From Natronolimnobius sp. AArcel1 (lineage in GTDB: Archaea; Halobacteriota; Halobacteria; Halobacteriales; Natrialbaceae): 64,000 nucleotides of DNA. A program made the position numbers and the translations under genes. A model generated the notes under the pieces. It saw only the letters and a program-made list of their open reading frames with translations, did no database searches and was not told the DNA's origin. The number at the start of each line of letters is the position of its first letter. The stretch's first letter is position 1. Positions 1-64,000 of this stretch are shown here, piece by piece. Location of the stretch: positions 1 through 64,000 of the forward strand of contig NZ_JAAKXY010000007.1 of NCBI RefSeq assembly GCF_011043775.1. The letters run 5' to 3'.

Positions 1-127
1 GGGTGGGCAGTCGGCGGAGCGCTCGCAAATGGATTGAACAATTTGTGCATTACTACAACCGACAGAGACCGCATCAATCGCTCGATGGACGAACGCCGAC
101 TGAGGAGGTGCTAAACTAGACAGTGCC
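1..127 (+). mobile_element. 3' end of an IS6-type insertion sequence
   Basis: Bases 3-119 encode the last 38 residues of an IS6-type DDE transposase, including the RSARKWIEQF and HQSLDGRTP motifs, and end in TAG. The same tail is found in the transposase at 15319-15999. The stop runs into AACTAGACAGTGCC (114-127), which matches the terminal repeat AACTAGACACTGCC at 16042-16055 with one mismatch. The rest of the element lies outside the window, so its integrity cannot be judged. Confidence 0.85.
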
Positions 128-212
128 TGTGTATCGATGATCTATCTAACATCAATCAATTTTCGCTCGCACCTTTTCCATCAGTACTTGCATTATTGGC
201 TTGCATTTATTC

Positions 213-335
213 GGCCCTGTTGAAATGCTCAGTAAATGATGTTTTTGGCACTATTGGCGGTACGGGGAAAGTAGATACCGTATCCACAACAGAGACACCA
301 TTCAAGAGATTCCACGAATCTCGGCCTTGTTGAAC
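213..335. repeat. Solo IS-end remnants
   Basis: Two short stretches resemble the terminal repeat GGCTCTGTTGAAATCC seen at 29866-30656: GGCCCTGTTGAAATGCTCAG at 213 and GGCCTTGTTGAA at 323. The first also shares the next bases (AGTAA-TGAT) with the left end at 29866. No transposase lies between them. They are read as decayed ends of an IS5-type element. The rest of 128-449 holds no gene that I can see. Confidence 0.5.
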
Positions 336-449
336 CGCTATTACTTAGACGGGAATCTGTGTACACCAGCTGTTTAGTACGTTTGCGTAGCCAAAAGTGT
401 GACCGGGCGGTTCGACGAACACACGCATCCGGAGCGTTCCTTGTCGGTC

Positions 450-794
450 TTAAATCCAGTCGTCGGGGAGTTCGTCGGCGTGGTCGGCCATTAGTTTCAA
501 CAGCGGTCGAATTTCATCGAATCGCGGACCTTTTCGCAGCACATTGGCCTTGCGGTCCCACTCGACGAGTCCCGCATCCTCTAGTTTCGGGAGGTGGACG
601 TGCCTCATCTGTGTTCTCAGGGCCGCCAGGTCGTCGTCTGCGATGATGACGTCCGCTGGTAACTGGGCGTCGTCATCGTCCAGGGGATTGTGATTGCGCA
701 TCTCAACGAGCACCCGACGACGATAGACATCCGCCAGGATTTCCAAAACATCGTCGAGCACGAGTCGTTCGCTGGATTCGTTGGACCTGGTCAT
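450..794 (-). CDS. DUF7344-like winged-helix regulator
   Basis: A 114-aa acidic protein. It starts with a helix-rich stretch of the type LDDVLEILADVYRRRVLVEM (residues 12-31), has a middle region ending in the basic helix TQMRHVHLPKLEDAGLVEWD, and closes with a C-terminal helical tail. This is the size and pattern of the haloarchaeal DUF7344/ArsR-like winged-helix regulators, which bind DNA as small dimers. It is transcribed away from the HTH-10 gene at 1027, with 232 bp between them. No effector domain is visible, so the target is unknown. The family label rests on pattern recognition only. Confidence 0.7.
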   Translation of the reverse strand: MTRSNESSERLVLDDVLEILADVYRRRVLVEMRNHNPLDDDDAQLPADVIIADDDLAALRTQMRHVHLPKLEDAGLVEWDRKANVLRKGPRFDEIRPLLKLMADHADELPDDWI

Positions 795-1026
795 GCAGAT
801 GAGTTTGAGACCTGCAACGGGTTACGTCCGCGGTGGACTGTCGAACTGTTGACTCGCGTTTGAAGAATAATATTCGGAAAGGGTCGTGGCTGCGAGCTAC
901 TTCGATGCTACACCAGCACAGACAGATGTCGCAGATGGACGTGCACGTTCACACGCTGAGCGCGATTCGATGTCGAACCTCGGAAGCCAGCCGCAGGTGT
1001 AAGTCTCTCCATCTCCTATCCCGAAT

Positions 1027-1698
1027 ATGGCCACAGAAACGGACGAGCACTCAGTTATCGCGGAAATCAGCATCGAGGCCGATGACATCGAGTTCGGACG
1101 CGTGCTGTCGGGCGACTTCGAACTCGAACTCGAACGGATCATTCCGATGGGGTCGGGTGGAGTGATCCCGTTGATCTGGCTCAACGCGGGCGACCCTGAA
1201 GCGTTCGAGACCAAAGTGCGCGAGTACGAAGGTACCAAGAAGATTCGTCAGTTGGTCTCTGTTGATGACCAGTTTCTCTACCAGGTGGAGTGGACCCCTG
1301 ACATGAATGGCTTCCTCACCGCGCTCAAGGAGTGCAACGTCTACGTTCTGGAGGGGGAGTACGAGGACGACGTCTGGGAGTTCCGCCTGCGGTTCACGTC
1401 CCGGGACCAACTCGTCGAGTTCACCGAGCGCCTCACGGCGAACCTGATTCCAGTGCGGCTCGACCGAATCTACAACCCTGGCCCGCCTGTGGCATCACCC
1501 CCCATGTCAGAACAGCAGCGCGAAACAATTGAACGAGCGTACCGACGCGGGTACTTCGAGGTGCCGCGCAAGACCACGTTAGAAGAACTCGCTGAAGAGG
1601 AGGGAATTAGCGACTCGGCGTACTCCAAGCGTCTGCGTAACGGCCTCGCATCCGTCATCGAAGGAGGCCTGCTCTCAGAGTTCGATTCCCATCACTGA
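1027..1698 (+). CDS. HTH-10 (Bat-type) transcriptional regulator
   Basis: A 223-aa protein. Residues 1-150 resemble the bacterioopsin-activator-type sensory N-domain (alternating strands, rich in acidic residues). Residues about 158-215 form the HTH-10 domain: MSEQQRETIERAYRRGYFEV, then TLEELAEEEGISDSAYSKRL. HTH-10 proteins are haloarchaeal one-component regulators of membrane, redox and surface genes. The ATG follows an AT-rich promoter stretch. The flanking genes are an unrelated regulator and an IS, so the regulon cannot be inferred. The family call is firm, the function open. Confidence 0.88.
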   Translation: MATETDEHSVIAEISIEADDIEFGRVLSGDFELELERIIPMGSGGVIPLIWLNAGDPEAFETKVREYEGTKKIRQLVSVDDQFLYQVEWTPDMNGFLTALKECNVYVLEGEYEDDVWEFRLRFTSRDQLVEFTERLTANLIPVRLDRIYNPGPPVASPPMSEQQRETIERAYRRGYFEVPRKTTLEELAEEEGISDSAYSKRLRNGLASVIEGGLLSEFDSHH

Positions 1699-1750
1699 CA
1701 AATGAGTGCCTCTGTTAACATGTTCGTAGTCATCGATCCGAGAACCCAAA

Positions 1751-2696
1751 GCACTGTTTCACTGTAAGATCCCGTTCTGCGTCGCTGCTTCAGCCGATGA
1801 ATATCCGTTCTGTCTCTCCCGGTTAGAGCATCTTATCGAGGTTGTGGGTGAGGCATGCGATAGCGAGTTCGCGGAACTGCTTCCACCAGTGGCGAGAGCG
1901 AACGAACGCCCCGTATTTTCGTTTGAGTCGAGAGTTCACCGTTTCGCTCTGGTTCCGTTGGCCGTAGAGTTCGGCATCCAACCGAGCGTTCCACGCTTGC
2001 TGAAGTGAGGAGAACTCACGGTGTTTGATCAGCGGACGAATCCCGTTCTCTCGAGCCAGTGTTCTAATCTGCTGATCGTCGTAGCCCTTGTCACCAAGCA
2101 GAACTCCGACTTCAGCTGCATTACGGTTGATGAGCGATGGTGCGATCTGCGTATCGTGTTTTCGGGTCGTTGTGACGTGGAGATCGAGGATCGCATTCGC
2201 TCTCGTATCGACTAAGAGCGTGACTTTCAGCTGCTGAATCGTCAGCTTCGTCCTCTTCGTATAGTGCTTTGAGGCGTGACTGCGGTAGAAGCCCGAGGCG
2301 TCGATCCCCGCAACACCGTCAGTTGGGAGCAGTGAAACAGAGAGGTTGAGAAGCACTCGCCAGAGGGCCATATCAAGTCTGTTGAATACTTTACAGAGCG
2401 TTGACGGGGCAGGAAGTTCGGTGAGGTTGATTGCGTTCCGAATGCGGGGCATTTCGATGAGTTCGTCGAGGAGTGTTCGATAGGTTGTGTCCTTCCGAAC
2501 TTTGAGACATAGCAGAACGATGTGTTGATGAAGCGTGTAGCGTTGTTTCGAGTACTTCGATGAATATCGGGCCACAGCACGTTGCGCTAACTGAAATGCT
2601 TCCTCGACAAACCGGAGCAATCGTGACTTCGGGAGAGTCTGCATTCGGTTGCACTACTGCCCAAACGTGTAACTCTTCAAGGGTTTCAACAGAGCC
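1751..2696 (-). mobile_element. IS5-family insertion sequence
   Basis: The element carries one transposase gene (1823-2644, minus). Its right end, read inward, is GGCTCTGTTGAAACCC (2681-2696), a typical haloarchaeal IS5-type terminal repeat. The left end is a poorer match near 1751 (GCACTGTTTCAC), and the 8-bp flanks do not match, so the left boundary is approximate and the copy may be old or rearranged. Confidence 0.75.
1823..2644 (-). CDS. IS5-family transposase
   Basis: A 273-aa DDE transposase that catalyses cut-and-paste movement of its element. The catalytic triad is visible: D115 (GIDASGFYRSH), D185 (LLGDKGYDDQ) and E234 (NQSETVNSRLKRKYG). The N-terminal 90 residues are the helical DNA-binding part. 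The reading frame is intact and full length for this subgroup, so the protein may be active, although the left terminal repeat of the element looks degraded. Confidence 0.92.
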   Translation of the reverse strand: MQTLPKSRLLRFVEEAFQLAQRAVARYSSKYSKQRYTLHQHIVLLCLKVRKDTTYRTLLDELIEMPRIRNAINLTELPAPSTLCKVFNRLDMALWRVLLNLSVSLLPTDGVAGIDASGFYRSHASKHYTKRTKLTIQQLKVTLLVDTRANAILDLHVTTTRKHDTQIAPSLINRNAAEVGVLLGDKGYDDQQIRTLARENGIRPLIKHREFSSLQQAWNARLDAELYGQRNQSETVNSRLKRKYGAFVRSRHWWKQFRELAIACLTHNLDKML

Positions 2697-2933
2697 ATTT
2701 ATTCCTCACCTTCCCCTTGGGGTCACACGTCGGCAAAACACGTTTCTCGAATATGCACACGAACTCCTGTTTTCTGTGTGCATATCCCGATACTGCCTCT
2801 CGAGTCGCTCTGAGTGCCTTCCATTGGGAACTTCAAATAAAATCGACCTCAAGAGTACAATGCAAAGCCACGAGAAGAGCCAGTCTGTGATCACAACCCC
2901 GCCAAGCAAGTCAGCGATAGCAACTCTATTTAC

Positions 2934-2974
2934 TTAACCAACAAAACTATGCACTCGAGAATTGTGTTGGTTAA
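2934..2974. promoter_or_regulatory. TTAACCAAC inverted repeat
   Basis: TTAACCAACA (2934-2943) pairs with TGTTGGTTAA (2965-2974). The TTAACCAAC half-sites lie 23 bp apart, about three helical turns centre to centre. It sits directly upstream of the ATG at 2985 and contains an earlier in-frame ATG (2949), which argues for the later start. Similar arrangements occur at 7883-7921 and 32508-32548. The upstream stretch 2697-2933 shows no gene. Confidence 0.65.
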
Positions 2975-2984
2975 CAGGGTGACC

Positions 2985-3308
2985 ATGTCCTACGAATCAC
3001 CGGAACCGCCAGCAGAACTCCCAAACGATCTTGTCGATACAATTGCTGAGTACTCAGCCGATCAACTTCGTCACTTAGCTCGCTACGGCGAAGCACTTGC
3101 TGAATACAAGGAACGTGAAGAGCGGCTTGCTAAGAATTCAGATGACGATAGGATCGAAGAACGCGCTGCCGAACTACCAGACGACGTTCCATCAAAAGCG
3201 ACAACAACGATCAAGGAGATCAACGACAATCGGTACTACTACTGGCAGTGGAGAGATGGAGACCAGATTAAGTCCAAATACAAAGGGCCAGTCAATCCTG
3301 ATGAGTAG
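2985..3308 (+). CDS. Small acidic protein, DUF6788-like C-terminus
   Basis: A 107-aa protein starting MSYESPEPPAELP. The middle is a charged helix (residues 20-55) and the C-terminus has NRYYYWQWRDGDQIKSKYKG, a signature resembling small DUF6788-type proteins found on mobile elements; no biochemical role is known to me. I chose the ATG at 2985 because an upstream in-frame ATG (2949) lies inside the operator-like inverted repeat. Two decayed copies of this gene lie nearby (5205-5290 and 7929-7966), so the family is repeatedly associated with this origin region. Confidence 0.6.
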   Translation: MSYESPEPPAELPNDLVDTIAEYSADQLRHLARYGEALAEYKEREERLAKNSDDDRIEERAAELPDDVPSKATTTIKEINDNRYYYWQWRDGDQIKSKYKGPVNPDE

Positions 3309-3457
3309 GCTGGCGGGGAGCGACCATGGGTTGACACCCCAGTGCGTCCAGTGTCTTTACCCACACTCCGTGTACAAAGTGAATTGACTCAGGACTCGAG
3401 AAGCGTGATACCAGAGATCAATATAACACAGTCCGACAACAGAGTGGAAAGCTGCAA

Positions 3458-3868
3458 TCAGTGTTCGGGTCGCGGGGCAGTTTCGTACCGAGAGATATCA
3501 TCGCGCTTCTCAACCCGATCGTAGATCTCCTGAAGTGTCTCTTGGGCACGGAGGAGTTTGTGTTCCTCGAGGAATTGTCGACCACTCTCACTAATCCCAT
3601 AAAATTTGTACGGGAGGTCGTTTTGCCGTTGGTCTTGTGGCAGGGTGACCTCTTCGACAATCCCCGCATCAACGAGTTGGTCCAGATGCTGGCGGATTGT
3701 TGTCTGGCTCTTGCTTGGATTCACGTAGTTGAGTTCTTTCAACGTCGGCAATCCATATGGATGTCCCAGAATGTCCTGAAGAAGCGCAAACCGCGTCTCC
3801 TGGGTGACGACATTGAGCCGCTTCCGGACCGACTCGAGTTCACTTGGTGGTTGATCAGACGTACTCAT
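3458..3868 (-). CDS. ArsR-like winged-helix regulator
   Basis: A 136-aa protein. Residues 15-75 form a winged helix (VTQETRFALLQDILGHPYG, then SQTTIRQHLDQLVDAGIVEE), followed by a wing ending in KFYGISESGRQFLEEH and a C-terminal amphipathic helix, a likely dimerisation element. Such proteins are common on haloarchaeal plasmids. It is divergent from the gene at 3989, with a GTTTCGC inverted repeat in the shared 120-bp promoter region, which suggests it regulates itself and that gene. Confidence 0.8.
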   Translation of the reverse strand: MSTSDQPPSELESVRKRLNVVTQETRFALLQDILGHPYGLPTLKELNYVNPSKSQTTIRQHLDQLVDAGIVEEVTLPQDQRQNDLPYKFYGISESGRQFLEEHKLLRAQETLQEIYDRVEKRDDISRYETAPRPEH

Positions 3869-3899
3869 TAGTTTGGTGTTCGAGTGGTGCGTGCAAAAG

Positions 3900-3936
3900 C
3901 GTTTCGCCCAAATACGAATCGTTCAATAGCGAAACG
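3900..3936. promoter_or_regulatory. GTTTCGC inverted repeat in divergent promoter
   Basis: CGTTTCGC (3900-3907) and GCGAAACG (3929-3936) form perfect 8-bp arms with 21 bp between them, midway between the divergent genes 3458-3868 and 3989-4564. This is a plausible operator for the winged-helix protein. Confidence 0.55.
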
Positions 3937-3988
3937 GTTCATGATAAGGTCGGTGGATTAAAGCGTTGTACTTGAGACTCTCCGGTAA

Positions 3989-4564
3989 ATGAGTGAGGAC
4001 TCAGTCACCGTTGATGAACTCGCTGAGAAAGCTGAAGATTATCTTCACGATGCCTCACTTATGCCAAAAGAATACGAAACGCTCAAACAAGGGGTTGCGG
4101 AGCTGTCCCCAATTTTTTCGGCTGAGAGAGCATATTTTGTCCTTGGCAGCTACGGACAACCAGAGATTCGACGTCTCCAACTGGTGAAAGATCGCCTCAA
4201 TCGACAACCAGGTGTGTATGCATTTTTGATGGTCGACATCCGAAGTGAGTGGACGAATACCTACCTCAAATTCCGGCTACTCGCCGATTATACGGATCAG
4301 ATCGTTGGCATCGCCGAGCACTCCCAGGGTGGCTTCCTCGTTGAACAGGGCTACTTCACAGCTCTTGAGGAATATTTTGCAAAAACCCACGTATTCCAAC
4401 GCGACTATGAGTCGCTCGATCTGGACGACGTTAATACAGGAGTCACAAGTGAAAACCCGTATAGTGGAATGCAAACATCCATTTTTGAGATGTTGGACGA
4501 AGGAGACCGGTTATATCGGTGGGCCACTGAAGACGACCTCGTAGACTGTGTTGATATGCTCTGA
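3989..4564 (+). CDS. Uncharacterised 191-aa protein
   Basis: The start follows a promoter shared with the winged-helix gene. Residues 1-45 are acidic and helical. Residues 48-130 alternate strand and helix (AYFVLGSYGQPEIRRLQLVK, then VYAFLMVDI, then QIVGIAEHSQGGFLVEQGYF), like a Rossmann-like alpha/beta domain. I do not recognise a catalytic motif. A nucleoside-deoxyribosyltransferase or TIR-like fold is conceivable from the 'lists its own neighbours, then short acidic loops' pattern, but that is a guess. There are no membrane segments or signal peptide. The gene lies next to the origin repeats and may be a plasmid-maintenance or defence accessory. Confidence 0.55.
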   Translation: MSEDSVTVDELAEKAEDYLHDASLMPKEYETLKQGVAELSPIFSAERAYFVLGSYGQPEIRRLQLVKDRLNRQPGVYAFLMVDIRSEWTNTYLKFRLLADYTDQIVGIAEHSQGGFLVEQGYFTALEEYFAKTHVFQRDYESLDLDDVNTGVTSENPYSGMQTSIFEMLDEGDRLYRWATEDDLVDCVDML

Positions 4565-4636
4565 CAGACACTACAAGTAGCTGTCAAATAATGCAAATCT
4601 CAGGTCACTCGAGTTGGAATCTCAAAGTGCTGCAGA

Positions 4637-5544
4637 CACCCCTATCGATTTGTTTTTCGCGAGTAGGTTGCAAGCGCCATCTATCCTTGGCACCCCAGTA
4701 CGCCCAGTGTCGATCAACCAGGATACCAAACACCCCCCACCATGTCCACTGTCTCGAGAAACAATTTCACCACACCCCAACGTGTCCAGTGTCTTTGTCT
4801 CTCCAAGGATGCTGTAGACACCCCTATCGATTTGTTCGAAACAGGGCAAACCATCACTCACCCACCCCACCCGTCGAGTGTAAATCAGCGAATATTCAGA
4901 GTACAAACCGTCTCTGTGACGGTTAGAAAGAAGAGGTTCGCTTGAATTCTGTGAGATGACAATCTAAGAAGAGCAGATGATAAAAAGTTAGTACAGAGGA
5001 TCTCGCGAAAGACATGGCCATCTCGAGCTGATGATGGTCCCCTCAATCATATAAAAGACCTCTATAACCGACACTCAATGCTCCTACTGCAAAATCCCCT
5101 TGTTCAAAGTCCCATACAATCCCTGCTGCAAGGCAGCTATCTACCACAATTTCGGATAGATACACTCGACAGGTGGGGTGTTCCTTGAACTCAGTGTATA
5201 TGTTAGAAGAGCGACTTCGACACGCAACTTGCTACGGCGAAACGCTTGCTGAGTACAAGGAGTGTTAGGAGCGCCTCGCCAACAACATATGGTTCAATAT
5301 ATATAATGATACCAACTTCCATTGTTCTACCACCTTGAGGATGCTGCAGACACCTCTATCGATTTGTTTTTCGCAAGTACGTTGCTAGTGTCGTCAATGG
5401 TTTAACACCCCATTATGTCCAGTGTCTTTGTCTCCCAATGACGCCAGTTTCTGTTGTATTACCCTTCAAAGTGACTGCAGACACCCCTATCGATTTGTTC
5501 GACACAGTCCAGACCACTACGCACACACCCCTATCGATTTGTTT
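4637..5544 (+). repeat. Class I origin-type repeats, downstream cluster
   Basis: Copies of CACCCCTATCGATTTGTTC (or ending TTT) lie at 4637, 4819, 5351 (one mismatch), 5482 and 5526, all in + orientation, downstream of cdc6. Several are preceded by GCTGCAGA and followed by a class II repeat, giving composite units of about 100 bp. More copies flank the cdc6 start (6919-7443). These are read as origin recognition boxes for the adjacent Orc1/Cdc6. The stretch 4565-5551 holds no intact gene. Confidence 0.75.
5205..5290 (+). pseudogene. Fragment of the 2985-type small gene
   Basis: The stretch GCTACGGCGAAACGCTTGCT-GAGTACAAGGA with its flanks matches the middle of the gene at 2985-3308 (about 3060-3145), but an in-frame TAG replaces a codon and both ends are missing. 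It is a relic left by duplication in the origin region. Confidence 0.6.
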
Positions 5545-5551
5545 TTCGCAA

Positions 5552-6886
5552 TTACTGAGATTCCTTACGGAGTTGAGCTTGAACCACCGCTTGGAGTTCG
5601 TCATCATGCACATCATCAAATCGAGAGTCTTCACGAAGCGTATCCATGATTGTTTCTGGACTTTCAGCAAACGAGAACTCGAGATAGCTCCCTGAGTGTG
5701 GACCTTGGCTTTTGCGTTCGGATTCCACGAGAGAGTACGTCGTCAACTCCTTCATCTTGTTGACATAGGTCTCTTGATGATACTGATCTACATTGAGCGT
5801 GTCTGTGAGATACCGATAGACAGTGTAGCCATTCGGACTTTTCGCAGTCCCGCTGCCAGCTTGTTGAGCTACCGCCGCTGTTGCCAGTAAGCAGAGTTTT
5901 TTCTGAGTACTGATTCCACGCGTGACCTCCAGTACGCGGTTCTTCTCGACCTTATCTTGGGCTTTTCGTACGTGAGTTTCAGTTACCCGATCTGCAGCCT
6001 CACGTTCAGCAATGGACCCGGCTGTCCGCATCAAGTCGATTGCCTTTCGGGCATCACCGTGAGTTTGGGCAGCGAATGCAGCTGCAAGTGGGATCACATC
6101 TTCACTGAGTGCATCCTCATAGAACGCATCTGTCCGATGGTAGAGAATTTCCCGAAGCTGGTTCGCATCATAATCATTGAAATGGACATCCTCAGGAGTA
6201 AACGAACTCACTGCACGGCTCCCGACATTGGACATCATTGTGGCATCGTTTGTAATCGCTGTCACTGAAACATTTGCTCTCGTATCGTCAGTACTTCCAG
6301 CTCGAGAAAGTTGGTACAGCAATCGCGAAAACGCAGGTTCATCGATATCTCGACGGCCAACCAGCATATCGAGTTCATCGAGAATAACAACTACAGTGTC
6401 GTAGTGTTCATCGATCAACCGATACAGCTCACGCCATTTCTTTTTTGTTGGGATACCATGCTCAGGAACTTCGACCGTAACGCCAGCATCAGTAGCAACC
6501 TTCCGCGCGAGTTCATAAACTGCAGAACCAAGTGTACCGACATTTTGGCAGTTCATGTGGATAACGCCAAAGCGAATGTCTCGAGTCTCGCATAGCTCAA
6601 GGATGTTTTTACAGACTGCGTTGATGATCAACGACTTTCCTGTACCTGATGGACCATAGAGGAAGAGATTAGGTGGTCGTTCACCGTTGATAGCAACGCG
6701 AAGATGCTGAGTGATCTCTGTAAGCTGTGAATCTCGCCCAACAATGCGGCCTTCATCGACAATCTCGTTAGGCTCCAAGAGAGGCCGGTTCCGGATAAGA
6801 CTCGCAGATTCCTCCTGATCGAGAATAAGATCCTTAATAGAACCCGTCTCACCAGGCGGGGTCCCTGAATCTGGGTCTTTTGACAT
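5552..6886 (-). CDS. cdc6: Orc1/Cdc6 replication initiator
   Basis: A 444-aa AAA+ initiator that binds origin recognition boxes and promotes loading of the MCM helicase. Walker A is GPSGTGKS (78-85) and Walker B VVVILDELD (165-173). A sensor-2 style helix (HGDARKAIDLMRTAG) follows, and the C-terminal 110 residues form the winged-helix DNA-binding domain. Length is normal for haloarchaeal Orc proteins. Iterated CACCCCTATCGATTTGTT repeats lie on both sides, with five copies between 6919 and 7443 upstream of the start, so gene and origin form one replicator. A second, shorter paralogue is at 36533-37561. Confidence 0.95.
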   Translation of the reverse strand: MSKDPDSGTPPGETGSIKDLILDQEESASLIRNRPLLEPNEIVDEGRIVGRDSQLTEITQHLRVAINGERPPNLFLYGPSGTGKSLIINAVCKNILELCETRDIRFGVIHMNCQNVGTLGSAVYELARKVATDAGVTVEVPEHGIPTKKKWRELYRLIDEHYDTVVVILDELDMLVGRRDIDEPAFSRLLYQLSRAGSTDDTRANVSVTAITNDATMMSNVGSRAVSSFTPEDVHFNDYDANQLREILYHRTDAFYEDALSEDVIPLAAAFAAQTHGDARKAIDLMRTAGSIAEREAADRVTETHVRKAQDKVEKNRVLEVTRGISTQKKLCLLATAAVAQQAGSGTAKSPNGYTVYRYLTDTLNVDQYHQETYVNKMKELTTYSLVESERKSQGPHSGSYLEFSFAESPETIMDTLREDSRFDDVHDDELQAVVQAQLRKESQ

Positions 6887-7450
6887 ACAAAGGCCCTCAC
6901 AGTCAATTGACTAAAAGGTTCCCCTATCGATATGTATTTTCTCAGTAGAGGTGTTAGAAAGGAGGTTTGTGGGTTTTTCAGTTATAGGACCGGAAACCTA
7001 CAACGACTTGTTTCAGAACAGTCTCACACCCCTATCGATTTGTTCGAACCGGAAGAGGGGTGGAGTCCTAAAAACAAGAAGAGCTGACCAAGATAGCGGA
7101 AGACGAGTAGATGCAGTTGATGCATTTGTTATTCTAGGTTTCTAGTCTAGAACTAGAATAGAACACACCCCTATCGATTTGTTCAACTTGACACCAGCAA
7201 CAATGTTTCTCCTCTGATCTCCTCGATATGATCGCTATCGATTTGTTCAACTTGACACCAGCAACAATGTTTCTCCTCTGATCTCCTCGATATGATCGGT
7301 CGGCGAACCATTATTAATCTGTAATCTAATCCCTCTAACACCACATTTGCTCGTTGAAAGAGCGTCTGCTGATAAATATTGAATTGAATCCCCAGTCCTA
7401 CAGCTCCCAGTCTATTTTGAGCAAAAACAAATCGATAGGGGTGTCTGTGT
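6887..7450. other. Putative replication origin next to cdc6
   Basis: Class I repeats lie at 6919 (degenerate), 7027, 7166 and about 7230 (half conserved) in + orientation, and at 7425-7443 in the opposite orientation. Between 7300 and 7420 is an AT-rich stretch (ATTATTAATCTGTAATCTAA) suited to unwinding. Oppositely oriented boxes around an AT-rich core beside an orc gene are the standard haloarchaeal origin layout. A minimal origin cannot be defined by eye. Confidence 0.75.
7171..7298 (+). repeat. Perfect 2 x 64-bp tandem duplication
   Basis: Bases 7171-7234 and 7235-7298 are identical. The unit begins with CTATCGATTTGTTCAACTTG, the 3' part of a class I repeat, so the duplication creates an extra truncated box inside the origin. 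Perfect identity points to a recent event. Confidence 0.9.
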
Positions 7451-7720
7451 ACTACACATCAAAATACTCATCAATCCATTGGTTGTGCTGTTCCTCCGCA
7501 CCGACTAATTCGATTACACATCTCGAAATCGATCAGATTTCACTTGGAAAAATAACGGACTGACTTGATGCGCGGCAGCAGACTCGAGGCACTAGGTGTC
7601 ATCTTATTAATCCGGAGAACCGTGGAAAATCGGTGGAGAATATAAACAGCATGAACTAGAATATCTGGTTGAGAGTGTAGGAGCACAGTTATCAGTGCAT
7701 TCGGGAAATTGACATGACCT

Positions 7721-7791
7721 CACTACTTCCGCTGTTAGCCATGAATAACTGTAGCACTCATTGCATCCTTAGTGTAACAGCGGAAGTAGTG
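7721..7791. repeat. 17-bp perfect inverted repeat with 37-bp spacer
   Basis: CACTACTTCCGCTGTTA (7721-7737) and TAACAGCGGAAGTAGTG (7775-7791) are exact inverse copies; with one mismatch the arms extend to 20 bp. There is no adjacent gene and no T-run. It could be a recombination or protein-binding site, a cruciform, or a tiny MITE-like relic. Elsewhere 7451-7880 shows no gene. Confidence 0.7.
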
Positions 7792-7882
7792 GGGTGGGGG
7801 TGCCTCAGGTTCGTGGAATGATCTCTTCTCGCTTTTTCCTGCCAAGTGTATTTTGACACCCTCTGTTCCCTTCAGAATGCCT

Positions 7883-7921
7883 TTAACCAACAACATGGAC
7901 CAGAAGCTCGGCGTTGGTTAA
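7883..7921. promoter_or_regulatory. TTAACCAAC inverted repeat, second copy
   Basis: TTAACCAAC (7883-7891) and GTTGGTTAA (7913-7921) with 21 bp between them. It precedes a decayed copy of the 2985 gene, just as the copy at 2934 precedes the intact gene. Confidence 0.6.
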
Positions 7922-7928
7922 CAACAAG

Positions 7929-7966
7929 ACCATATCCTACGAGTCATCGGAACCGTCAGCAGATAC
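7929..7966 (+). pseudogene. 5' relic of the 2985-type small gene
   Basis: ATATCCTACGAGTCATCGGA and what follows encode I-SYESSEPSAD, matching residues 2-12 of the gene at 2985; the start codon is ATA rather than ATG and similarity stops after about 12 codons. No other gene is visible in 7967-8239. Confidence 0.55.
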
Positions 7967-8209
7967 GCCAACAGTAAAAACAATCAGAACTATAACAAGT
8001 AATGTCTGGCACAGATATCCGATCAATGGCTGTATGAATTGCTTCTGTAAGGTTGAGGATGGTAGGCCATCGATCAGGATCTCAGACGTCCGTCTTCCAC
8101 GTAGTTGAAACGACAGTTTTCATTGTCGTAACTCGCTATGAGTGTAATAACTGACCTCTACTGTCCTGACTACTGATGTTCATTGTGATAAATATTAGAA
8201 ATACATATG

Positions 8210-8218
8210 TTTAAATAT
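8210..8218 (+). promoter_or_regulatory. TATA box for the secreted nuclease operon
   Basis: TTTAAATAT is centred 26 nt before the ATG at 8240, which predicts a leaderless or nearly leaderless transcript, as is usual in haloarchaea. Confidence 0.6.
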
Positions 8219-8239
8219 CTCTGATAGTGGTGTCATTTC

Positions 8240-11200
8240 ATGGGTATTGATCCCAAAGAGAGACAGTCAGTGTTCGGACGTCGCGGTTTCATGGCGCTAA
8301 CTGGGACGGCACTCGGAACGACGTTTATGGGCGTCGGGCGTCGGTCCGCTGTACCGACCTCGGTCGACGAAATCGGTATCGATGCACTTTCGTTTTACTC
8401 CGCAGCGAGCCAGATCGCAGCTGACGGGGAAAGTGAACTCGCAGACGATGAGACCGCCGTCGTCTGGGCGGAGCCAACAGCCTATAACTTCGAGTCGACG
8501 GACGACGGGCCGGAAACGGTCGTCTACGACGACAATCCCATTCCGTTGGTCTCTGAGGACGGCCCCGTCGTCGGTCTCGGAACAGTCGACTTCGTCAGCG
8601 ACGATCAGGGCGGGTTCGACGTCGACAACGAGGCGTTCCTGGTCAACCTCTTCGACGCCAAAATCGGCGGCGAGGGAACGGTTCTCTGGGACGAGGGCCA
8701 CGACCAGTTCCACGAACTGGGGCTTGAGTACTACCACTCCTTCGATCAGTACGCCGCGGACGCGGGCTACGATCTGACGGCGACGACGAACATTCTTGGC
8801 GGGACGGAACTGTTGTTTCCCTCAACGGCGAGTCAAGTTGCGGCGGGTGGCGGCCCACTTACGGATCCCTCACATGTCGTTGTCTGGGCTGAATCGACCG
8901 CACAGAACGTCGACGACGCGGGGGATGAAGCGTCGTATATCTACGGTGACGGCGAAGACATTCCGCTCGTCTCCCGCGACGGCACCGTCGTCGGTATCGG
9001 GACGCCGGAACTGCTCGAGGATGGCGACTTCACAGACGCCAACGAACAGTTCGTGCTCAACGTGTTGGCCGACACTATCGGTGACGCCGGGACAATACTG
9101 TGGGACGACGCCCACGAGACTTACTACGACCCCTCGACGTTCGGCGAGTTCGAAGCCGCTGTCGAGAGCGAGGGGTACGAGTTCGAGGCAAGTGAGGATC
9201 TACTTGGCGGCGACACTGCCGGTATTTCGGAACTCGAGTTCTTCTCGACGGCGAGTCTGCTCGACGCGGACGGCGACCTGCTGACGGACGAATCGCTGGT
9301 CGCAGTCTGGGCGGAGTCCACCGCGGAGAACGTCGACGAGTACGGCGATGGCCACGTTAGCTACGATGGCGTCGACGCCGATATCCCGCTCGTCGCGGTC
9401 GACGACGGCGTCGTCGGCGTCGGCACGGATCTTGCGACCGACGAGAGCGATGTCGACGCAACGCGTGAGTTCCTGGTCAACGCTTGGGAGGACCGTATCG
9501 GCAGTACTGGAACCGTCCGCTACGACGAAAGCCATGGACAGGCACTCACGTTGGACGACTACTCTGACCTTGCGGCCACCGCAGCGGACCGTGGGTTCGA
9601 CGTGGCGGCCACCGACGACCTCGCAGCGAATCTCGACGATGCTGACCTCGTGATGATTACGACGCCACAGGAATCCTTTACCGAGGACACTCTCAATGCG
9701 CTCACGGCGTTCGTCGCCGATGGTGGCGTCGTCTTCGCCCACGATGAGGCGGACTACGGTGGGCATTCAACCGACGCTCTCAACGATCTCATCGGGGCGC
9801 TCGAGGCCGGCTTCCGGTTCAACTCGGATCAGGTAATCGACGAAGAGAACAGCGGTTGGGCCCCGTTCGTGGTCCGGACGACGAACTTCAACGAGGCGTT
9901 CGACTTCTTCAGCGAGGGTGGTGACGATGAGTCCGCTGTCGACGCTGCCGACGCGGTTATCATTCCGTCGCCCGCCGACGCATACACCGACACAGAGTTC
10001 GAGGCGCTCGCAGATCACGTCGCCGGCGGCGGCGCGGTGTTCCTCCTCGACGAGTCGGAGTTCACTAACGAGGAGACGTCGAACCTCAACGCCATCGCTG
10101 GGGAACTCGACCTCGCGTTCCGGTTTAACGCTGATCAAGTCGAAGACGAGACACACAACGACGGCGTCGAGTTCGTTCCAACAACGTCGAACTTCAACGA
10201 GGGATTCGACGTCTTCCATGGACTGGATGGGGCCGGCCTCGAGGACGCCGAGGGCCTGGTCATCACGTCGCCGACTGCAGCGTTCACGGACACAGAACTC
10301 GAGGCACTCGAGAACTTCGTGGCTGACGGTGGAGCCGTGTTCCTGTTCGACGAGTCCGACTTCGGCGGCCAAGGCAACACCAACTTCGGCTTCGACGAGA
10401 CGGAAAATCTCAACGCCATCGCGGACGCACTCGATCTTTCCTTCCGGTTCAACTCGGATCAGGTGAACGACGGCGACGGGGAGTTTGATATCACGACGAC
10501 GAACTTCAACACCGCCTTCGATTACTTTGCGGAGCGCGAGAACTCCATTGGCATCGATTTCAATTCCGACGAGGAATACTACGGCCGCGTTGTGCGGGTG
10601 TTCGACGGCGACACCTTCGAGGTTGAGTTCGACAGCGAGTACGATTATCGCGACGTGGTCCGCCACCTCGGATTCGACACGGCCGAGACGGGCGACGCCG
10701 AAAACGAGATCCACGAGTGGTTCGGCATCGAGGATCTCGAACACCTTGACGAGTGGGGAACGAAGGCGACCGAGTTCGCACTCGATCGCATGACGCCAGA
10801 GGGGACCGGTGCGGGTGACACCGACGTGGAGGGACGCCGGATCAAACTCACATTCGACGACGTTGAGCCGATCCGCGGCAACTACGGCCGATTGCTCGGT
10901 TACATGCACTACGATCCGGATGACTTCGACGCTGACCCCGAAACGGGAGCCTACTCTGTCGACTACAATCTCGAGATGGTCGAAGAGGGGTACGCTCGCG
11001 TCTACTCCTCGGGCTTTTCCCGCCACGACGAGTTTGCAGCCGTCGAAGAGGACGCGCTCGCCGATGGCCGCGGCGTCTGGTCGGCGTCTGATTTCGACAC
11101 GGTTCCGGAACACCGCAACGACCCCGTCGAGGATGTCTTCGTCCCGCACGCGTCCAGCGTGACCACCGACTCCGGCCCGCTCGCCGACGAGCGGGTTCCT

Positions 11201-12070
11201 GTCGTTGCCGGGCCAACAGCTGAACAGGAGCCGCTGGGTGACGATGAGAACGAGTTCGACACGTACGACGACGACGCGCCACTGATCGGAATCGACCGTG
11301 ACAACCGCGTTGCGATGGTCGGCGGACTGCTGTTCAACGAAGCCTACGAAGATCTGGAGGGATTCCCGGCCGATACCAGCGAGTACGGCAACTTCCCGCT
11401 GTTGACCAACCTTGCACGCTATCTCTCGACCAACGACGGCGACTTCCTCATCGAGGGTGGCCACGCACAGTTCGACGTGTCGGGCTCGCTTTCTTTAGAG
11501 CGGACACAGTACTACCTGCGCTACCTCGAGGGTGTTGGGCTCCGTCTTCGCCAGTTCAACGACGTCGTGAACACGCTTCCCGAAGAGGACGATCCGACCG
11601 TAGTGTTCCTCACCGCACCGGGACGAGCCTACACTGACGCCGAACTCGAGACACTTCGCGAGTACCGTGACGCCGGGGGTGCGGTGATTCTGATCGGCTC
11701 GACCGACGCGAACTCCGCCCATCGCGGGAACCTCGACGCGGTCGCCGCCGGACTGGGTTCGGATCTCCGGCTCAACGACGACCGTGTTGTCGATGCTGAG
11801 GCCAATCTCGCCGACGATCCGGCGATTCCGGTGACGAGTGGATTCGACTCTTCATTCCCGCTGTTTTCACCGGTCGGTGACGGCCAGTTCGACCACCTCG
11901 AGCCGGAACAACGAGCGTACCTCGAACTCGTTGCCGACGAGAGCGGGACCGTTAGTCGCGAGGCGGTCGACGGAGCCATCGGAGACTGGTCGGCCGGTCG
12001 AATCGAACGCGAGACGCTCGACGCGACAATCCAGGCGTGGTCGCAGGATCTTCAGGTGATCGCCCCATGA
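8240..12070 (+). CDS. Tat-exported multidomain protein with thermonuclease domain
   Basis: A 1276-aa very acidic protein. The N-terminus has a Tat-like signal (FGRRGFMALTGTALGTTFMG). Residues about 48-470 hold three related units of about 140 aa (FYSAASQI..., FPSTASQV..., FFSTASLL...), each with TAVVWAE, IPLV and GTVLWDE-type strands. Residues 470-760 hold three GATase/DUF4350-like units (VMITTPQESFTEDTLNALT, FVADGGVVFAHDEADYGG, FRFNSDQV). Residues about 778-950 are a staphylococcal-nuclease domain with the expected Asp, Arg and Glu positions (RVFDGDTFEVEF, VRHLGFDTAETG, NYGRLLGYM). The rest repeats the first two unit types. It is probably a cell-surface or secreted nuclease with ligand-binding modules; the substrate is unknown. 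The stop overlaps the next start (ATGA). Confidence 0.88.
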   Translation: MGIDPKERQSVFGRRGFMALTGTALGTTFMGVGRRSAVPTSVDEIGIDALSFYSAASQIAADGESELADDETAVVWAEPTAYNFESTDDGPETVVYDDNPIPLVSEDGPVVGLGTVDFVSDDQGGFDVDNEAFLVNLFDAKIGGEGTVLWDEGHDQFHELGLEYYHSFDQYAADAGYDLTATTNILGGTELLFPSTASQVAAGGGPLTDPSHVVVWAESTAQNVDDAGDEASYIYGDGEDIPLVSRDGTVVGIGTPELLEDGDFTDANEQFVLNVLADTIGDAGTILWDDAHETYYDPSTFGEFEAAVESEGYEFEASEDLLGGDTAGISELEFFSTASLLDADGDLLTDESLVAVWAESTAENVDEYGDGHVSYDGVDADIPLVAVDDGVVGVGTDLATDESDVDATREFLVNAWEDRIGSTGTVRYDESHGQALTLDDYSDLAATAADRGFDVAATDDLAANLDDADLVMITTPQESFTEDTLNALTAFVADGGVVFAHDEADYGGHSTDALNDLIGALEAGFRFNSDQVIDEENSGWAPFVVRTTNFNEAFDFFSEGGDDESAVDAADAVIIPSPADAYTDTEFEALADHVAGGGAVFLLDESEFTNEETSNLNAIAGELDLAFRFNADQVEDETHNDGVEFVPTTSNFNEGFDVFHGLDGAGLEDAEGLVITSPTAAFTDTELEALENFVADGGAVFLFDESDFGGQGNTNFGFDETENLNAIADALDLSFRFNSDQVNDGDGEFDITTTNFNTAFDYFAERENSIGIDFNSDEEYYGRVVRVFDGDTFEVEFDSEYDYRDVVRHLGFDTAETGDAENEIHEWFGIEDLEHLDEWGTKATEFALDRMTPEGTGAGDTDVEGRRIKLTFDDVEPIRGNYGRLLGYMHYDPDDFDADPETGAYSVDYNLEMVEEGYARVYSSGFSRHDEFAAVEEDALADGRGVWSASDFDTVPEHRNDPVEDVFVPHASSVTTDSGPLADERVPVVAGPTAEQEPLGDDENEFDTYDDDAPLIGIDRDNRVAMVGGLLFNEAYEDLEGFPADTSEYGNFPLLTNLARYLSTNDGDFLIEGGHAQFDVSGSLSLERTQYYLRYLEGVGLRLRQFNDVVNTLPEEDDPTVVFLTAPGRAYTDAELETLREYRDAGGAVILIGSTDANSAHRGNLDAVAAGLGSDLRLNDDRVVDAEANLADDPAIPVTSGFDSSFPLFSPVGDGQFDHLEPEQRAYLELVADESGTVSREAVDGAIGDWSAGRIERETLDATIQAWSQDLQVIAP

Positions 12071-14568
12071 GAGTGGACCGACACGTCACGTTCTCGCTCA
12101 TAGCCGTGGCAATACTGGTCGTCGGTGCACTAGCAGTGTCTCCTGCGGTACTGGGGCTCGTCGCTGCCGACGACGTGAGTCTGACGGCCGAAGACGACGA
12201 AGCCGGCGCGGCGACGTCGCACACCTGGACGTTCGACGACGTCGACTACGAGGGTGAAGTGGAGACGATCACCGTCGACTACCCAGTTGGAACGAGCTTC
12301 AATGGACTCGACAATGATGACGTGTCCGTCGCGATAACCCGGGACGGAGAGAGTGAACCCACGGATATCAGCGTCAACGCCGACACCTACAGCGGCTCAC
12401 AGGCAACGTTCGATCTCAGTGGGATCTACAACACTGACATCGACGGCCCGGTGACCGTCGCGGTCGACGGCCTCGAGAATCCGTCGGCTGGTGACCACGA
12501 GGCGACGCTTACGTTCGAGGGTGACGACACCGTGACCGCCAACGCAGTGTTTACTGTGACGGAGTCGGAGAACACGGAACCGACTGAGCCTGCCGAGGCA
12601 GATCTGACGCTCGATCCCGAACTGGAAGGAGCGGCGTCAACGCACACCTGGGCGTTCGACGACGTTGATTACGACGGCGACGTTGATTCGATCACCGTCG
12701 AGTACCCCGACAGCACGAGTTTCGACGGACTCGACGACGATGACGTGTCCGTCGCGATAACCCGTGACGGGGAACGCGAGCCAACTGAGATCGATGTCAA
12801 CAGCGATACCTACGGCGGCTCGCAGGCGACGTTCGACCTCAGCCGGATCTACAACACCGACATCGACGGGGCGGTGAGTATCGCGATCACTGGCATTGAA
12901 AACCCGCTGGCGGGTGACCACGAGGCGACGCTCACATTCGAGGGTGACGACACGGTCACCACAGAGACCGCATTCACTGTCGCCGCCGATGGCGAGGACG
13001 GCGACGACACCGACGAGACGCTCGTTGCAGAGATCGTCGACACCGATGGTGACGCCGTCGAAAACACGGACTTCGTCGTCGAACTCGAGGGTCCGAGTGA
13101 GGACGTGACGGTCGTAACGACCGACAACGACGGTCTCGCCGAGATCGACGTCTCTGAGGCGGGTACGTACGATGTCACGATCACGACCCAGGAGGCCGGC
13201 ACGGTGACTGACACCGTGGCTGTTTCGGGTACGACCGAGGCACTGTTTGCGCTCGAGTCGCCGGAAACCGGTGCCATCGGCGCACTGATCACCGACGCAG
13301 ACGGCGACCCACTCCCCGAAGGGACGTGGGTAACCCTAAGCGGCGGTGACGACTTCGGTGCCGACCGAACCGGCCTGCTCGAGGCCGACAGGACGGTTTT
13401 GCTCGAGGGCATCGAGCCCGGAACGTACGATCTGTCCGCGACGACCAGCGCCAGCGGTGAGACCAATACAACCACGGTGACGGTTTCGGCCAACGAGACG
13501 ACGCCCACCGAACTGACTTACGGCGACGTGCCGACGAGTGCAACACTCGAGGGTACGGTCTCGACGCCGGACGGTAATGCGCTCGCTGACGAGACGGTCG
13601 TCGTCGAGTACGACGGTCCCGAATCAGGCGTCTCCATCGTTGAGACCGATGCCGACGGAAACTTCGCAGTTCATCGCGTTGCGGCCGGAACGTACGAGGT
13701 GACGGTCACGGCAGCGGCGTACGATTCGAGCGACTCCGTACTGGTCGATGCCGAGTCAGGCGAGACTGCCGAAATCGTTCTGAACGATCTCGAGAGCGGT
13801 TCAATCGTTGGAACCGTTACCGATGCGGACGGCGAACCGCTCCCCGACGGAACGTGGGTCTCGTTCAGCGCGGACGGCTTCGAGACTGACAAAACCGTCC
13901 AGATCGACGACAATGGGGAATTCCTGCTCGAGGGCATCGAGCCCGGAAGCTACGAGGTCGTCGCCGAGACGCTGGCCTTCGGTGAGACCGACGCGGTCAC
14001 TGTCGATGTCACGGCCGACGAGACGGCTGGTGCCGCGTTCACGTACGCCCAAGATGGCGCTGACGTGCCCGAAGACCGCGGCGAGGATGTTACAGAACTT
14101 CGGTTCCAGAGCGACACCGTCACCGAAGATGTCGTCGTCCACGGCGACGTTGATGGCAACGTCGTGCTCGCAGGCAACACCCAGATTGACGGTAAGATCC
14201 TGATTGCGGGTGATGTCGACGGTGATGTCGTGGTTCGCGGTGCGTCCTCCGTCGACCGGATCCTTGTCGCAGGCGATGTCGACGGGGACGTCCGACTGCT
14301 CGGTAGCGGAACCGTTGCCGGCGACGTTACCGTCGGCTCCGCAGAGATTGTCGCAGTTCGGGGCAACGCAGCCCTCGAGGGAACACTCACTGCCGACGAT
14401 ATCGGTACCGTTGAGGTCGTTGGATCCGGATCTGTCGGCGAGGTTACCGTCGACGGTCCAGCAACCAATATGGAACTGACCGGTGGATCGACTGTGGGAA
14501 GCGTTGCCGTTGCGGGTGATATCGACTCATTCGAAGCCGTGGCGGCGCGACCGTCGACGGGTCAGTGA
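12067..14568 (+). CDS. Secreted repeat-rich surface protein, 3' frameshifted
   Basis: An 833-aa protein starting MRVDRHVTF at the ATG that overlaps the upstream stop. It has an N-terminal signal/membrane segment (SLIAVAILVVGALAVSPAVL). Two units of about 130 aa follow (each with HTW-FDDVDY, DDVSVAITRDGE and GDHEATLTFEGDDTV), then four carboxypeptidase-regulatory-like beta-sandwich units (GTVTDADGEPLPDGTWVSFS type), then a bactofilin-like beta-helix of HGDVDGNVVLAGNTQIDGKI-type repeats. The reading frame ends early: the beta-helix continues in the next frame at 14541-14768, so the natural protein is about 900 aa. Translational coupling suggests it works with the nuclease-domain protein at the cell surface. 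Confidence 0.85.
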   Translation: MRVDRHVTFSLIAVAILVVGALAVSPAVLGLVAADDVSLTAEDDEAGAATSHTWTFDDVDYEGEVETITVDYPVGTSFNGLDNDDVSVAITRDGESEPTDISVNADTYSGSQATFDLSGIYNTDIDGPVTVAVDGLENPSAGDHEATLTFEGDDTVTANAVFTVTESENTEPTEPAEADLTLDPELEGAASTHTWAFDDVDYDGDVDSITVEYPDSTSFDGLDDDDVSVAITRDGEREPTEIDVNSDTYGGSQATFDLSRIYNTDIDGAVSIAITGIENPLAGDHEATLTFEGDDTVTTETAFTVAADGEDGDDTDETLVAEIVDTDGDAVENTDFVVELEGPSEDVTVVTTDNDGLAEIDVSEAGTYDVTITTQEAGTVTDTVAVSGTTEALFALESPETGAIGALITDADGDPLPEGTWVTLSGGDDFGADRTGLLEADRTVLLEGIEPGTYDLSATTSASGETNTTTVTVSANETTPTELTYGDVPTSATLEGTVSTPDGNALADETVVVEYDGPESGVSIVETDADGNFAVHRVAAGTYEVTVTAAAYDSSDSVLVDAESGETAEIVLNDLESGSIVGTVTDADGEPLPDGTWVSFSADGFETDKTVQIDDNGEFLLEGIEPGSYEVVAETLAFGETDAVTVDVTADETAGAAFTYAQDGADVPEDRGEDVTELRFQSDTVTEDVVVHGDVDGNVVLAGNTQIDGKILIAGDVDGDVVVRGASSVDRILVAGDVDGDVRLLGSGTVAGDVTVGSAEIVAVRGNAALEGTLTADDIGTVEVVGSGSVGEVTVDGPATNMELTGGSTVGSVAVAGDIDSFEAVAARPSTGQ

Positions 14569-14768
14569 CTTTTGAAACGGCCGAGACGGTTCGTCTCAGT
14601 GGCGGCGTCACTGTCTCCGGAGATCTGATCGCAGACGAAGTTACCGAGATGCTCGACGCACCGTCCCGTCTTGTCGAGGGCAATATTCTGATCGAGGAGC
14701 CACCTGGCAATGGAGCGCCGGGCCACGGCTCAGTCAACGGAGCGGAGATGATGGCTACCACGTTCTGA
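14541..14768 (+). pseudogene. Frameshifted C-terminus of the 12067 surface protein
   Basis: In the next frame the sequence reads GATVDGSVTFETAETVRLSG-GVTVSGDL, a direct continuation of the beta-helix repeats that break off at about 14540. Loss of a single G in the run GTGGCGGCGCG explains the shift. It ends in TGA at 14766-14768, without a recognisable PGF-type sorting tail. Confidence 0.75.
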
Positions 14769-14812
14769 TCGCACTCTCGGAGGGTGCGTTCGGACTCGTT
14801 TTATACTGGTCA

Positions 14813-14834
14813 GACACCCCCCTGGGGGGCTGTG
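14813..14834. terminator. GC-rich hairpin downstream of surface operon
   Basis: CAC-CCCCCC-T-GGGGGG-CTGTG is a six-pair C/G stem with extra flanking pairs, 45 bp after the frameshifted end of the surface gene. There is no T-run, so a terminator role is only likely by position. Confidence 0.35.
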
Positions 14835-14919
14835 TATGAGTCGCCTCGGGATCAAGTGGTTTGAGAATTAAATATTCTCCTCATCTCGAGAAGGAGTTTT
14901 CTCTCGAACGACTTCAAGA

Positions 14920-15122
14920 GTTCTCCCTTGCAGAATGTCGATCGCATTTTCATACTTGACAACGGGGAAATCGTCGAGCGGGGAACCCACGATGACCTAC
15001 TCGCCCAGGACGGACTATACGCGAACCTCTGGAGCGTCCAGGTCGGCGAGATTGAGGACCTGCCTGAAGCGTTCGTCCACCGGACCAGACGCAGTGAGAA
15101 CGTTCCCAGTGAGATAGACTGA
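14920..15122 (+). pseudogene. C-terminal fragment of an ABC exporter ATPase
   Basis: The frame reads LQNVDRIFILDNGEIVERGT-HDDLLAQDGLYANLW, the region after the H-loop of MsbA/LmrA-type ABC exporters, followed by 28 acidic residues and TGA. Walker A, signature and Walker B motifs and the membrane domain are all missing, so only the last 65 codons remain. The truncation borders the IS6-rich segment. 15123-15310 shows no gene. Confidence 0.8.
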
Positions 15123-15310
15123 GCCGCGCGTTCGGACCATTCTGGATCGTGAAAAACGTTCACTTCCTCTCGTGTATCAATCTGCTGGACGACGTTGGTT
15201 CGTTGTTATATCATCAGACCCATCACCCCAAGACACACGTGACGGGTCTTGCTGAGGGCTGCACCCACTTACCTCAACTCCCACCTTTAATTAAAAACAA
15301 TTATTACAAA

Positions 15311-16055
15311 GTTATTGTCTAGTTTAGAACCTCCTCAACCGGCGTTCGACCATCAAGCGATTGATGCGGTTTCTGGCAGTTATAATAATGCACAAAATGT
15401 TCAATCCATTTGCGAGCGCTCCGTCGACTGTCAACCCACAAGTTATGGAAACGGTCAACGCGAATTTTGAATGTGTGAAACCACTTTTCGATAAGGTTTT
15501 TGTCGGTGTAGTCAACCTGGACGTTCAGTCCTAATCGGGAAATGGCAGTCCGATAGCCAAACTGACCGACGAGAAACACCGTCTCGGAGAAATCATGTTT
15601 CTCGCGGAGTCTATGCAGGAACGCAGCCGCCGGACCGGTGCCATGGCGTCCAAACAACTGAGCGTCGGGAATCAACTTTGTCTCGAGGTCTATTGCAGCG
15701 TACAACCAAGACCATTCGCCGTTTATTTTGACAGCGGTCTCGTCAACCGCGACCCGCGAGGGCTTCGCCACCGGCGGGTCTGGTATGATGTCCGCCAGCT
15801 GATATACTCCGTTCCAGATTGCTTGATGAGAGCGTTCAACGCCGACCAAGCGAAGAATTGCTTGTGTTTCTCGAAGCGAACAACCGGTCGCGTGAAGCCG
15901 GACGGCGAACACCCTGACGGGCGTCGCTGTCTGCTCACGCTCCCAAGCTTCATCAAATTCCGCCGCGTAGGACTCGCTGAGCAGGTCTGCGAGTTTCATG
16001 CCAAAGTAACTCTACGGCCTGCTCGCTTCTCAAATTGGGCTAACTAGACACTGCC
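15311..16055 (-). mobile_element. IS6-family insertion sequence, degenerate
   Basis: The element carries one transposase gene. One end is AACTAGACACTGCC (16042-16055), shared with the end at 114-127. The other end (GTTATTGTCTAG at about 15311) matches in only 9 of 12 positions. The flanks show no target duplication. Decayed ends and a mutated active site indicate an inactive copy. Confidence 0.8.
15319..15999 (-). CDS. IS6-family transposase, probably inactive
   Basis: A 226-aa protein with an N-terminal helix-turn-helix (LRETQAILRLVGVERSHQAI) and a DDE domain. The first Asp is in AVDETAVKINGEWSW and the Glu in DKNLIEKWFHTFK. The second Asp, normally in FLVD-FGY, is replaced by Gly (VFLVGQFGYRTA; codon GGT). 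The tail HQSLDGRTPVEEVLN is typical. Loss of the second Asp should abolish strand transfer, in line with the degenerate terminal repeat. Confidence 0.85.
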   Translation of the reverse strand: MKLADLLSESYAAEFDEAWEREQTATPVRVFAVRLHATGCSLRETQAILRLVGVERSHQAIWNGVYQLADIIPDPPVAKPSRVAVDETAVKINGEWSWLYAAIDLETKLIPDAQLFGRHGTGPAAAFLHRLREKHDFSETVFLVGQFGYRTAISRLGLNVQVDYTDKNLIEKWFHTFKIRVDRFHNLWVDSRRSARKWIEHFVHYYNCQKPHQSLDGRTPVEEVLN

Positions 16056-16061
16056 GTCGAT

Positions 16062-16735
16062 ATTATCTTAGACTTTGTTGAACGAGAAGCGACACCGCGG
16101 CTGTTGATGACGCTGAGTATTCAGCTCCATCTTTCTGAAATTTCTTTTTTGAATGCTATTTCTATTCTTGAGATATTTGGAATCAAATGTGTTCGATCAA
16201 CAGTTCATAATTGGTTCCACAAGGCTGATTTGCAACCCGAGTCTGACTATAGTAACAATTGAAACTGTTTACACACCAATCGAACAGCATTCGTGCGATT
16301 GGGTGTGCACTGACTTTCAATGGCTACTATAGTGCCCGTATCATGTTGCGGTTGACGAGACCGTGATCCAACTCAATAATAAGCAATATTGGCTGTACAC
16401 GGCTATCGATCCAAAACAAACGAATTCTTGCACGTACGGCTCTTTACTACGACTTCTTTAACATAATGATTCTTAGGAGAGCTTCATGAGAAACACGAGA
16501 TCAAAGAGGCCTTGTTTCTCGTAATCAGGCACATCACTAGCGGCTGCATTGCAATGAACCGGGCTCCGGTTTCGATCTGAACGACACGGAAATTAGAACA
16601 CTGTTGAACATGTCTTTCGAGACATAAAGAATTGAACCACTTTGCTTAGCAGTAGTTTTAGTCATGTTGATCCAACAATTTTCGAAACGTGATTACAAGC
16701 ATTCGACGTCTGATAGAATTTGCGTAAACGAGTGG
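16062..16735 (+). pseudogene. Decayed transposase of a second IS6-like element
   Basis: Readable pieces in shifting frames include FVEREATPRLLMTLSIQLHL, then SILEIFGIKC-RSTVHNWFHKADLQPES, then VAVDETVIQLNNKQYWLYTA-IDP, and an end resembling that at 29165-29212. The N-terminal region, first Asp motif and C-terminal motif are present, but stops and frameshifts occur throughout. It abuts the IS6 copy at 15311-16055. Confidence 0.75.
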
Positions 16736-16816
16736 GCTCTCGCCTCGCTACTGCTGCAAGATACATAGACCGCGTTCAAGTCGGTGATCACGACAGGAGC
16801 GACAGTTTGAGAATGC

Positions 16817-17743
16817 TCAATGGACCTTGGGAATCTCTTCAAGCGCCTCGATGAGGATTTCGGTACATCGGTTCCAGTACTGAGGTGTGTGTCCCGCGTT
16901 GTGCGGTGTGATTACGCAGTTCTCGAGTGCCCACAGGGGGTGGTCAGCAGGGAGTGGTTCGGGTTCGGTGACGTCGAGGGCGGCACTCCGGATGTCGTTT
17001 CCACGAAGAGCTGTGACCAGTGCTTCAGTATCAACGACTGGTCCTCGTGCCACATTAATTAGCATTGCGTCAGTTGGAAGTGTGAGAAAGACAGACTCGT
17101 CGACGAGTTGTTCCGTCGTCTCAGTGAGCGGACATGCCAGCACGAGATACTCGCTCTTGCTGAACGCCTCGAGTACGTTCTCTCTCTCGAAGCCGATAAC
17201 CTCATCGGCAGGACCCCCTTTAGACGGCGTGTAACGGACGCCAATCGTCTCGACTCCAAATGCCTCGAGACGTTCCAGTATCGTCTGACCGATTGGACCC
17301 ATGCCGATGACCGTCGCAGTGGATCCTTGGAGTTCACCGGCTTGGTAGTGACGCCACTGGGCGTCTTGATGTTGGCTCCAGGCCTGTCGTAGCTTTCGGA
17401 CATCTGAAAGGATGTACCCAAGGACCTGTTCAGCAATATTCGGACCGTGGACGCCGGAGGCACTCTTAACCGTAACTCCCTCAGCTTTGAGGGTTTCCAG
17501 CGGTAGATGATCAGTACCCGCAAACGTACAGACGAATAACTCGAGGGTTTCGGAAGCCTCGACAAGTTCGGGGTCAATCTGGTATCCCGTCGCCACCGTC
17601 GCGTCCATCAACAGATTACGCTTCTCGACTGGTGTTCGAGCCAAGGAAACAGATACATCACCCAATTCGCCACGAATCGTTTTGGCGTAGTCAGAAGGAG
17701 CAAGCCCGTGGATTTTATCGTTGAAAACGACAACATCTGTCAT
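16817..17743 (-). CDS. D-2-hydroxyacid dehydrogenase family protein
   Basis: A 308-aa NAD(P)-dependent oxidoreductase of the D-isomer-specific 2-hydroxyacid family. The nucleotide-binding loop is GMGPIG (147-152). Catalytic residues are R233 (VARGPVVD), an acidic residue in DVTEPEPLP (about 260) and H281 (TPHNAGHTP). It would reduce or oxidise a 2-keto/2-hydroxy acid in the cytoplasm; the substrate cannot be read from sequence. It stands beside a catabolic island with an AhpD-like protein and a tripartite transporter, divergent from the gene at 18050 across about 300 bp of promoter DNA (17744-18049). Confidence 0.92.
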   Translation of the reverse strand: MTDVVVFNDKIHGLAPSDYAKTIRGELGDVSVSLARTPVEKRNLLMDATVATGYQIDPELVEASETLELFVCTFAGTDHLPLETLKAEGVTVKSASGVHGPNIAEQVLGYILSDVRKLRQAWSQHQDAQWRHYQAGELQGSTATVIGMGPIGQTILERLEAFGVETIGVRYTPSKGGPADEVIGFERENVLEAFSKSEYLVLACPLTETTEQLVDESVFLTLPTDAMLINVARGPVVDTEALVTALRGNDIRSAALDVTEPEPLPADHPLWALENCVITPHNAGHTPQYWNRCTEILIEALEEIPKVH

Positions 17744-18049
17744 TTTTTACCCGTTTCTTGATAGGTAACATTCAGTTTGCCGGTCCATTGGATGACACTT
17801 TCAGCATTGATTCCAGTGCTCATGTGTGACTTCGGTTTGAAATGACGATAGCAACCAATTTAAATACTGTGTTTCTGATCGACTTCTCGAGAGTATGGGT
17901 CCAGGTGTGCTTTGGATACCTTAGCAAAACATACACCATAGCAGCAAAGATGTGGTCTATTAGCTAATAATCATTCCCCACGCTTTAAATTGGGCAATCT
18001 GTGCCGACAAGTAGCATGATATATATAACAGCACTACGAACTGAGAATG

Positions 18050-18634
18050 ATGCCGCGAATCCCGTATGTATCTGCTGATGAACTGCCAGAACAGTACGAT
18101 ATAATCGAAAAAAAGGGATCGAAGCTCCCAGAGACCGTTGATTCGGAATTCTGGCGGTCCCAGCCAACTGTCAAAACATTCTCAAACAACCCCGAACTCG
18201 GAAAGGCTCACGTCATAATGAACACGGAGCTGTGGACGGAGACTGGACTTACTTCACAAGAGTCCGAGTGTGTGATCCTTGCGATTGCGAGAGCGATGGA
18301 TTTCGACTACCAGTGGCATGACCACGTAATCGCTGCTCGCGAGCGAGCGGGCCTCTCGAGAGACACGATCCTTGCGATCTCGAGAGAAGAAACAGATGCC
18401 ATTGATGAACCGAACCGTTCGCTCGTTGAATACGCGTTCGAATTCGTTGAAACGGCTGGCAATATCAGTGAGAAGACTCACGAGCGAATCGCGTCAGAAT
18501 ACTCCGACAACACGATTGCCGGACTCGCAATTCTCGCTGGCTACTACGTCTCAATGGTTCACATCCTCCGTGTACTTGATATCCGCCTCGAAGAGGAGTT
18601 TGTCGGTTGGGAACTTGAGAACTACAATAGCTAA
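18050..18634 (+). CDS. AhpD/carboxymuconolactone decarboxylase-like protein
   Basis: A 194-aa helical protein of the AhpD-like superfamily, with the core region around LTSQESECVILAIARAMDFD-YQWHDHVIAARERAGLS (about 74-110). A Glu and a His of the family motif are present, but the CXXC pair of peroxidase-type AhpD is absent, so a decarboxylase-like or structural role is more likely than peroxide reduction. The frame begins ATGATG; I use the second ATG. It is divergent from the 2-hydroxyacid dehydrogenase, so the two may share a control region. Confidence 0.8.
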   Translation: MPRIPYVSADELPEQYDIIEKKGSKLPETVDSEFWRSQPTVKTFSNNPELGKAHVIMNTELWTETGLTSQESECVILAIARAMDFDYQWHDHVIAARERAGLSRDTILAISREETDAIDEPNRSLVEYAFEFVETAGNISEKTHERIASEYSDNTIAGLAILAGYYVSMVHILRVLDIRLEEEFVGWELENYNS

Positions 18635-18767
18635 CGGTCACAAGGGGACGAATGCAAGGTAGTGTGGCCGCTACTGGCGTCCGACAACTGCGCTGGTTGA
18701 ATTCCGGTGACCGAGTTCAGTTCGACTCTGCTATCGATGCTTGGGCGCTATAGTCTCCCCATTCTCG

Positions 18768-19199
18768 TTACTGAGTAACCTCGGTTAGCCGATCAGCAAG
18801 TGCGATGTTCATTGCGGAAAGATCTGCTTCGACTTTGTCAGTGGCGACAAAGTACGCGAGCACTCCACCAAGCCACCGTCTGTTGGTTACCTGCGTTGTC
18901 GTCTCGTCGAGCGATTCAAGTTCCATCGCGTGTCCGCTTGTATACAGTCGGTGATAGAATGCAACCGCTTCCCATTGGAGCTGCCGGGATGGTAACACGG
19001 TGGTGAGTTTGCCTGTTTCCGTCCGGTTAGGACCAGCGGAAGGGGTGATATCGACGACGATGGTTGTCTCTTCAGCGGGAGTACCTTGTTGTATGGATAG
19101 GTACGGGTTCCATTCGTCGTAGGCGTTGAGGTCAGTAATGACCTGCCAGACAGCATCGACTGGCTGATCGATTTCGATCGTGTCGGATAATTCTTTCAT
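18768..19199 (-). CDS. SRPBCC (START-like) domain protein
   Basis: A 143-aa single-domain protein starting MKELSDTIEIDQPVDAVWQV, the typical first strand and helix of the polyketide-cyclase/Bet v1-like SRPBCC fold, with YDEWNPYL and a final long helix. These proteins bind hydrophobic ligands; no catalytic residues can be assigned. It is co-directional with, and upstream of, the tctA gene end, so it is probably independent of the transporter. Confidence 0.82.
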   Translation of the reverse strand: MKELSDTIEIDQPVDAVWQVITDLNAYDEWNPYLSIQQGTPAEETTIVVDITPSAGPNRTETGKLTTVLPSRQLQWEAVAFYHRLYTSGHAMELESLDETTTQVTNRRWLGGVLAYFVATDKVEADLSAMNIALADRLTEVTQ

Positions 19200-19286
19200 T
19201 TGCTTGAGTGGGGGCTAGCGTTGTTGATCGTCTGTTCGGTAGCCGAATGTATCATGCGTATGGCTACGAGTGGCAAAAAATAATCG

Positions 19287-20783
19287 TTATGCGCGGTCGA
19301 TCGATTTGCGAAGCAGCGTGGAGAGCGGTTTCGCGACTAAAACGAGAGCTGTGAGAATCCACAGTCCAATAGCAATGCCCGATTCAAAAAAATACAGGTG
19401 GTCGCCGCCACTGATCTGTATACTCCGAAGATATGCACCCTCTACGATTGGTCCTAGCACGATCCCAAGAATAAGCGGAACAAGTGGATAATTGTTGACA
19501 CGCATGAGTACGCCGACGAACCCGAACAAGGCCATCCAATAAATATCGAACATTTGCCCATTGATAACGAACGCCCCAATCGCAGTCATCACGACGATTG
19601 CGGGAACCAGATATTGACTCGGGAAGGTAACCACTCTGACGACGAACTTGGAAATAGTAAAGGCGACGATGAGCAGTGCGATGTTCGCGAAAAGCAAGGA
19701 GACGACGATAACGTTTGCTTCGAAAGCAAAATCCTCTAATAAGCCAGGTCCAGGTTGGACTCCGTGGAGTAACAACCCTGCAAGCATTACTGCAGTCGTC
19801 GCGCTACCCGGAATGCCAAGCGCCAGCGTCGGTACGAACGTTCCAGATACCGTTGCGTTGTTCGCGCTCTCGGAGGCGATGATGCCGCTTGGGTTCCCGT
19901 TTCCGAACGTAGCAGGATCCGCTGCCATCGATTTCGCAGTTGCCCAACTAATGAAGCCACCGACACCGGTATCGGCACCCGGAATGACGCCAATTGCAGT
20001 CCCAATTGACATACCTCGAAGCAGCTGAAACGGTCGATGGATAGCGTACATAAATCCGTTGAAAATACCGCCGTACGAAGTATCGAGGTCTTCATTTTCG
20101 CTGATCTGTTGCTGCCGAATCAAATAGAACAGTTCGGCGATGGCGAAGACGCCGATGACGACTGGAATGAACGGAATCTCGTCGAGCAGGACATCAAAGC
20201 CGAAATCCATCCGTGGCTGTGCAGTCGTCGGATCGGCCGGCCATGTTGCGAGGAATAGTCCGAACGCACCGGATATCAGTCCTTTCTTTAGGTGGTCGCC
20301 GACGGCGACGGCAACGGTAGCGATACCGAACAGCCCAACGACGAATATTTCACGGTTTCCAAACCTGAAGGCCACATCAGCGATTATGGGAAGCAACGCA
20401 ATGATGATCACGGCAGAAAATAGCCCGCCGAGGACGCTAGCAATGATTGAGACCCCAAGTGCTTTTGATGCTTCCCCCTTCTTCGAGAGCGGGTACGCGT
20501 CGAGCACTGTCGCTGCTGCCGCTGATGTCCCTGGTGTATTGATAAGGACGGCCGGTATCGCAGCCCCATAATTCGCACCCACGTAGACACAGGCCAGGAA
20601 GACGATGGCGATTTCAGGTTCCATGACCAGAGTAAGCGGTAACAGAATGGCCACGGTGTTCGATCCAGTAAAGCCGGGAACGGCTCCAAACAGCACGCCC
20701 AGACTGACTCCAGTAATGATAAGAACGAGGGTTACCGGAGTCAGCAGATGCAGCACTGACTCGACTAACACTCCGCCTGTCAT
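19287..20783 (-). CDS. tctA: Tripartite tricarboxylate transporter, large membrane subunit
   Basis: A 498-aa protein with about a dozen hydrophobic segments and the family signatures VPGFTGSNTVAILLPLTLV-ME near the start, GAAIPAVLINTPGTSAA, GVIPGADTGVGGFISWATA and GIPGSATTAVMLAGLLLHG. TctA forms the Na+-coupled channel that accepts ligand from TctC. I start at the ATG at 20783 because the 16 upstream residues are hydrophilic and arginine-rich. Order on the minus strand is tctB (22895-22338), tctC (21928-20879), tctA. Confidence 0.93.
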   Translation of the reverse strand: MTGGVLVESVLHLLTPVTLVLIITGVSLGVLFGAVPGFTGSNTVAILLPLTLVMEPEIAIVFLACVYVGANYGAAIPAVLINTPGTSAAAATVLDAYPLSKKGEASKALGVSIIASVLGGLFSAVIIIALLPIIADVAFRFGNREIFVVGLFGIATVAVAVGDHLKKGLISGAFGLFLATWPADPTTAQPRMDFGFDVLLDEIPFIPVVIGVFAIAELFYLIRQQQISENEDLDTSYGGIFNGFMYAIHRPFQLLRGMSIGTAIGVIPGADTGVGGFISWATAKSMAADPATFGNGNPSGIIASESANNATVSGTFVPTLALGIPGSATTAVMLAGLLLHGVQPGPGLLEDFAFEANVIVVSLLFANIALLIVAFTISKFVVRVVTFPSQYLVPAIVVMTAIGAFVINGQMFDIYWMALFGFVGVLMRVNNYPLVPLILGIVLGPIVEGAYLRSIQISGGDHLYFFESGIAIGLWILTALVLVAKPLSTLLRKSIDRA

Positions 20784-20878
20784 TGTCTCTTCTCGTCGAT
20801 TACGGACTCGCGCCGGTGGGTGGCTGTGCAAATTAACATCATTTTTCTGGCTTGTCGCTACGGCACCTTGATCAATGT

Positions 20879-21928
20879 TTACTCTTGGATGTACTGTTCG
20901 ATTAGGTCTTGTTCCGCTCTGAAGGCGTCGACCGCATCCTCCCAGATCTCTCTCGTTTCGTCGGGAGAGCGAACGTCGACTTTCTCGGGTTCAAACTCGT
21001 CAACGTCGGCCAGGTCCGTTCTGTAGTCGTCGCTTTCCATCGCCACTTGGAACGAGTCGACGAGTTGTTCGTACTCGTCTGGTTCCGCCTCGGCTGCGTC
21101 CATCGAGACGTAGTAGGTTTCGAAGCCACTGAGCGGATCGTACTCGATGTTTGTTTCGAGAACGTCGTTTACGGGCTCGGCGTCGTCCGTAATTTCTGAC
21201 CACTCGTTGTCTTCGGCGAAGATTCCGACTACGGTCGTTTCATCTTCGATATCGCGACTGTTGTACACCGCACGGATTATGAAGTCCACCTCTTCTTGCA
21301 GTAATCCGGTCTGTACGGGCCCGCCGCCGTCGTACGGAACAATATCGATGTCGTCGAGATCCAACTCGTCGAAGAGTTGGACCCCAGCAAGCGTGAACTG
21401 ATTAACTGGACCGGACGATCCCATCGTCAGTTCGCCAGGATTGTCCTCAGCGTATGCGATGAGTTCTTCAAGCGTGTCGAACCGACCATCGTCCTCGCGG
21501 ATGCGGATGAGTGCGGGGTCGCCAACCGTCGTTCCGAGAAACTCGAGGTCATCAACCGAAAAGGCGGGTTCGCGATTTTCGTCTTCTTCGTCGGCTGGGA
21601 TCGTTGACGGGGTTGCAGGAGTTAGCGTTCCACCAACGGTATAGAGATCGTCCTCCCCCACGACGGTGTTTACACCGTTTCGGGTACCTGCTCCGTCTTC
21701 GTAGGTCTGGCTGAACGAGCCACCAATTTCTTCTTCCCAGTGCGGTTCGATTTCACGGAAGTTCGTGTCTGTTCCGCCGCCCTCTGAGTAATGGTTGACG
21801 AACTCAATCGTATCCGATGGAAAGCCTTCATCTGCTCCGGTACATCCAGCCAACGAAACCGCTACAGCGGTTCCGCTAGCACCAGCAGTGCCTTTAAGGA
21901 ACGTTCGGCGACTAAAGTTTTCTGGCAT
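20879..21928 (-). CDS. tctC: Tripartite tricarboxylate transporter, substrate-binding lipoprotein
   Basis: A 349-aa protein with a Tat/lipoprotein signal (SRRTFLKGTAGASGTAVAVS-LAGC; lipobox Cys at 28). The body follows the TctC/Bug pattern: IEFVNHYSEGGGTDTNFREI, a central GSSGPVNQFTLAGVQ and a C-terminal PDETREIWEDAVDAF. It captures a small carboxylate outside the cell and passes it to TctAB. The distance from the tctA start is about 95 bp, consistent with one operon. Confidence 0.9.
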   Translation of the reverse strand: MPENFSRRTFLKGTAGASGTAVAVSLAGCTGADEGFPSDTIEFVNHYSEGGGTDTNFREIEPHWEEEIGGSFSQTYEDGAGTRNGVNTVVGEDDLYTVGGTLTPATPSTIPADEEDENREPAFSVDDLEFLGTTVGDPALIRIREDDGRFDTLEELIAYAEDNPGELTMGSSGPVNQFTLAGVQLFDELDLDDIDIVPYDGGGPVQTGLLQEEVDFIIRAVYNSRDIEDETTVVGIFAEDNEWSEITDDAEPVNDVLETNIEYDPLSGFETYYVSMDAAEAEPDEYEQLVDSFQVAMESDDYRTDLADVDEFEPEKVDVRSPDETREIWEDAVDAFRAEQDLIEQYIQE

Positions 21929-22337
21929 TCATGATGACGATGGGGAGGGCTTTGTAAAGAGATCGCGAAAGTGGCACATATTTCCACGTGTGTGTGAAAA
22001 TTCCCACACATGGGTTGATTTTTGAGTATCAATGTGTGATAATGTGTACTATGTTGGGTATCTTCGAGTGCAGATGAAAATCTAAACCTCGTCGAAAATG
22101 GTGATGGTTCACAAGGATACAGTACCAACGAAGAATGTAGAATATAGTACATTAAGTACGAGTTCACCAAGCTGGTTTGGATCGGTGCAGATGATCCAGC
22201 GCGAACGCCCGAAGACTTGGGAGGTGGTTCCAGGATGAAGTCTGTATCGGTGCGATCAATTCATACACAGTGGATCTACTAGTAAAACAAAATCAGTCAC
22301 CCTGCGGAACAGGGCGGATCTCGAGCGGGACTCGGAT
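21929..22337 (-). promoter_or_regulatory. Promoter region of tctCA with TGTGTG palindrome
   Basis: No gene is visible here. TGTGTGAAAATTCCCACACA (21991-22010) is a 20-bp imperfect palindrome (16 of 20 symmetric positions), 62 bp before the tctC start, and is a candidate operator for the nearby IclR protein. The unusual 410-bp gap splits tctB from tctC and implies a separate promoter for tctCA. Confidence 0.5.
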
Positions 22338-22895
22338 CTACAACGTCGGCAAGAGATCGTATATCTGGCCGTCTATCAGTCCTGCTGGCGGTTGAATGCC
22401 AAGTACTTCAATAAACATAAGCCAGATAAGTGAGAGGGTGGCGATGATAACAAGTGTGGCTAATCTCCATCGCTGGACACCGGTGGCGTACATTGACGCC
22501 GTCATCAGTATGACTGATGCCGAGAAGAATCCCAAAACCGGAATTAGAACCACATAGATTACGATGAGTATCGCGAGCGAGATTGACACGCGCCATTGGT
22601 TGACGTACTCAGCGAGCGCTTCATGGGTGCCGATATCCCGTTGTACCGACCGAAGATCGATAGTTTCCTCGATTATAACGACGAGTGATAGCACACACAT
22701 AACACCGATAATCAAATATGGATAATAGAGGTTTTCCGCCCGGATCTGTCCGTACGTCTCGTTGACGTAGTTTGCAGATAGTAAAAGTACTGCAATCGGA
22801 ATCAAATAACGAAGAACGGCCGATAACGGTACCGAGACAGAGACTGATTCTGACTGAGTATTGTCAGGGCTTGTTGTCGTGTCTTCCCTTTCCAT
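22338..22895 (-). CDS. tctB: Tripartite tricarboxylate transporter, small membrane subunit
   Basis: A 185-aa protein with four hydrophobic segments (about residues 25-45, 55-75, 100-135 and 145-165), the size and topology of TctB. It begins with a short acidic cytoplasmic tail. I use the ATG at 22895; a TTG three codons upstream is also possible. It lies upstream of tctC and tctA on the same strand. Confidence 0.82.
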   Translation of the reverse strand: MEREDTTTSPDNTQSESVSVSVPLSAVLRYLIPIAVLLLSANYVNETYGQIRAENLYYPYLIIGVMCVLSLVVIIEETIDLRSVQRDIGTHEALAEYVNQWRVSISLAILIVIYVVLIPVLGFFSASVILMTASMYATGVQRWRLATLVIIATLSLIWLMFIEVLGIQPPAGLIDGQIYDLLPTL

Positions 22896-23162
22896 CACGG
22901 ACAAAAATAGTCAGTTATAGTACTTAAACTTTGGTTTTGGAACAGAAAACAGGATTTGAGTGTTATTTTGTGCTCGGGATTTGGTAATACATTGATGTCT
23001 CTGGATCAACAGTGACCGTCTGATGAGGTTCGACTCACTCTCTAATTCCCCATCCGAATCCACACGCAACGATCACGGAAAAGCTGACAATCTCCTCAGA
23101 CAGTGCGTATCCTTATCACGTACGAACGTGGCTGTCTGTTTACCGCCAATAGCGACTCTACC

Positions 23163-23560
23163 TTAATACTAAGAACCAACATCGACTGGCTGTGAGCAGA
23201 CAACAAAATTCATGGGATGGAAGCGGCGGATGTCTGGGGACCAGACAACGAGGATGCAACGGCCCCATGTGCGCGATGAAGGGGTCAAGAACAGTACCAA
23301 CATACTCGCTGCACACCGTATGAGGTCCCCGGCGAAGTCCATCCACGTATCGTCTGGCATCGAGAACAGCCGACGATTCGATACCAAAGAAGTCAGCAAG
23401 GGCGCGATCGCCATGGAACGATCCGCAACTGGTCTGTTGACGAAATCGACATTGAGGTTAATACTGCACGGATGTGGGACGAAACGAGTGGCGCTGGACA
23501 GGACGATGACTGGCGAAATATGTTTGTGTATTACAACCATGACTCGAAAATGATACGTTT
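23163..23560 (+). pseudogene. Unidentified decayed gene
   Basis: In one frame the strand reads ADNKIHGMEAADVWGPDNED then stops, and in shifted frames VHPRIVWHREQPTIRYQ and IRNWSVDEIDIEVNTARMWD-ETSGAGQDDDWRN. The acidic, domain-like composition indicates a former coding region with frameshifts. I cannot name the family. The rest of 22896-23996 holds only the palindrome at 23801. Confidence 0.4.
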
Positions 23561-23800
23561 GGAAAATGTAGGTGCACAAGCGGGTGGTTTGGTGTACAGG
23601 AAAACTGGGAGATGATGGCACGGTTTCCAATGAGCACGTCACGGGACGAAGACTGACACGCAGAGCGTATACATGTGACACTGCAAACTGTTTGTATATT
23701 TCAGACAACCGAGTCTCTGCTATTGTTGCAGTTTCAACCATCGACATGGGAAATGTACATTTGTACATATGTAAAAATATTGGCGATCGGAAATCTCCCT

Positions 23801-23826
23801 ATATTACAACAGTACTTTTGTAATAT
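23801..23826. promoter_or_regulatory. ATATTACAA palindrome
   Basis: ATATTACAA (23801-23809) and TTGTAATAT (23818-23826) form perfect 9-bp arms around CAGTACTT. A closely similar sequence (TTATTACACAGGTACTGTTG-TAAGG) occurs twice at 55067 and 55146, downstream of the other IclR gene. It is a candidate regulator binding site. Confidence 0.55.
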
Positions 23827-23996
23827 GGGGAATTTTCTAAAATAACTGTCTGAAACGGCCCTTATTATGTCTTTTTGTGGTCTGGTACGAGGAGAATATG
23901 TTTGGATGGATGTGTAATTGGAAGATTTTTAGCCATATGTGAGAGGAAAAATTGATCAGTTGGCTGATCTGGTATTGTTTGTATATTCCGACAGAC

Positions 23997-24812
23997 CTAG
24001 GGCGGCTGACTCCTAATCTCTTCGCTTCGATCAGCCATGTTCATATTCAGTTCGATGAGATTAGCGGTCTGTGTCACCAGTTCTGGTATTTCGGAGTGAA
24101 ATCGGTCGTCGTCAAAGATACTCGTCGGGCCGGAAACGCTTAACGAGCCGACGATATCACCATCCCGTGTGCTGATCGGTGCGCCGACGGCTCGGAAGCC
24201 TTCGATCTCTTCCTCGTCATTAAGTGAGTAGCCACAATCCCGAATTGTGGCGAGTTCATCGAAAAGCCTCTCGCGACTCGTAATCGTTTCCTCCGTTCGT
24301 TTGGGTAGCCCATGGGAGGCAAGTATAGTATCAACCCGCTCGTCGGGAAGGTGAGCGAGTATTGCTTTTCCAGAGGCGGTGATATGAAGAAAATCTCGCT
24401 GCTGAAACTTGGCGGATTGATATTCAGTGCCAACTGCGTTTGTCCCCTTCGATTTGTATAGGTTGACACCGCGTCCTTTCTCTTCGACGACGATGTGTGA
24501 GTATTGGCCTGTTTCATCCGCTAACTCGTCAATCGGTCCCTTTCCGGCCTGATACAACAAACTCCGGTTTCGGACGTACTCCCCGTATACCAGCATGCTG
24601 TAGGCCAATTGGTACTGGTTTCCGTTCTGAACGACGAGTCCTCCCTGCTCGAGAGTTCTGAGATACGTGTAGGCGGTACTCCTAGTGATTCCTAGGGCTT
24701 CGGCAAGTTCGGTTACGCGAGCACCGTCCAGTTTCATCAATATATTTAGTATCTCAACCGCCCTGTTCACCGTCTTCAATGTTCTTGGCGAATCCGATTC
24801 GCTGTTGGTCAT
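23997..24812 (-). CDS. IclR-family transcriptional regulator
   Basis: A 271-aa protein. The N-terminal winged helix spans residues about 12-70 (TVNRAVEILNILMKLDGARV, then ITRSTAYTYLRTLEQGGLV); the C-terminal IclR ligand-binding domain covers 85-265 (TGQYSHIVVEEKGRGVNLY, LHITASGKAILAHLPDERVD, ISTRDGDIVGSLSVSGP). Members sense small aromatic or carboxylate metabolites. I use the ATG at 24812; 48 upstream in-frame codons are not domain-like. It lies between the tripartite transporter and the divergent amidohydrolase operon and is the likely local regulator. Confidence 0.92.
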   Translation of the reverse strand: MTNSESDSPRTLKTVNRAVEILNILMKLDGARVTELAEALGITRSTAYTYLRTLEQGGLVVQNGNQYQLAYSMLVYGEYVRNRSLLYQAGKGPIDELADETGQYSHIVVEEKGRGVNLYKSKGTNAVGTEYQSAKFQQRDFLHITASGKAILAHLPDERVDTILASHGLPKRTEETITSRERLFDELATIRDCGYSLNDEEEIEGFRAVGAPISTRDGDIVGSLSVSGPTSIFDDDRFHSEIPELVTQTANLIELNMNMADRSEEIRSQPP

Positions 24813-25160
24813 ACGTCCCTTTATTTTCCTGTTTTCATAACCGTTTGCATTATGCGAATGGTGGGAGTTGTTCGTTTGAAACACATCGGTTGCAGTTGCA
24901 GTCATTTTGACTTTCAAGTGGGTATAGATGTCGAAGTAACCCAAGTAGAAGTACAATACGCTGTTTGGTGAGCACGTATTGTCGAGAATTCACGGACCGC
25001 TATCCACTACTGGCGGTATGTTTATGTAGTGTCGTAATCGAACGTATGATATCTGGATCACTGGGGACAGATCGATTATCGGCGCAGGGTCGAGTGTTTA
25101 TATGACCCTCGGATCGACTGTCGCCACGTCAGTTCAGTTACACCAATACATAGATTAGGA

Positions 25161-26465
25161 ATGATTGACCAAGACATCGAAATAATTGATCGGGCAATCG
25201 AAGCTGTCGATCCCGATCGATTACAGGACGATATCGAGGCGAACGCTAAGTTTGGAGAAATTCAAACGGACGTCGGAAGAGGCCGAACGGTACTTCCCGG
25301 AACCGATGCGAACAGACGTGCCAGAGAGTATTTTTTGGATAGACTCGCCGATATTGGACTCGACACACGTATTGATTCGGTTGGAAATATTGTTGGCAGA
25401 TACGTACCGTCAGCCGTCGAGCCATCAACTGCACCCGTCGCTGCTGGAAGTCATCTAGATTCTGTCCCTCGAGGTGGGATTTTCGACGGACCACTTGGGG
25501 TCTACGGAGCTCTTGAGGCGGTTCGAGCGATCGAGGACGCCGGTGTCTCGCTCACCGCACCGATCGATATCGTCTCGTTTACCGAAGAGGAGGGACATCG
25601 CTTTACCGACGGCGTCCTCGGGTCATCCGTTGCTGCGGGAACGCTACCAGCTGAAGCGGCACTCGAGACGACCGACGAAGAGGGAACGACGTTGCGAGAG
25701 GCTCTCGAAGAGATCGGCTTCCACGGACGCGATCGGATCGACGTGGCAGACTGGGATACCTGGTTTGAACTCCACGTAGAACAGGGATCACGGCTGGAAA
25801 ACGCTGCGTTGCCGGTTGGTATTGTCACAGACATTGTCGGAACGATACGCTGTCACGTTAGGATAGAGGGCGAGGCCAATCACTCAGGAACCACGTCAAT
25901 GGATGACCGGGTCGATGCATTAGTTCCAGCAAGTGAACTCGTCGCGGAGATCGAAACCATTGCCAGAGAACTGTCTACAAGCGCCGGCGGAACGACGGTC
26001 GCAACAGTCGGCGATCTCGCGGTCGAGCCTGGCGCGTCCAATGTTATCCCCGGGACGGCCTGCCTTTCCGTCGATATCCGCGATACGAACTACGCGAACA
26101 TGGAAGCGATCGTGGATCGGATCAACACAACGCTGACTCGATTAGAAAGCGAGCGTGATGTTGTAACGTCCCTCGAGTCATCCTATGATATCGAACCTAT
26201 CCAGATGAGCGATCGATGTCGTACCGCACTGCGACAGACTGCGACACAGATTGGAACCAATCCTCTAGAACTTCACTCCGGTGCAGGCCACGATACGATG
26301 CAGGTGGCCCGCAAAACCGATGCTGGGTTGCTTTTCGTACAATCGACCGATGGAATCTCGCATACACCTAAAGAGTGGACTGACTGGGATATTTGTGAGG
26401 CCGGCGTGAAAGCATTGACCGGCGCTATGGTCCGAACAGCAGCGGACAGTACTCGGTACCAGTAA
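25161..26465 (+). CDS. M20-type N-carbamoyl-amino acid/allantoate amidohydrolase
   Basis: A 434-aa metal-dependent hydrolase of the AllC/hydantoin-utilisation (HyuC) branch of peptidase family M20. Expected metal ligands are H98 (GSHLDSV), D109 (GIFDGPLG), E143/E144 (TEEEGHRF), H205 (ELHVEQG) and the His near the end in SHTPKEW. It would hydrolyse an N-carbamoyl amino acid or allantoate to ammonia, CO2 and the free product in the cytoplasm. It is followed by a DUF3830 gene and a convergent hydantoinase-like gene, which fits a two-step ring-opening and decarbamoylation pathway. Confidence 0.9.
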   Translation: MIDQDIEIIDRAIEAVDPDRLQDDIEANAKFGEIQTDVGRGRTVLPGTDANRRAREYFLDRLADIGLDTRIDSVGNIVGRYVPSAVEPSTAPVAAGSHLDSVPRGGIFDGPLGVYGALEAVRAIEDAGVSLTAPIDIVSFTEEEGHRFTDGVLGSSVAAGTLPAEAALETTDEEGTTLREALEEIGFHGRDRIDVADWDTWFELHVEQGSRLENAALPVGIVTDIVGTIRCHVRIEGEANHSGTTSMDDRVDALVPASELVAEIETIARELSTSAGGTTVATVGDLAVEPGASNVIPGTACLSVDIRDTNYANMEAIVDRINTTLTRLESERDVVTSLESSYDIEPIQMSDRCRTALRQTATQIGTNPLELHSGAGHDTMQVARKTDAGLLFVQSTDGISHTPKEWTDWDICEAGVKALTGAMVRTAADSTRYQ

Positions 26466-26512
26466 CCCATACAATTAAGAGAGCAACGGCGGAAGTCAGA
26501 GACGAAGCGACT

Positions 26513-26929
26513 ATGACAACACTAACAATCGAGGTAGCCGACTACACGTTCGAGGCGCGGGTCTTTGAAGACGATGCACCGGAATCGGTCGACGCAATGC
26601 GAGAGTTTCTGCCACTCGAGTCAACGTTGATGCACGTTCGCTACAGTGGTATCGCGACGTGGGTCAATATCGACGACATCGAACTTCCAGAACTTCCTCG
26701 GGAAAATCATACGACTTACCCGTCTCGCGGCGACATCCTTCTCTATCCTGGCTACCGAAACGAGAAGGAAATCCTCATCGCCTGCGGACCAACTTGTTTC
26801 AGCAGTCCCGCCGGAGAGCTTGCTGGGAATCACGTCGCAACGATCGATGCGGCGCCCGAGACACTCAAAGAACTCGAGGAACGGACGCTTCATGAGGGAT
26901 CGTTCGACGTGACGCTGACGATGGAGTAA
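26513..26929 (+). CDS. DUF3830 family (cyclophilin-like) protein
   Basis: A 138-aa all-beta protein matching the DUF3830 pattern: short IEVADYTFEARVFEDDAPES start, THVRYSGIATW-type centre, YPSRGDILLYPG and a final amphipathic helix. Family members have a cyclophilin-like fold and are often encoded beside amidohydrolases and hydantoinases; their activity is unknown. It starts 47 bp after the M20 hydrolase stop, so the two are probably co-transcribed. Confidence 0.8.
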   Translation: MTTLTIEVADYTFEARVFEDDAPESVDAMREFLPLESTLMHVRYSGIATWVNIDDIELPELPRENHTTYPSRGDILLYPGYRNEKEILIACGPTCFSSPAGELAGNHVATIDAAPETLKELEERTLHEGSFDVTLTME

Positions 26930-27037
26930 GAATCGATTCGCTGTGATGTGACCGGGAGAGGAAGAACGAAATAACCTGAATCGACGTACGTTCCCTAGAG
27001 GTAGTGACAAACGACACCGATCACGTCGATGGCATCG

Positions 27038-28414
27038 TTATGACCATTCTGGAACCGATCGTTGAATGAACTCACCGTGGCCCGAATCCGCGGTAATTCG
27101 TCCGTCCGCTGCAATCTGTGTCCCTCGGAGAAACGTCTTCGTCACTCGACCGGTCACCTCTTTTCCTTCATAGACAGAGTAGTCAGCCGTGGAGGCGTTG
27201 TCGGATGCGTCTATCGTGTACGTCTCAGTCGGGTCGAAGAGAATACAATCTGCATCAGTTCCCGGCTCCAGCGTTCCCTTGTTCGGCAGCCCAAAAATCT
27301 CCGCTGGGTTCGTACACATTTTTCGTACGAGAAATGGATACGAGAAGTCCCGTTTGTTCACTGCTTCGTGGTGAAATACCGGTAGCGACGTTTGGAGGCT
27401 GTTCGTGCCGAAAGAACTGTTCCACCACTTCGAGACGTCTTTATCTACCTTCCTGAAGGCGACGTGATCCGTCGAGACAACCTCGAGTGTGTCGTTTCGT
27501 AGATGATCGAAGAGCGCGTCCCGGTCGGCAGCCGTTCGTAGCGGTGGCGCGATAATCGGTAACGTCCCCATTCGTTCATAAGCAGTCTCATCGAGGGCTG
27601 TATAATGGGTGCATGTCTCAGCACGGACTTCGTTTCCATCGTCTTGAAATCGTGCAATGGTGTCAGCGGCCTTTGCACACGTCGTATGAACACCGTAATA
27701 CTTGGCACCCGCTTCCGTCGCCATTCGAATCGCGTTTTCGGCGGCCATCGCCTCGGCGAAATCGGGTCGGGATTGGGGATACTGTGTCGGATCATCCTTA
27801 CCCTCTCGTCGTAGTTTCGACTCGAGGTGCTCACAGACCGACTGATCTTCGGTGTGAAAGAGACTGACGGCGTCGTGGGCTGCGATTTCCTGGAGGACGC
27901 TGTTAATAAACCCGTTCGATAGACCGATTTCGTAGGCGGTGAACATCTTAAACGAGGTGACACCCTGCCTAATTGCGGTAGAGATTTCGTCTAGCACGGC
28001 TGGTTTTTCACGGGTAATAATTGCGTGAAGCCCGAAGTCGATCAGGCTTTCTTCGCCTTTCTGTTGGTGCCTCTCGATTGCCTCGAGTACCGTTCCAGGT
28101 TCGTCCCAGATGCCCATCTCACCGACCCAGGCTTGTGGTGCGAAGTTAATACACGTTGTCACACCGCCGAGTGCTGCGGCTTTGGTGGCAGTCTCGTAGG
28201 AGTCCTTTGAGAGATAACTACCAATATGAACGTGTGGATCAACGACACCAGGAAGAACTAACTGTCCCGATGCGTCGACAACGGTCTCGGCGTCGGGAAG
28301 TGATTGCCTGCTCCCGATAGCGACAATTTCTCCGTCATCGATTGCGAGGCTCCCGTCGAACTTTCGTTGAGACGTTACTATCTTCCCGTTCGCTATTAGA
28401 GTATCGACGACCAT
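27038..28414 (-). CDS. Dihydropyrimidinase/hydantoinase-like amidohydrolase
   Basis: A 458-aa cyclic amidohydrolase. The metal site is visible: H61 and H63 (DPHVHIG), the carbamylated-lysine position K156 (TSFKMFTAYE), a His in SLFHTEDQS, a His in YGVHTTCAKA and Asp in VVSTDHVAF. Members open hydantoin, dihydropyrimidine or allantoin rings, giving N-carbamoyl products that the M20 enzyme at 25161 could process. It converges on the DUF3830 gene. Which ring is the substrate cannot be decided from sequence. Confidence 0.9.
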   Translation of the reverse strand: MVVDTLIANGKIVTSQRKFDGSLAIDDGEIVAIGSRQSLPDAETVVDASGQLVLPGVVDPHVHIGSYLSKDSYETATKAAALGGVTTCINFAPQAWVGEMGIWDEPGTVLEAIERHQQKGEESLIDFGLHAIITREKPAVLDEISTAIRQGVTSFKMFTAYEIGLSNGFINSVLQEIAAHDAVSLFHTEDQSVCEHLESKLRREGKDDPTQYPQSRPDFAEAMAAENAIRMATEAGAKYYGVHTTCAKAADTIARFQDDGNEVRAETCTHYTALDETAYERMGTLPIIAPPLRTAADRDALFDHLRNDTLEVVSTDHVAFRKVDKDVSKWWNSSFGTNSLQTSLPVFHHEAVNKRDFSYPFLVRKMCTNPAEIFGLPNKGTLEPGTDADCILFDPTETYTIDASDNASTADYSVYEGKEVTGRVTKTFLRGTQIAADGRITADSGHGEFIQRSVPEWS

Positions 28415-28466
28415 AGCTCAGTATAGCGAACAGCGACATTATAAACCCTTTGTCCACAATAATTCT

Positions 28467-29153
28467 CGTGTTTAGTTAAGTGAATTTTACCAAGCGTCGA
28501 AGGTCTGCAGCCATGTTTCAGCAGTCGCTTGATCGTTGTTACTAATATTATTGTTAAATGAAAACCTCTTGTTTCATATTTAAATATATTTTTATCACGT
28601 TCCTATTTCCGTGATGTTCTAGTCGAAATTGAACCTCAACTCGTTGCAATGCAGCCGCTAGGTTGTCCACTTGATTAGTGAAAAATACAGCGTCATTGAC
28701 GTCGTGTTTCTCACGAAACTCTCGCGAAAGCCGCTTCGTCAATAACGTGATAGTCGGTGGAAAGAGGCGTAAATGCAAGGGTTAGTTCGCCTCGAGATCG
28801 ACAGCGTCGTATAGCCAGAACTGTAGGCCGTTGGTTTGGATCAACGTCTCGTCGAGCACGACGTGATCTGGGTTCACGTTGCTGGCGGGCTGTAGATCGG
28901 CCTTTTTGCACCCACTCGTGGACGGCTTTTCGAGATGGTTTGCCACCTAACATTTCTATTCCTAAGATAGTATTTGAAAGTGATGATTCTACGAGGTATA
29001 GACGGATACCGAACTTCATCAGCAGGAGCGGTGTCCGCTTTCGCTCCACAAAACGTAATTCAATCCAGTCGCAACAACCTCTGAGGGGAGTTATTTTCTA
29101 CATAGACCATTTGAAAACCATCTCGCCTCATGCTTCAGTCTTAACTAAACACG
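28467..29153 (-). mobile_element. Decayed IS6-like element with terminal repeats
   Basis: CGTGTTTAGTTAAG (28467-28480) and CTTAACTAAACACG (29140-29153) are perfect 14-bp terminal inverted repeats. Inside, broken minus-strand transposase pieces are readable: LMKFGIRLYLVESSLSNTIL and EWVQKG near the right end, VFFTNQVDNLAAALQRVEVQ and RLEHHGNRNV in the middle, and a C-terminal ATAETWLQTFDAW. Several frameshifts and stops make it non-functional. Confidence 0.8.
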
Positions 29154-29154
29154 A

Positions 29155-29218
29155 CCCAACCGCCGAAACGTGGTTACAAGCCTCCGCAGTCTGGTGGAAT
29201 TCGCGTGACTAAACACGA
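29155..29218 (+). pseudogene. 3' fragment of another copy of the same IS
   Basis: Next to the element's end the plus strand reads TAETWLQASAVWWNSRD-stop followed by GTGACTAAACACG, the transposase C-terminus and end repeat of the same family in the opposite orientation. Only about 60 bp remains, so this is a nested or head-to-head insertion scar. Confidence 0.65.
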
Positions 29219-29760
29219 TGCCGTCGACCTTCTCGAAGTACTTTGTCAACGCACCGGCGGCACTCTCTCGTTGCGGGACGAACGCAACCCAGTCGTAGTG
29301 GGCTTCGTGTTCAAGTCGAGTACCCACGGCTGTCGAGATCTTACTCGAGAGCGTCTCGAGATCGGTCCAATTGGCTTCATCAACGCTTGGGTCAGGAGTT
29401 ACCCAGATCGAGTCAACGATACCATGGACGACTCGCCACCCGCCAGCTTCCAACCGCTGCTTAGCCGTCAGCAGAATCTCTCGAGCGAATGCGTTGATTG
29501 CTTCGTGGCATTCAATCCGGCCGAATTTCGCGTTGCTGAATCCCTGGTACCCAAAGCAGGCAACGAGGATCCACTTTAGCGCCTCTGACCGACCCTCGAG
29601 TTCTCCAAGTCGATCTTCATTGGGATCCTTGCACTCCTGTTCGCGACGGATGGCGGCTTTAATCTCGTCACGAGCATTAATTATCGGCTCGAGGACGTCG
29701 ACGAGATAGCCACGCTCGTCACAAATCGAGTACCCAAGCCCGGGGGACGTCATCACAGAA
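29219..29760 (-). pseudogene. Internal fragment of a family-B DNA polymerase
   Basis: The minus frame reads SVMTSPGLGYSICDERGYLV, LGELEGRSEALKWILVACFG-YQGFSNAKFGRIECHEAINA, then WRVVHGIVDSIWVTPDPSVD. The order (motif A region, motif B KxxxN-x-YG-like, motif C DS core) fits the palm and fingers of a haloarchaeal PolB2-type polymerase. The exonuclease domain, the N-terminus and the thumb are missing; both ends coincide with mobile-element scars. The fragment is unlikely to be expressed as a functional polymerase. Confidence 0.75.
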
Positions 29761-29774
29761 ATGCAAGGAGGAAA

Positions 29775-29794
29775 CCCACGACTTCTGTCGTGGG
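29775..29794 (+). repeat. Solo IS1341-type end hairpin
   Basis: CCCACGACTTCTGTCGTGGG is nearly identical to the hairpin at the right end of the tnpB element (31970-31989). With no tnpB beside it, it looks like a right-end scar of an earlier insertion. Confidence 0.6.
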
Positions 29795-29865
29795 GAGAAT
29801 CCGACAAGGGTCGAATCAATCCACGAGCGATAGCAGTCGGACTCCCCGCCGCTAGTCGAGAATTT

Positions 29866-30656
29866 GGCTCTGTTGAAATCCTCAGTAAGTGATATATCTT
29901 GACCCGGTCGCGGTCAATACAGGTGAATAACGTATCAAAAGAATCTTTATGGTCGATTCAGAACCGTTGGATACCTTATGACTGACCCGTCAGAAGATAC
30001 GAGTCACGTGATAGAAGATGCCCAGTTCCGTTTACTCATTGATAAAGCGAACGACGGTCTGTTCCTCATCGATCCAGAAACGGGGCAAATCCAAGGTGCC
30101 AACCAGACAGTCTGTGACTGGCTAGGGTACACCAAAGATGAGGTTCTGGACATGACGATCTTCGACTGCCAGACGACTTTCTCTGAGCCTGAAGCATGGC
30201 AGACGTTCGTTCAGAGAGTGCGTGACGAAAACGGAGTACAAATAAAAAACAAAATTCAGACAGATACTGGCTCGATGATCTCTGTTGAGGGAAGCATCTC
30301 GGTCGTCTCGGTTGACGGCTCTGACTATGTCGTCGCTATTCCTCGGTTACTCTCCGATCAGGAGTAGCGAATTACCCCGCGAGAGAATCGTCTATCTCTA
30401 TTGAAATCTTGGTGATGAATGGGCGTAGGAGTTGATGCAGACGACGTTATGGGTGAGCGGTCGGGTGGATCGATGTATATGCCGCTCTCTTTCTGACAGA
30501 GTCAGTTCAGTCTCTTCGGAAGTTTCGCCGCACAAGTCGTTAGATGCAGCACGTAGGGTAACACTCCATCTTGTAATCACCGACTCAATAAGCACCTTTC
30601 AATGACCAGCTGTTTCAGACGGGAACATATCTGAAGAAGAGGATTTCAACAGAGCC
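29866..30656. mobile_element. PAS-gene element with IS-type TIRs and 8-bp TSD
   Basis: GGCTCTGTTGAAATCC (29866-29881) and GGATTTCAACAGAGCC (30641-30656) are perfect 16-bp terminal inverted repeats. They are flanked by an exact 8-bp direct repeat, GAGAATTT (29858-29865 and 30657-30664), the target duplication length of IS5-type haloarchaeal elements. The 791-bp unit has no transposase; it carries one intact PAS-domain gene (29978-30367). It is therefore a non-autonomous element presumably mobilised by a related IS5-type transposase such as the one at 1823-2644, whose right end shares the first 14 bases. Bases 30368-30640 show no further gene. Confidence 0.8.
29978..30367 (+). CDS. Stand-alone PAS domain protein
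   Basis: A 129-aa protein consisting of one PAS domain: FRLLIDKANDGLFLIDPETG (residues 17-36), IQGANQTVCDWLGYTKDEVL (38-57), and the beta-hairpin region ENGVQIKNKIQTDTGSMISV and VVSVDGSDYVVAIPR at the end. No kinase, HTH or transmembrane part is present, so it may act as a small sensor or interact with histidine kinases. It is the only gene inside the transposon-like unit 29866-30656. TTTAT lies about 28 nt before the ATG, consistent with its own promoter. Confidence 0.85.
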   Translation: MTDPSEDTSHVIEDAQFRLLIDKANDGLFLIDPETGQIQGANQTVCDWLGYTKDEVLDMTIFDCQTTFSEPEAWQTFVQRVRDENGVQIKNKIQTDTGSMISVEGSISVVSVDGSDYVVAIPRLLSDQE

Positions 30657-30695
30657 GAGAATTTATAAAGACATACACAGATATGTGAAACACGG

Positions 30696-31996
30696 ATGGA
30701 GGACGTGATTCGCACCGTCAAAGTCAAACTCGATGTCCCTACAGAGCGGTGCGATGACCTCCATCAGACCAAAGGCCAGTTCCTCCACTGTGCCAATACG
30801 ACGGCAGACTGGGCGTGGAAATACCCACACGACTATTGTATAACCTCGAAACAGAATGCTGAGAAAGCCCTCTACGACAGACTTCGTAGTGAGACGGAGT
30901 TGACAGCGAATCTCGTGCAGAAAGGGATTCGACGCGCTATAGAGGCCACAAAAAGCGGTGTCGCTCGCCTCAAGGACGGCGACACGACGAGTCAACCGCA
31001 CTTCGACACGTGGAGTGTTGTCTATGACAAACGAAGCGCGACGTTCCACCGCGATCACGTCTCTCTGTCCACAGTGAATGGCCGTGTCGAGTGCGACTAC
31101 GTGATTCCCACCGAACCAGAGGGAACACCAATTGGTGAGTATCTACTGAACGAGGACTACGAGTTCCGTATGTCCACATTGCAGTACGACCGTTCCACAG
31201 AGTCGTTCTATCTCCATGCACGGATGCGCCGACTCGAGCGTGACGAGCGAGAGCAGTCCACAGCTTCTTCTGATGCCAAGCACAGAACAGTCCTTGGCGT
31301 TGACCTAAACGTGGACGGTTCGCTCGCCGTGACTTCGACAGGCGTGTTCATCGGAAACGCTGACGAGATGAATCATCGGAGCCGAGCGTTCGAGAAGACT
31401 CGCGGGTCACTGCAACAGACTGGGACGCGGTCGGCACACCTGTCGATTCAATCGATGAAAGACCGCGAACACCGCTGGATGCAAGACGAACTCCATCGCG
31501 CTTCGAACCAGATTCTTGAAGAAGCCCGTGACCACGGTTGTACGCACATTGCGTTCGAGAACCTGACCGGGATTCGTGACCGGATGCCGGGTGCAAAACG
31601 CTTCCATGCATGGGCGTTCCGGCGCTTGTACCACTACGTCGAATACAAAGCCGAGATGTTCGGCATCGGGACCGAACAGGTGAGTCCGGCGTACACGAGT
31701 CAGCGGTGTTCGTCGTGCGGGTTTCCCACGAGTCTAATCGGCAGTCAAAACACCAGTTCGTGTGTCAGAAGTGCGAGTACGAACTGAACGCAGATTATAA
31801 TGCGAGCAAAAACATCGCTCGCAAACTTCTCAAAAAGTTCCACTCGAGGCAGAAGTCTTCGAGTGGAGGCGCACCCTGTCAGTGTGCGCTAACGTCAGGG
31901 ACGCTGAACCTGAACGGCGATTACACCGCCTCCGTCAATTCGACGGGAGAGGGGGAGTCCACTGACAAGCCCACGACTTCAGTCGTGGGTTACTGA
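30696..31996 (+). pseudogene. tnpB: Frameshifted TnpB RNA-guided nuclease
   Basis: The first frame (363 aa) has the RuvC-like Asp D203 (VLGVDLNVDGS), Glu E288 (HIAFENLTGIR) and the first zinc-ribbon pair C338/C341 (QRCSSCGF). Then the frame is lost near 31728; the second half (CQKCEYELNADYNASKNIAR, third RuvC Asp) and C-terminal tail continue in another frame to TAA/TGA at about 31996. One base missing in TTTCCC-ACGAG explains it. TnpB proteins use RNA from the element's right end to guide DNA cleavage; this copy should be inactive unless frameshifting restores it. A TATA-like TTTATAAA lies 30 nt before the ATG. Confidence 0.85.
31970..31989 (+). repeat. Right-end hairpin of the tnpB element
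   Basis: CCCACGACTTCAGTCGTGGG forms an eight-pair stem with a four-base loop at the element's right end; in this family the right end overlaps the 3' part of the guide RNA. Confidence 0.7.
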
Positions 31997-32352
31997 CAGA
32001 CCGCCCCGTAGTGTTGGTAGGCAGTGAAACCTCGAGCGACAGTAATTCGATCGAGTAACCGCTGGCTGGGTGCAATCCGAGCAAGTGCAGTTGTTGTAGC
32101 ATGGCCATTCCCATCAACCCAAAAGGCAGGCCCATCGTGGAGGAGGAGATGATCGAGGGCAAGCGACTGTAAGACCGGAACTCCCCGGTCGCCGTCGACG
32201 TCCAGGAGCGTCATGCCATCTTCGAGGGAAGGCAGTAGGAGATCATCAGTCGCAGGGTCCGCTCGCTTGACGAGGTCGCGATTGTGATCAGCACCTCGAG
32301 TCTGTCGATCGGCCACAAACCGGTTCGACATCGATGTGTCGTTTCTAGACAT
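31993..32352 (-). pseudogene. Truncated RecA/RadA-like ATPase homologue
   Basis: A 119-codon N-terminal piece starting MSRNDTSMSNRFVADRQTRG, with DGMTLLDVDGDRGVPVLQSL-ALDHLLL and FWVDGNGHATTTALARIAPS, resembling haloarchaeal Rad51/RecA-like accessory proteins that lie near PolB2. It ends where the tnpB element begins (AVCQ-stop, the stop supplied by the insertion), so the ATPase core is lost. On the minus strand this is upstream of the PolB fragment, so both may derive from one former DNA-repair operon. Confidence 0.55.
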
Positions 32353-32507
32353 ACTCGACTAGATATCTACTTTTCCAATAAGCCGAAGCGTGTGGCTTCC
32401 ATGTTTCAAGGAATGCCGATAATGCGAGAGTTCGACGCTCTATGCCTGTGTTCCGTATTTTGATCGTCGTTTCCGAGATGGCTTCCTGATTTGGATCGTC
32501 CTCGACC

Positions 32508-32548
32508 TTAACCAACAACTGGTGATGACACACAGCGTTGTTGGTTAA
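32508..32548. promoter_or_regulatory. TTAACCAACAAC inverted repeat
   Basis: TTAACCAACAAC (32508-32519) and GTTGTTGGTTAA (32537-32548) are perfect 12-bp arms; the TTAACCAAC half-sites are 23 bp apart, as at 2934. It lies about 155 bp upstream of the truncated RecA-like gene and on the far side from the amine oxidase gene. No gene is evident in 32353-32662. Confidence 0.7.
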
Positions 32549-32662
32549 CGCTCACCGAGTTTCCTATTGGATTCGAACTACGGAGTATCCATTTTCCCAG
32601 AATGCCAGCTATCTTCGATATAGCACGTCAAACGGACTTTACAAGCTGTCCGATCCGAGAAA

Positions 32663-34030
32663 TCAGCTTTCTCGCTCCTTACGGTCGCTGATGACTTCGC
32701 TCGCAACCCGCTCGCCTGAACTGATCGCACCTTCCATGAAACCCCGCCACTCGAGTGCAGTCTCTGACCCGGCCCAGTGAACGCGACCGACCGGTTCACG
32801 AAGCACGTCGCCGCAGGTTGTAAGCGTCCCCGGCGTCATCGCTGCGTTATAGCCGCCTGTCGACCACTGTGTCTTTGACCAAACCTCGTCAGCATACTCC
32901 ACTGGTTCGCTCGCTCGAGGCCCGAAGTAGTGATTGAGATCCTCGAGTACCCGTTCCCGGCGTTCTGCTGTGGGTCTATCGCTCCATTCGAGGGCGTTGG
33001 CTCCGGCGATGAACCCGACGAGAAGACCCCGATCCGTCTTGGAATGGGTCCCGTCTGCAACCTCTGTCACTACACCGTCGGCTGAAAGCACCGATCCCGA
33101 GTAGCCATCATCGCGCCAGAATGGCTCCTCGTACACAGCGAAGCATTTGATAACCGAGCCCATTGGCATTCGCTGGATCAGCCCTTGCCGACGGGCGGGG
33201 AGTGGTGGTTCGTGGTCAATGCGTCCGATCAGCGGCGGCGGAATGGCGATAATCGCATCCGAGACGGCGTACCTCCCATCGTCAGAAATAAGCGTCACGT
33301 CATCGCCCCGTCGATCAATCCGGCGGACTGGTTCGGACAGTCGAATCGCCTCGCCGAGGTCATCAGCCAGTCCTCGGGCGAGCTGCTGGGTGCTTCCAAC
33401 GAGGCGGTACTCTTCGGCGACATTGACTGAATCGTCGTTCATTCCGAATCCGCCGGCTGCGTCGACAGTGTCGAGGAGATACAACAGTGAGATCTGGCTG
33501 GGTTCAACAGTGTACTCGGCCCGAACGAACGCGTCGAATGCCTCTCGTGCGGCCTCCGTTTCCATTGTCTCTCGTTTCCACGATTCGAGGGTCGTCGCGT
33601 CCCACTTCTCGGCATCGGGTCCCTGGTGAGGGACGTCCCGTCGGAGAATCTCAATCTGTTCGAGCGCTTCTCGTAGTTCCGCGGCTGCTTCTGGTGGCAG
33701 CGCCTGGAACCGGTTTTCGTGATCGAACAACTCCCCGACAGCACCGACTCTATCAGTGCCTGAATCGTACTGCTCGCATAACTTGAGATTGAACTCTTCG
33801 ACCAGTCCGAGAACACGTTCGTGTTCGGCACCAATCCACTCTGCGCCACGGTCGATTGTATCGCCGGTCGCCAGCGAACCCGCAGCCGTTCGGCCGCCGA
33901 CACGCTCTCTCGCTTCGAGGACGACCACCTCGAGTCCCATGTCGGTCAATTCCCTCGCCGCCGTCAGCCCGGCAAGACCCGCACCGACGATGCCAACATG
34001 ATAGTGTTTGGTTGCTCGAGAAGCAGTCAT
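32663..34030 (-). CDS. Flavin-containing amine oxidase
   Basis: A 455-aa protein of the monoamine oxidase/polyamine oxidase family. The dinucleotide-binding motif is GIVGAGLAGLTAARELTDMG (13-32), followed by VVVLEARERVGGRT. The C-terminal FAD-contact region is VHWAGSETALEWRGFMEGAI. It oxidises an amine to imine with release of peroxide; the substrate is not predictable. I use the ATG at 34030, since the 39 upstream in-frame codons lack family similarity. The gene is monocistronic, convergent with nothing functional downstream. Confidence 0.9.
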   Translation of the reverse strand: MTASRATKHYHVGIVGAGLAGLTAARELTDMGLEVVVLEARERVGGRTAAGSLATGDTIDRGAEWIGAEHERVLGLVEEFNLKLCEQYDSGTDRVGAVGELFDHENRFQALPPEAAAELREALEQIEILRRDVPHQGPDAEKWDATTLESWKRETMETEAAREAFDAFVRAEYTVEPSQISLLYLLDTVDAAGGFGMNDDSVNVAEEYRLVGSTQQLARGLADDLGEAIRLSEPVRRIDRRGDDVTLISDDGRYAVSDAIIAIPPPLIGRIDHEPPLPARRQGLIQRMPMGSVIKCFAVYEEPFWRDDGYSGSVLSADGVVTEVADGTHSKTDRGLLVGFIAGANALEWSDRPTAERRERVLEDLNHYFGPRASEPVEYADEVWSKTQWSTGGYNAAMTPGTLTTCGDVLREPVGRVHWAGSETALEWRGFMEGAISSGERVASEVISDRKERES

Positions 34031-34291
34031 ATGCAGCTCGTGTATCCGTCCGAAAATAGCGTTTAGGGTTGCAATTTCTGGACTTGATCGACTCGAGGCA
34101 GTGAAAGAAACGCGATACCAGTTGACGGATCTTGTTGAAACCTTCAAACACGGTCAATTGGGTATTCCTGCGGTCAGTACAGGACAACAGCTAGCAAACT
34201 ACCCCACAATAGAGGCGTGCGAAAAGACCATTGGCCGGAACGCAGGCTGGTGCTGAAAAGGATTATATCGAGGCTGTGGTTCGTCTATCGT

Positions 34292-35173
34292 ATGTCCATC
34301 GAGGTAGTCGCTGTCACCGGAGGGAACGGCCGTATCGGCGAGCGCGTACTGGTCGAACTGAACGAGCACGGCTACCGAACGGTCAACCTTGAACGATCGG
34401 AGCGACGGAAGGCGGTCGCCGATCAGTACGTCACGATCGATCTCGAGGACGCCGGCCAGGTGTACGGGGCGCTCGCCCAGAGCGGTGCGGACGCAGTGAT
34501 ACACATGGGGACGGTCTCCTCGCCGCGCCACCAACCGGGGTACGTCACCTACCGGAACAACGTAATGAGTACATATCACGTTCTGGAAGCCGCCGTGGAA
34601 CTTGGGCTCGAGGCCGTCTGCCTGGCATCCAGTATCAACGCCATGGGTGCATCGTTTCAGGACGTTCCCATCGAAGTCGAGTATCTCCCGGTAGACGAGG
34701 AGCACCCCACAACTCCGCGGGATCCATACGCGATTGCGAAACGCGTGATCGAGGTGACCGCGGACGGATTCGGTCGGGACGAGAACGAACCCCCAATCAT
34801 CGGATCGCTCCGTTACCCGTGGGTCGCCAACGGCGAGGAACTCGACTCCTCATTCGTCCGGAGCGACCGGACGCTCGAGGCCGGGGTTCCGGACGTCCCC
34901 GGCGGCGTGCAGGAACTCTTCGCGTACGTCCACGTCGACGACGCCGCAGCGGCCGCCCGTCGCGTCATCGAGGCGGACTTCGACGGTCACGAGACGTTTT
35001 GGATCGTCGCCGACGGCACGACCATGGAGACTTCGACCGACGAGCTCGTCAAGGAGTGTTACCCGGATGCGGCGCTCAGACGGAGTTTTTCGGGGCACGA
35101 GAGTCTCGTCGAGAACACAAAGGCCAAGGACCGACTCGGTTGGGAACCAGACCACTCCTGGCGAATGGGCTAA
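34292..35173 (+). CDS. Extended-SDR NAD-dependent epimerase/dehydrogenase
   Basis: A 293-aa protein. The Rossmann motif is VTGGNGRIGERVL (residues 8-20), and the active site is the Tyr-Lys pair in DPYAIAKRVIE (about 146-156). The start ATG at 34292 has TTATATC 27-30 nt upstream, favouring a leaderless transcript and excluding the longer frame. The sequence resembles sugar dehydrogenases of the extended SDR type, such as haloarchaeal L-arabinose dehydrogenase or uronate dehydrogenase; UDP-sugar epimerisation is less likely. It converges on a DgoD-like dehydratase, which fits a non-phosphorylative sugar oxidation pathway. Confidence 0.82.
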   Translation: MSIEVVAVTGGNGRIGERVLVELNEHGYRTVNLERSERRKAVADQYVTIDLEDAGQVYGALAQSGADAVIHMGTVSSPRHQPGYVTYRNNVMSTYHVLEAAVELGLEAVCLASSINAMGASFQDVPIEVEYLPVDEEHPTTPRDPYAIAKRVIEVTADGFGRDENEPPIIGSLRYPWVANGEELDSSFVRSDRTLEAGVPDVPGGVQELFAYVHVDDAAAAARRVIEADFDGHETFWIVADGTTMETSTDELVKECYPDAALRRSFSGHESLVENTKAKDRLGWEPDHSWRMG

Positions 35174-35252
35174 CGGTCTCGTCGTCCGTACTCACCCGAG
35201 CAGGCCACACCGCAATCACTAACGGTATGCGAGCCTACCGTCACGACATTCG

Positions 35253-36401
35253 CTACCAATCCGTGATACTGCCGTCCCTTCGCGTTACGATCGGTGCGTC
35301 CCACGCGTCTTCGGTGGCCATCTCGCGGACGTACCCCTCGTCGACATCGATTCCTAATCCCGGTGCCTCCGGGATGTCAATGTACCCCTCGTCGTCGTGG
35401 TCGAAGACGTTCATATCGGTAAGGTAGTTCGGCACTCGGTCCTCGTGAACGATCTGTTCCTGAATGATCGCGTTCTGCGTGCAGGCGTCGACCTGAACAC
35501 ACGCGGCCAGCGCAACTGAACTGAGTGGCGAGTGGGGGGCGACGGCGACATCATACGCTTCTGCCATGATAGCGATCTTACGCAGTTCGGTGATGCCCCC
35601 CGCGTGTGAAACGTCCGGCTGAATGACGTCCACGGCCCCGGCTTCGAGGAGCGGCTTGAAATCGAACCGGCTATACATCCGTTCACCGGTCGCGAGGGGA
35701 ATATCCGTGCGGGCTGCGATTCCCGGTAGGACGTCATTCTTCTCCGGGACGACCAATTCTTCGTAGAACATCGGATCGAACTCCTCCAAGGCAGTGGCGA
35801 GCCGCTTGGCCATTGGTTTGGACGGGCGTCCATGGAAGTCAAGCATAAGGTCAATCTCGTCACCGACTGCGTCTCGAACGGCGCCCACGTGGGTCCGTGC
35901 ATCATCGAGCACGGCCGGGGCATCGAGATGTTCCCAGTCTCTGTTCCCGGGAGCCCCTTTCAGTGCCGTAAATCCCTCTTCGACTCGCTTGACCGCGTCC
36001 TCTGCCGTTTCCGTCGGCGTCTCGCCTCTGATGTGTGCATACAGTCGGATCTGGTCGCGCGCTTTCCCACCGAGGAGCTCGTACACGGGGACCCCCAAAG
36101 ATTTTCCCTTGAGATCCCAGAGCGCCTGATCGATCCCCGACAATGCGCTCATCAGGATTGGTCCCCCGCGATAGAAGCCGCTGCGGTACATCTTCTGCCA
36201 CAGTCGTTCGATCTCGTACGCCTCTTCGCCCACGACGTAGGTGTCCAGCAACTCCCGAACTGCCGCAGCGGCAGTCTGTGCTCGTCCTTCGAGGATAGGT
36301 TCGCCCCACCCGATGAGGCCGTCCGACGTTTCGACTTTCAGTAGCAGTGAACGAGGTGGGACTTCGAAGAGTTCGTAGTCACGGATCTCCATATCCACCA
36401 T
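35253..36401 (-). CDS. D-galactonate dehydratase-like enolase-superfamily enzyme
   Basis: A 382-aa protein, the same length as E. coli DgoD, with matching blocks: GWGEPILEGRAQTAAAAVRE-LLD, MYRSGFYRGGPILMSALSGI-DQALWDLKGK, DFHGRPSKPMAK, IPLATGERMYSRFDFK, QPDVSHAGGITE and APHSPLSSVALAACVQVD. It would dehydrate a sugar acid to the 2-keto-3-deoxy form. The metal ligands are Asp in DFHG, Glu in EEL and Glu in GER. EEL replaces the usual EEP, so substrate preference may differ. A downstream ATG at 36392 is an alternative start. Confidence 0.88.
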   Translation of the reverse strand: MVDMEIRDYELFEVPPRSLLLKVETSDGLIGWGEPILEGRAQTAAAAVRELLDTYVVGEEAYEIERLWQKMYRSGFYRGGPILMSALSGIDQALWDLKGKSLGVPVYELLGGKARDQIRLYAHIRGETPTETAEDAVKRVEEGFTALKGAPGNRDWEHLDAPAVLDDARTHVGAVRDAVGDEIDLMLDFHGRPSKPMAKRLATALEEFDPMFYEELVVPEKNDVLPGIAARTDIPLATGERMYSRFDFKPLLEAGAVDVIQPDVSHAGGITELRKIAIMAEAYDVAVAPHSPLSSVALAACVQVDACTQNAIIQEQIVHEDRVPNYLTDMNVFDHDDEGYIDIPEAPGLGIDVDEGYVREMATEDAWDAPIVTRRDGSITDW

Positions 36402-36532
36402 TCGATAGAATGCCTCATAATATCTCGGGGATCTCGATCGCTCTACTTAATCGATAGCCCGTGATGCACGTTCTCTTCTAGCTGATCATCACTCCCGAAT
36501 AGTTTGAGTTTCACTACCGCTAGCCTTCTTAC

Positions 36533-37561
36533 TCATTGAACAGATGTGGCTGCAACTGAGTCGACAATCGAGTACTGTCGATCACGACTCGTTCCTTCTG
36601 CCTCGAGGAGGTTGTACTGTGCCATCTTTGAGAGATATGATCGCACTGTTCGTTTTGTCCGTGGCTCATCGACTTCGTCAACGTAGTACTCGTGAATCTT
36701 ACTCGGTGCAAGAGGGCCGTGATCGCGGACAATAGTGTAAACTGCCTGCTGATGGGGTGTGAGTGAATCGAGGCTTCGTTGTCTGATCTGTGCACGTGCA
36801 TCCGTCGCTGCGTCAAGAAGCACATCGTCTGTGACTCGTTCGTGATTTTCCCGATCAGCTTTGCTTGCGGCGGAGCGAAGAACACCGATTGCAAGCCGAG
36901 CATCACCAGCTGCTGCATCCGCGATCCGATAGAGCTGATCCTCTGTGACGACGTCCTTTTCGAGTCCCCACTTCGCTCGAGTACGCAGAATATCATAGAG
37001 TTGCTCGTCGTGGTACTTGTCCATCCGGACGTGCTCGCTCGAGCGAAGACGGCTCACGAGTCGGTCGTCAACACGATTGAACAGGTCCTCTTCTTTGTTT
37101 GCGATACAGATCACCGCAAACTGTGGGAGACTGTGGAGATCGTAGAGAATACTGGGGTCCTCGAGTTGATCGACCTCGTCGAGGATAATCACGGTTCGAG
37201 GGCCGTTATACTGTTGAAGCCGCTCGATAAGTTCATCGTGGGGAGTCGACTGTCGATGAATATCGATTGTTGTTCCAAGATCGTCGAGGATCTGATAGAG
37301 CGTTCGAAACCGCGTATAGTTCCGCCAGCAGTTGACATAGGTTGCTTCAACCTCGAGGACCTCTTCGCGAAGGCGTTCAGTGACGAATCTCGAGATACAC
37401 GTTTTCCCGATTCCGCTTGGACCGGTCACGATGGCAGTCTCAGCAGGTTCGCCGTTCGTAATCGGTTTGAGAACGCTAGATAGATGGTTGACTTCGGCGT
37501 CGCGATGCTCGACTTCTCGAGGGACAAACCCAGCGCGCAGGACTCGAGCATCGCGGATCAT
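36533..37561 (-). CDS. cdc6: Short Orc1/Cdc6-like initiator
   Basis: A 342-aa AAA+ protein, about 100 residues shorter than the paralogue at 5552. Walker A is GPSGIGKT (47-54) and Walker B VIILDEVD (124-131); the C-terminus has a winged helix (LTPHQQAVYTIVRDHGPLAP, TKRTVRSYLSKMAQYNLLEA). The short N-terminus (first motif at residue 13, FVPREVEHRDAEV) is typical of plasmid Orc variants. Upstream lies DNA with two TTTCCGGAAA palindromes (37614-37623 and 37704-37713), possible binding sites. Confidence 0.93.
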   Translation of the reverse strand: MIRDARVLRAGFVPREVEHRDAEVNHLSSVLKPITNGEPAETAIVTGPSGIGKTCISRFVTERLREEVLEVEATYVNCWRNYTRFRTLYQILDDLGTTIDIHRQSTPHDELIERLQQYNGPRTVIILDEVDQLEDPSILYDLHSLPQFAVICIANKEEDLFNRVDDRLVSRLRSSEHVRMDKYHDEQLYDILRTRAKWGLEKDVVTEDQLYRIADAAAGDARLAIGVLRSAASKADRENHERVTDDVLLDAATDARAQIRQRSLDSLTPHQQAVYTIVRDHGPLAPSKIHEYYVDEVDEPRTKRTVRSYLSKMAQYNLLEAEGTSRDRQYSIVDSVAATSVQ

Positions 37562-37611
37562 ACGTTATTGACTGTCTGGTTTTGCGCCAAGTCTTAAAAA
37601 CATGACTGGGC

Positions 37612-37713
37612 CCTTTCCGGAAAGTTTCTCGATGATCTTGGATAGTAGGCCTAGAAGCTTTTACCGGCTAATTATCCTTCGTGGAGAGAACTCGTTGGGA
37701 TCCTTTCCGGAAA
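37612..37713. repeat. Twin CCTTTCCGGAAA sites upstream of the second cdc6
   Basis: CCTTTCCGGAAA occurs at 37612-37623 and 37702-37713, 90 bp apart, each containing the perfect 10-bp palindrome TTTCCGGAAA. Both lie in the 195-bp gap between cdc6 and the HTH gene at 37757. They may be recognition sites for this Orc paralogue. Confidence 0.6.
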
Positions 37714-37756
37714 TCCTTGGTCGTGTCCCAAACTCGTCTAGAGTCGTAACTGACTC

Positions 37757-38371
37757 CTATGGAAACAGGGTGAGGGCAGACTGAAACTGCGCGTAATGTT
37801 CTTGCATATACTCGATCGTTTCGGTCCGCGGAATGACCGGATAGCCTTCGACATGGTCGATCTCGAGTGATGGCTGAGGATCGATCACGATCTGCAGCGG
37901 CCCCGCTAGCTCTTCTCTCCGTTGACGCTCAAATGCGGTGGGCAGGTCGAATGACTCGAAGAACGCTTCCCAGTGGTGGACGTCCTGCTCGCGAACGGCG
38001 AGGAATAACGGGTAGTCGTCGGGATCACGACCGACCTGGTACCCTCCCTTCGTCCACACGTAGACGGCGTCGATCCGTGTGAACGCGAACGGCCACCCTC
38101 CAAATTGTGGGATGACGTATGCCTCTTCGATCGATGGTGGACTGACGCTGGCGCTCGCGGCTACCAGTTCACGGGCCGCGTCGCGTACGCGGCTGTCGAC
38201 GACGAAGAGGCCGTCATCATACTGAATGTAGCCGGCGTCCTCGAGCCGGTTGACTGCCTGTCTGACCGTCTCGTAGGGCATGTGGAGATGCTGTGCGACA
38301 CGGCGTATGGAGTTGCCTCTCTCCATAGCGAGAATGGCTCGTGCCGCCGTGTCGTCGAGTACCTCATACAT
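37757..38371 (-). CDS. Winged-helix regulator with C-terminal effector-like domain
   Basis: A 204-aa protein. Residues 1-60 are a winged helix (TAARAILAMERGNSIRRVAQ, then MPYETVRQAVNRLEDAGYIQ). Residues 75-200 form a mixed alpha/beta domain with IPQFGGWPFAFTRIDAVYVW, DDYPLFLAVREQDVHHWEAF and a final helix. This two-domain arrangement is recurrent in haloarchaea, sometimes beside nucleotidyltransferase-type toxins, like AbiEi-type antitoxins; no toxin partner is present here. Function is therefore open. Confidence 0.7.
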   Translation of the reverse strand: MYEVLDDTAARAILAMERGNSIRRVAQHLHMPYETVRQAVNRLEDAGYIQYDDGLFVVDSRVRDAARELVAASASVSPPSIEEAYVIPQFGGWPFAFTRIDAVYVWTKGGYQVGRDPDDYPLFLAVREQDVHHWEAFFESFDLPTAFERQRREELAGPLQIVIDPQPSLEIDHVEGYPVIPRTETIEYMQEHYAQFQSALTLFP

Positions 38372-38980
38372 CTGGTAGTTGCCAATTATCTGGTAATAAT
38401 TAGATATCTCACTAGAATATCGGTGGTGTTTACTTTCTATTCTATCGAATTCCTATCATATTGTTGACTGTTTGACTACTATATGTCGACGTTATGCGCA
38501 ACCCTCTGTTAGCGAACGTTGTGATATATTAAGATATTCTGGAATATTGGTTACAGATGGTGTATTCTAATAAAATCTCTTGACCGAATAATTCTGGTGG
38601 GGCTATGAAGAGGATCTTGTTTATGCATTTGTATATGGATACTATATCTGGATGCTGTATACATATACCATATATTCTTCCAATTCATAGGGGTATGAAA
38701 TCGTAAATTCCCTCGGGGTCAAGCCCCGTGCCATCCGCCTCGATTCTTCTGTGAATATCTGTATCGATGGATGGCCTTCTCATTGTGTTCGATTCCATCT
38801 CGTGATGGGGCATCACTCTTATTCGTTAGACTATGTGATCGTTGATGGGTTCTTGAACTCGGTATTGAGTTTGATTGGAGCGAATCAGCTATGATCCACC
38901 ACCAAAACCTCGTATTCCGTATCCTGACATTCTGTCTTACAAATCTATATGTATCTTGAATCTGTATACGGTATCTGTAT
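38372..38980. repeat. GTATAC-rich iterons upstream of parA
   Basis: Clusters such as GTATATGGATACTATATCTG (38631-38650, continuing with CTGTATACATATACC) and CTGTATACGGTATCTGTATA (38960-38979) are built from short GTATAC/GTATATGG/ATACTGTAT words. The second cluster runs into the parA ATG. CGGGGTCAAGCCCCG at 38714-38728 is a small hairpin of the kind seen at IS1341 ends. No gene is seen in this 600-bp stretch. Confidence 0.6.
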
Positions 38981-39829
38981 ATGGTATCTGAATCCATACT
39001 TCGGGCCGCGGCATACGTACCCAAAGGTGGGGTTGGGAAGACAACATCGACAGCACATATTGCGGTCTCGGCACACCAGGACCATGATCTTGATGTCCTG
39101 TTGATTGACCTTGCCGGGACACAGAACGACCTTGCAACACAGTTTGGAATCGCCGATGAAATCGTTGATCCGGACGCACCGATTTCCGCTGTTTTCGGAG
39201 AGAACTGGGACTTCATTCGTGAGAACATCGACGATCTTCTGGAGCGGATGGTTTTCGAGACTGACGAAGGGCCAGATCTAATCCCTGCCGACGAGGGTCT
39301 CGGTGGTGCTGACAACAACCTTGCAAATGTTCCTCGAGAAGAGCGCTATGATCGACTCGAGTCGTTCATTAGTACCGAGATCGCGCCACGGTATGATCTT
39401 GTCTTGCTCGACTTACCGGGCAAAGAGGATAATATCACGATCAACGGATTGTTCGCTGCCGAGAATGTTGTTGCACCGCTCAAGCCAGGGGCATTTGAAC
39501 GCAAACAGGTTGCTAACCTCGAAGACGAACTTGAGGCAATCCGGAACGACGCCGACCACGACGCACAACCAACTCTTCAACTTGTCTTTGCGACGATGAT
39601 TGAAAAGGGGACAAACCTTTCCAAAGAGTTCCAAGAAGAGATCGAAGCGGAATATCCTGATGTTGCAGGTAACTCTGTAACGAAGGCACAAGATATCGGC
39701 AATTTGCAAAAGACTGGTCAAACCTTGTTTGGTCCTGAGAGTGACGAACTCTACAGTACAGGTGAACGTGCACTCAATTCGTATCAAAGTCTCGCGACTG
39801 ATCTACTCGAACGATTGGAGGCAAGATAA
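38981..39829 (+). CDS. parA: ParA-family partition ATPase
   Basis: A 282-aa protein with deviant Walker A KGGVGKTT (15-22), a Walker A' Asp in LLIDLAGTQNDLA (38-50), and Walker B LVLLDLPGKEDN (about 135-146). ParA proteins move replicon copies on the nucleoid together with a DNA-bound partner. The start codon lies inside the iteron string GTATATGGTATCTG, implying self-regulation. The next gene begins 1 bp after the stop, so they are co-transcribed. Confidence 0.93.
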   Translation: MVSESILRAAAYVPKGGVGKTTSTAHIAVSAHQDHDLDVLLIDLAGTQNDLATQFGIADEIVDPDAPISAVFGENWDFIRENIDDLLERMVFETDEGPDLIPADEGLGGADNNLANVPREERYDRLESFISTEIAPRYDLVLLDLPGKEDNITINGLFAAENVVAPLKPGAFERKQVANLEDELEAIRNDADHDAQPTLQLVFATMIEKGTNLSKEFQEEIEAEYPDVAGNSVTKAQDIGNLQKTGQTLFGPESDELYSTGERALNSYQSLATDLLERLEAR

Positions 39830-39830
39830 C

Positions 39831-40238
39831 ATGGCCGACGATAAGGAGGAAGCGGAAAAACTACTTCAACAAGCGAAGGAGCAGAAACGCCACGAGACTG
39901 AACCCTCGAAACAATCCAGTGAGAATGATGTCTCACTTGAAGAGGCAGTCCAAGAAGCGTACGAACAGATCGATAATGGTGATGTATACGAGAATCTCAC
40001 TATTCGAGACGAAGATCTCGCAGCGTTATTCGCTGGTCTCGACGAGACAAATAAACTCGAGGATATCGGTGAGGCTGCGGCTGATGCGCTTAGTCGGGAT
40101 GTTGATGGACTAGAGACTCGGGCAACAGTTCTCAAGTTGCTCGTCCGAGTGGGAATCTCCGAGGTCTCTCCTGAAATCATTGAATCAGCGAAGGAGGGTC
40201 GTCGCGCGTATCTTGCTTCTCAAGCTGACGAATTCTGA
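39831..40238 (+). CDS. Putative partition partner protein
   Basis: A 135-aa acidic protein immediately behind parA. Residues 1-45 are charged and probably disordered; residues 45-135 are helical (DVSLEEAVQEAYEQIDNG, LTIRDEDLAALFAGLDETNK, ALSRDVDGLETRATVLKLLV). There is no clear HTH or ParB nuclease motif. Position implies the centromere-binding or adaptor role of a ParB-like partner for the GTATAC iterons. A short ATG downstream of parA's stop rather than the longer frame overlapping parA is used. Confidence 0.65.
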   Translation: MADDKEEAEKLLQQAKEQKRHETEPSKQSSENDVSLEEAVQEAYEQIDNGDVYENLTIRDEDLAALFAGLDETNKLEDIGEAAADALSRDVDGLETRATVLKLLVRVGISEVSPEIIESAKEGRRAYLASQADEF

Positions 40239-40413
40239 AATCAACTACTGTATCTAGATACTGTATACATATACTGTATACTATTTTATTGGCCTTACTC
40301 CCAAGTTGGTAGCATGGGCCACATTAACCAGGCTTCATAGGCTATCCCCCTGGTTCTGTCCGCGTAATCCAAACCGAAATATTGTATATGGATACTGTAT
40401 CTGTATATTGTAT
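40239..40413. repeat. Iterons between partition operon and GIY-YIG gene
   Basis: GTATCTAGATACTGTATACA-TATACTGTATAC (40249-40280) and GTATATGGATACTGTATCTG-TATATTGTATATGG (40383-40416) repeat the words seen before parA. The second string covers the start codon of the next gene in the same way as in parA. Confidence 0.65.
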
Positions 40414-41061
40414 ATGGTCACTTCTCTATATGTCCTTGAACTCGAGCCAGGGGAGCATAAACATGCCAAGTGGTACGTTGGAATCACAAAAAACGTAGAA
40501 CAACGGATGTCTGACCACTACGGGAACTCAATGGTAAAATGGGTATCCCAAAATGAGGTTGTAGATTATATTGTTGTGGGTGAGTGGAACCGTACCCAAG
40601 CACGACAATATGAAGACGATCTAACAGCGTTGCTGATGCACGAATACGGTTGGCGGACCACACGCGGTGGCAGCTGGACTGATCCTTATCGACCTGGTAT
40701 TCCAGATCGAAATTTTAGCGACGTCTCTGGCGAACTGATCCGTGCGTTAGCGGATACTGATCACGAGGGATTGCTTCGGCTTGTTGAAAAATATCCTTTG
40801 TTCTCATATCGAAATTCAGTCACCGATGGTCGAGTTGATCACGACTTAAAAGTCTATGAAGATACCAAAGAGTCGGCTGAGGAAGCACATGATGTTCTTG
40901 AGAACCGGATTGGTGCTGATTTCCATGAGTACGACGTTCGTGAAGCGATTTTCATAGCTGGAATGTATAACCTTGACCAAGCTGAAGAACTTCTTCGACA
41001 GTGGAGCGCCGATGGTGAGCTCAAGGGAAAGGACTCAGATTCAGAAATAACGCTTGAATAG
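40414..41061 (+). CDS. GIY-YIG-like nuclease domain protein
   Basis: A 215-aa protein. Residues 3-90 fit a GIY-YIG fold: SLYVLELEPGEHKHAKWYVG-ITKNVEQRMSDHY, with Y and G residues of the two half-motifs, the Arg in EQRM, and a Glu in RQYEDDLTALL. The remainder (100-215) is acidic and helical, unlike homing endonucleases. I use the ATG at 40414, within the iteron GTATATGGTCAC, because the upstream frame (40306) crosses the iterons. It may be a plasmid-stability, resolution or defence nuclease. Confidence 0.75.
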   Translation: MVTSLYVLELEPGEHKHAKWYVGITKNVEQRMSDHYGNSMVKWVSQNEVVDYIVVGEWNRTQARQYEDDLTALLMHEYGWRTTRGGSWTDPYRPGIPDRNFSDVSGELIRALADTDHEGLLRLVEKYPLFSYRNSVTDGRVDHDLKVYEDTKESAEEAHDVLENRIGADFHEYDVREAIFIAGMYNLDQAEELLRQWSADGELKGKDSDSEITLE

Positions 41062-41187
41062 CACTACTTTCCAGAATACGTATACTGTATTCGTATACTA
41101 TATACAGATACAAGAGGGGTTGATACAGAGTCAAAACCGCCTGTTTTGGCCGTTTATTGGGTCTTTTGAGATGACTACTGATGAGGA
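41062..41187. repeat. Iterons upstream of the Fic gene
   Basis: ACGTATACTGTATTCGTATA-CTATATACAGATAC (41078-41111) again uses the GTATAC/ACTGTAT words. An ATG at 41171 is followed after six codons by a stop, so the original Fic start is probably shifted. Confidence 0.55.
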
Positions 41188-42030
41188 TTGAATATTGGCA
41201 ACGACACAGAAAGATCAGCAGCAAACCAACAGGATGTACAAGGGGCCCATAATTATGCCGAAGCGATCCGAACGGGCTTCGATGCCTTAGGTGATGGAGG
41301 ACAGATTGACCAAGAACTACTCTGTAATCTCCACCAATCATTATTGGTCGATGTCCGTAGCGAGAACAAGCGACCAGGGAACATTCAAGATGAGATTCCG
41401 GTGCTGATTGGCCCGGACAATCCCATCAAAAGTGTCCGATTTGTACCGGCCAACCCAAACAGTGTCGCGCTCTTGTTTGATCAGCTGGTGTTGTATATCA
41501 AAAATAGTAATTACCCACCACTGATTGATATCGCTATTACACACTATCAATTTGAGACGATTCATCCTTCCGTGATGGCAATGGTCGACTCGGAAGGCTC
41601 CAAATCATGCTGCAACTATATCAGGCAGATCTCCTCGCTGAACCGTATATGTACTTATCAGCATATCTCAACCCTATCGAACAGAGTACTTCGTCCGTCT
41701 ACTCGCTGTAAGCCAGCACGGCGAGTGGGAATCGTGGATCACATTGTCCTGAATGCAATAGCTGCGCAGGCTGTTGATGCCTATCAGTGTGGTATTCAGA
41801 TTGTATCACCCCGTATCGATTACCGTGATCGATTTCCAAATAGTCTAGCGGTTCGGGATGTCATGATCATCTATTCGAAGAGTCGTATTTTCAGGCCCCG
41901 CGTGTGATTGACGCGACTGAGCGCTCTCGACAAGCAGTTTACGACGCGATTGAGAAATTCAACGATGAAGAAATCATTATAAATTAACTGATAAGGAACG
42001 GAATCGGATTTTCAAAGCGCCAGATATCGT
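41188..42030 (+). pseudogene. Fic-family AMPylase, multiply frameshifted
   Basis: The first frame has ELLCNLHQSLLVDVRSENKR-PG, IPVLIGPDNP, and THYQFETIHP. The catalytic motif HPFRDGNGRLGR can be restored by adding one T at about 41569; without it, it breaks. Later pieces (LQLYQADLLAEPYMYLSAYL, EYFVRLLAVSQHGEWESW, and YFQAPRVIDATERSRQAVYD) are in other frames, then a winged-helix-like tail. At least three shifts and stops make the gene inactive. Fic proteins transfer AMP onto target proteins and often act as toxins. Confidence 0.82.
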
Positions 42031-42119
42031 TTCGCTTGTCGAATCTTATTAATATTTCTCAAATCTACGCACTCCAATCACAATATATAATAAGAACTTT
42101 TATGTATGGTGTATCAATC

Positions 42120-45100
42120 ATGTCTAGAAAAGTAAATCAATTACTGGCTATAATTCTATCAATTTTACTTATAACATCAATTGTTTCTCCTATTGCAGTT
42201 GCCTCATCACCAGAATACCAAGATAAGTCAATCAAACAACCTGAATTGGCACAGCAATCACAACTTGCATTCACCGATAATTCGACTGACAACCCACCTG
42301 ATACCGATCAAAATATTCTCGAAACACAGTATTCACCAGTTGAGCGAATATGGCTTGCAAATGAGTCACTTTCTCAACTTAAAGCATCAGAAGAAAACAA
42401 ACATCATGTGACGGAAGCGACAAACGAACTGGCAATTTCACTCGAGCACTATGATGATGTCTATCGACCAGTTGACCGAACTTCATTCGACGCACAAGCG
42501 AGAGCACTTCACAGTCTATCGAGGGCAACTGGTAGTTATCATGATGAGGCACTCAACGAGAGCGCACACGAAATCTTCAATGCGAGTGAACAGTCCGCAC
42601 ACGTTGCCATCAACGATGCTAAGCACTCACTTGAACATTTTGGCGATGAAATCGACGAGCCAGCCCAATATCAGCAGGTTGAGCAGGCAATTGACGATGC
42701 TGAAGCCGCTCTTAATCGAGGAGAATCATCTGTCGAGGGCGCCAATCAGTATGAATTAGAACGCGAGATCAGAACACATGCAGACGCGATTGATCATTAT
42801 CGAGAGGCAGTCCACCATACTGAACGAGCACTTGATACAGCAAGCGAACATACTGAACCAGAACTTTTCGTTACAACAACCCAACCATTTGAACATAATG
42901 GGTCTGTAAAGGTGGGACTTGAAGCGACGGTATTCGGTGCTGATGCTACAAGGTTTAGTACGTTCGATGTGGCTTCCGAAGAAAACATCGTCGATACTGA
43001 ATCTCTTCACACTCCAGGCGTTGACGGACACCTCGCGACTGGGATGGCCCAACTTGAACTGGAACCCAATGATAATGTTACACTCGAAGTGACCACAACG
43101 GATGGCGACCGGACAGTGACACAGGAAACCACTGTCCAAACTGACGAACGTAACGTAACGACGCCACCGCGTGATCCAGATAAATCATATGATGTCAATG
43201 TCTCTGATGATGAAAGTGGAACTGTAGTCAATGCGACTGGTGACGGTCTCGGTCCAGATGCGGTCACAGTCACTAATCAATCAGATTCTGGTGATGCTGA
43301 ATATCGTGCAGCACCGATGGTGCGAATAGAGAACGAAACGGCCATTGACGACGCGTCGGTTACGATCCCGCTTGATGATGATATTGAATCTGAAACTGAT
43401 TCACTCGCGATGTACACGTGGGACCCAACTAGTGATGATTCGTGGAGTTCAATAGAGTCAGAGATAGATCTTGAAGAGCAGACAGCAACTGCAGAGGTAG
43501 ATGGATTCTCGTTCTTTTCGGTGTTTGACACTGAACAGTGGGACGATTTCACGACAGATGTGATTGTTCTCGAAGATAGGCACTTTGAGAACAGTACGTA
43601 TGCGGGGGATAATTCGTTGGATAAGGAAGCGACGCAGGCGTTGTCTGAGAGTTCCATAGAACCAAATGTTGGTGAAAGTCGCATCGCACATAACACGGCG
43701 GAGAACGCATCAGACAATCTCACCGAGGATACCCTCTCTGAGGAGCGATTAACGTCTACAGACTCGATTACGTCAACCGAATATGATACCGTAGATGACC
43801 CACTCGAATACACAGTCACAGTCACTGATTCAGATGGTACTGAGGTTGGATCTGCTTCTGTTCTCGACGACCACGATCCAGACGAGTATGGCAATCACCT
43901 GAATTTTAGATCGATTGGTGACTTTGTGTCCGACGGCGATCACGGCATTGTAGATTATATTCGATATGGTGACGGTGAACTGATAGAGAATTTTGAGTCA
44001 GGTGACTTCGACAATTACACGCGTACAAGTGATGGAGGCGCTGAGTCTCGCATTGTATCTGATCTAACGTCAAATGGCCAGTATGCACTGGAATTAGAAA
44101 CAGGGCCGCAAGGAACCTACTACACTTCAAATGACGAACTCATCGAACTTGAATCGGGAACAACCATCAAGGGTGACATTCGCCATGAGACGGACAATTC
44201 GGGCTCGTATGCAATGCGAACGGGATTCGAAGTCGGAACAGAGCCTGATAGATCTGATGGTGTTGCAGTTCGACTGACAAACCCCGGAACTCAGCGGACT
44301 GAGGGGTTACAACTCCGTACACCGAATAATGAGAGTCACGTAGAGTTCACTCCATCGCTTGGCGAATTCTATACTGTTCAAATCGACATCGGAGACGTTG
44401 AGTCGGATGATGAACCGAAAACCCTCCTTGATTCGAACAATGACGGTATTCCGGACGCAGTCACCGAGATGGATCTTCGAATTGCGGATGGTGACGACAA
44501 TGTCATCGGTGACCCGCTCGAATTAGATCCCTTTTCCCTGGATACGAGTGGTGACGGACGACCCGACAACGAGACAGTCGACATAGACTGGGAAGTCATC
44601 GAAGAAGATAATCAAACGAAACTCGAGGCACACCTCAACCATGTTGAATCCCACCCTGCTCGTGTAGATACGACCGGTGACGGCCTTCCAGATCAACAAC
44701 AACTCGATGGTTGGGAAATAGATATCGTCGACAACCATGAGGATGCGCTTGAGTTGATGGAAGCAGTCACGGAACCGGATGATGAACGTGATCCAGCCCA
44801 ATTCTTCGAGACCCGCCTTGTTGATTCAGACCCATTAGTAAGCGATACGAGCGGAAATAGACTGACCGATGTTGAGGAATTTGAGTTAGGAACCAACCCC
44901 CGGCAGAGCGACACGACTGATGACGGTATCTCTGATACGCAGGCACTTTCACTCGACAGTGAAGACCCGACGGTGTTCACCACAACGCCTCCTGAGGCCA
45001 CACTATTAAATTACGAACAATCCTCTCAGTGGGCGAGTTTCGACCGTCCTCGCTGGCACTTCAGCTATACCTATCAATTGGAGGATGAAGCGGGAATTTC

Positions 45101-45479
45101 GTCGTTCGAAGTACTTCGAGAGGGTTCCTCGATTGACGAAGAAACGTTTTCACCTCCACCAACGGCTCTTACGTGGAATACACAGTATGAGTCGCTATGG
45201 GAGGGCTCCATGACAGCACTTCGTGGCTCGGAGACGATGGTTGAGGCGAGTGATATCCACGGGAATGTCCAAGATCAACTCCTTCACAGTCAATCGTCTT
45301 TCTACGGTGAACTAAGTCAGCATGGACTTGATCCGAACGCGGCTGGCACGCTCTCAGGCTTCACTCACGGTGCCTCAGAACTCCCTGAATTCGTTATGTT
45401 AGTGTTGTCTGATCCTGTTGGGGTCTACAGCTCACTAACAGCGTTCGCCGACGAGCTTGATCCGGAGTTAGTCCAATAA
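42120..45479 (+). CDS. Secreted giant protein, toxin-delivery-like, ended by premature stop
   Basis: A 1119-aa acidic protein. The Sec-type signal is SRKVNQLLAIILSILLITSIVSPIAVASS cleaved near residue 30 (start ATG 42120; ATATATAA lies about 33 nt upstream). Residues 35-260 are helical and coiled; 270-480 hold beta-sandwich-like domains (EPELFVTTTQPFEHNGSVKV); 560-760 a lectin-like fold; 770-940 five calcium-binding TSP3-like repeats (DSNNDGIPDAV, DTSGDGRPDN, DTTGDGLPDQ, DTSGNRLTDV, DTTDDGISDT). It stops at TAA 45477-45479, but the frame continues directly. The layout and adjacent genes recall polymorphic toxins. GC content is clearly lower than in neighbouring housekeeping genes. Confidence 0.82.
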   Translation: MSRKVNQLLAIILSILLITSIVSPIAVASSPEYQDKSIKQPELAQQSQLAFTDNSTDNPPDTDQNILETQYSPVERIWLANESLSQLKASEENKHHVTEATNELAISLEHYDDVYRPVDRTSFDAQARALHSLSRATGSYHDEALNESAHEIFNASEQSAHVAINDAKHSLEHFGDEIDEPAQYQQVEQAIDDAEAALNRGESSVEGANQYELEREIRTHADAIDHYREAVHHTERALDTASEHTEPELFVTTTQPFEHNGSVKVGLEATVFGADATRFSTFDVASEENIVDTESLHTPGVDGHLATGMAQLELEPNDNVTLEVTTTDGDRTVTQETTVQTDERNVTTPPRDPDKSYDVNVSDDESGTVVNATGDGLGPDAVTVTNQSDSGDAEYRAAPMVRIENETAIDDASVTIPLDDDIESETDSLAMYTWDPTSDDSWSSIESEIDLEEQTATAEVDGFSFFSVFDTEQWDDFTTDVIVLEDRHFENSTYAGDNSLDKEATQALSESSIEPNVGESRIAHNTAENASDNLTEDTLSEERLTSTDSITSTEYDTVDDPLEYTVTVTDSDGTEVGSASVLDDHDPDEYGNHLNFRSIGDFVSDGDHGIVDYIRYGDGELIENFESGDFDNYTRTSDGGAESRIVSDLTSNGQYALELETGPQGTYYTSNDELIELESGTTIKGDIRHETDNSGSYAMRTGFEVGTEPDRSDGVAVRLTNPGTQRTEGLQLRTPNNESHVEFTPSLGEFYTVQIDIGDVESDDEPKTLLDSNNDGIPDAVTEMDLRIADGDDNVIGDPLELDPFSLDTSGDGRPDNETVDIDWEVIEEDNQTKLEAHLNHVESHPARVDTTGDGLPDQQQLDGWEIDIVDNHEDALELMEAVTEPDDERDPAQFFETRLVDSDPLVSDTSGNRLTDVEEFELGTNPRQSDTTDDGISDTQALSLDSEDPTVFTTTPPEATLLNYEQSSQWASFDRPRWHFSYTYQLEDEAGISSFEVLREGSSIDEETFSPPPTALTWNTQYESLWEGSMTALRGSETMVEASDIHGNVQDQLLHSQSSFYGELSQHGLDPNAAGTLSGFTHGASELPEFVMLVLSDPVGVYSSLTAFADELDPELVQ

Positions 45480-46607
45480 ATAATCGAAAATTTACCTGAA
45501 AGCGTCGAACAACAACAAGATCGTGATAATCCGTATGACCAGTATGAAAATCCTGATGAATATGATGCATATGCAATGGGTTGGTACGAAGGCTACGCTA
45601 CCCACTTCGTCGCATCGATGGCATACGGCGGAACTATTACTAGGGGAGTTTCTGAGTCGACTGGTTTGTCAAATCGCCTTGACACGGCAAGAGCTGGTTT
45701 GGACGATGTCACACCAACTCTTCGAGCAGGACAAGGATCTCAAACTGCACAAATAAGTCAACGAGTGGTGTCTGATGGTGGGAACCCGCAAATCGATACA
45801 CCAACTGTCATGCGAGGTCTCCAAGAACGGGGATTCTCACCTGGAAAACAGGATATTGCACTTACACGGCTTGATGAGATCCCTAACAGTCACCTTGAAG
45901 CGTTGTCCTCGAGCGATCAAACAGCTCTCGCAGCCCGATTAGCAAATAGTGCTGATGGGGATGCAACTGTTCGATTCGTCAGTGATATCACTGATCCAAA
46001 TGATGTACAACAAGTTCTTAACGAAAATCTAGCGACCACTAATCGATTGAGTGAATTGTATGACAATCGAAATCTTGATACAGGGCAGAGTGGAAATCTA
46101 CAGTATCGACACTTAGATATCGATGAAGCCTCTGACCTCGTTCGTATAACGCAGCAAACTGACATCGCAGATGTACAGTTAATCACGAAACGAGATGGCG
46201 AAGTTCGTTGGCTTGAGAACGGGAATCTCGATTACGGATGGGAGCATATCAGTGCGAGGCACATCGATGGGAACTATGGGATGGATACAGAGGGAGGAAC
46301 AAGTATGTTCCCAACTGGGCAACAAGTAAACGGAGAATCGCTGCCAGGCACGATGTCACGAGAAGATATCAAAGATTTGACTTTCGAATCTATTAAAAAC
46401 GGTGATGTTACGATGCAAGGTCAGAGGACCAAATACTACTACCAGCCTACCCAATCAGGCTATCCTAATACTGGTGTCGATGAAATGAGGGTTCATGTGA
46501 GATCGGACGGTTCGGTACTAACTACATATCCACTCAGCGGTGATGACGTTCAGCGATGGGTCCCAGAGCTTAATGATGGCCAAGGCGGTTGGGTAGACAC
46601 CACATGA
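45480..46607 (+). pseudogene. In-frame continuation with C-terminal putative toxin domain
   Basis: The same frame as 42120-45479 goes on for 375 codons after the single TAA: IIENLPESVEQQQDRDNPYD and so on. The first internal ATG is at 45576. The last 130 residues (GWEHISARHI, MFPTGQQVNGESLPGTMS, SIKNGDVTMQGQRTKYYYQP, DEMRVHVRSDGSVLTTYPLS) look like a compact RNase-type toxin domain with a conserved WxHI-RH; I cannot assign it to a named Ntox family. Whether it is translated by re-initiation, read-through or not at all is unknown. Its TGA overlaps the ATG of the next gene. Confidence 0.7.
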
Positions 46608-47146
46608 CGACTAATCGAGTGTCCGACAGTGCTGAGATAATACCTTACTATGATCAGAACTATCGACAGGAGGTCATAGAGAACAAGTCCCCAGATAGCT
46701 GGATTGAAATTGCAATCAAAGTGGATGAGACGTATATATATGGGGACGAAGGTTCTGGAGTTACTGGCTTCGCATGCGGCGCTGTCCTCAATTTTCTTGA
46801 TTCCGTTGAGGCAGTTCTCAATGACGAACAGTATATTGTTGAATTTGAATTTGGGCCATCTTGGTTAGCACTTGATCCGCGGGACGATGCCTCAATCTAT
46901 GTTGGACGGTGTTCGACATTGAAAGGAGCGAGAAACCCTGATGAGCGCCTCGAAATTGACGTTCAACGGCCTGTATCAAAACAGGGCTGGATTGATGCGG
47001 TTATTGATACTGCTCGGGAATTCTATGATACCATCGTAGAACTCAATCCTTCTCTACTTGATGATGATTCTATGATACAAATACAAACTAAAATCATGGA
47101 AGTAGAGGAACACACTTTGTCTAATGACGGTGGTTATCGGGACTGA
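46604..47146 (+). CDS. Putative immunity protein
   Basis: A 180-aa acidic protein beginning MTTNRVSDSAEIIPYYDQNY. Its ATG overlaps the toxin TGA (ATGA), a strong sign of translational coupling. It has no signal or membrane segment, and one compact alpha/beta domain (SWIEIAIKVDETYIYGDEGS, ACGAVLNFLDSVEAVLNDEQ, WLALDPRDDASIYVGRC). In polymorphic toxin systems such a gene encodes the cognate immunity protein; identity of the partner is inferred from position only. The ATG at 46604 is used instead of the longer frame beginning at 46589. Confidence 0.65.
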   Translation: MTTNRVSDSAEIIPYYDQNYRQEVIENKSPDSWIEIAIKVDETYIYGDEGSGVTGFACGAVLNFLDSVEAVLNDEQYIVEFEFGPSWLALDPRDDASIYVGRCSTLKGARNPDERLEIDVQRPVSKQGWIDAVIDTAREFYDTIVELNPSLLDDDSMIQIQTKIMEVEEHTLSNDGGYRD

Positions 47147-47531
47147 AACTACGATTTGACAGATACAGAGGCTCCGAGCAGGAAACAGCGCTATTCAACG
47201 AGCAACTCGGTGAGGAGAACAGGCATTGACTAGTGACACGATCGCTCCGATTTTGAACGGGATAGCGTCATCTATGGCGACGATTCATTCATAGGAGAAC
47301 GCCCGGCCTTGTCTTATTCTTCCAAACACCATGTACAGCCGTGCCACTGTGAGTAGTCCATCGTTCTCACGTTGATATCAAAACCGTGGATGGAGGGACT
47401 CATCGGCATTCTCGAGACGAGAGTATTCCAGCGGTTAGATTCCATATAGCTGTATACAATTCATATATGTCCGTATTGCAGGTAGAACTCTCGAGACTGC
47501 CACGAGCGACAACGAGAGCCGATACGGAACT
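47147..47531. other. Non-coding gap before the integrase
   Basis: No gene is seen. A GTATAC-type word (CTGTATACAATTCATATATG, 47450-47469) is a weak echo of the partition iterons. Confidence 0.4.
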
Positions 47532-47561
47532 TACTTGGTTAAATACCAGTTTAACCAAGTA
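47532..47561. promoter_or_regulatory. TACTTGGTTAAA inverted repeat before integrase
   Basis: TACTTGGTTAAA (47532-47543) and TTTAACCAAGTA (47550-47561) are perfect 12-bp arms with a 6-bp spacer. They contain the same TTAACCAA core as the sites at 2934, 7883 and 32508, but in the converse arrangement. It lies 15 bp before the ATG at 47577 and so could repress the recombinase gene. Confidence 0.65.
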
Positions 47562-47576
47562 GATTTACGTGGGTCG

Positions 47577-48725
47577 ATGCCCTACCCCACAGTGACAATC
47601 GTGCCTGAACGAAATTCTGAACTTACAGCCGGTTCTCGAGCCCGCAATCGCAAGGAGGATCCAACTGTCGAGAGCATGGTCGAACGCTACCTCACCAAGA
47701 AACTCGAGGCTGGCGGCAGCCGCGCGACGATGCAATCGCCGCTCACTGCTTTTGCCATGTACTGCGAGAACCAGGGTATCGAACGCGTCGACGAGTTGAT
47801 CGCCGACGACCTTCGGGACTACGGTCTCGAGTTGCGAAGTGCATCCATCGATGGCGACATTGCGGGTTCGACAGCGAATACGTACTTCCGGTACATTCGT
47901 GCGTTCCTCTCGTTTTGCGTTCGGGATGGGAAACTCGACACGAATCCCGCCGACACCGAAGCCGCCGAAGAGTTCCTTCCCGAAGATACGCCGACGCGGG
48001 ACACCCAGTTCTGGGAACCGGACCAACGAAAGCGGTTACTCGAGTACGCCGACGAACGCGTCCGTATGGCACGTGACGAGACGATTGATACACCACTCGA
48101 GCGGGCCTACCGCGACCGGACAATCGTCGTGTTGCTTGCCGAACTTGGTTTGCGTGGGGCCGAACTCTTTCGCGACCCGAACGATGATGCCCGTGACGGG
48201 CTTCAGTGGGGAGACGTCGATCTCGCGAACGGCCGACTCGAAGTTTTCGGGAAGTCCCGAGAGTACGAGACCGTTGGACTGACCAGAGATGCGCAAGATG
48301 CCCTCGAGCGACTACATCGGATTCAGGATCCACCGACCGCCGAGTGGCCGCTGTTCCCCACCGACCACGCTGCGAGCAAGTACGACGCCATTGAAATGGC
48401 CACGGGCGAACGACCTCCGACCGGAACCGATATCGACACCGTCTGTCGCGAGCAACGGATTGCCCCGCCGTCGATCACCAAAGAGGCCGGTCGACAGATC
48501 CTCAAACAGTTGACTGCCGAGGCTAGGATTGGACTCACAGGCGACGCTGACTACCTCCAACCACATGGTGCACGGCGAGCATTGGGTGCTGAGTTGTATG
48601 AACAAGGCCACTCGGAGTTAGCCCAATCGGCCCTGCGGCACTCGTCGATAGAAACGACTCACGAGGCGTATTCGGATATCAAAGCGGAGGACGTTGCTAA
48701 GTCAATCGACGAGGTGAGAGAGTAA
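47577..48725 (+). CDS. Tyrosine recombinase (phage-type integrase)
   Basis: A 382-aa protein. The N-terminal SAM-like core-binding domain spans residues about 25-115 (VERYLTKKLEAGGSRATMQS), followed by the catalytic domain: Arg in LGLRGAELFRD, Lys region GRLEVFGKSREYETVGLTRD, HGARR box, and the His/Tyr pair in LRHSSIETTHEAYSD. It would integrate or excise an element, or resolve multimers. I start at ATG 47577, downstream of the palindrome, rather than at a TTG that lies inside it. Confidence 0.92.
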   Translation: MPYPTVTIVPERNSELTAGSRARNRKEDPTVESMVERYLTKKLEAGGSRATMQSPLTAFAMYCENQGIERVDELIADDLRDYGLELRSASIDGDIAGSTANTYFRYIRAFLSFCVRDGKLDTNPADTEAAEEFLPEDTPTRDTQFWEPDQRKRLLEYADERVRMARDETIDTPLERAYRDRTIVVLLAELGLRGAELFRDPNDDARDGLQWGDVDLANGRLEVFGKSREYETVGLTRDAQDALERLHRIQDPPTAEWPLFPTDHAASKYDAIEMATGERPPTGTDIDTVCREQRIAPPSITKEAGRQILKQLTAEARIGLTGDADYLQPHGARRALGAELYEQGHSELAQSALRHSSIETTHEAYSDIKAEDVAKSIDEVRE

Positions 48726-49310
48726 CGACGGGCTCGAGAACAACCTACACCAATAGCTGTTTGATGTGCGAATATTACATTAAGCTTCCAGAGGGCGTGG
48801 GCGTACTACAATTGTCTCAGCGCTCCTTTCGTAGGTGGTTCGCTGAGAGTTCCTCGCGGAAATCTGGCTGAGAACGCTCTGGTGAATCGCCATAGGGCGT
48901 CGGATTTTGGTATTGGGCGTGCACTGTAACTACCCTTGATAAGGGGGCAATCGAGGTTGTTGGGGAGATAGCTCCCGCTGAGAACGATTACAAGAACATT
49001 CTCGCTGCAATCTTCCATATCTCAAGCCTCCAATCCGGACGCAGTCTAGTGATTCACCAGATCCAACTAATTTACTATAGTTGCCACGACCACTGGGATA
49101 AGTGATCTTTGGCATAGATCAACTGAAATCTTATCTCCTCATTTCCGTCCTTAATTAAACACAACTATCGGGTTCGATATTATAATGTTTGTTAGTCGCA
49201 CGGTGAACGTTTAGGCTAGCTTGTGACTCTGTGTCGACGAGAGCGGTTGGTACGATTACCAAATACTTTGGCAAGTAGATTTATTTACTAACAGGCTTAA
49301 AAATCAAAAT
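48726..49310. other. Non-coding stretch downstream of the integrase
   Basis: No credible gene, tRNA or repeat is seen. A stretch TTAATTAAACACAA (49152) faintly resembles the IS end CTTAACTAAACACG. Confidence 0.35.
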
Positions 49311-49420
49311 GGCGAGGGGTGGGGACTGTCATCGGCATCGGCACCCTTGCGAAGACATCATCACCTCGCCAACTCACCTTACGCAGACAGCACCGACCCC
49401 ACTTCGGTGCTGTCGAGTAA
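49311..49420 (+). ncRNA. Candidate structured RNA
   Basis: GGCGAGG (49311-49317) pairs with CCTCGCC (49364-49370), enclosing a nested TGTC/GACA stem, and is followed by a strong hairpin GACAGCACCGA (49386-49396)/TCGGTGCTGTC (49404-49414) with 11 perfect pairs and a 7-base loop. TTTATTTA (49280-49287) lies about 27 nt before the first stem, the correct distance for an archaeal TATA box. No ORF coincides. I do not recognise a known RNA family. 49421-49799 shows nothing further. Confidence 0.45.
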
Positions 49421-49799
49421 ATCAAATTTAAACTCCACAGCCACGATCGCTTCTATAGCAGAGGTAGTCCACAGGTGGAGTAAGATGCTTCAGTTCTTGA
49501 AGCTAATACCGTTAATAAACTTCGATGATGAGGTATTACCTTTTTCGTTAAAAAATAGATTATCTACGTTCCGTTGCCTTGCTTGAATTACCGCTGTTAC
49601 CACGCTCGAGGTGTCTTTTTGTCGGGTGGTCTGCAGAGGTTTGACTTCGCAGGGATAATGGGACAAATCTCACGATTCAGTTGTGTGGAGGTACGCCAAG
49701 TGTCTACCATCAACCTTGTCGGAGAACTGAACACAAAGATCCTTGGCCTACAAATGATTGAAATACCTATCATGATGTGCACGACCGTTTCCACTGATC

Positions 49800-51083
49800 T
49801 CAGCTGCTGCTGCTCGGTTCGCCTTTCACTGATGGATCATATGGGTTCGGATCAACGCCATACTCCTCAGCGTGTTCGTGGTAGGAGAAGAACCGCGGCG
49901 CATCTGGATCGAACGGTCGCTCGAGTGCGTCGAATGCAGCCTTTTTATCCCAGTTTTGGAGGCCGCCGATCGCGGAGCGGTCCTCCAGATCGTGGTAGTC
50001 AAGTTCTGGTTCGGTGAGCTCCCACATTTCTTGGCCCGTCTCCGTTCGGATAATGACACTTGAATACTCGTCAGACGAGCCGACCGAGCCGACCGAAACG
50101 TCTGCACAGTAGCCGGTGAAATCAGCACACTCGTCGCAGCCTTTCAACGCGGCATTGTGGAAGTTCTCAATGTCCTCTTCGAGGATCATCTCATCGGAAT
50201 GGTCCCAGACCATCATCTTACCGTGGAGGATATCCATCTTCTTAATATCCTCTGGAGGAATACCGCGTTTCTCCTCGAGTTGCTCACCAACAAACTTGTA
50301 GTAGTTAAAGTTCTTGGTACACATCAGTGCAATCGTGTACTCGATCGCACGAACGCCTTCCTCGTGGCTACCGTAGTCCCATTCGAAGTCCTGCAGGGCT
50401 TCGATTCCTTCGATCACACATGGCGTCCCGACGACTGCGAGACTGAGGTCATCAAGGTTCATTTCTGGGAACGTATCCTCAATGGATCTGTAGTCGAGGT
50501 ATTCTAGTGCCATTGTTTGGTTGTAGAACGAACCTGCGTTCTCGATACACTCCTCGGGCGTGGTTGCGATAAGCGGTTCGGCCTTCCATGGCTCGTCCTC
50601 ACTTTCTGTTGCGATGATCGCGCCGTCGATTTTGCCTTCCTCGAGCAGGCGAATAAGCATGGCAGTGACGAGACCACCGTCCTGTGCATTCGTTCGCCAG
50701 TTGTCTCGAACCTTGGCGGAGTGTTCGTCAATCGGGTCGCCGGCGCCTTTGACGTTGTCTTCTCCGCCGGTAATCTTCCATTGACGTTCGTATCGAAGGC
50801 CACCACGAGGGCAGAAGTCCCAGCAACGTGAGCATCCGATGCACATCTTTGTCTGGGTTGGTAGTCCGTTTTCGTCGACACCGATTGTATCGACCGGACA
50901 GACAGCGACACAGGTACTGCACTGGATACAGCGTCCCTCCTGGATAACAGCATGATCAAGTTCCGTAAACCAGGTTTCGGACGGTTTACCCCCCTCGTAG
51001 TCCTTCTGAAATTTTGGAACCTCGTTACCTCTGTCAGAAGCCATGTCGGGTGGCTCTCTTGGTAGTGGGTCGTCAGTGGTCAT
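49800..51083 (-). CDS. Ferredoxin/F420-hydrogenase beta (FrhB-like) protein
   Basis: A 427-aa protein. Two CxxCxxCxxxCP clusters (C52, 55, 58, 62 and C81, 84, 87, 91) form an N-terminal double 4Fe-4S domain. Residues about 115-420 match the FrhB/FdhB beta-subunit family (GGLVTAMLIRLLEEGKIDGA, AVVGTPCVIEGIEALQ, GCDECADFTGYCADVSVGSV). Such proteins transfer electrons between ferredoxin, FAD and coenzyme F420. It lies beside a TcuA-like flavoprotein on the same strand, 370 bp apart, so it may be an electron acceptor for that dehydrogenase. The 370-bp gap (51084-51457) shows no gene. Confidence 0.9.
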   Translation of the reverse strand: MTTDDPLPREPPDMASDRGNEVPKFQKDYEGGKPSETWFTELDHAVIQEGRCIQCSTCVAVCPVDTIGVDENGLPTQTKMCIGCSRCWDFCPRGGLRYERQWKITGGEDNVKGAGDPIDEHSAKVRDNWRTNAQDGGLVTAMLIRLLEEGKIDGAIIATESEDEPWKAEPLIATTPEECIENAGSFYNQTMALEYLDYRSIEDTFPEMNLDDLSLAVVGTPCVIEGIEALQDFEWDYGSHEEGVRAIEYTIALMCTKNFNYYKFVGEQLEEKRGIPPEDIKKMDILHGKMMVWDHSDEMILEEDIENFHNAALKGCDECADFTGYCADVSVGSVGSSDEYSSVIIRTETGQEMWELTEPELDYHDLEDRSAIGGLQNWDKKAAFDALERPFDPDAPRFFSYHEHAEEYGVDPNPYDPSVKGEPSSSS

Positions 51084-51457
51084 ATGTTAGGTTGCTTATT
51101 ACGGATCTTTATTAAAATTGTTGTTTATCGATTTGGGGTGACTCCCATTCCACATTTTGACCAGATATAATTCTTAGAGGGGACAACGGCCGGTTCTACA
51201 GAATTTCAGCTATCTCCGGCAAAAATCCCATCAGTTTTACAGGGTATTGAGGATATATCTGCGTGGGTTCGCACAGCGACTCTATCGATATCAAAAACAA
51301 CTTTGACTTTTGCACCAGCGTGTCTATTAATCCACTCTCATAGAAGCGGTCAAAATGTGGAATACTGTTCCGCAGTAGCTCGTTCAATGGATGTTGTATA
51401 GCCGAACGAGAATTCCCTTTCTCGGTTGGCTATGAGCAACTTCTTCCTAATATGTTG

Positions 51458-52861
51458 TCAATTCATCTCGTTAGAAACCTCTTCTGCAGCAATTTTGCCG
51501 AATACGGCAGCGTTTGAGAGTCCAGTTCCTCCGGGATAATTATCGAAGAACAACCCGCCAACACTGTTTCCTGCTGCGTATAGCCCAGAAATCGGCTGGC
51601 CACGTGTATCGATTACTTCTGCACGGCTGTTCGTCTCTACACCACCAAAGGCGAATGTGATACCGCCAGTTACGCGATACCCGTAGAATGGTGGATCATC
51701 AATCGGTAGCGCCCAATTGGACTTTTCGGGATTGATTCCGTTGGTGTCGTTTCCATCGAGTGAGTCTGGATCAAACTCCCCAGGGTCGGTCGCATCGTTA
51801 AATTCGTTGACTGTGTTCACTCCTGCTTCTGGGTTATCGCATCCGAGTTCAGTAAGGACTTCCTCAATGGACTCACCTTCTACCCACCCACCTGGTCCAG
51901 TTGCACGCTGATGGTCTTTGAGTGGCTCATCGATCACAATATATGCTTCATGACCTGGTTGCTCGAAGATAATTCGACCGAGCTTTGCATACGTATGTGC
52001 TCGTGCATCTTCTCCCTCATCGAAGAAGCGTTCCCCTTCGCGGTTTAGAAGAACACCATACTGGTACCCATCAACACGATTTGCTCCTCCTTCAACGGGT
52101 GGTGAATCAGCATCAATCAGAGCCATGTGTGCACCGCCCCATTGTCCAACTGCGTTAGCGCCTGTTTCAAGCGCTGCATCGATAGCCTCACCGGTGTTGT
52201 ATCGACTTCCGCGAACAGTCATTGCATCGTAGTCTGAACCATAGTACTGCGTACGTTTTTCGGGACTAGATTCGTACCCTCCTGCACCCAGAATGACTGC
52301 CTCGGACTCAAACTTAACAAATCCATCGTCAGTTATTGCCTTCACACCGACAACGCGGCCGTCGTCGTTACGGATGAGTTCTCGAGCTTCCGTTTTGTAG
52401 TAGACATCGGCACCATTCTCTTCGGCAGTTTCGACTAAGGTTGGGACAAGTTCCTCACCGTCAAAGAACGTCCGTGCGACAGTATAACCTACATTCAATG
52501 GGTCCATGTCCCAATTTACGCCAAGTTCGGTGAGCCATTCGATAGTGTCCCCAGCGTTATCGACGAGGGTTCGAGCGATTTCAGGATCTGCTCGGTCGTT
52601 TGTTTGGGACATGATATCATCGTAGAAATCATCAGCTGAATAATCGTTTATGTCAAATTCGTACCCATATTGCTCAATATCGGCATCGGCTGAAGGGACA
52701 CGGAACGATTCACTATATCGTGTGTGGCCACCTCGTTTTTCTTTTGGTGCTTTCTCAAGCATAGCAACACTAAGGCCCTTTTCGGCCGCGCGATTCGTGG
52801 CTGCTAGTCCAGCCATACCACACCCTATTACTACTACATCGTACTCGCTACTTGTGGGCAT
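51458..52861 (-). CDS. FAD-dependent dehydrogenase (fumarate reductase/TcuA type)
   Basis: A 467-aa soluble flavoprotein. The FAD-binding motif is VVIGCGMAGLAATNRAAEKG (11-30); GGHTRYSESFRVPS contacts the flavin, and the C-terminus has GLYAAGNSVGGLFFDNYPGG-TGLSNAAVFGKIAAEE. This fits the fumarate reductase/succinate dehydrogenase flavoprotein superfamily, specifically tricarballylate dehydrogenase-like (TcuA) or 3-ketosteroid-type members. It has no heme or signal segment. I start at ATG 52861. The context of IclR, FAH-family enzyme, isocitrate dehydrogenase and tripartite transporter suggests a polycarboxylate substrate. Confidence 0.85.
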   Translation of the reverse strand: MPTSSEYDVVVIGCGMAGLAATNRAAEKGLSVAMLEKAPKEKRGGHTRYSESFRVPSADADIEQYGYEFDINDYSADDFYDDIMSQTNDRADPEIARTLVDNAGDTIEWLTELGVNWDMDPLNVGYTVARTFFDGEELVPTLVETAEENGADVYYKTEARELIRNDDGRVVGVKAITDDGFVKFESEAVILGAGGYESSPEKRTQYYGSDYDAMTVRGSRYNTGEAIDAALETGANAVGQWGGAHMALIDADSPPVEGGANRVDGYQYGVLLNREGERFFDEGEDARAHTYAKLGRIIFEQPGHEAYIVIDEPLKDHQRATGPGGWVEGESIEEVLTELGCDNPEAGVNTVNEFNDATDPGEFDPDSLDGNDTNGINPEKSNWALPIDDPPFYGYRVTGGITFAFGGVETNSRAEVIDTRGQPISGLYAAGNSVGGLFFDNYPGGTGLSNAAVFGKIAAEEVSNEMN

Positions 52862-53108
52862 ACAATTAGCAGCGTATGAGCGCACCTACTAATAGTTATA
52901 GGGTACACCGGGAACGGACTCTGTTCAACGGAAACAGCGGAATCAATGTTATGGGGCAGTTGCCATCATACTATTTACGAGCTACAAAATGTACTATCCA
53001 AAATTTAAATATAGGTAACAAAACTCTCTCTCTCTCAGAAATGAATAGAACCTCACAATTATATGATAAGATAATTTAATAATGCACAGAAAATAGGCTA
53101 TTAATTGG
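52862..53108. other. Gap between flavoprotein and SDR genes
   Basis: No gene is seen; the DNA is AT-rich and likely contains the promoter of the minus-strand flavoprotein gene. Confidence 0.4.
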
Positions 53109-53906
53109 TTAGAACGCGTGCTCTGACCAACCGCCATCCACTGTTAAAACGGCGCCGGTTGTGAAACCAGCAGCTGGTGACGCAATAAATGCGACTGCAC
53201 GTCCAAACTCTTCGGGCGAACCAAGCCGAGAGAGTGGAAGTTCGTTCTCTCGCTGTGTTGTTGCCTCTTCGATTGAAATATCTTCATCTTCAGCAAGTTG
53301 GGTAATCTTGTAATCAATCCTATCAGTATGGATTCCACGCGGAGCGACGCAGTTGACGCGAACACCGTTATTTCCATACTGCCTTGACAGTGTTTTAGAT
53401 AGTCCGTAGATACCAGACCGGAAAACATTGCCAAAGAGACCGTACTTGTTTGGTTCTAATGCCGAGGCAGCAGCGAGATTCGTGATTGAGCCACTACCGT
53501 TTTGGAGGTATGGAAGCGCAATTTTACAGGCCTGTATCGTACTCCGAAGGATGGCCTGATATGCATCGTCAAACTCGTCCAGTGTAGCGTCAGCAAAGAA
53601 TTTAGAGGCGGGTCCACCATGATTTGTTACAAGAAGATCTAACCCGCCAAGTGTGTCAATTGCGCCCGTCATACCTGTTTTAATTGAATCTGGATCGCTT
53701 AAATCGCACACTTGGTAACCGATTTTATTTGGGTCACAATTTGTCTCCTCTTGAATCTCTTCGACAGCCGTTGTCAAATTGTTAGGGTCACTGGATGTAA
53801 TGACTACGGTAGCACCTTCTCTGACGAACTGTGTTGCAGCAGCTCGACCAAGACCTTTGCTTCCTGCCAACACGAGTGCAGACTTGTCAGCTAGTTCTAA
53901 GTCCAT
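53109..53906 (-). CDS. Short-chain dehydrogenase/reductase
   Basis: A 265-aa classical SDR. The cofactor motif is VLAGSKGLGRAAATQF (11-26; the usual TGxxxGxG has Ala first), NHGG is at about 94, catalytic Ser is in TNLAAASALE and Tyr-Lys in SGIYGLSKTLSRQYG (Y and K four residues apart). The C-terminus FIASPAAGFTTGAVLTVDGG is typical. It oxidises a secondary alcohol or reduces a keto group; the substrate is unknown. It is divergent from the IclR gene. Confidence 0.9.
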   Translation of the reverse strand: MDLELADKSALVLAGSKGLGRAAATQFVREGATVVITSSDPNNLTTAVEEIQEETNCDPNKIGYQVCDLSDPDSIKTGMTGAIDTLGGLDLLVTNHGGPASKFFADATLDEFDDAYQAILRSTIQACKIALPYLQNGSGSITNLAAASALEPNKYGLFGNVFRSGIYGLSKTLSRQYGNNGVRVNCVAPRGIHTDRIDYKITQLAEDEDISIEEATTQRENELPLSRLGSPEEFGRAVAFIASPAAGFTTGAVLTVDGGWSEHAF

Positions 53907-54261
53907 ATCATCATTACAGAGAGGCCATACTTATCACCGTCGAAAATTGTTAGATAACTTACTTTAATCTGTAGTGGACTGTTCTCCGCTTGGTTAGTAT
54001 CGTAGTGCTGTGTCTCACGCCTGTGGTCCTATACAATAAGATCGTTCTCATACACTAAAATAAAATATTAATTTAAATAAGAAAGAGAGAAAAACATCTA
54101 CATAATGATTGTGCATATTATTCCCGGTATTGGTCCCGCAATACGGAACTTTATATACAAATACAGGGTTGATTTGTACCTATGATACTAAATCTCACAA
54201 CAGGACTTCGAGAAATTTCGTGAGGTGGGACTTTATTACCCTGGAGGTCTCAGGACAAGTC
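53907..54261. promoter_or_regulatory. Divergent SDR/IclR promoter region
   Basis: An AT-rich intergenic stretch. TTTATATAC (54150-54158) is a probable TATA box for the IclR gene and overlaps an inverted repeat ACAAAT (54157-54162)/ATTTGT (54172-54177) with 9 bp between, a candidate IclR operator. Confidence 0.5.
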
Positions 54262-55032
54262 ATGAAACAAAATCAGTCGACGCCCCCGGTCAAATCGACC
54301 GAAACAACATTGGAGATTATTGAAGCGCTCAGATCGCTTGATGGCGGTCGAATAAACGAATTAGCAGATTACCTTGACCAATCGCCTAGTACTGTTCATA
54401 GGCATTTGAACACCCTGCTGAAACACGATTATGTTACGAAGGTCGGTGATGAGTATCACCTTGGTATGCGAGTGTTGACTATCGCTGGGTGTGTGCAAAC
54501 ACGTGATTCTGCGTACCAACTGGCCAAATTGAAAGTCGATGAATTGGCCGAAGAAACTGGTGAGCACGTCCAGTTCCTTGTTGAAGAGCATGGCAGGCGA
54601 TATTACGTTCATACAGGAACTGGAAAGCAGGCTGTACAGACAGACTGTCAATTAGGTAAGACAGGCTATCTTCACTGCACCGCTGCTGGGAAATCAATCC
54701 TAGCAAATCTTCCAGAAGATTATGTTGATGAGATAATTACCGAACACGGACTTCCATCGCTCACGACGAATACAATTACTGATGAAGACGAGCTTTCTGA
54801 CGAACTTGAAAACATTCGTAAGACCGAGATTGCGTTCAATTTAGAGGAATCAAAAATAGGACTGAACTCGGTCGGAACCGCTCTTATGGACCCAAATGGG
54901 TCCGTAATCGGGGGACTGAGTATTTCGGGACCAGCTCACCGCTTGAAGGGTGAAAGGCTCAAGACAGAGATCTCCGACCTGCTACTTGGAGTCGTGAACG
55001 AACTCGAGCTAAAGATCAAGTACGAATTGTAA
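54262..55032 (+). CDS. IclR-family transcriptional regulator
   Basis: A 256-aa protein: winged helix at 14-70 (TLEIIEALRSLDGGRINELA, SPSTVHRHLNTLLKHDYV) and an IclR effector domain (TGEHVQFLVEEHGRRYYVHT, GYLHCTAAGKSILANLPEDY, LMDPNGSVIGGLSISGPAHR). It is about 40 percent similar by eye to the paralogue at 23997. I use ATG 54262; 51 upstream in-frame codons lack domain character. It probably controls the divergent SDR and the surrounding carboxylate genes. Confidence 0.92.
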   Translation: MKQNQSTPPVKSTETTLEIIEALRSLDGGRINELADYLDQSPSTVHRHLNTLLKHDYVTKVGDEYHLGMRVLTIAGCVQTRDSAYQLAKLKVDELAEETGEHVQFLVEEHGRRYYVHTGTGKQAVQTDCQLGKTGYLHCTAAGKSILANLPEDYVDEIITEHGLPSLTTNTITDEDELSDELENIRKTEIAFNLEESKIGLNSVGTALMDPNGSVIGGLSISGPAHRLKGERLKTEISDLLLGVVNELELKIKYEL

Positions 55033-55043
55033 TACGAACGTAC

Positions 55044-55201
55044 CTTTGTAATTGCAACATCAGAGGTTATTACACAGGTACTGTTGTAAGGTAGAACGGC
55101 ATTGTCGGAATTACGTGTGTCTCTTTGTAATTGCAACATCAGAGGTTATTACACAGGTACTGTTGTAAGGTAGAACGGCACTGTCGGAATTACGCGTGTA
55201 C
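55044..55201 (+). repeat. Nearly perfect 2 x 79-bp tandem repeat
   Basis: Bases 55044-55122 and 55123-55201 differ at only a few positions (CATTG/CACTG, ACGTG/ACGCG). Each carries TTATTACACAGGTACTGTTG followed by TAAGG, which resembles the palindrome at 23801. They start 11 bp after the IclR stop. Two copies only, with no spacers, so this is not CRISPR. Confidence 0.8.
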
Positions 55202-55734
55202 TTTTGTAAATAAGTTTGACTCGGTCATTGGAGAATTCATTCCCGGGGAATTGAGAGAATGGTTGGGCTTACACCAGAGTTCCTGTAAACTTGTATGTCA
55301 ATATCTACTCATCCAACACCAGGAATTGGATTAGTTATCCAACATTGATGAGGTATTTTGCTTAGACCGGTTGATAACGACGTTTGAGCGATAGCCCAGA
55401 ACAATTTTATCAACAAGTTATTACTCACCGACAATATCTCGTCTTTACGTTATCTAACTATGAACCAAGATTTCGTGACACGGGATTGGATATGTGGGCT
55501 CCATAACCAAACTCTCGTATTATAATGATCTATGCTTTACTACAAATGGTCTATTAATAGCACTATGTATTTGTATTTTATATTGAGGAGGAGGTAGTTG
55601 GGGAAGTATGAGTCAGTTATATTGGTGGGTAATTGGAACTTTGAAACGTCTCAGCCAGGAAGTTCACTCGCAAATAGTGGGGAAAAACAGACCACCAGTG
55701 TATTGTTTCGGGATCTTGCTTCCGAAGTTTGTTT

Positions 55735-56015
55735 GATATTAGTCTTGGAGCTCTGCCTAACGAAGACTCGCGCTTTTTATCTCTCATCCCAATCTGAATA
55801 TTGACGAAGATGCCCTCTTTGCTGCACTGGGGAACAATGAAATTACTGGTGAAAGACTTGACGTCTTTGTGGATGAAATGCCTACACCAGATCATTCGCT
55901 TATCAAACATGACGATCTCGCCATGGCACTAAACATCTCAGGAACCACAATTTGGTCTCTACGGCGAATGAGTCTCGGTGGTGAAAATACGTCGATAGGT
56001 CTACAAGAATTTACT
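55735..56015 (+). pseudogene. Fragment of a 2-hydroxyacid dehydrogenase
   Basis: The frame gives NIDEDALFAALGNNEITGER-LDVFVDEMPTPDHSLIKHDD, then ISGTTIWSLRRMSLGGEN, matching the C-terminal segment of D-isomer-specific dehydrogenases with the acidic catalytic residue region; the catalytic His codon is altered and the N-terminal part is lost after a stop. An upstream piece ALPNEDSRFLSL is frame-shifted. It is a degraded cousin of 58590-59558. No other gene is seen in 55202-56256. Confidence 0.7.
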
Positions 56016-56256
56016 TCCGTGGACAACACTCAGTGCGGAGGCAATCAATCGATGATGTTTGCCGGTACTGTATAGAGCGCTGGTTTGAATTACATTGATT
56101 GTCACTACCGGCAACGCTTTTGACGGATACACATGACTATTGCTTGTATGTGTCCAGTGATGCTACGGACCATTGATGCTACAGCAGTCGGAGCAATCAT
56201 AGAGAAGACGCCTGGGCCCACCCAATTACACGTCGAAAACAAAGGGGGGTGGTGAC

Positions 56257-57078
56257 ATGGTACGTCTTGCTCGGTCTGCGGGTGGTGCGCCGTTGCTCGG
56301 TGATGACACCGGATACGTTCCACTCTCAGCCGCTGACCCCTCACTCACGAGTATTTGTGATGCCTTACCGCGTGCTGCGTCTGGTACTCTTCCGGACCCT
56401 GGTAAGGCGACTGCTGAGCCTATTCCGGCCTCAGACATCTCGTTTGCATCTCCGCTCGGAAAGTACGGTAAACTTTGGGGTATTGGGCTCAATTACGCCG
56501 AACATGCGTCTGATCTCGACGAGGATAGACCGACTGAACCAGCTAGCTTCATGAAGCCGAAAACCGCGGTGACTGGTCCCGGTGGCCCTATCCGACTCCC
56601 TGAACGGGAAATATCGGACCGTGTCACAGCTGAAGGTGAGCTCGCTGTCGTTATAGGGCGAACCTGTGGAAATGTCGCTAAAGATGATGCAGAGTCTGTA
56701 ATTGCTGGCTATGTCCCTGTTATCGATATGACCGCTGAGGACATTCTCGAAAAGAATCCTCGATATCTTACTCGCTCAAAAGGCTTTGATTCGTTCATCG
56801 TCTTTGGCTCCTCTATACTTACAACCGATGAGGTTCGAAATCTCGAGTCAGTAACGGTCCAAACGATTGTCAACGGCGAGGTCAAGGCTGAAAATCAAGT
56901 TCGGAACATGATGACACCACCGCGGGAACTTGTATCCTTCCATTCTAACATCATGACGTTCGAACCCGGTGATATCATTTCGACGGGCACGCCGGGCGCA
57001 TCGCCGATCGACGCTGGCGATCATGTAACTGCGGATGTTGAGGTTGTTGGTGATGTGAGCGCTGACGTCGTACGCTAA
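56257..57078 (+). CDS. Fumarylacetoacetate hydrolase-family protein
   Basis: A 273-aa protein. The catalytic core begins at about residue 68 (GKLWGIGLNYAEHASDL), with metal ligands in TAEGELAVVIGR (Glu) and YVPVIDMTAEDI (Asp), and the FAH end motif MTFEPGDIISTGTPGAS. Members cleave C-C bonds or decarboxylate beta-diketo or oxaloacetate-type substrates. A GGGGGGTGG sequence lies 5-13 nt upstream of the ATG, an unusually strong Shine-Dalgarno-like site here. It is followed by the convergent isocitrate dehydrogenase gene. Confidence 0.9.
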   Translation: MVRLARSAGGAPLLGDDTGYVPLSAADPSLTSICDALPRAASGTLPDPGKATAEPIPASDISFASPLGKYGKLWGIGLNYAEHASDLDEDRPTEPASFMKPKTAVTGPGGPIRLPEREISDRVTAEGELAVVIGRTCGNVAKDDAESVIAGYVPVIDMTAEDILEKNPRYLTRSKGFDSFIVFGSSILTTDEVRNLESVTVQTIVNGEVKAENQVRNMMTPPRELVSFHSNIMTFEPGDIISTGTPGASPIDAGDHVTADVEVVGDVSADVVR

Positions 57079-57226
57079 CCGTCATTCAGCTATACTACCA
57101 ACAACACCCCACTCTGTAAGAAGTGTTGGAGAAACGGCTTGAAGTTCTATATTTTAGCAGCCAGAAATTATAGAAAATATATATGACGGCGGTGCCATAG
57201 ACCTGGTGTGAAATGCCGAGAAGTGT

Positions 57227-58483
57227 TTACGAAAGCTTCTCGATATTGTTGACGACCTCTTTGGCGTATTCGCTGGCTGCGAGCTTCTCGGCATCGTCAA
57301 GTTGGCGCTCGAGGTCGTATGTCACTTTGCCGGACGAAATGGTCTCTTCAACAGCGTCGCGGACGAGGTCCGCAGCGTCGTTCCACCCGAGGTACTCGAG
57401 CATGATACGGCCTGAGAGGATCATCGCGGTGGGATTGACCTTGTCTTGACCGGCATACTTTGGTGCAGACCCATGAACTGGTTCGGCAAGAAGGCGGCCA
57501 TCACCGAAGTTAGCACCAGGTGCAATGCCGAGACCACCGATTTGAGCACCACATGCATCAGACATATAATCACCGTTCAGATTCATTGTCGCAACGACAT
57601 CGTACTCGTCGGTCCGCGTCAGGATTTGCTGGAGCATGTTATCCGCGATGCGGTCATTGACTACGACAACATCATCGTCAGCTTCCCCATCGCTTTCTTC
57701 CCAGAGCGTGTCCTCGGTGATAACCTCATCTCCATACTCCTCTTCAGCAACCTCGTAGCCCCAGTCACGGAACTGGCCCTCGGTGAACTTCATGATGTTC
57801 CCTTTGTGTACGAGAGTGACCGAATCACGATCGTGCTCGAGGGCGTAATCAATTGCACGTCGAACCAGTCGTTTGGTCCCGAATTCAGTGATGGGTTTGA
57901 TACCGATGCCAACAGGGCCATCATGAATGATATCGGTTGCGCCCATCTCATCTTCAACAAACTCACGAACTTCCTCAACATCATCCGTTCCAGCCTTCCA
58001 TTCGATGCCTGCGTAGACATCCTCGGTGTTTTCGCGGAACGTCACCATGTCCATCTGTTCTGGCTCCTTTACGGGTGACGGTACACCATTGAGGTGATAG
58101 GTCGGACGGACGTTTGCGTATAGATCGAGTAGTTTACGAAGCCCGACATTCAGAGACCTGAAGCCGGCTCCCACGGGTGTCGTTAGTGGCCCTTTGATTG
58201 CGACGCGGTGTTCCTTGATCGCTTTGACAGTCTCATCGGGAAGATTTTCGTCATACTTTTTTCGGGCTGACTCACCAGCGTAGACACGCATCCAATTGAT
58301 TTCCCGTCCAGTTGCCTTTGCAGCTGCCTGCAGGACGTCCTGTGTTACGGGACCAATGTCTTTTCCAACACCATCTCCATAGATAATTGGAATAATCGGA
58401 TTGTCTGGAACCTCTGGTTCGCCATCGTCGGTTACTGTAATCTGTTCCCCACCTTCGGGGACGTCAACCTTGTCGTACGTCAT
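57227..58483 (-). CDS. icd: NADP-type isocitrate dehydrogenase
   Basis: A 418-aa protein starting MTYDKVDVPEGGEQI. Signature features: PIIPIIYGDGVGKDIGPVTQ, the substrate loop with RSLNVGLRKLLDLYANVRP-TYH, DMVTFRENTEDVYAGIEW, the VTLVHKGNIMKFTEGQFRDW phosphate-binding helix, and LNGDYMSDACGAQIGGLG-IAPGANFGD. It converts isocitrate to 2-oxoglutarate in the cytoplasm. ATG 58489 and a GTG at 58501 are other possible starts. A chromosomal-type central-metabolism gene in this island suggests tricarboxylate catabolism, or a plasmid copy. Confidence 0.95.
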   Translation of the reverse strand: MTYDKVDVPEGGEQITVTDDGEPEVPDNPIIPIIYGDGVGKDIGPVTQDVLQAAAKATGREINWMRVYAGESARKKYDENLPDETVKAIKEHRVAIKGPLTTPVGAGFRSLNVGLRKLLDLYANVRPTYHLNGVPSPVKEPEQMDMVTFRENTEDVYAGIEWKAGTDDVEEVREFVEDEMGATDIIHDGPVGIGIKPITEFGTKRLVRRAIDYALEHDRDSVTLVHKGNIMKFTEGQFRDWGYEVAEEEYGDEVITEDTLWEESDGEADDDVVVVNDRIADNMLQQILTRTDEYDVVATMNLNGDYMSDACGAQIGGLGIAPGANFGDGRLLAEPVHGSAPKYAGQDKVNPTAMILSGRIMLEYLGWNDAADLVRDAVEETISSGKVTYDLERQLDDAEKLAASEYAKEVVNNIEKLS

Positions 58484-58589
58484 AATCATTTGAACAGGCA
58501 CACTCCATAACCATAAATTGTGCTATTCAGGTGTTCTTGTCGTTCACGAACTGCTATTTTTACTGCCCCCTGAAAAAAGGGAGCGGAAA

Positions 58590-59558
58590 TCAGTTGGACT
58601 CTTCTGCGTCAACAGCTACAAACCGCTCAGGGACTGACTCATTTGCGGTATGCGTATTGACTAGCCCGATCAGTGTTTCAATTGTAGCACGGCGTGATCG
58701 GTCCGTTGAGGCACCGATATGCGGCGTCACGACGATGTTGGCATATTCGTGTAACAGAGAATCCACAGGAAGTGGCTCTGTCTCGAAGACATCGAGCCCG
58801 GCACCTGCGATTGATTCGTTTCGAATGGCCTCTACAAGCGCTGATTGGTCAACAATCGGGCCTCGCGCCGTGTTAACAATGGTTGCCTCTGGCGACATTT
58901 TCTCGAACGCTTCTTTGCCGATCATACCTCGTGTTTCCTCCGTTAGTTCGGCTGTCACTATAATTGCATCTGATTCCGTGAGCAGGTGGTCCAGAGACAC
59001 GAGTTCCGTCCCCGTGATTTGTGTATCTACCTCGTGTACATACGGATCGTATACAAGCACCTCTGCATTGAACCCATCGAGCAAGCCAGCAACTCTACTC
59101 CCGACGTTTCCAAATCCAATGATTCCAACCGTCTGCTGGGTGACTGGCCGACTTGTCGGCATTGAATCCCGCCAATTGCCGTTCTCGAGGGCTTGTTGTC
59201 CAAGAAACACATTTCGATTGACAGTTAGGAGTAACGAGAGTGCGTGCTCGGCGACGGAGAGGGCATTAAGCCCGGGTGTGTAGACGACGGTAGTGTCGTT
59301 TTCTGCCGCGGCCTCGAGATCCACTGAGTCAAGTCCGGTACCAATTTTTGCGATCAGTTCGAGTTCTGAGGCTGACTCCAGTACTCGTTTCGTGACTGGT
59401 AGTCTTGAAGAGGTAATGAGTACCTCTTTGTTGGTCAGGGCATCGACCAGTGCTGTTTCAGTGTTTTCAACACCAATTTCGATGTTAACATCGCTGTTAG
59501 CCACGTCAAAGAGTATCTCGCGTGGTTTAATATCTTGATCGACGAGCGCCTGTACCAT
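58590..59558 (-). CDS. D-2-hydroxyacid dehydrogenase family protein
   Basis: A 322-aa oxidoreductase. The NAD motif is GIIGFGNVGSRVAGLL (146-161); catalytic residues are R232 (NTARGPIVDQSALV), Glu near 259-261 (DVFETEPLP) and H280 (VVTPHIGAS). It starts 2 bp after the Usp gene's stop, so the two form an operon. The substrate is unknown. It is the intact counterpart of the fragment at 55735. Confidence 0.93.
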   Translation of the reverse strand: MVQALVDQDIKPREILFDVANSDVNIEIGVENTETALVDALTNKEVLITSSRLPVTKRVLESASELELIAKIGTGLDSVDLEAAAENDTTVVYTPGLNALSVAEHALSLLLTVNRNVFLGQQALENGNWRDSMPTSRPVTQQTVGIIGFGNVGSRVAGLLDGFNAEVLVYDPYVHEVDTQITGTELVSLDHLLTESDAIIVTAELTEETRGMIGKEAFEKMSPEATIVNTARGPIVDQSALVEAIRNESIAGAGLDVFETEPLPVDSLLHEYANIVVTPHIGASTDRSRRATIETLIGLVNTHTANESVPERFVAVDAEESN

Positions 59559-59560
59559 GG

Positions 59561-59995
59561 TTATTCTTCTCCTCGAATAATCGTGACAACTGGGCACGTC
59601 GCATTGAGGAGCAAGGATTGAGCCGTACTCCCAAAGAGAACCTTCCCGACGGGCGAGCGTTGTCGTCCACCGAGCACAATGTACCGTGCATCGTGATCGT
59701 CGATGTATCCTAGCAGGGCTTCTGCGGTATCGCCAACTAGGCCGACCGGTTCGTATTCCTGGGCGACGTTATCGGCCGCACCATCAGCAATCTTTTTCGC
59801 GTACGCACGAACTTCATCGAGGGGTACCGTGGTCCCTGTCTCCTCAACACTCGTCTGCTCGATCCCACGAAACTCTTTCTGGCTTAGGACGTGAACGATG
59901 TGGAGTTCTTCATCCATCGCTTTTGCGAGCGCCTCTGCTTCCGTGACTACGTCGTCGGTCGATTCGCCTCGATCGACTGCAGCTATTACAGGCAT
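59561..59995 (-). CDS. Universal stress protein (UspA family)
   Basis: A 144-aa alpha/beta protein starting MPVIAAVDRGESTDDV. The ATP-binding signature GxxG-9x-GS/T is visible (LGGRQRSPVGKVLFGSTAQS). Such proteins bind ATP and modulate metabolic or transport functions. It is upstream of, and nearly overlapping with, the 2-hydroxyacid dehydrogenase. Confidence 0.9.
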   Translation of the reverse strand: MPVIAAVDRGESTDDVVTEAEALAKAMDEELHIVHVLSQKEFRGIEQTSVEETGTTVPLDEVRAYAKKIADGAADNVAQEYEPVGLVGDTAEALLGYIDDHDARYIVLGGRQRSPVGKVLFGSTAQSLLLNATCPVVTIIRGEE

Positions 59996-60219
59996 ACACC
60001 CCGTTATACTCACTAACGGGATATATAGACTGGTGGTCGCACTAATTGAGGTCTCGTGTAGCCATTTTGGAAATTCAACCTATACTATGATTTCACTTTG
60101 GTGGTAAATATAACCAACCACCTACTCGTATCGATTACTTTGGGTTGCTATGTCCTTTTCAGAGACGAAATCCCCCGGAACAGTAGGTTTTTTTAACGCA
60201 GTCTTGGAATTGGATCCTA

Positions 60220-61680
60220 ATGGATTCGGACACTGATGAGGCGGAGTCGGTGCCACGTCGAACTCGCCTCATCCAAATTGCAGGGACACTTGTTTCGCTT
60301 GTCATCCTCGTCATTGGCGTGATGGCGCCGCCTATGGTCGGTCTCGAGCGAGAAATGCAATTAGTGCTTACTGTTTTTCTCCTAACAATCGTGCTGTGGG
60401 TTACGAAGCCAGTCCCATTTACGATCTCGAGCGTGCTGGCGATGTCACTGCTGTTCGCGTTAGGGATCACAGACTCATTTGACGCGGCAGTGAGTGGATT
60501 TGCTTCCGAGTTGGTCTTTTTCCTATTTTTGCTCATTCTTCTTGGAAACACTGTCTCAAAGACAGGCCTCGACGAGCGGGCAGCACAACAAATTCTCTCG
60601 AAAGAGAGTACGCCCCGCAAAACGGTTAGGTCGTTATCGGCAAATCTCTTCGGACTGTCGTTTTTTATGCCGTCCGCGGTTGCTCGAACGGTTACATTCA
60701 TTCCGCTGGTTAAGGGAATTGCTGATCGATTTGGGCTAGGTCAGGGAAGTAACTTCGAGAAATCGTCGTTTTTCATCCTTGGCCATGTGAACCCAATTGC
60801 CTCTATGGCCCTCATGACTGGTGGTGGAATGGCAATCATCACATCCGAAGTAATCCGGTCCTCTGTTCGGGATATTACTTGGGTGGAGTGGGCGATATAT
60901 ATGATTCCTCCTGTTGCCGTTTTGTATACTCTTGGTGCCATTGCTGCAGTCCGTTTGTATCCAATCAACGACACGACGACGATTACGGACACTGGTCAAC
61001 TGGACGATGAGTCGCGGATAGCACAATCCGAAGGGTATGGGACTGAACCACTGAGTCGCAACGAACGAATTGTTGCGTTGGTCATGGGAGGAACGGTGGT
61101 TGCTTGGATTGTAGGTTCGTTTCTTGGTATACCGACGATATTGCCAGCTGTCGCCGCAGTCGTTTTGCTCGCGCTTCCAAATATTGGAATCATTACGTCC
61201 GAGGATGTTCACTCAATGAGCTGGGGAATTCTTTTTGTGATCGGTGCTATGTTTTCGATCTTGGATGTGATGGAGACCACTGGAACACTCACATTCATCG
61301 TTGATGCGATGACTAACTTGATTCCGTTTGCAACAATGACGACATGGCAAGTTGTCGCAATTCTCCTTGCTATCGCAGTCATTATGCGAACGTTCTTCTC
61401 GACGGCTTCCGCCGCGATTACCGTCGTTCTTCCTATTGTCCTCGAGTTTGGTGGTGTCCTTGGTGTCAATCGGTTTTATCTCGCTCTCTCGATTTTGCTC
61501 GTTGTTGCATCAACCACTTTTTTACCCTTCAATACAACGTCGGTTTTAGTATCGTTTGATCAGGGGCCGCTAAATTTACGCGAGGTGTTTGTCTTTGGCT
61601 GTCTCACCATGCTGTTTGCTCTGGTCATTATCCCTCTTACTTGGCTGTTCTACTGGCCACTTGTAGATGCTATACTCTAG
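60220..61680 (+). CDS. DASS/SLC13-type dicarboxylate:sodium symporter
   Basis: A 486-aa membrane protein with about 11-12 hydrophobic segments. It fits the divalent anion:Na+ symporter family: WVTKPVPFTISSVLAMSLLF, SELVFFLFLLILLGNTVSKT, LFGLSFFMPSAVARTVTFIP, and a second repeat with NTTSVLVSFDQGPLN. It would import di- or tricarboxylates with sodium, complementing the neighbouring tripartite system. TTTTTTAAC lies about 29 nt before the ATG, predicting a leaderless mRNA. Confidence 0.88.
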   Translation: MDSDTDEAESVPRRTRLIQIAGTLVSLVILVIGVMAPPMVGLEREMQLVLTVFLLTIVLWVTKPVPFTISSVLAMSLLFALGITDSFDAAVSGFASELVFFLFLLILLGNTVSKTGLDERAAQQILSKESTPRKTVRSLSANLFGLSFFMPSAVARTVTFIPLVKGIADRFGLGQGSNFEKSSFFILGHVNPIASMALMTGGGMAIITSEVIRSSVRDITWVEWAIYMIPPVAVLYTLGAIAAVRLYPINDTTTITDTGQLDDESRIAQSEGYGTEPLSRNERIVALVMGGTVVAWIVGSFLGIPTILPAVAAVVLLALPNIGIITSEDVHSMSWGILFVIGAMFSILDVMETTGTLTFIVDAMTNLIPFATMTTWQVVAILLAIAVIMRTFFSTASAAITVVLPIVLEFGGVLGVNRFYLALSILLVVASTTFLPFNTTSVLVSFDQGPLNLREVFVFGCLTMLFALVIIPLTWLFYWPLVDAIL

Positions 61681-61958
61681 CACTACCCACAAACACGGTC
61701 ATATGGTCGCTGTGTTGTAGGGTCTCCGTTAAACGGACAGTTGAAGTCCTCAAAGCGCTATGTTATAGAACTCATTTGACAGCTCCTCTCTCAAATATTG
61801 CTACTTAGTACCAATCCAGAGTGATTAGGCTTGTGTGAAGTGGCTATATACAGGACAAAACCCAGAACCGATGGAAAAATCAAATTAATTTAATAATGTG
61901 GCGGACAAAAGATGGTGTCCTAAATTATAAATATGGGGAGAATCAACTGGGTGTTGTA

Positions 61959-63044
61959 ATGCCACGCAAGATTGCTAAGGACAGTTGTAACCGTCGGAAG
62001 GTGCTGCAGGGTGCAGGGGCGCTATCTGTTGCCGGTTTAACCGGTATTGCGGGATGCCTCGGTGATGATGATGATGGAAATGGAAACGGCAACGGAACCG
62101 GGAATGGTGACGGTAGTGGAAATGGTGACTCCACTGATTACCCATCTGAAGACATTCGCTTCATTGTCCCATTCGGTGAAGGTGGTGGGACAGATGTCTA
62201 CGCACGCGAGATGGTTCCACTGATGGATGACCGCCTTGACGACGTCAATATCGCTATCGAAAACATCTCGGGTGCGGCATCGATGCGAGGGACGGGTGAG
62301 ATGATGTACTCCGAACCTGATGGCCACACTGTCGCTGCATACAATCCGCCATCAACCCCTGTTTCCGAGATGGTCAATCCGCAGGATTTCGACCTCGAGG
62401 ATGCGACCGGTGTGTGTACCTACGCAAGTACGCCGTTCGTTATCGTTGCAAATTCTGAACACGAGATTGAGGGCTACGAAGACCTCATGGATCGATATGA
62501 AGACGGTGAGTTCGACAACTTCAGCGGAAAGGAACGTGGTGGTGTTGACCACGTGATGGCAATCCTCATGCAGAATCTTCACGGGTTCGAGTGGGACCAG
62601 TACGTCGGCTACGATGGAACTGGACCAGCCGTTCAGGCAACAATATCCAATGAGGTCCCTGCCTGTATTGCGACTGATACTGGTGCTGAAGCAGGTGTCG
62701 AGAGCGGAGATCTTGATCTAGTCGTTGGCCTTGTTAGCGATGGAACGGATGTCTTCCCAGATATTGAGACGGTTACTGATCTTGGGTACGACAACATCGA
62801 TTTTATTTCGCAACTAAGCCGGGGGATCTACGCTCCACCGGATACGCCAAATGAGTACACCGAAGTTCTTGCTGATGTCGTTGAGGAGGTTCTCGAGACA
62901 GACCACATGCAGGAATGGTCCGAAGAGACAGGGAACATCATCCAGTACGGTGATGGTGAACATGCCGAAGAGGTTGTGGACGAAGCTTACGAGGTCATCC
63001 CGGAGAACGTTGACCTCGAGGAAGTTCGTGACGCAGCCAACTAG
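61959..63044 (+). CDS. tctC: Tripartite tricarboxylate transporter, substrate-binding lipoprotein
   Basis: A 361-aa protein. NRRKVLQGAGALSVAGLTGI-AGC is a Tat signal with lipobox; a GNGNGNG-type linker follows, then the TctC/Bug domain (DIRFIVPFGEGGGTDVYARE, GAASMRGTGEMMYSEPDGHT). TTATAAATA lies about 30 nt before ATG 61959, favouring this start over ATG 61896. It is first in a tctC-tctB-tctA operon, whereas the set near 20 kb has order B-C-A. Confidence 0.92.
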   Translation: MPRKIAKDSCNRRKVLQGAGALSVAGLTGIAGCLGDDDDGNGNGNGTGNGDGSGNGDSTDYPSEDIRFIVPFGEGGGTDVYAREMVPLMDDRLDDVNIAIENISGAASMRGTGEMMYSEPDGHTVAAYNPPSTPVSEMVNPQDFDLEDATGVCTYASTPFVIVANSEHEIEGYEDLMDRYEDGEFDNFSGKERGGVDHVMAILMQNLHGFEWDQYVGYDGTGPAVQATISNEVPACIATDTGAEAGVESGDLDLVVGLVSDGTDVFPDIETVTDLGYDNIDFISQLSRGIYAPPDTPNEYTEVLADVVEEVLETDHMQEWSEETGNIIQYGDGEHAEEVVDEAYEVIPENVDLEEVRDAAN

Positions 63045-63084
63045 TTGAATCGTATCGATCGCCATTCGCGGGGCGGTCAACAAT

Positions 63085-63093
63085 ATTTATATA
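63085..63093 (+). promoter_or_regulatory. TATA box of tctB
   Basis: ATTTATATA centred about 28 nt before the tctB ATG suggests that tctBA can also be transcribed separately from tctC. Confidence 0.5.
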
Positions 63094-63116
63094 GAATACA
63101 TCGCAAAGCATAAATC

Positions 63117-63713
63117 ATGAAGTTCCAATCAGCGTACCGTGAGATAGTTTCCCGGATCAATTTGGAGTACGTGCTCCTTTTAGTGATGCTAGCCTCTTCT
63201 GCGTACATGATCTGGGAGTCGTACAACTTTTCAATTAGTGCTGCCGCAACATTTCCTCGACTGACAGCAGGATTTGTATTAATTGGAACGGTGTTACTCC
63301 TGTTCAGGCCGTATCTTCCAGAGCCGCTATACTCGTTCGTCGCTGAATCTGCTGATCTCATCGATGTTGATGACCAGCAGATGGGTGGCGATGAATCGAA
63401 TGATGTAGAACAAGAGGAAGATGAGATAGAGAGAAGTGACGAGAGCAACGAGGTTTCGACGGTTGGTCGACCGATTCACGATGCTGTCTTTACCAGTGGA
63501 GCCGCTCTGGGATATGGTGTTTTAGCGTATGCAATGGGGATTATGTGGGCGAGCCCAGTGTTCGTATTGATGTACGGAATCTGGTTCAAACTGTCATGGC
63601 AAACGATACTCCTCCTTATCGTACTATCGCTTGCCGTCTGCTTTGGCTTCTATGAGGCACTCAACCTTCGTGTTGATGTCGGCAACATTGTCTTCACGGA
63701 GGGGGTATTCTAA
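63117..63713 (+). CDS. tctB: Tripartite tricarboxylate transporter, small membrane subunit
   Basis: A 198-aa protein with four hydrophobic segments (residues about 18-35, 43-62, 125-145, 150-180), and an acidic loop (DQQMGGDESNDVEQEEDEIE) between the second and third. Size and topology fit TctB. Its stop overlaps the tctA start by one base (TAATG). Confidence 0.85.
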   Translation: MKFQSAYREIVSRINLEYVLLLVMLASSAYMIWESYNFSISAAATFPRLTAGFVLIGTVLLLFRPYLPEPLYSFVAESADLIDVDDQQMGGDESNDVEQEEDEIERSDESNEVSTVGRPIHDAVFTSGAALGYGVLAYAMGIMWASPVFVLMYGIWFKLSWQTILLLIVLSLAVCFGFYEALNLRVDVGNIVFTEGVF

Positions 63714-64000
63714 TGAGTACTGTAGCAGCATTGGCAGAAGCGTTACAGGTTCTTTTCACTGGTGAGACATTCCTATGGGTTGTTATCGGTATCATCTTGG
63801 GGATGATTGCTGGTGCACTTCCGGGTGTTGGGAGTGCAATGGGAATGGCGATTATCCTACCGCTGACTCTTCCACTGGAACCAGTTACCGCAATCATTCT
63901 GCTAGTTAGTATGTATAGTGGATCGATGTACGGCGGATCCATTGCAGCAATTCTAGTTAATGTCCCAGGAACTGGTGGTGCGGCAGCTACGACCCTTGAT
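63713..64000 (+). CDS. tctA: Tripartite transporter large membrane subunit, 5' part
   Basis: The first 96 codons of TctA, running off the window end. Signature blocks are GAGALPGVGSAMGMAIILPL near the start (here as IAGALPGVGSAMGMA) and MYGGSIAAILVNVPGTGGAAAT. The ATG overlaps the tctB stop. It corresponds to the gene at 19287-20783. Confidence 0.9.
   Translation, partial: MSTVAALAEALQVLFTGETFLWVVIGIILGMIAGALPGVGSAMGMAIILPLTLPLEPVTAIILLVSMYSGSMYGGSIAAILVNVPGTGGAAATTLD

Follow-up and report, generated by a model that had tools for sequence, protein, structure and literature searches.

A PAS-domain gene of a haloarchaeon as the probable cargo of a mobile insertion cassette with IS5-type ends

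Does a lone PAS-domain gene that sits between inverted repeats, with no transposase beside it, belong to a mobile unit, and is it then the PAS gene that such units spread? The question is raised by a locus in a stretch of 64,000 nucleotides from Natronolimnobius sp. AArcel1 (contig NZ_JAAKXY010000007.1, positions 1 to 64,000), called the window below. Haloarchaea are believed to exchange genes horizontally on a large scale, and small vehicles that move single genes among them are, to our knowledge, poorly described. The original prediction for this locus, made from the letters alone, was a MITE-like element that would spread or shuffle PAS modules between haloarchaeal genomes.

The unit is 791 bp long (29866-30656 of the window), and its features are given in Table 1. 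Its terminal inverted repeat is perfect, as had been predicted, though it is 18 bp rather than 16 bp long (GGCTCTGTTGAAATCCTC, at 29866-29883 and 30639-30656). The exact 8-bp target duplication, GAGAATTT, was confirmed on both sides. So was the content of the unit: the only recognisable gene in the interior is intact and codes for a PAS protein of 129 aa, and no transposase is encoded there. The protein belongs to the PAS domain family by PF13426 (E=3.7e-10; 40.4 bits against a curated cutoff of 27) and is also matched by TIGR00229. When the terminal repeat was taken as a 16-mer with up to 3 mismatches, 5 matches were found in the window, against 0.58 expected from shuffled sequence. A DNA search of the host genome gave one full copy of the PAS cassette, which is thus single-copy.

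Table 1. Features of the PAS cassette, its target and the IS5-type element in the window
Feature	Position	Strand	Evidence or remark
Target: IS200/605-type tnpB-only element	29753..31787	+	PF07282 and PF01385; uninterrupted homologues
Left copy of the target duplication, GAGAATTT	29858..29865	.	sequence and empty-site comparison
Left end module (LE, about 57 bp), starting with GGCTCTGTTGAAATCCTC	29866..29922	+	conserved throughout the cassette family
TATA-like TTTAT, about 30 bp 5' of the PAS start codon	29946..29950	+	candidate carried promoter, leaderless type
Cargo gene, 129-aa single-domain PAS protein	29978..30367	+	ORF, profile matches, dN/dS
Right end module (RE, about 69 bp), ending with the 18-bp inverted repeat	30588..30656	-	conserved family-wide
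Right copy of the target duplication, GAGAATTT	30657..30664	.	sequence
Complete IS5-type element, 2,484 bp, duplication ATTTATTC at 205-212 and 2697-2704	213..2696	-	matching terminal repeats
Intact IS5-type transposase, 273 aa	1823..2644	-	NF033579 transpos_IS5_2, 216.7 bits against cutoff 140
IS passenger 1, DUF7344-type protein	450..794	-	PF24035, E=2.2e-7
IS passenger 2, BAT/HTH_10 regulator	1027..1698	+	PF04967, E=1.1e-15, and PF15915

Was the cassette inserted as a whole? To find empty sites, both flanks of the cassette were joined and used as a query in the genome family. Uninterrupted homologues of the target, 92% identical across the junction, were found on contig C2 of the host genome itself (G000), in G123, the other genome of this genus, and in G221, which belongs to another genus. 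The target AGAATTT is present in a single copy in each empty site and in two copies in the window. Since uninterrupted versions of the target exist both in the host itself and in its relatives, the insertion of the PAS cassette was precise, in agreement with what had been expected of an empty-site comparison. The leader of the target element starts at about 29753, its tnpB ORF occupies 30696-31787, and the cassette breaks the leader just 5' of tnpB. The tnpB gene is itself apparently split into ORFs 30696-31787 and 31610-31996 in different frames, which suggests a frameshift (window 30696-31996). On the left of the target element, ORF 29145-29819 shows a weak similarity to family B DNA polymerases (PF00136, E=8.6e-6) and is possibly a remnant.

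Where does the PAS gene come from? Its relatives are rare: at E<=1e-22, only 4 of the 394 genomes have one. On a plasmid of Natrinema zhouii, a PAS gene of 78% identity lies behind a cassette left end of a diverged subtype, and the right cassette end was looked for at that locus and not found; this copy is the only other relative that keeps any cassette end. The two nearest other relatives (G209, 74%; G223, 64%) are chromosomal and have no cassette ends. Both have apparently a DMT/EamA-like permease gene beside them, as read from the ORF translations. Compared with the N. zhouii copy, the gene in the window has a dN/dS of 0.24 (NG86) or 0.38 (YN00), which indicates that the PAS protein is under constraint by purifying selection. 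The simplest history would be that a chromosomal PAS gene was captured into the cassette, and the PAS protein is probably expressed from the cassette and functional. Two RE patterns, one LE pattern and the PAS protein were searched in viral contigs and gave no related sequence, and phage records gave none either; thus viral carriage was not seen in those collections.

The ends of the cassette tell more than its gene. With the whole element as a query, matches were found in 182 of 394 haloarchaeal genomes and in 61 of 95 genera, and these matches were nearly always restricted to one of the two ends, bases 1 to about 72 on the left or about 720-791 on the right. The RE alone matched 61 plasmid records, for which the organisms listed were all haloarchaea. 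Family members were assembled by pairing inward-facing ends in the stretches around the matches. This gave 40 transposase-less elements in which both ends are recognisable and recur together in the same arrangement, which excludes that the two ends of the PAS unit come from different elements. The duplication is 8/8 in 20 of them and 7/8 in 3 (23/40), while 120 offset controls reached at most 4/8. The remaining 17 of the 40 have matched ends without a good duplication, so that recombination has probably built or rearranged some of the elements. In the alignment, the LE is conserved at about 1.2-1.8 bits per base to about 57-60 bp and the RE to about 70 bp, after which both drop to background; the transposase-less elements range from 312 to 2456 bp. 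In this search for further copies the ends recurred with 8-bp duplications, but repeated movement of the PAS copy itself was not seen. One locus (L133) holds two different cassettes (1628-2104 and 2226-2598), about 120 bp apart, each with an exact duplication.

What do these constant ends carry? The interiors of 50 extracted transposase-less elements fell into 45 unrelated families in a translated comparison, where the cargo survey includes many short ORFs that are unproven genes. The cargo supported by Pfam comprises the PAS protein, a PIN toxin with an upstream small ORF, a HicA toxin with a DUF7387 partner, an HD hydrolase, RDD and DUF6653 membrane proteins, an HVO_A0114 wHTH protein, HalOD1, a PQQ-repeat protein, a PBP-like lipoprotein and a trypsin-like protease. 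Some cargoes recur at different sites, as the DUF6653 protein (L023, L056), a 114-aa protein (L029, L044) and a 57-aa glycine-rich protein (L046, L071 and a Halorubrum PV6 plasmid). This 300-kb PV6 plasmid has four cassettes with perfect duplications and four different cargoes. By the longest ORF, the cargo reads one way between the ends in 30 elements and the other way in 14. Strong TATA-like boxes are found about 26-32 bp 5' of the longest ATG-started ORF in 11 of 44 cases (two adjacent bins summed), against 0-2 per bin elsewhere; this enrichment is consistent with leaderless promoters being carried alongside the cargo gene.

Two of the cassettes are toxin-antitoxin-like, one with the PIN toxin and its upstream small ORF (L024, 629-1571) and one with HicA and its DUF7387 partner (L066, 1986-2744). 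Such pairs, mobile on a single cassette, could help to retain the element. A 2,456-bp cassette with an exact duplication (L078, 5886-8341) carries the trypsin-like protein and a second, membrane-type ORF, and its trypsin-like protein matches the candidate defence family PDC-S45 (E=1.9e-18). Defence as a general theme of the cargo is not supported: when five cargo proteins were scanned with PADLOC, a match was obtained for the trypsin-like one alone (best PDC-S45).

There is a further question of concern, which transposase might serve such elements? An IS5-type element had been placed at 1823-2644 of the window. The transposase is there, and its NF033579 score assigns it to the IS5 family, but the complete element is larger, being bounded by ATTTATTC and including two passenger regulators. 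The proposed kinship of the repeats also stood, and it is closer than the two mismatches first counted: the IS end at 2681-2696 differs from the terminal repeat of the cassette in 1 of 16 bases. A second IS5-type element of the host lies on the window's contig (L009, 538-1973; C7:113237-114672) with the exact duplication TGTGGAGG, a frame-disrupted transposase and a 103-aa lipoprotein-like passenger. Across 22 elements with an IS5-type transposase, the gene is typically 52 bp from one end, and beyond it come a passenger region and, in many cases, the same RE. The repeat GGCTCTGTTGAAATCC is found 52 bp from the transposase in nearly every close relative examined, and most of them have a second repeat about 400-1270 bp past the transposase gene, usually with 8-bp duplications; as some of these elements were partly accepted by their duplication, their duplication rate is no independent statistic. 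The passenger regions vary, with a peroxiredoxin-like protein, a low-molecular-weight phosphatase-like protein and lipoproteins as examples. The RE module is conserved in the cassettes and often at the passenger-side end of the IS5-type elements, while the module at their transposase-side end shares with the cassette LE only about its first 22 bases. An RDD-protein cargo (82%) is shared by the transposase-less L040 and the transposase-carrying L140.

We consider, with a probability of about 0.88, that the PAS unit is a mobile insertion cassette (MIC) with one of many alternative cargoes, and that it is most likely mobilised in trans by an IS5-type transposase. Two asymmetric end modules, which match the ends of haloarchaeal IS5-type elements, would enclose a foreign gene and its own promoter without a transposase. 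An IS5-type transposase from passenger-carrying relatives in the same genome, such as 213-2696, would recognise the shared repeats in trans, excise the cassette and insert it elsewhere, leaving 8-bp duplications. We infer the mobilisation in trans from sequence comparison, and likewise a route by which the cassettes capture cargo genes.

Could the unit rather be a dedicated vehicle which spreads PAS sensor domains among haloarchaea, as originally proposed? It does hold an intact PAS gene, the 78%-identical gene of N. zhouii adjoins a cassette left end, and other signalling cargoes (HalOD1, BAT/HTH_10, DUF7344) occur in family members. However, the cargo of other members is unrelated, the same ends carrying at least 45 unrelated interiors, the PAS gene is found in few genomes, and its relatives of 74% and 64% identity have no cassette ends. 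The cargo survey largely refutes this proposal, and we leave it a very slight chance. A somewhat different explanation is that one passenger-carrying IS lost its transposase by internal deletion and kept the passenger, with no separate cassette lineage. The order of transposase, passenger and RE in the IS would fit, and so would the RDD cargo that occurs with and without a transposase. Against this, conservation in the cassette LE reaches to about 57 bp with a sequence of its own, which departs from the transposase-side end of the IS after about 22 bp, so that most cassettes look like a separate lineage; an IS-type end with no transposase match was seen in one element (L135). This derivation is improbable for the PAS unit. 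It is hardly credible that two unrelated solo ends flank a resident PAS gene by chance, as the N. zhouii gene with its one end might suggest, since the exact 8-bp duplication and the contiguous empty sites indicate that the ends and the PAS gene came in as one unit.

The MIC reading of the PAS unit may be extended to the whole family, which we do only tentatively and with some doubt. The LE and RE modules might form a general haloarchaeal system of gene capture and exchange, taking up almost any small gene with its promoter and recombining ends and cargo freely, with IS5-type transposases and plasmids carrying the cassettes from species to species. This would be a functional likeness to integron cassettes, but working by transposition.

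To which known class does the cassette belong? Its repeats match those of an IS5-type IS, it has a passenger and no transposase, and its duplication has the same 8-bp length as that of the IS at 213-2696, so it has the structural features that define a MIC. A transporter IS combines a transposase with passengers, as the element 213-2696 does and the unit 29866-30656 does not. MITEs are short, non-coding and present in many copies per genome. The PAS cassette is present once and has an intact gene for a conserved protein; what remains of the predicted MITE-like vehicle is a transposase-less mobile unit with intact PAS cargo. Gene cassettes of integrons are inserted by an integrase at attI/attC without target duplication, whereas here an 8-bp duplication is present and the cargo is found in both orientations relative to the ends.

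MICs and transporter ISs are recognised classes in ISsaga, where passenger-carrying "transporter ISs" are treated in general terms (PMC3129680, 2011). A similar organisation is seen in IS231/MIC231, an IS4-family system of the Bacillus cereus group (Chen 1999 and De Palmenaer 2004, as cited in the review PMC2266710), with ISs that often have passengers beside the transposase and transposase-less cassettes that share their ends and hold a passenger gene. The differences are that the duplications of IS231 are 10-12 bp (PMC2266710) against 8 bp here, and that the present family has an IS5-type transposase (NF033579), haloarchaeal hosts and a very wide range of cargo. ISH2/HqIRS32 is also haloarchaeal and transposase-less, about 520 bp long, with inverted repeats and one ORF, and of the five MITE families of Haloquadratum it alone is described as having an ORF that probably codes for a protein (PMC3119063); judged by description, it is set apart by the many different genes between constant ends here. 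A haloarchaeal transposon of Halorubrum lacusprofundi likewise has a single passenger gene, Hlac_3088, but by its description this gene adjoins its transposase and is reported as one case (PMC10544981). The Hlac_3088 gene pair was not found in two inspected regions of an H. lacusprofundi plasmid. Searches of the open-access full-text literature brought up no haloarchaeal family in which constant ends are combined with many cargoes, although individual members may already be named in ISfinder.

What would such a family mean for haloarchaea? Constant ends that are found in almost half of the searched genomes and carry dozens of unrelated cargoes, toxin-antitoxin pairs and regulators among them, would be a concrete and testable gene vehicle. 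As the ends can be searched directly, the whole pool of cassettes can be listed and the functions of the cargo tested. The family also shows that a modular organisation of the IS231/MIC231 type extends to another transposase family and to Archaea.
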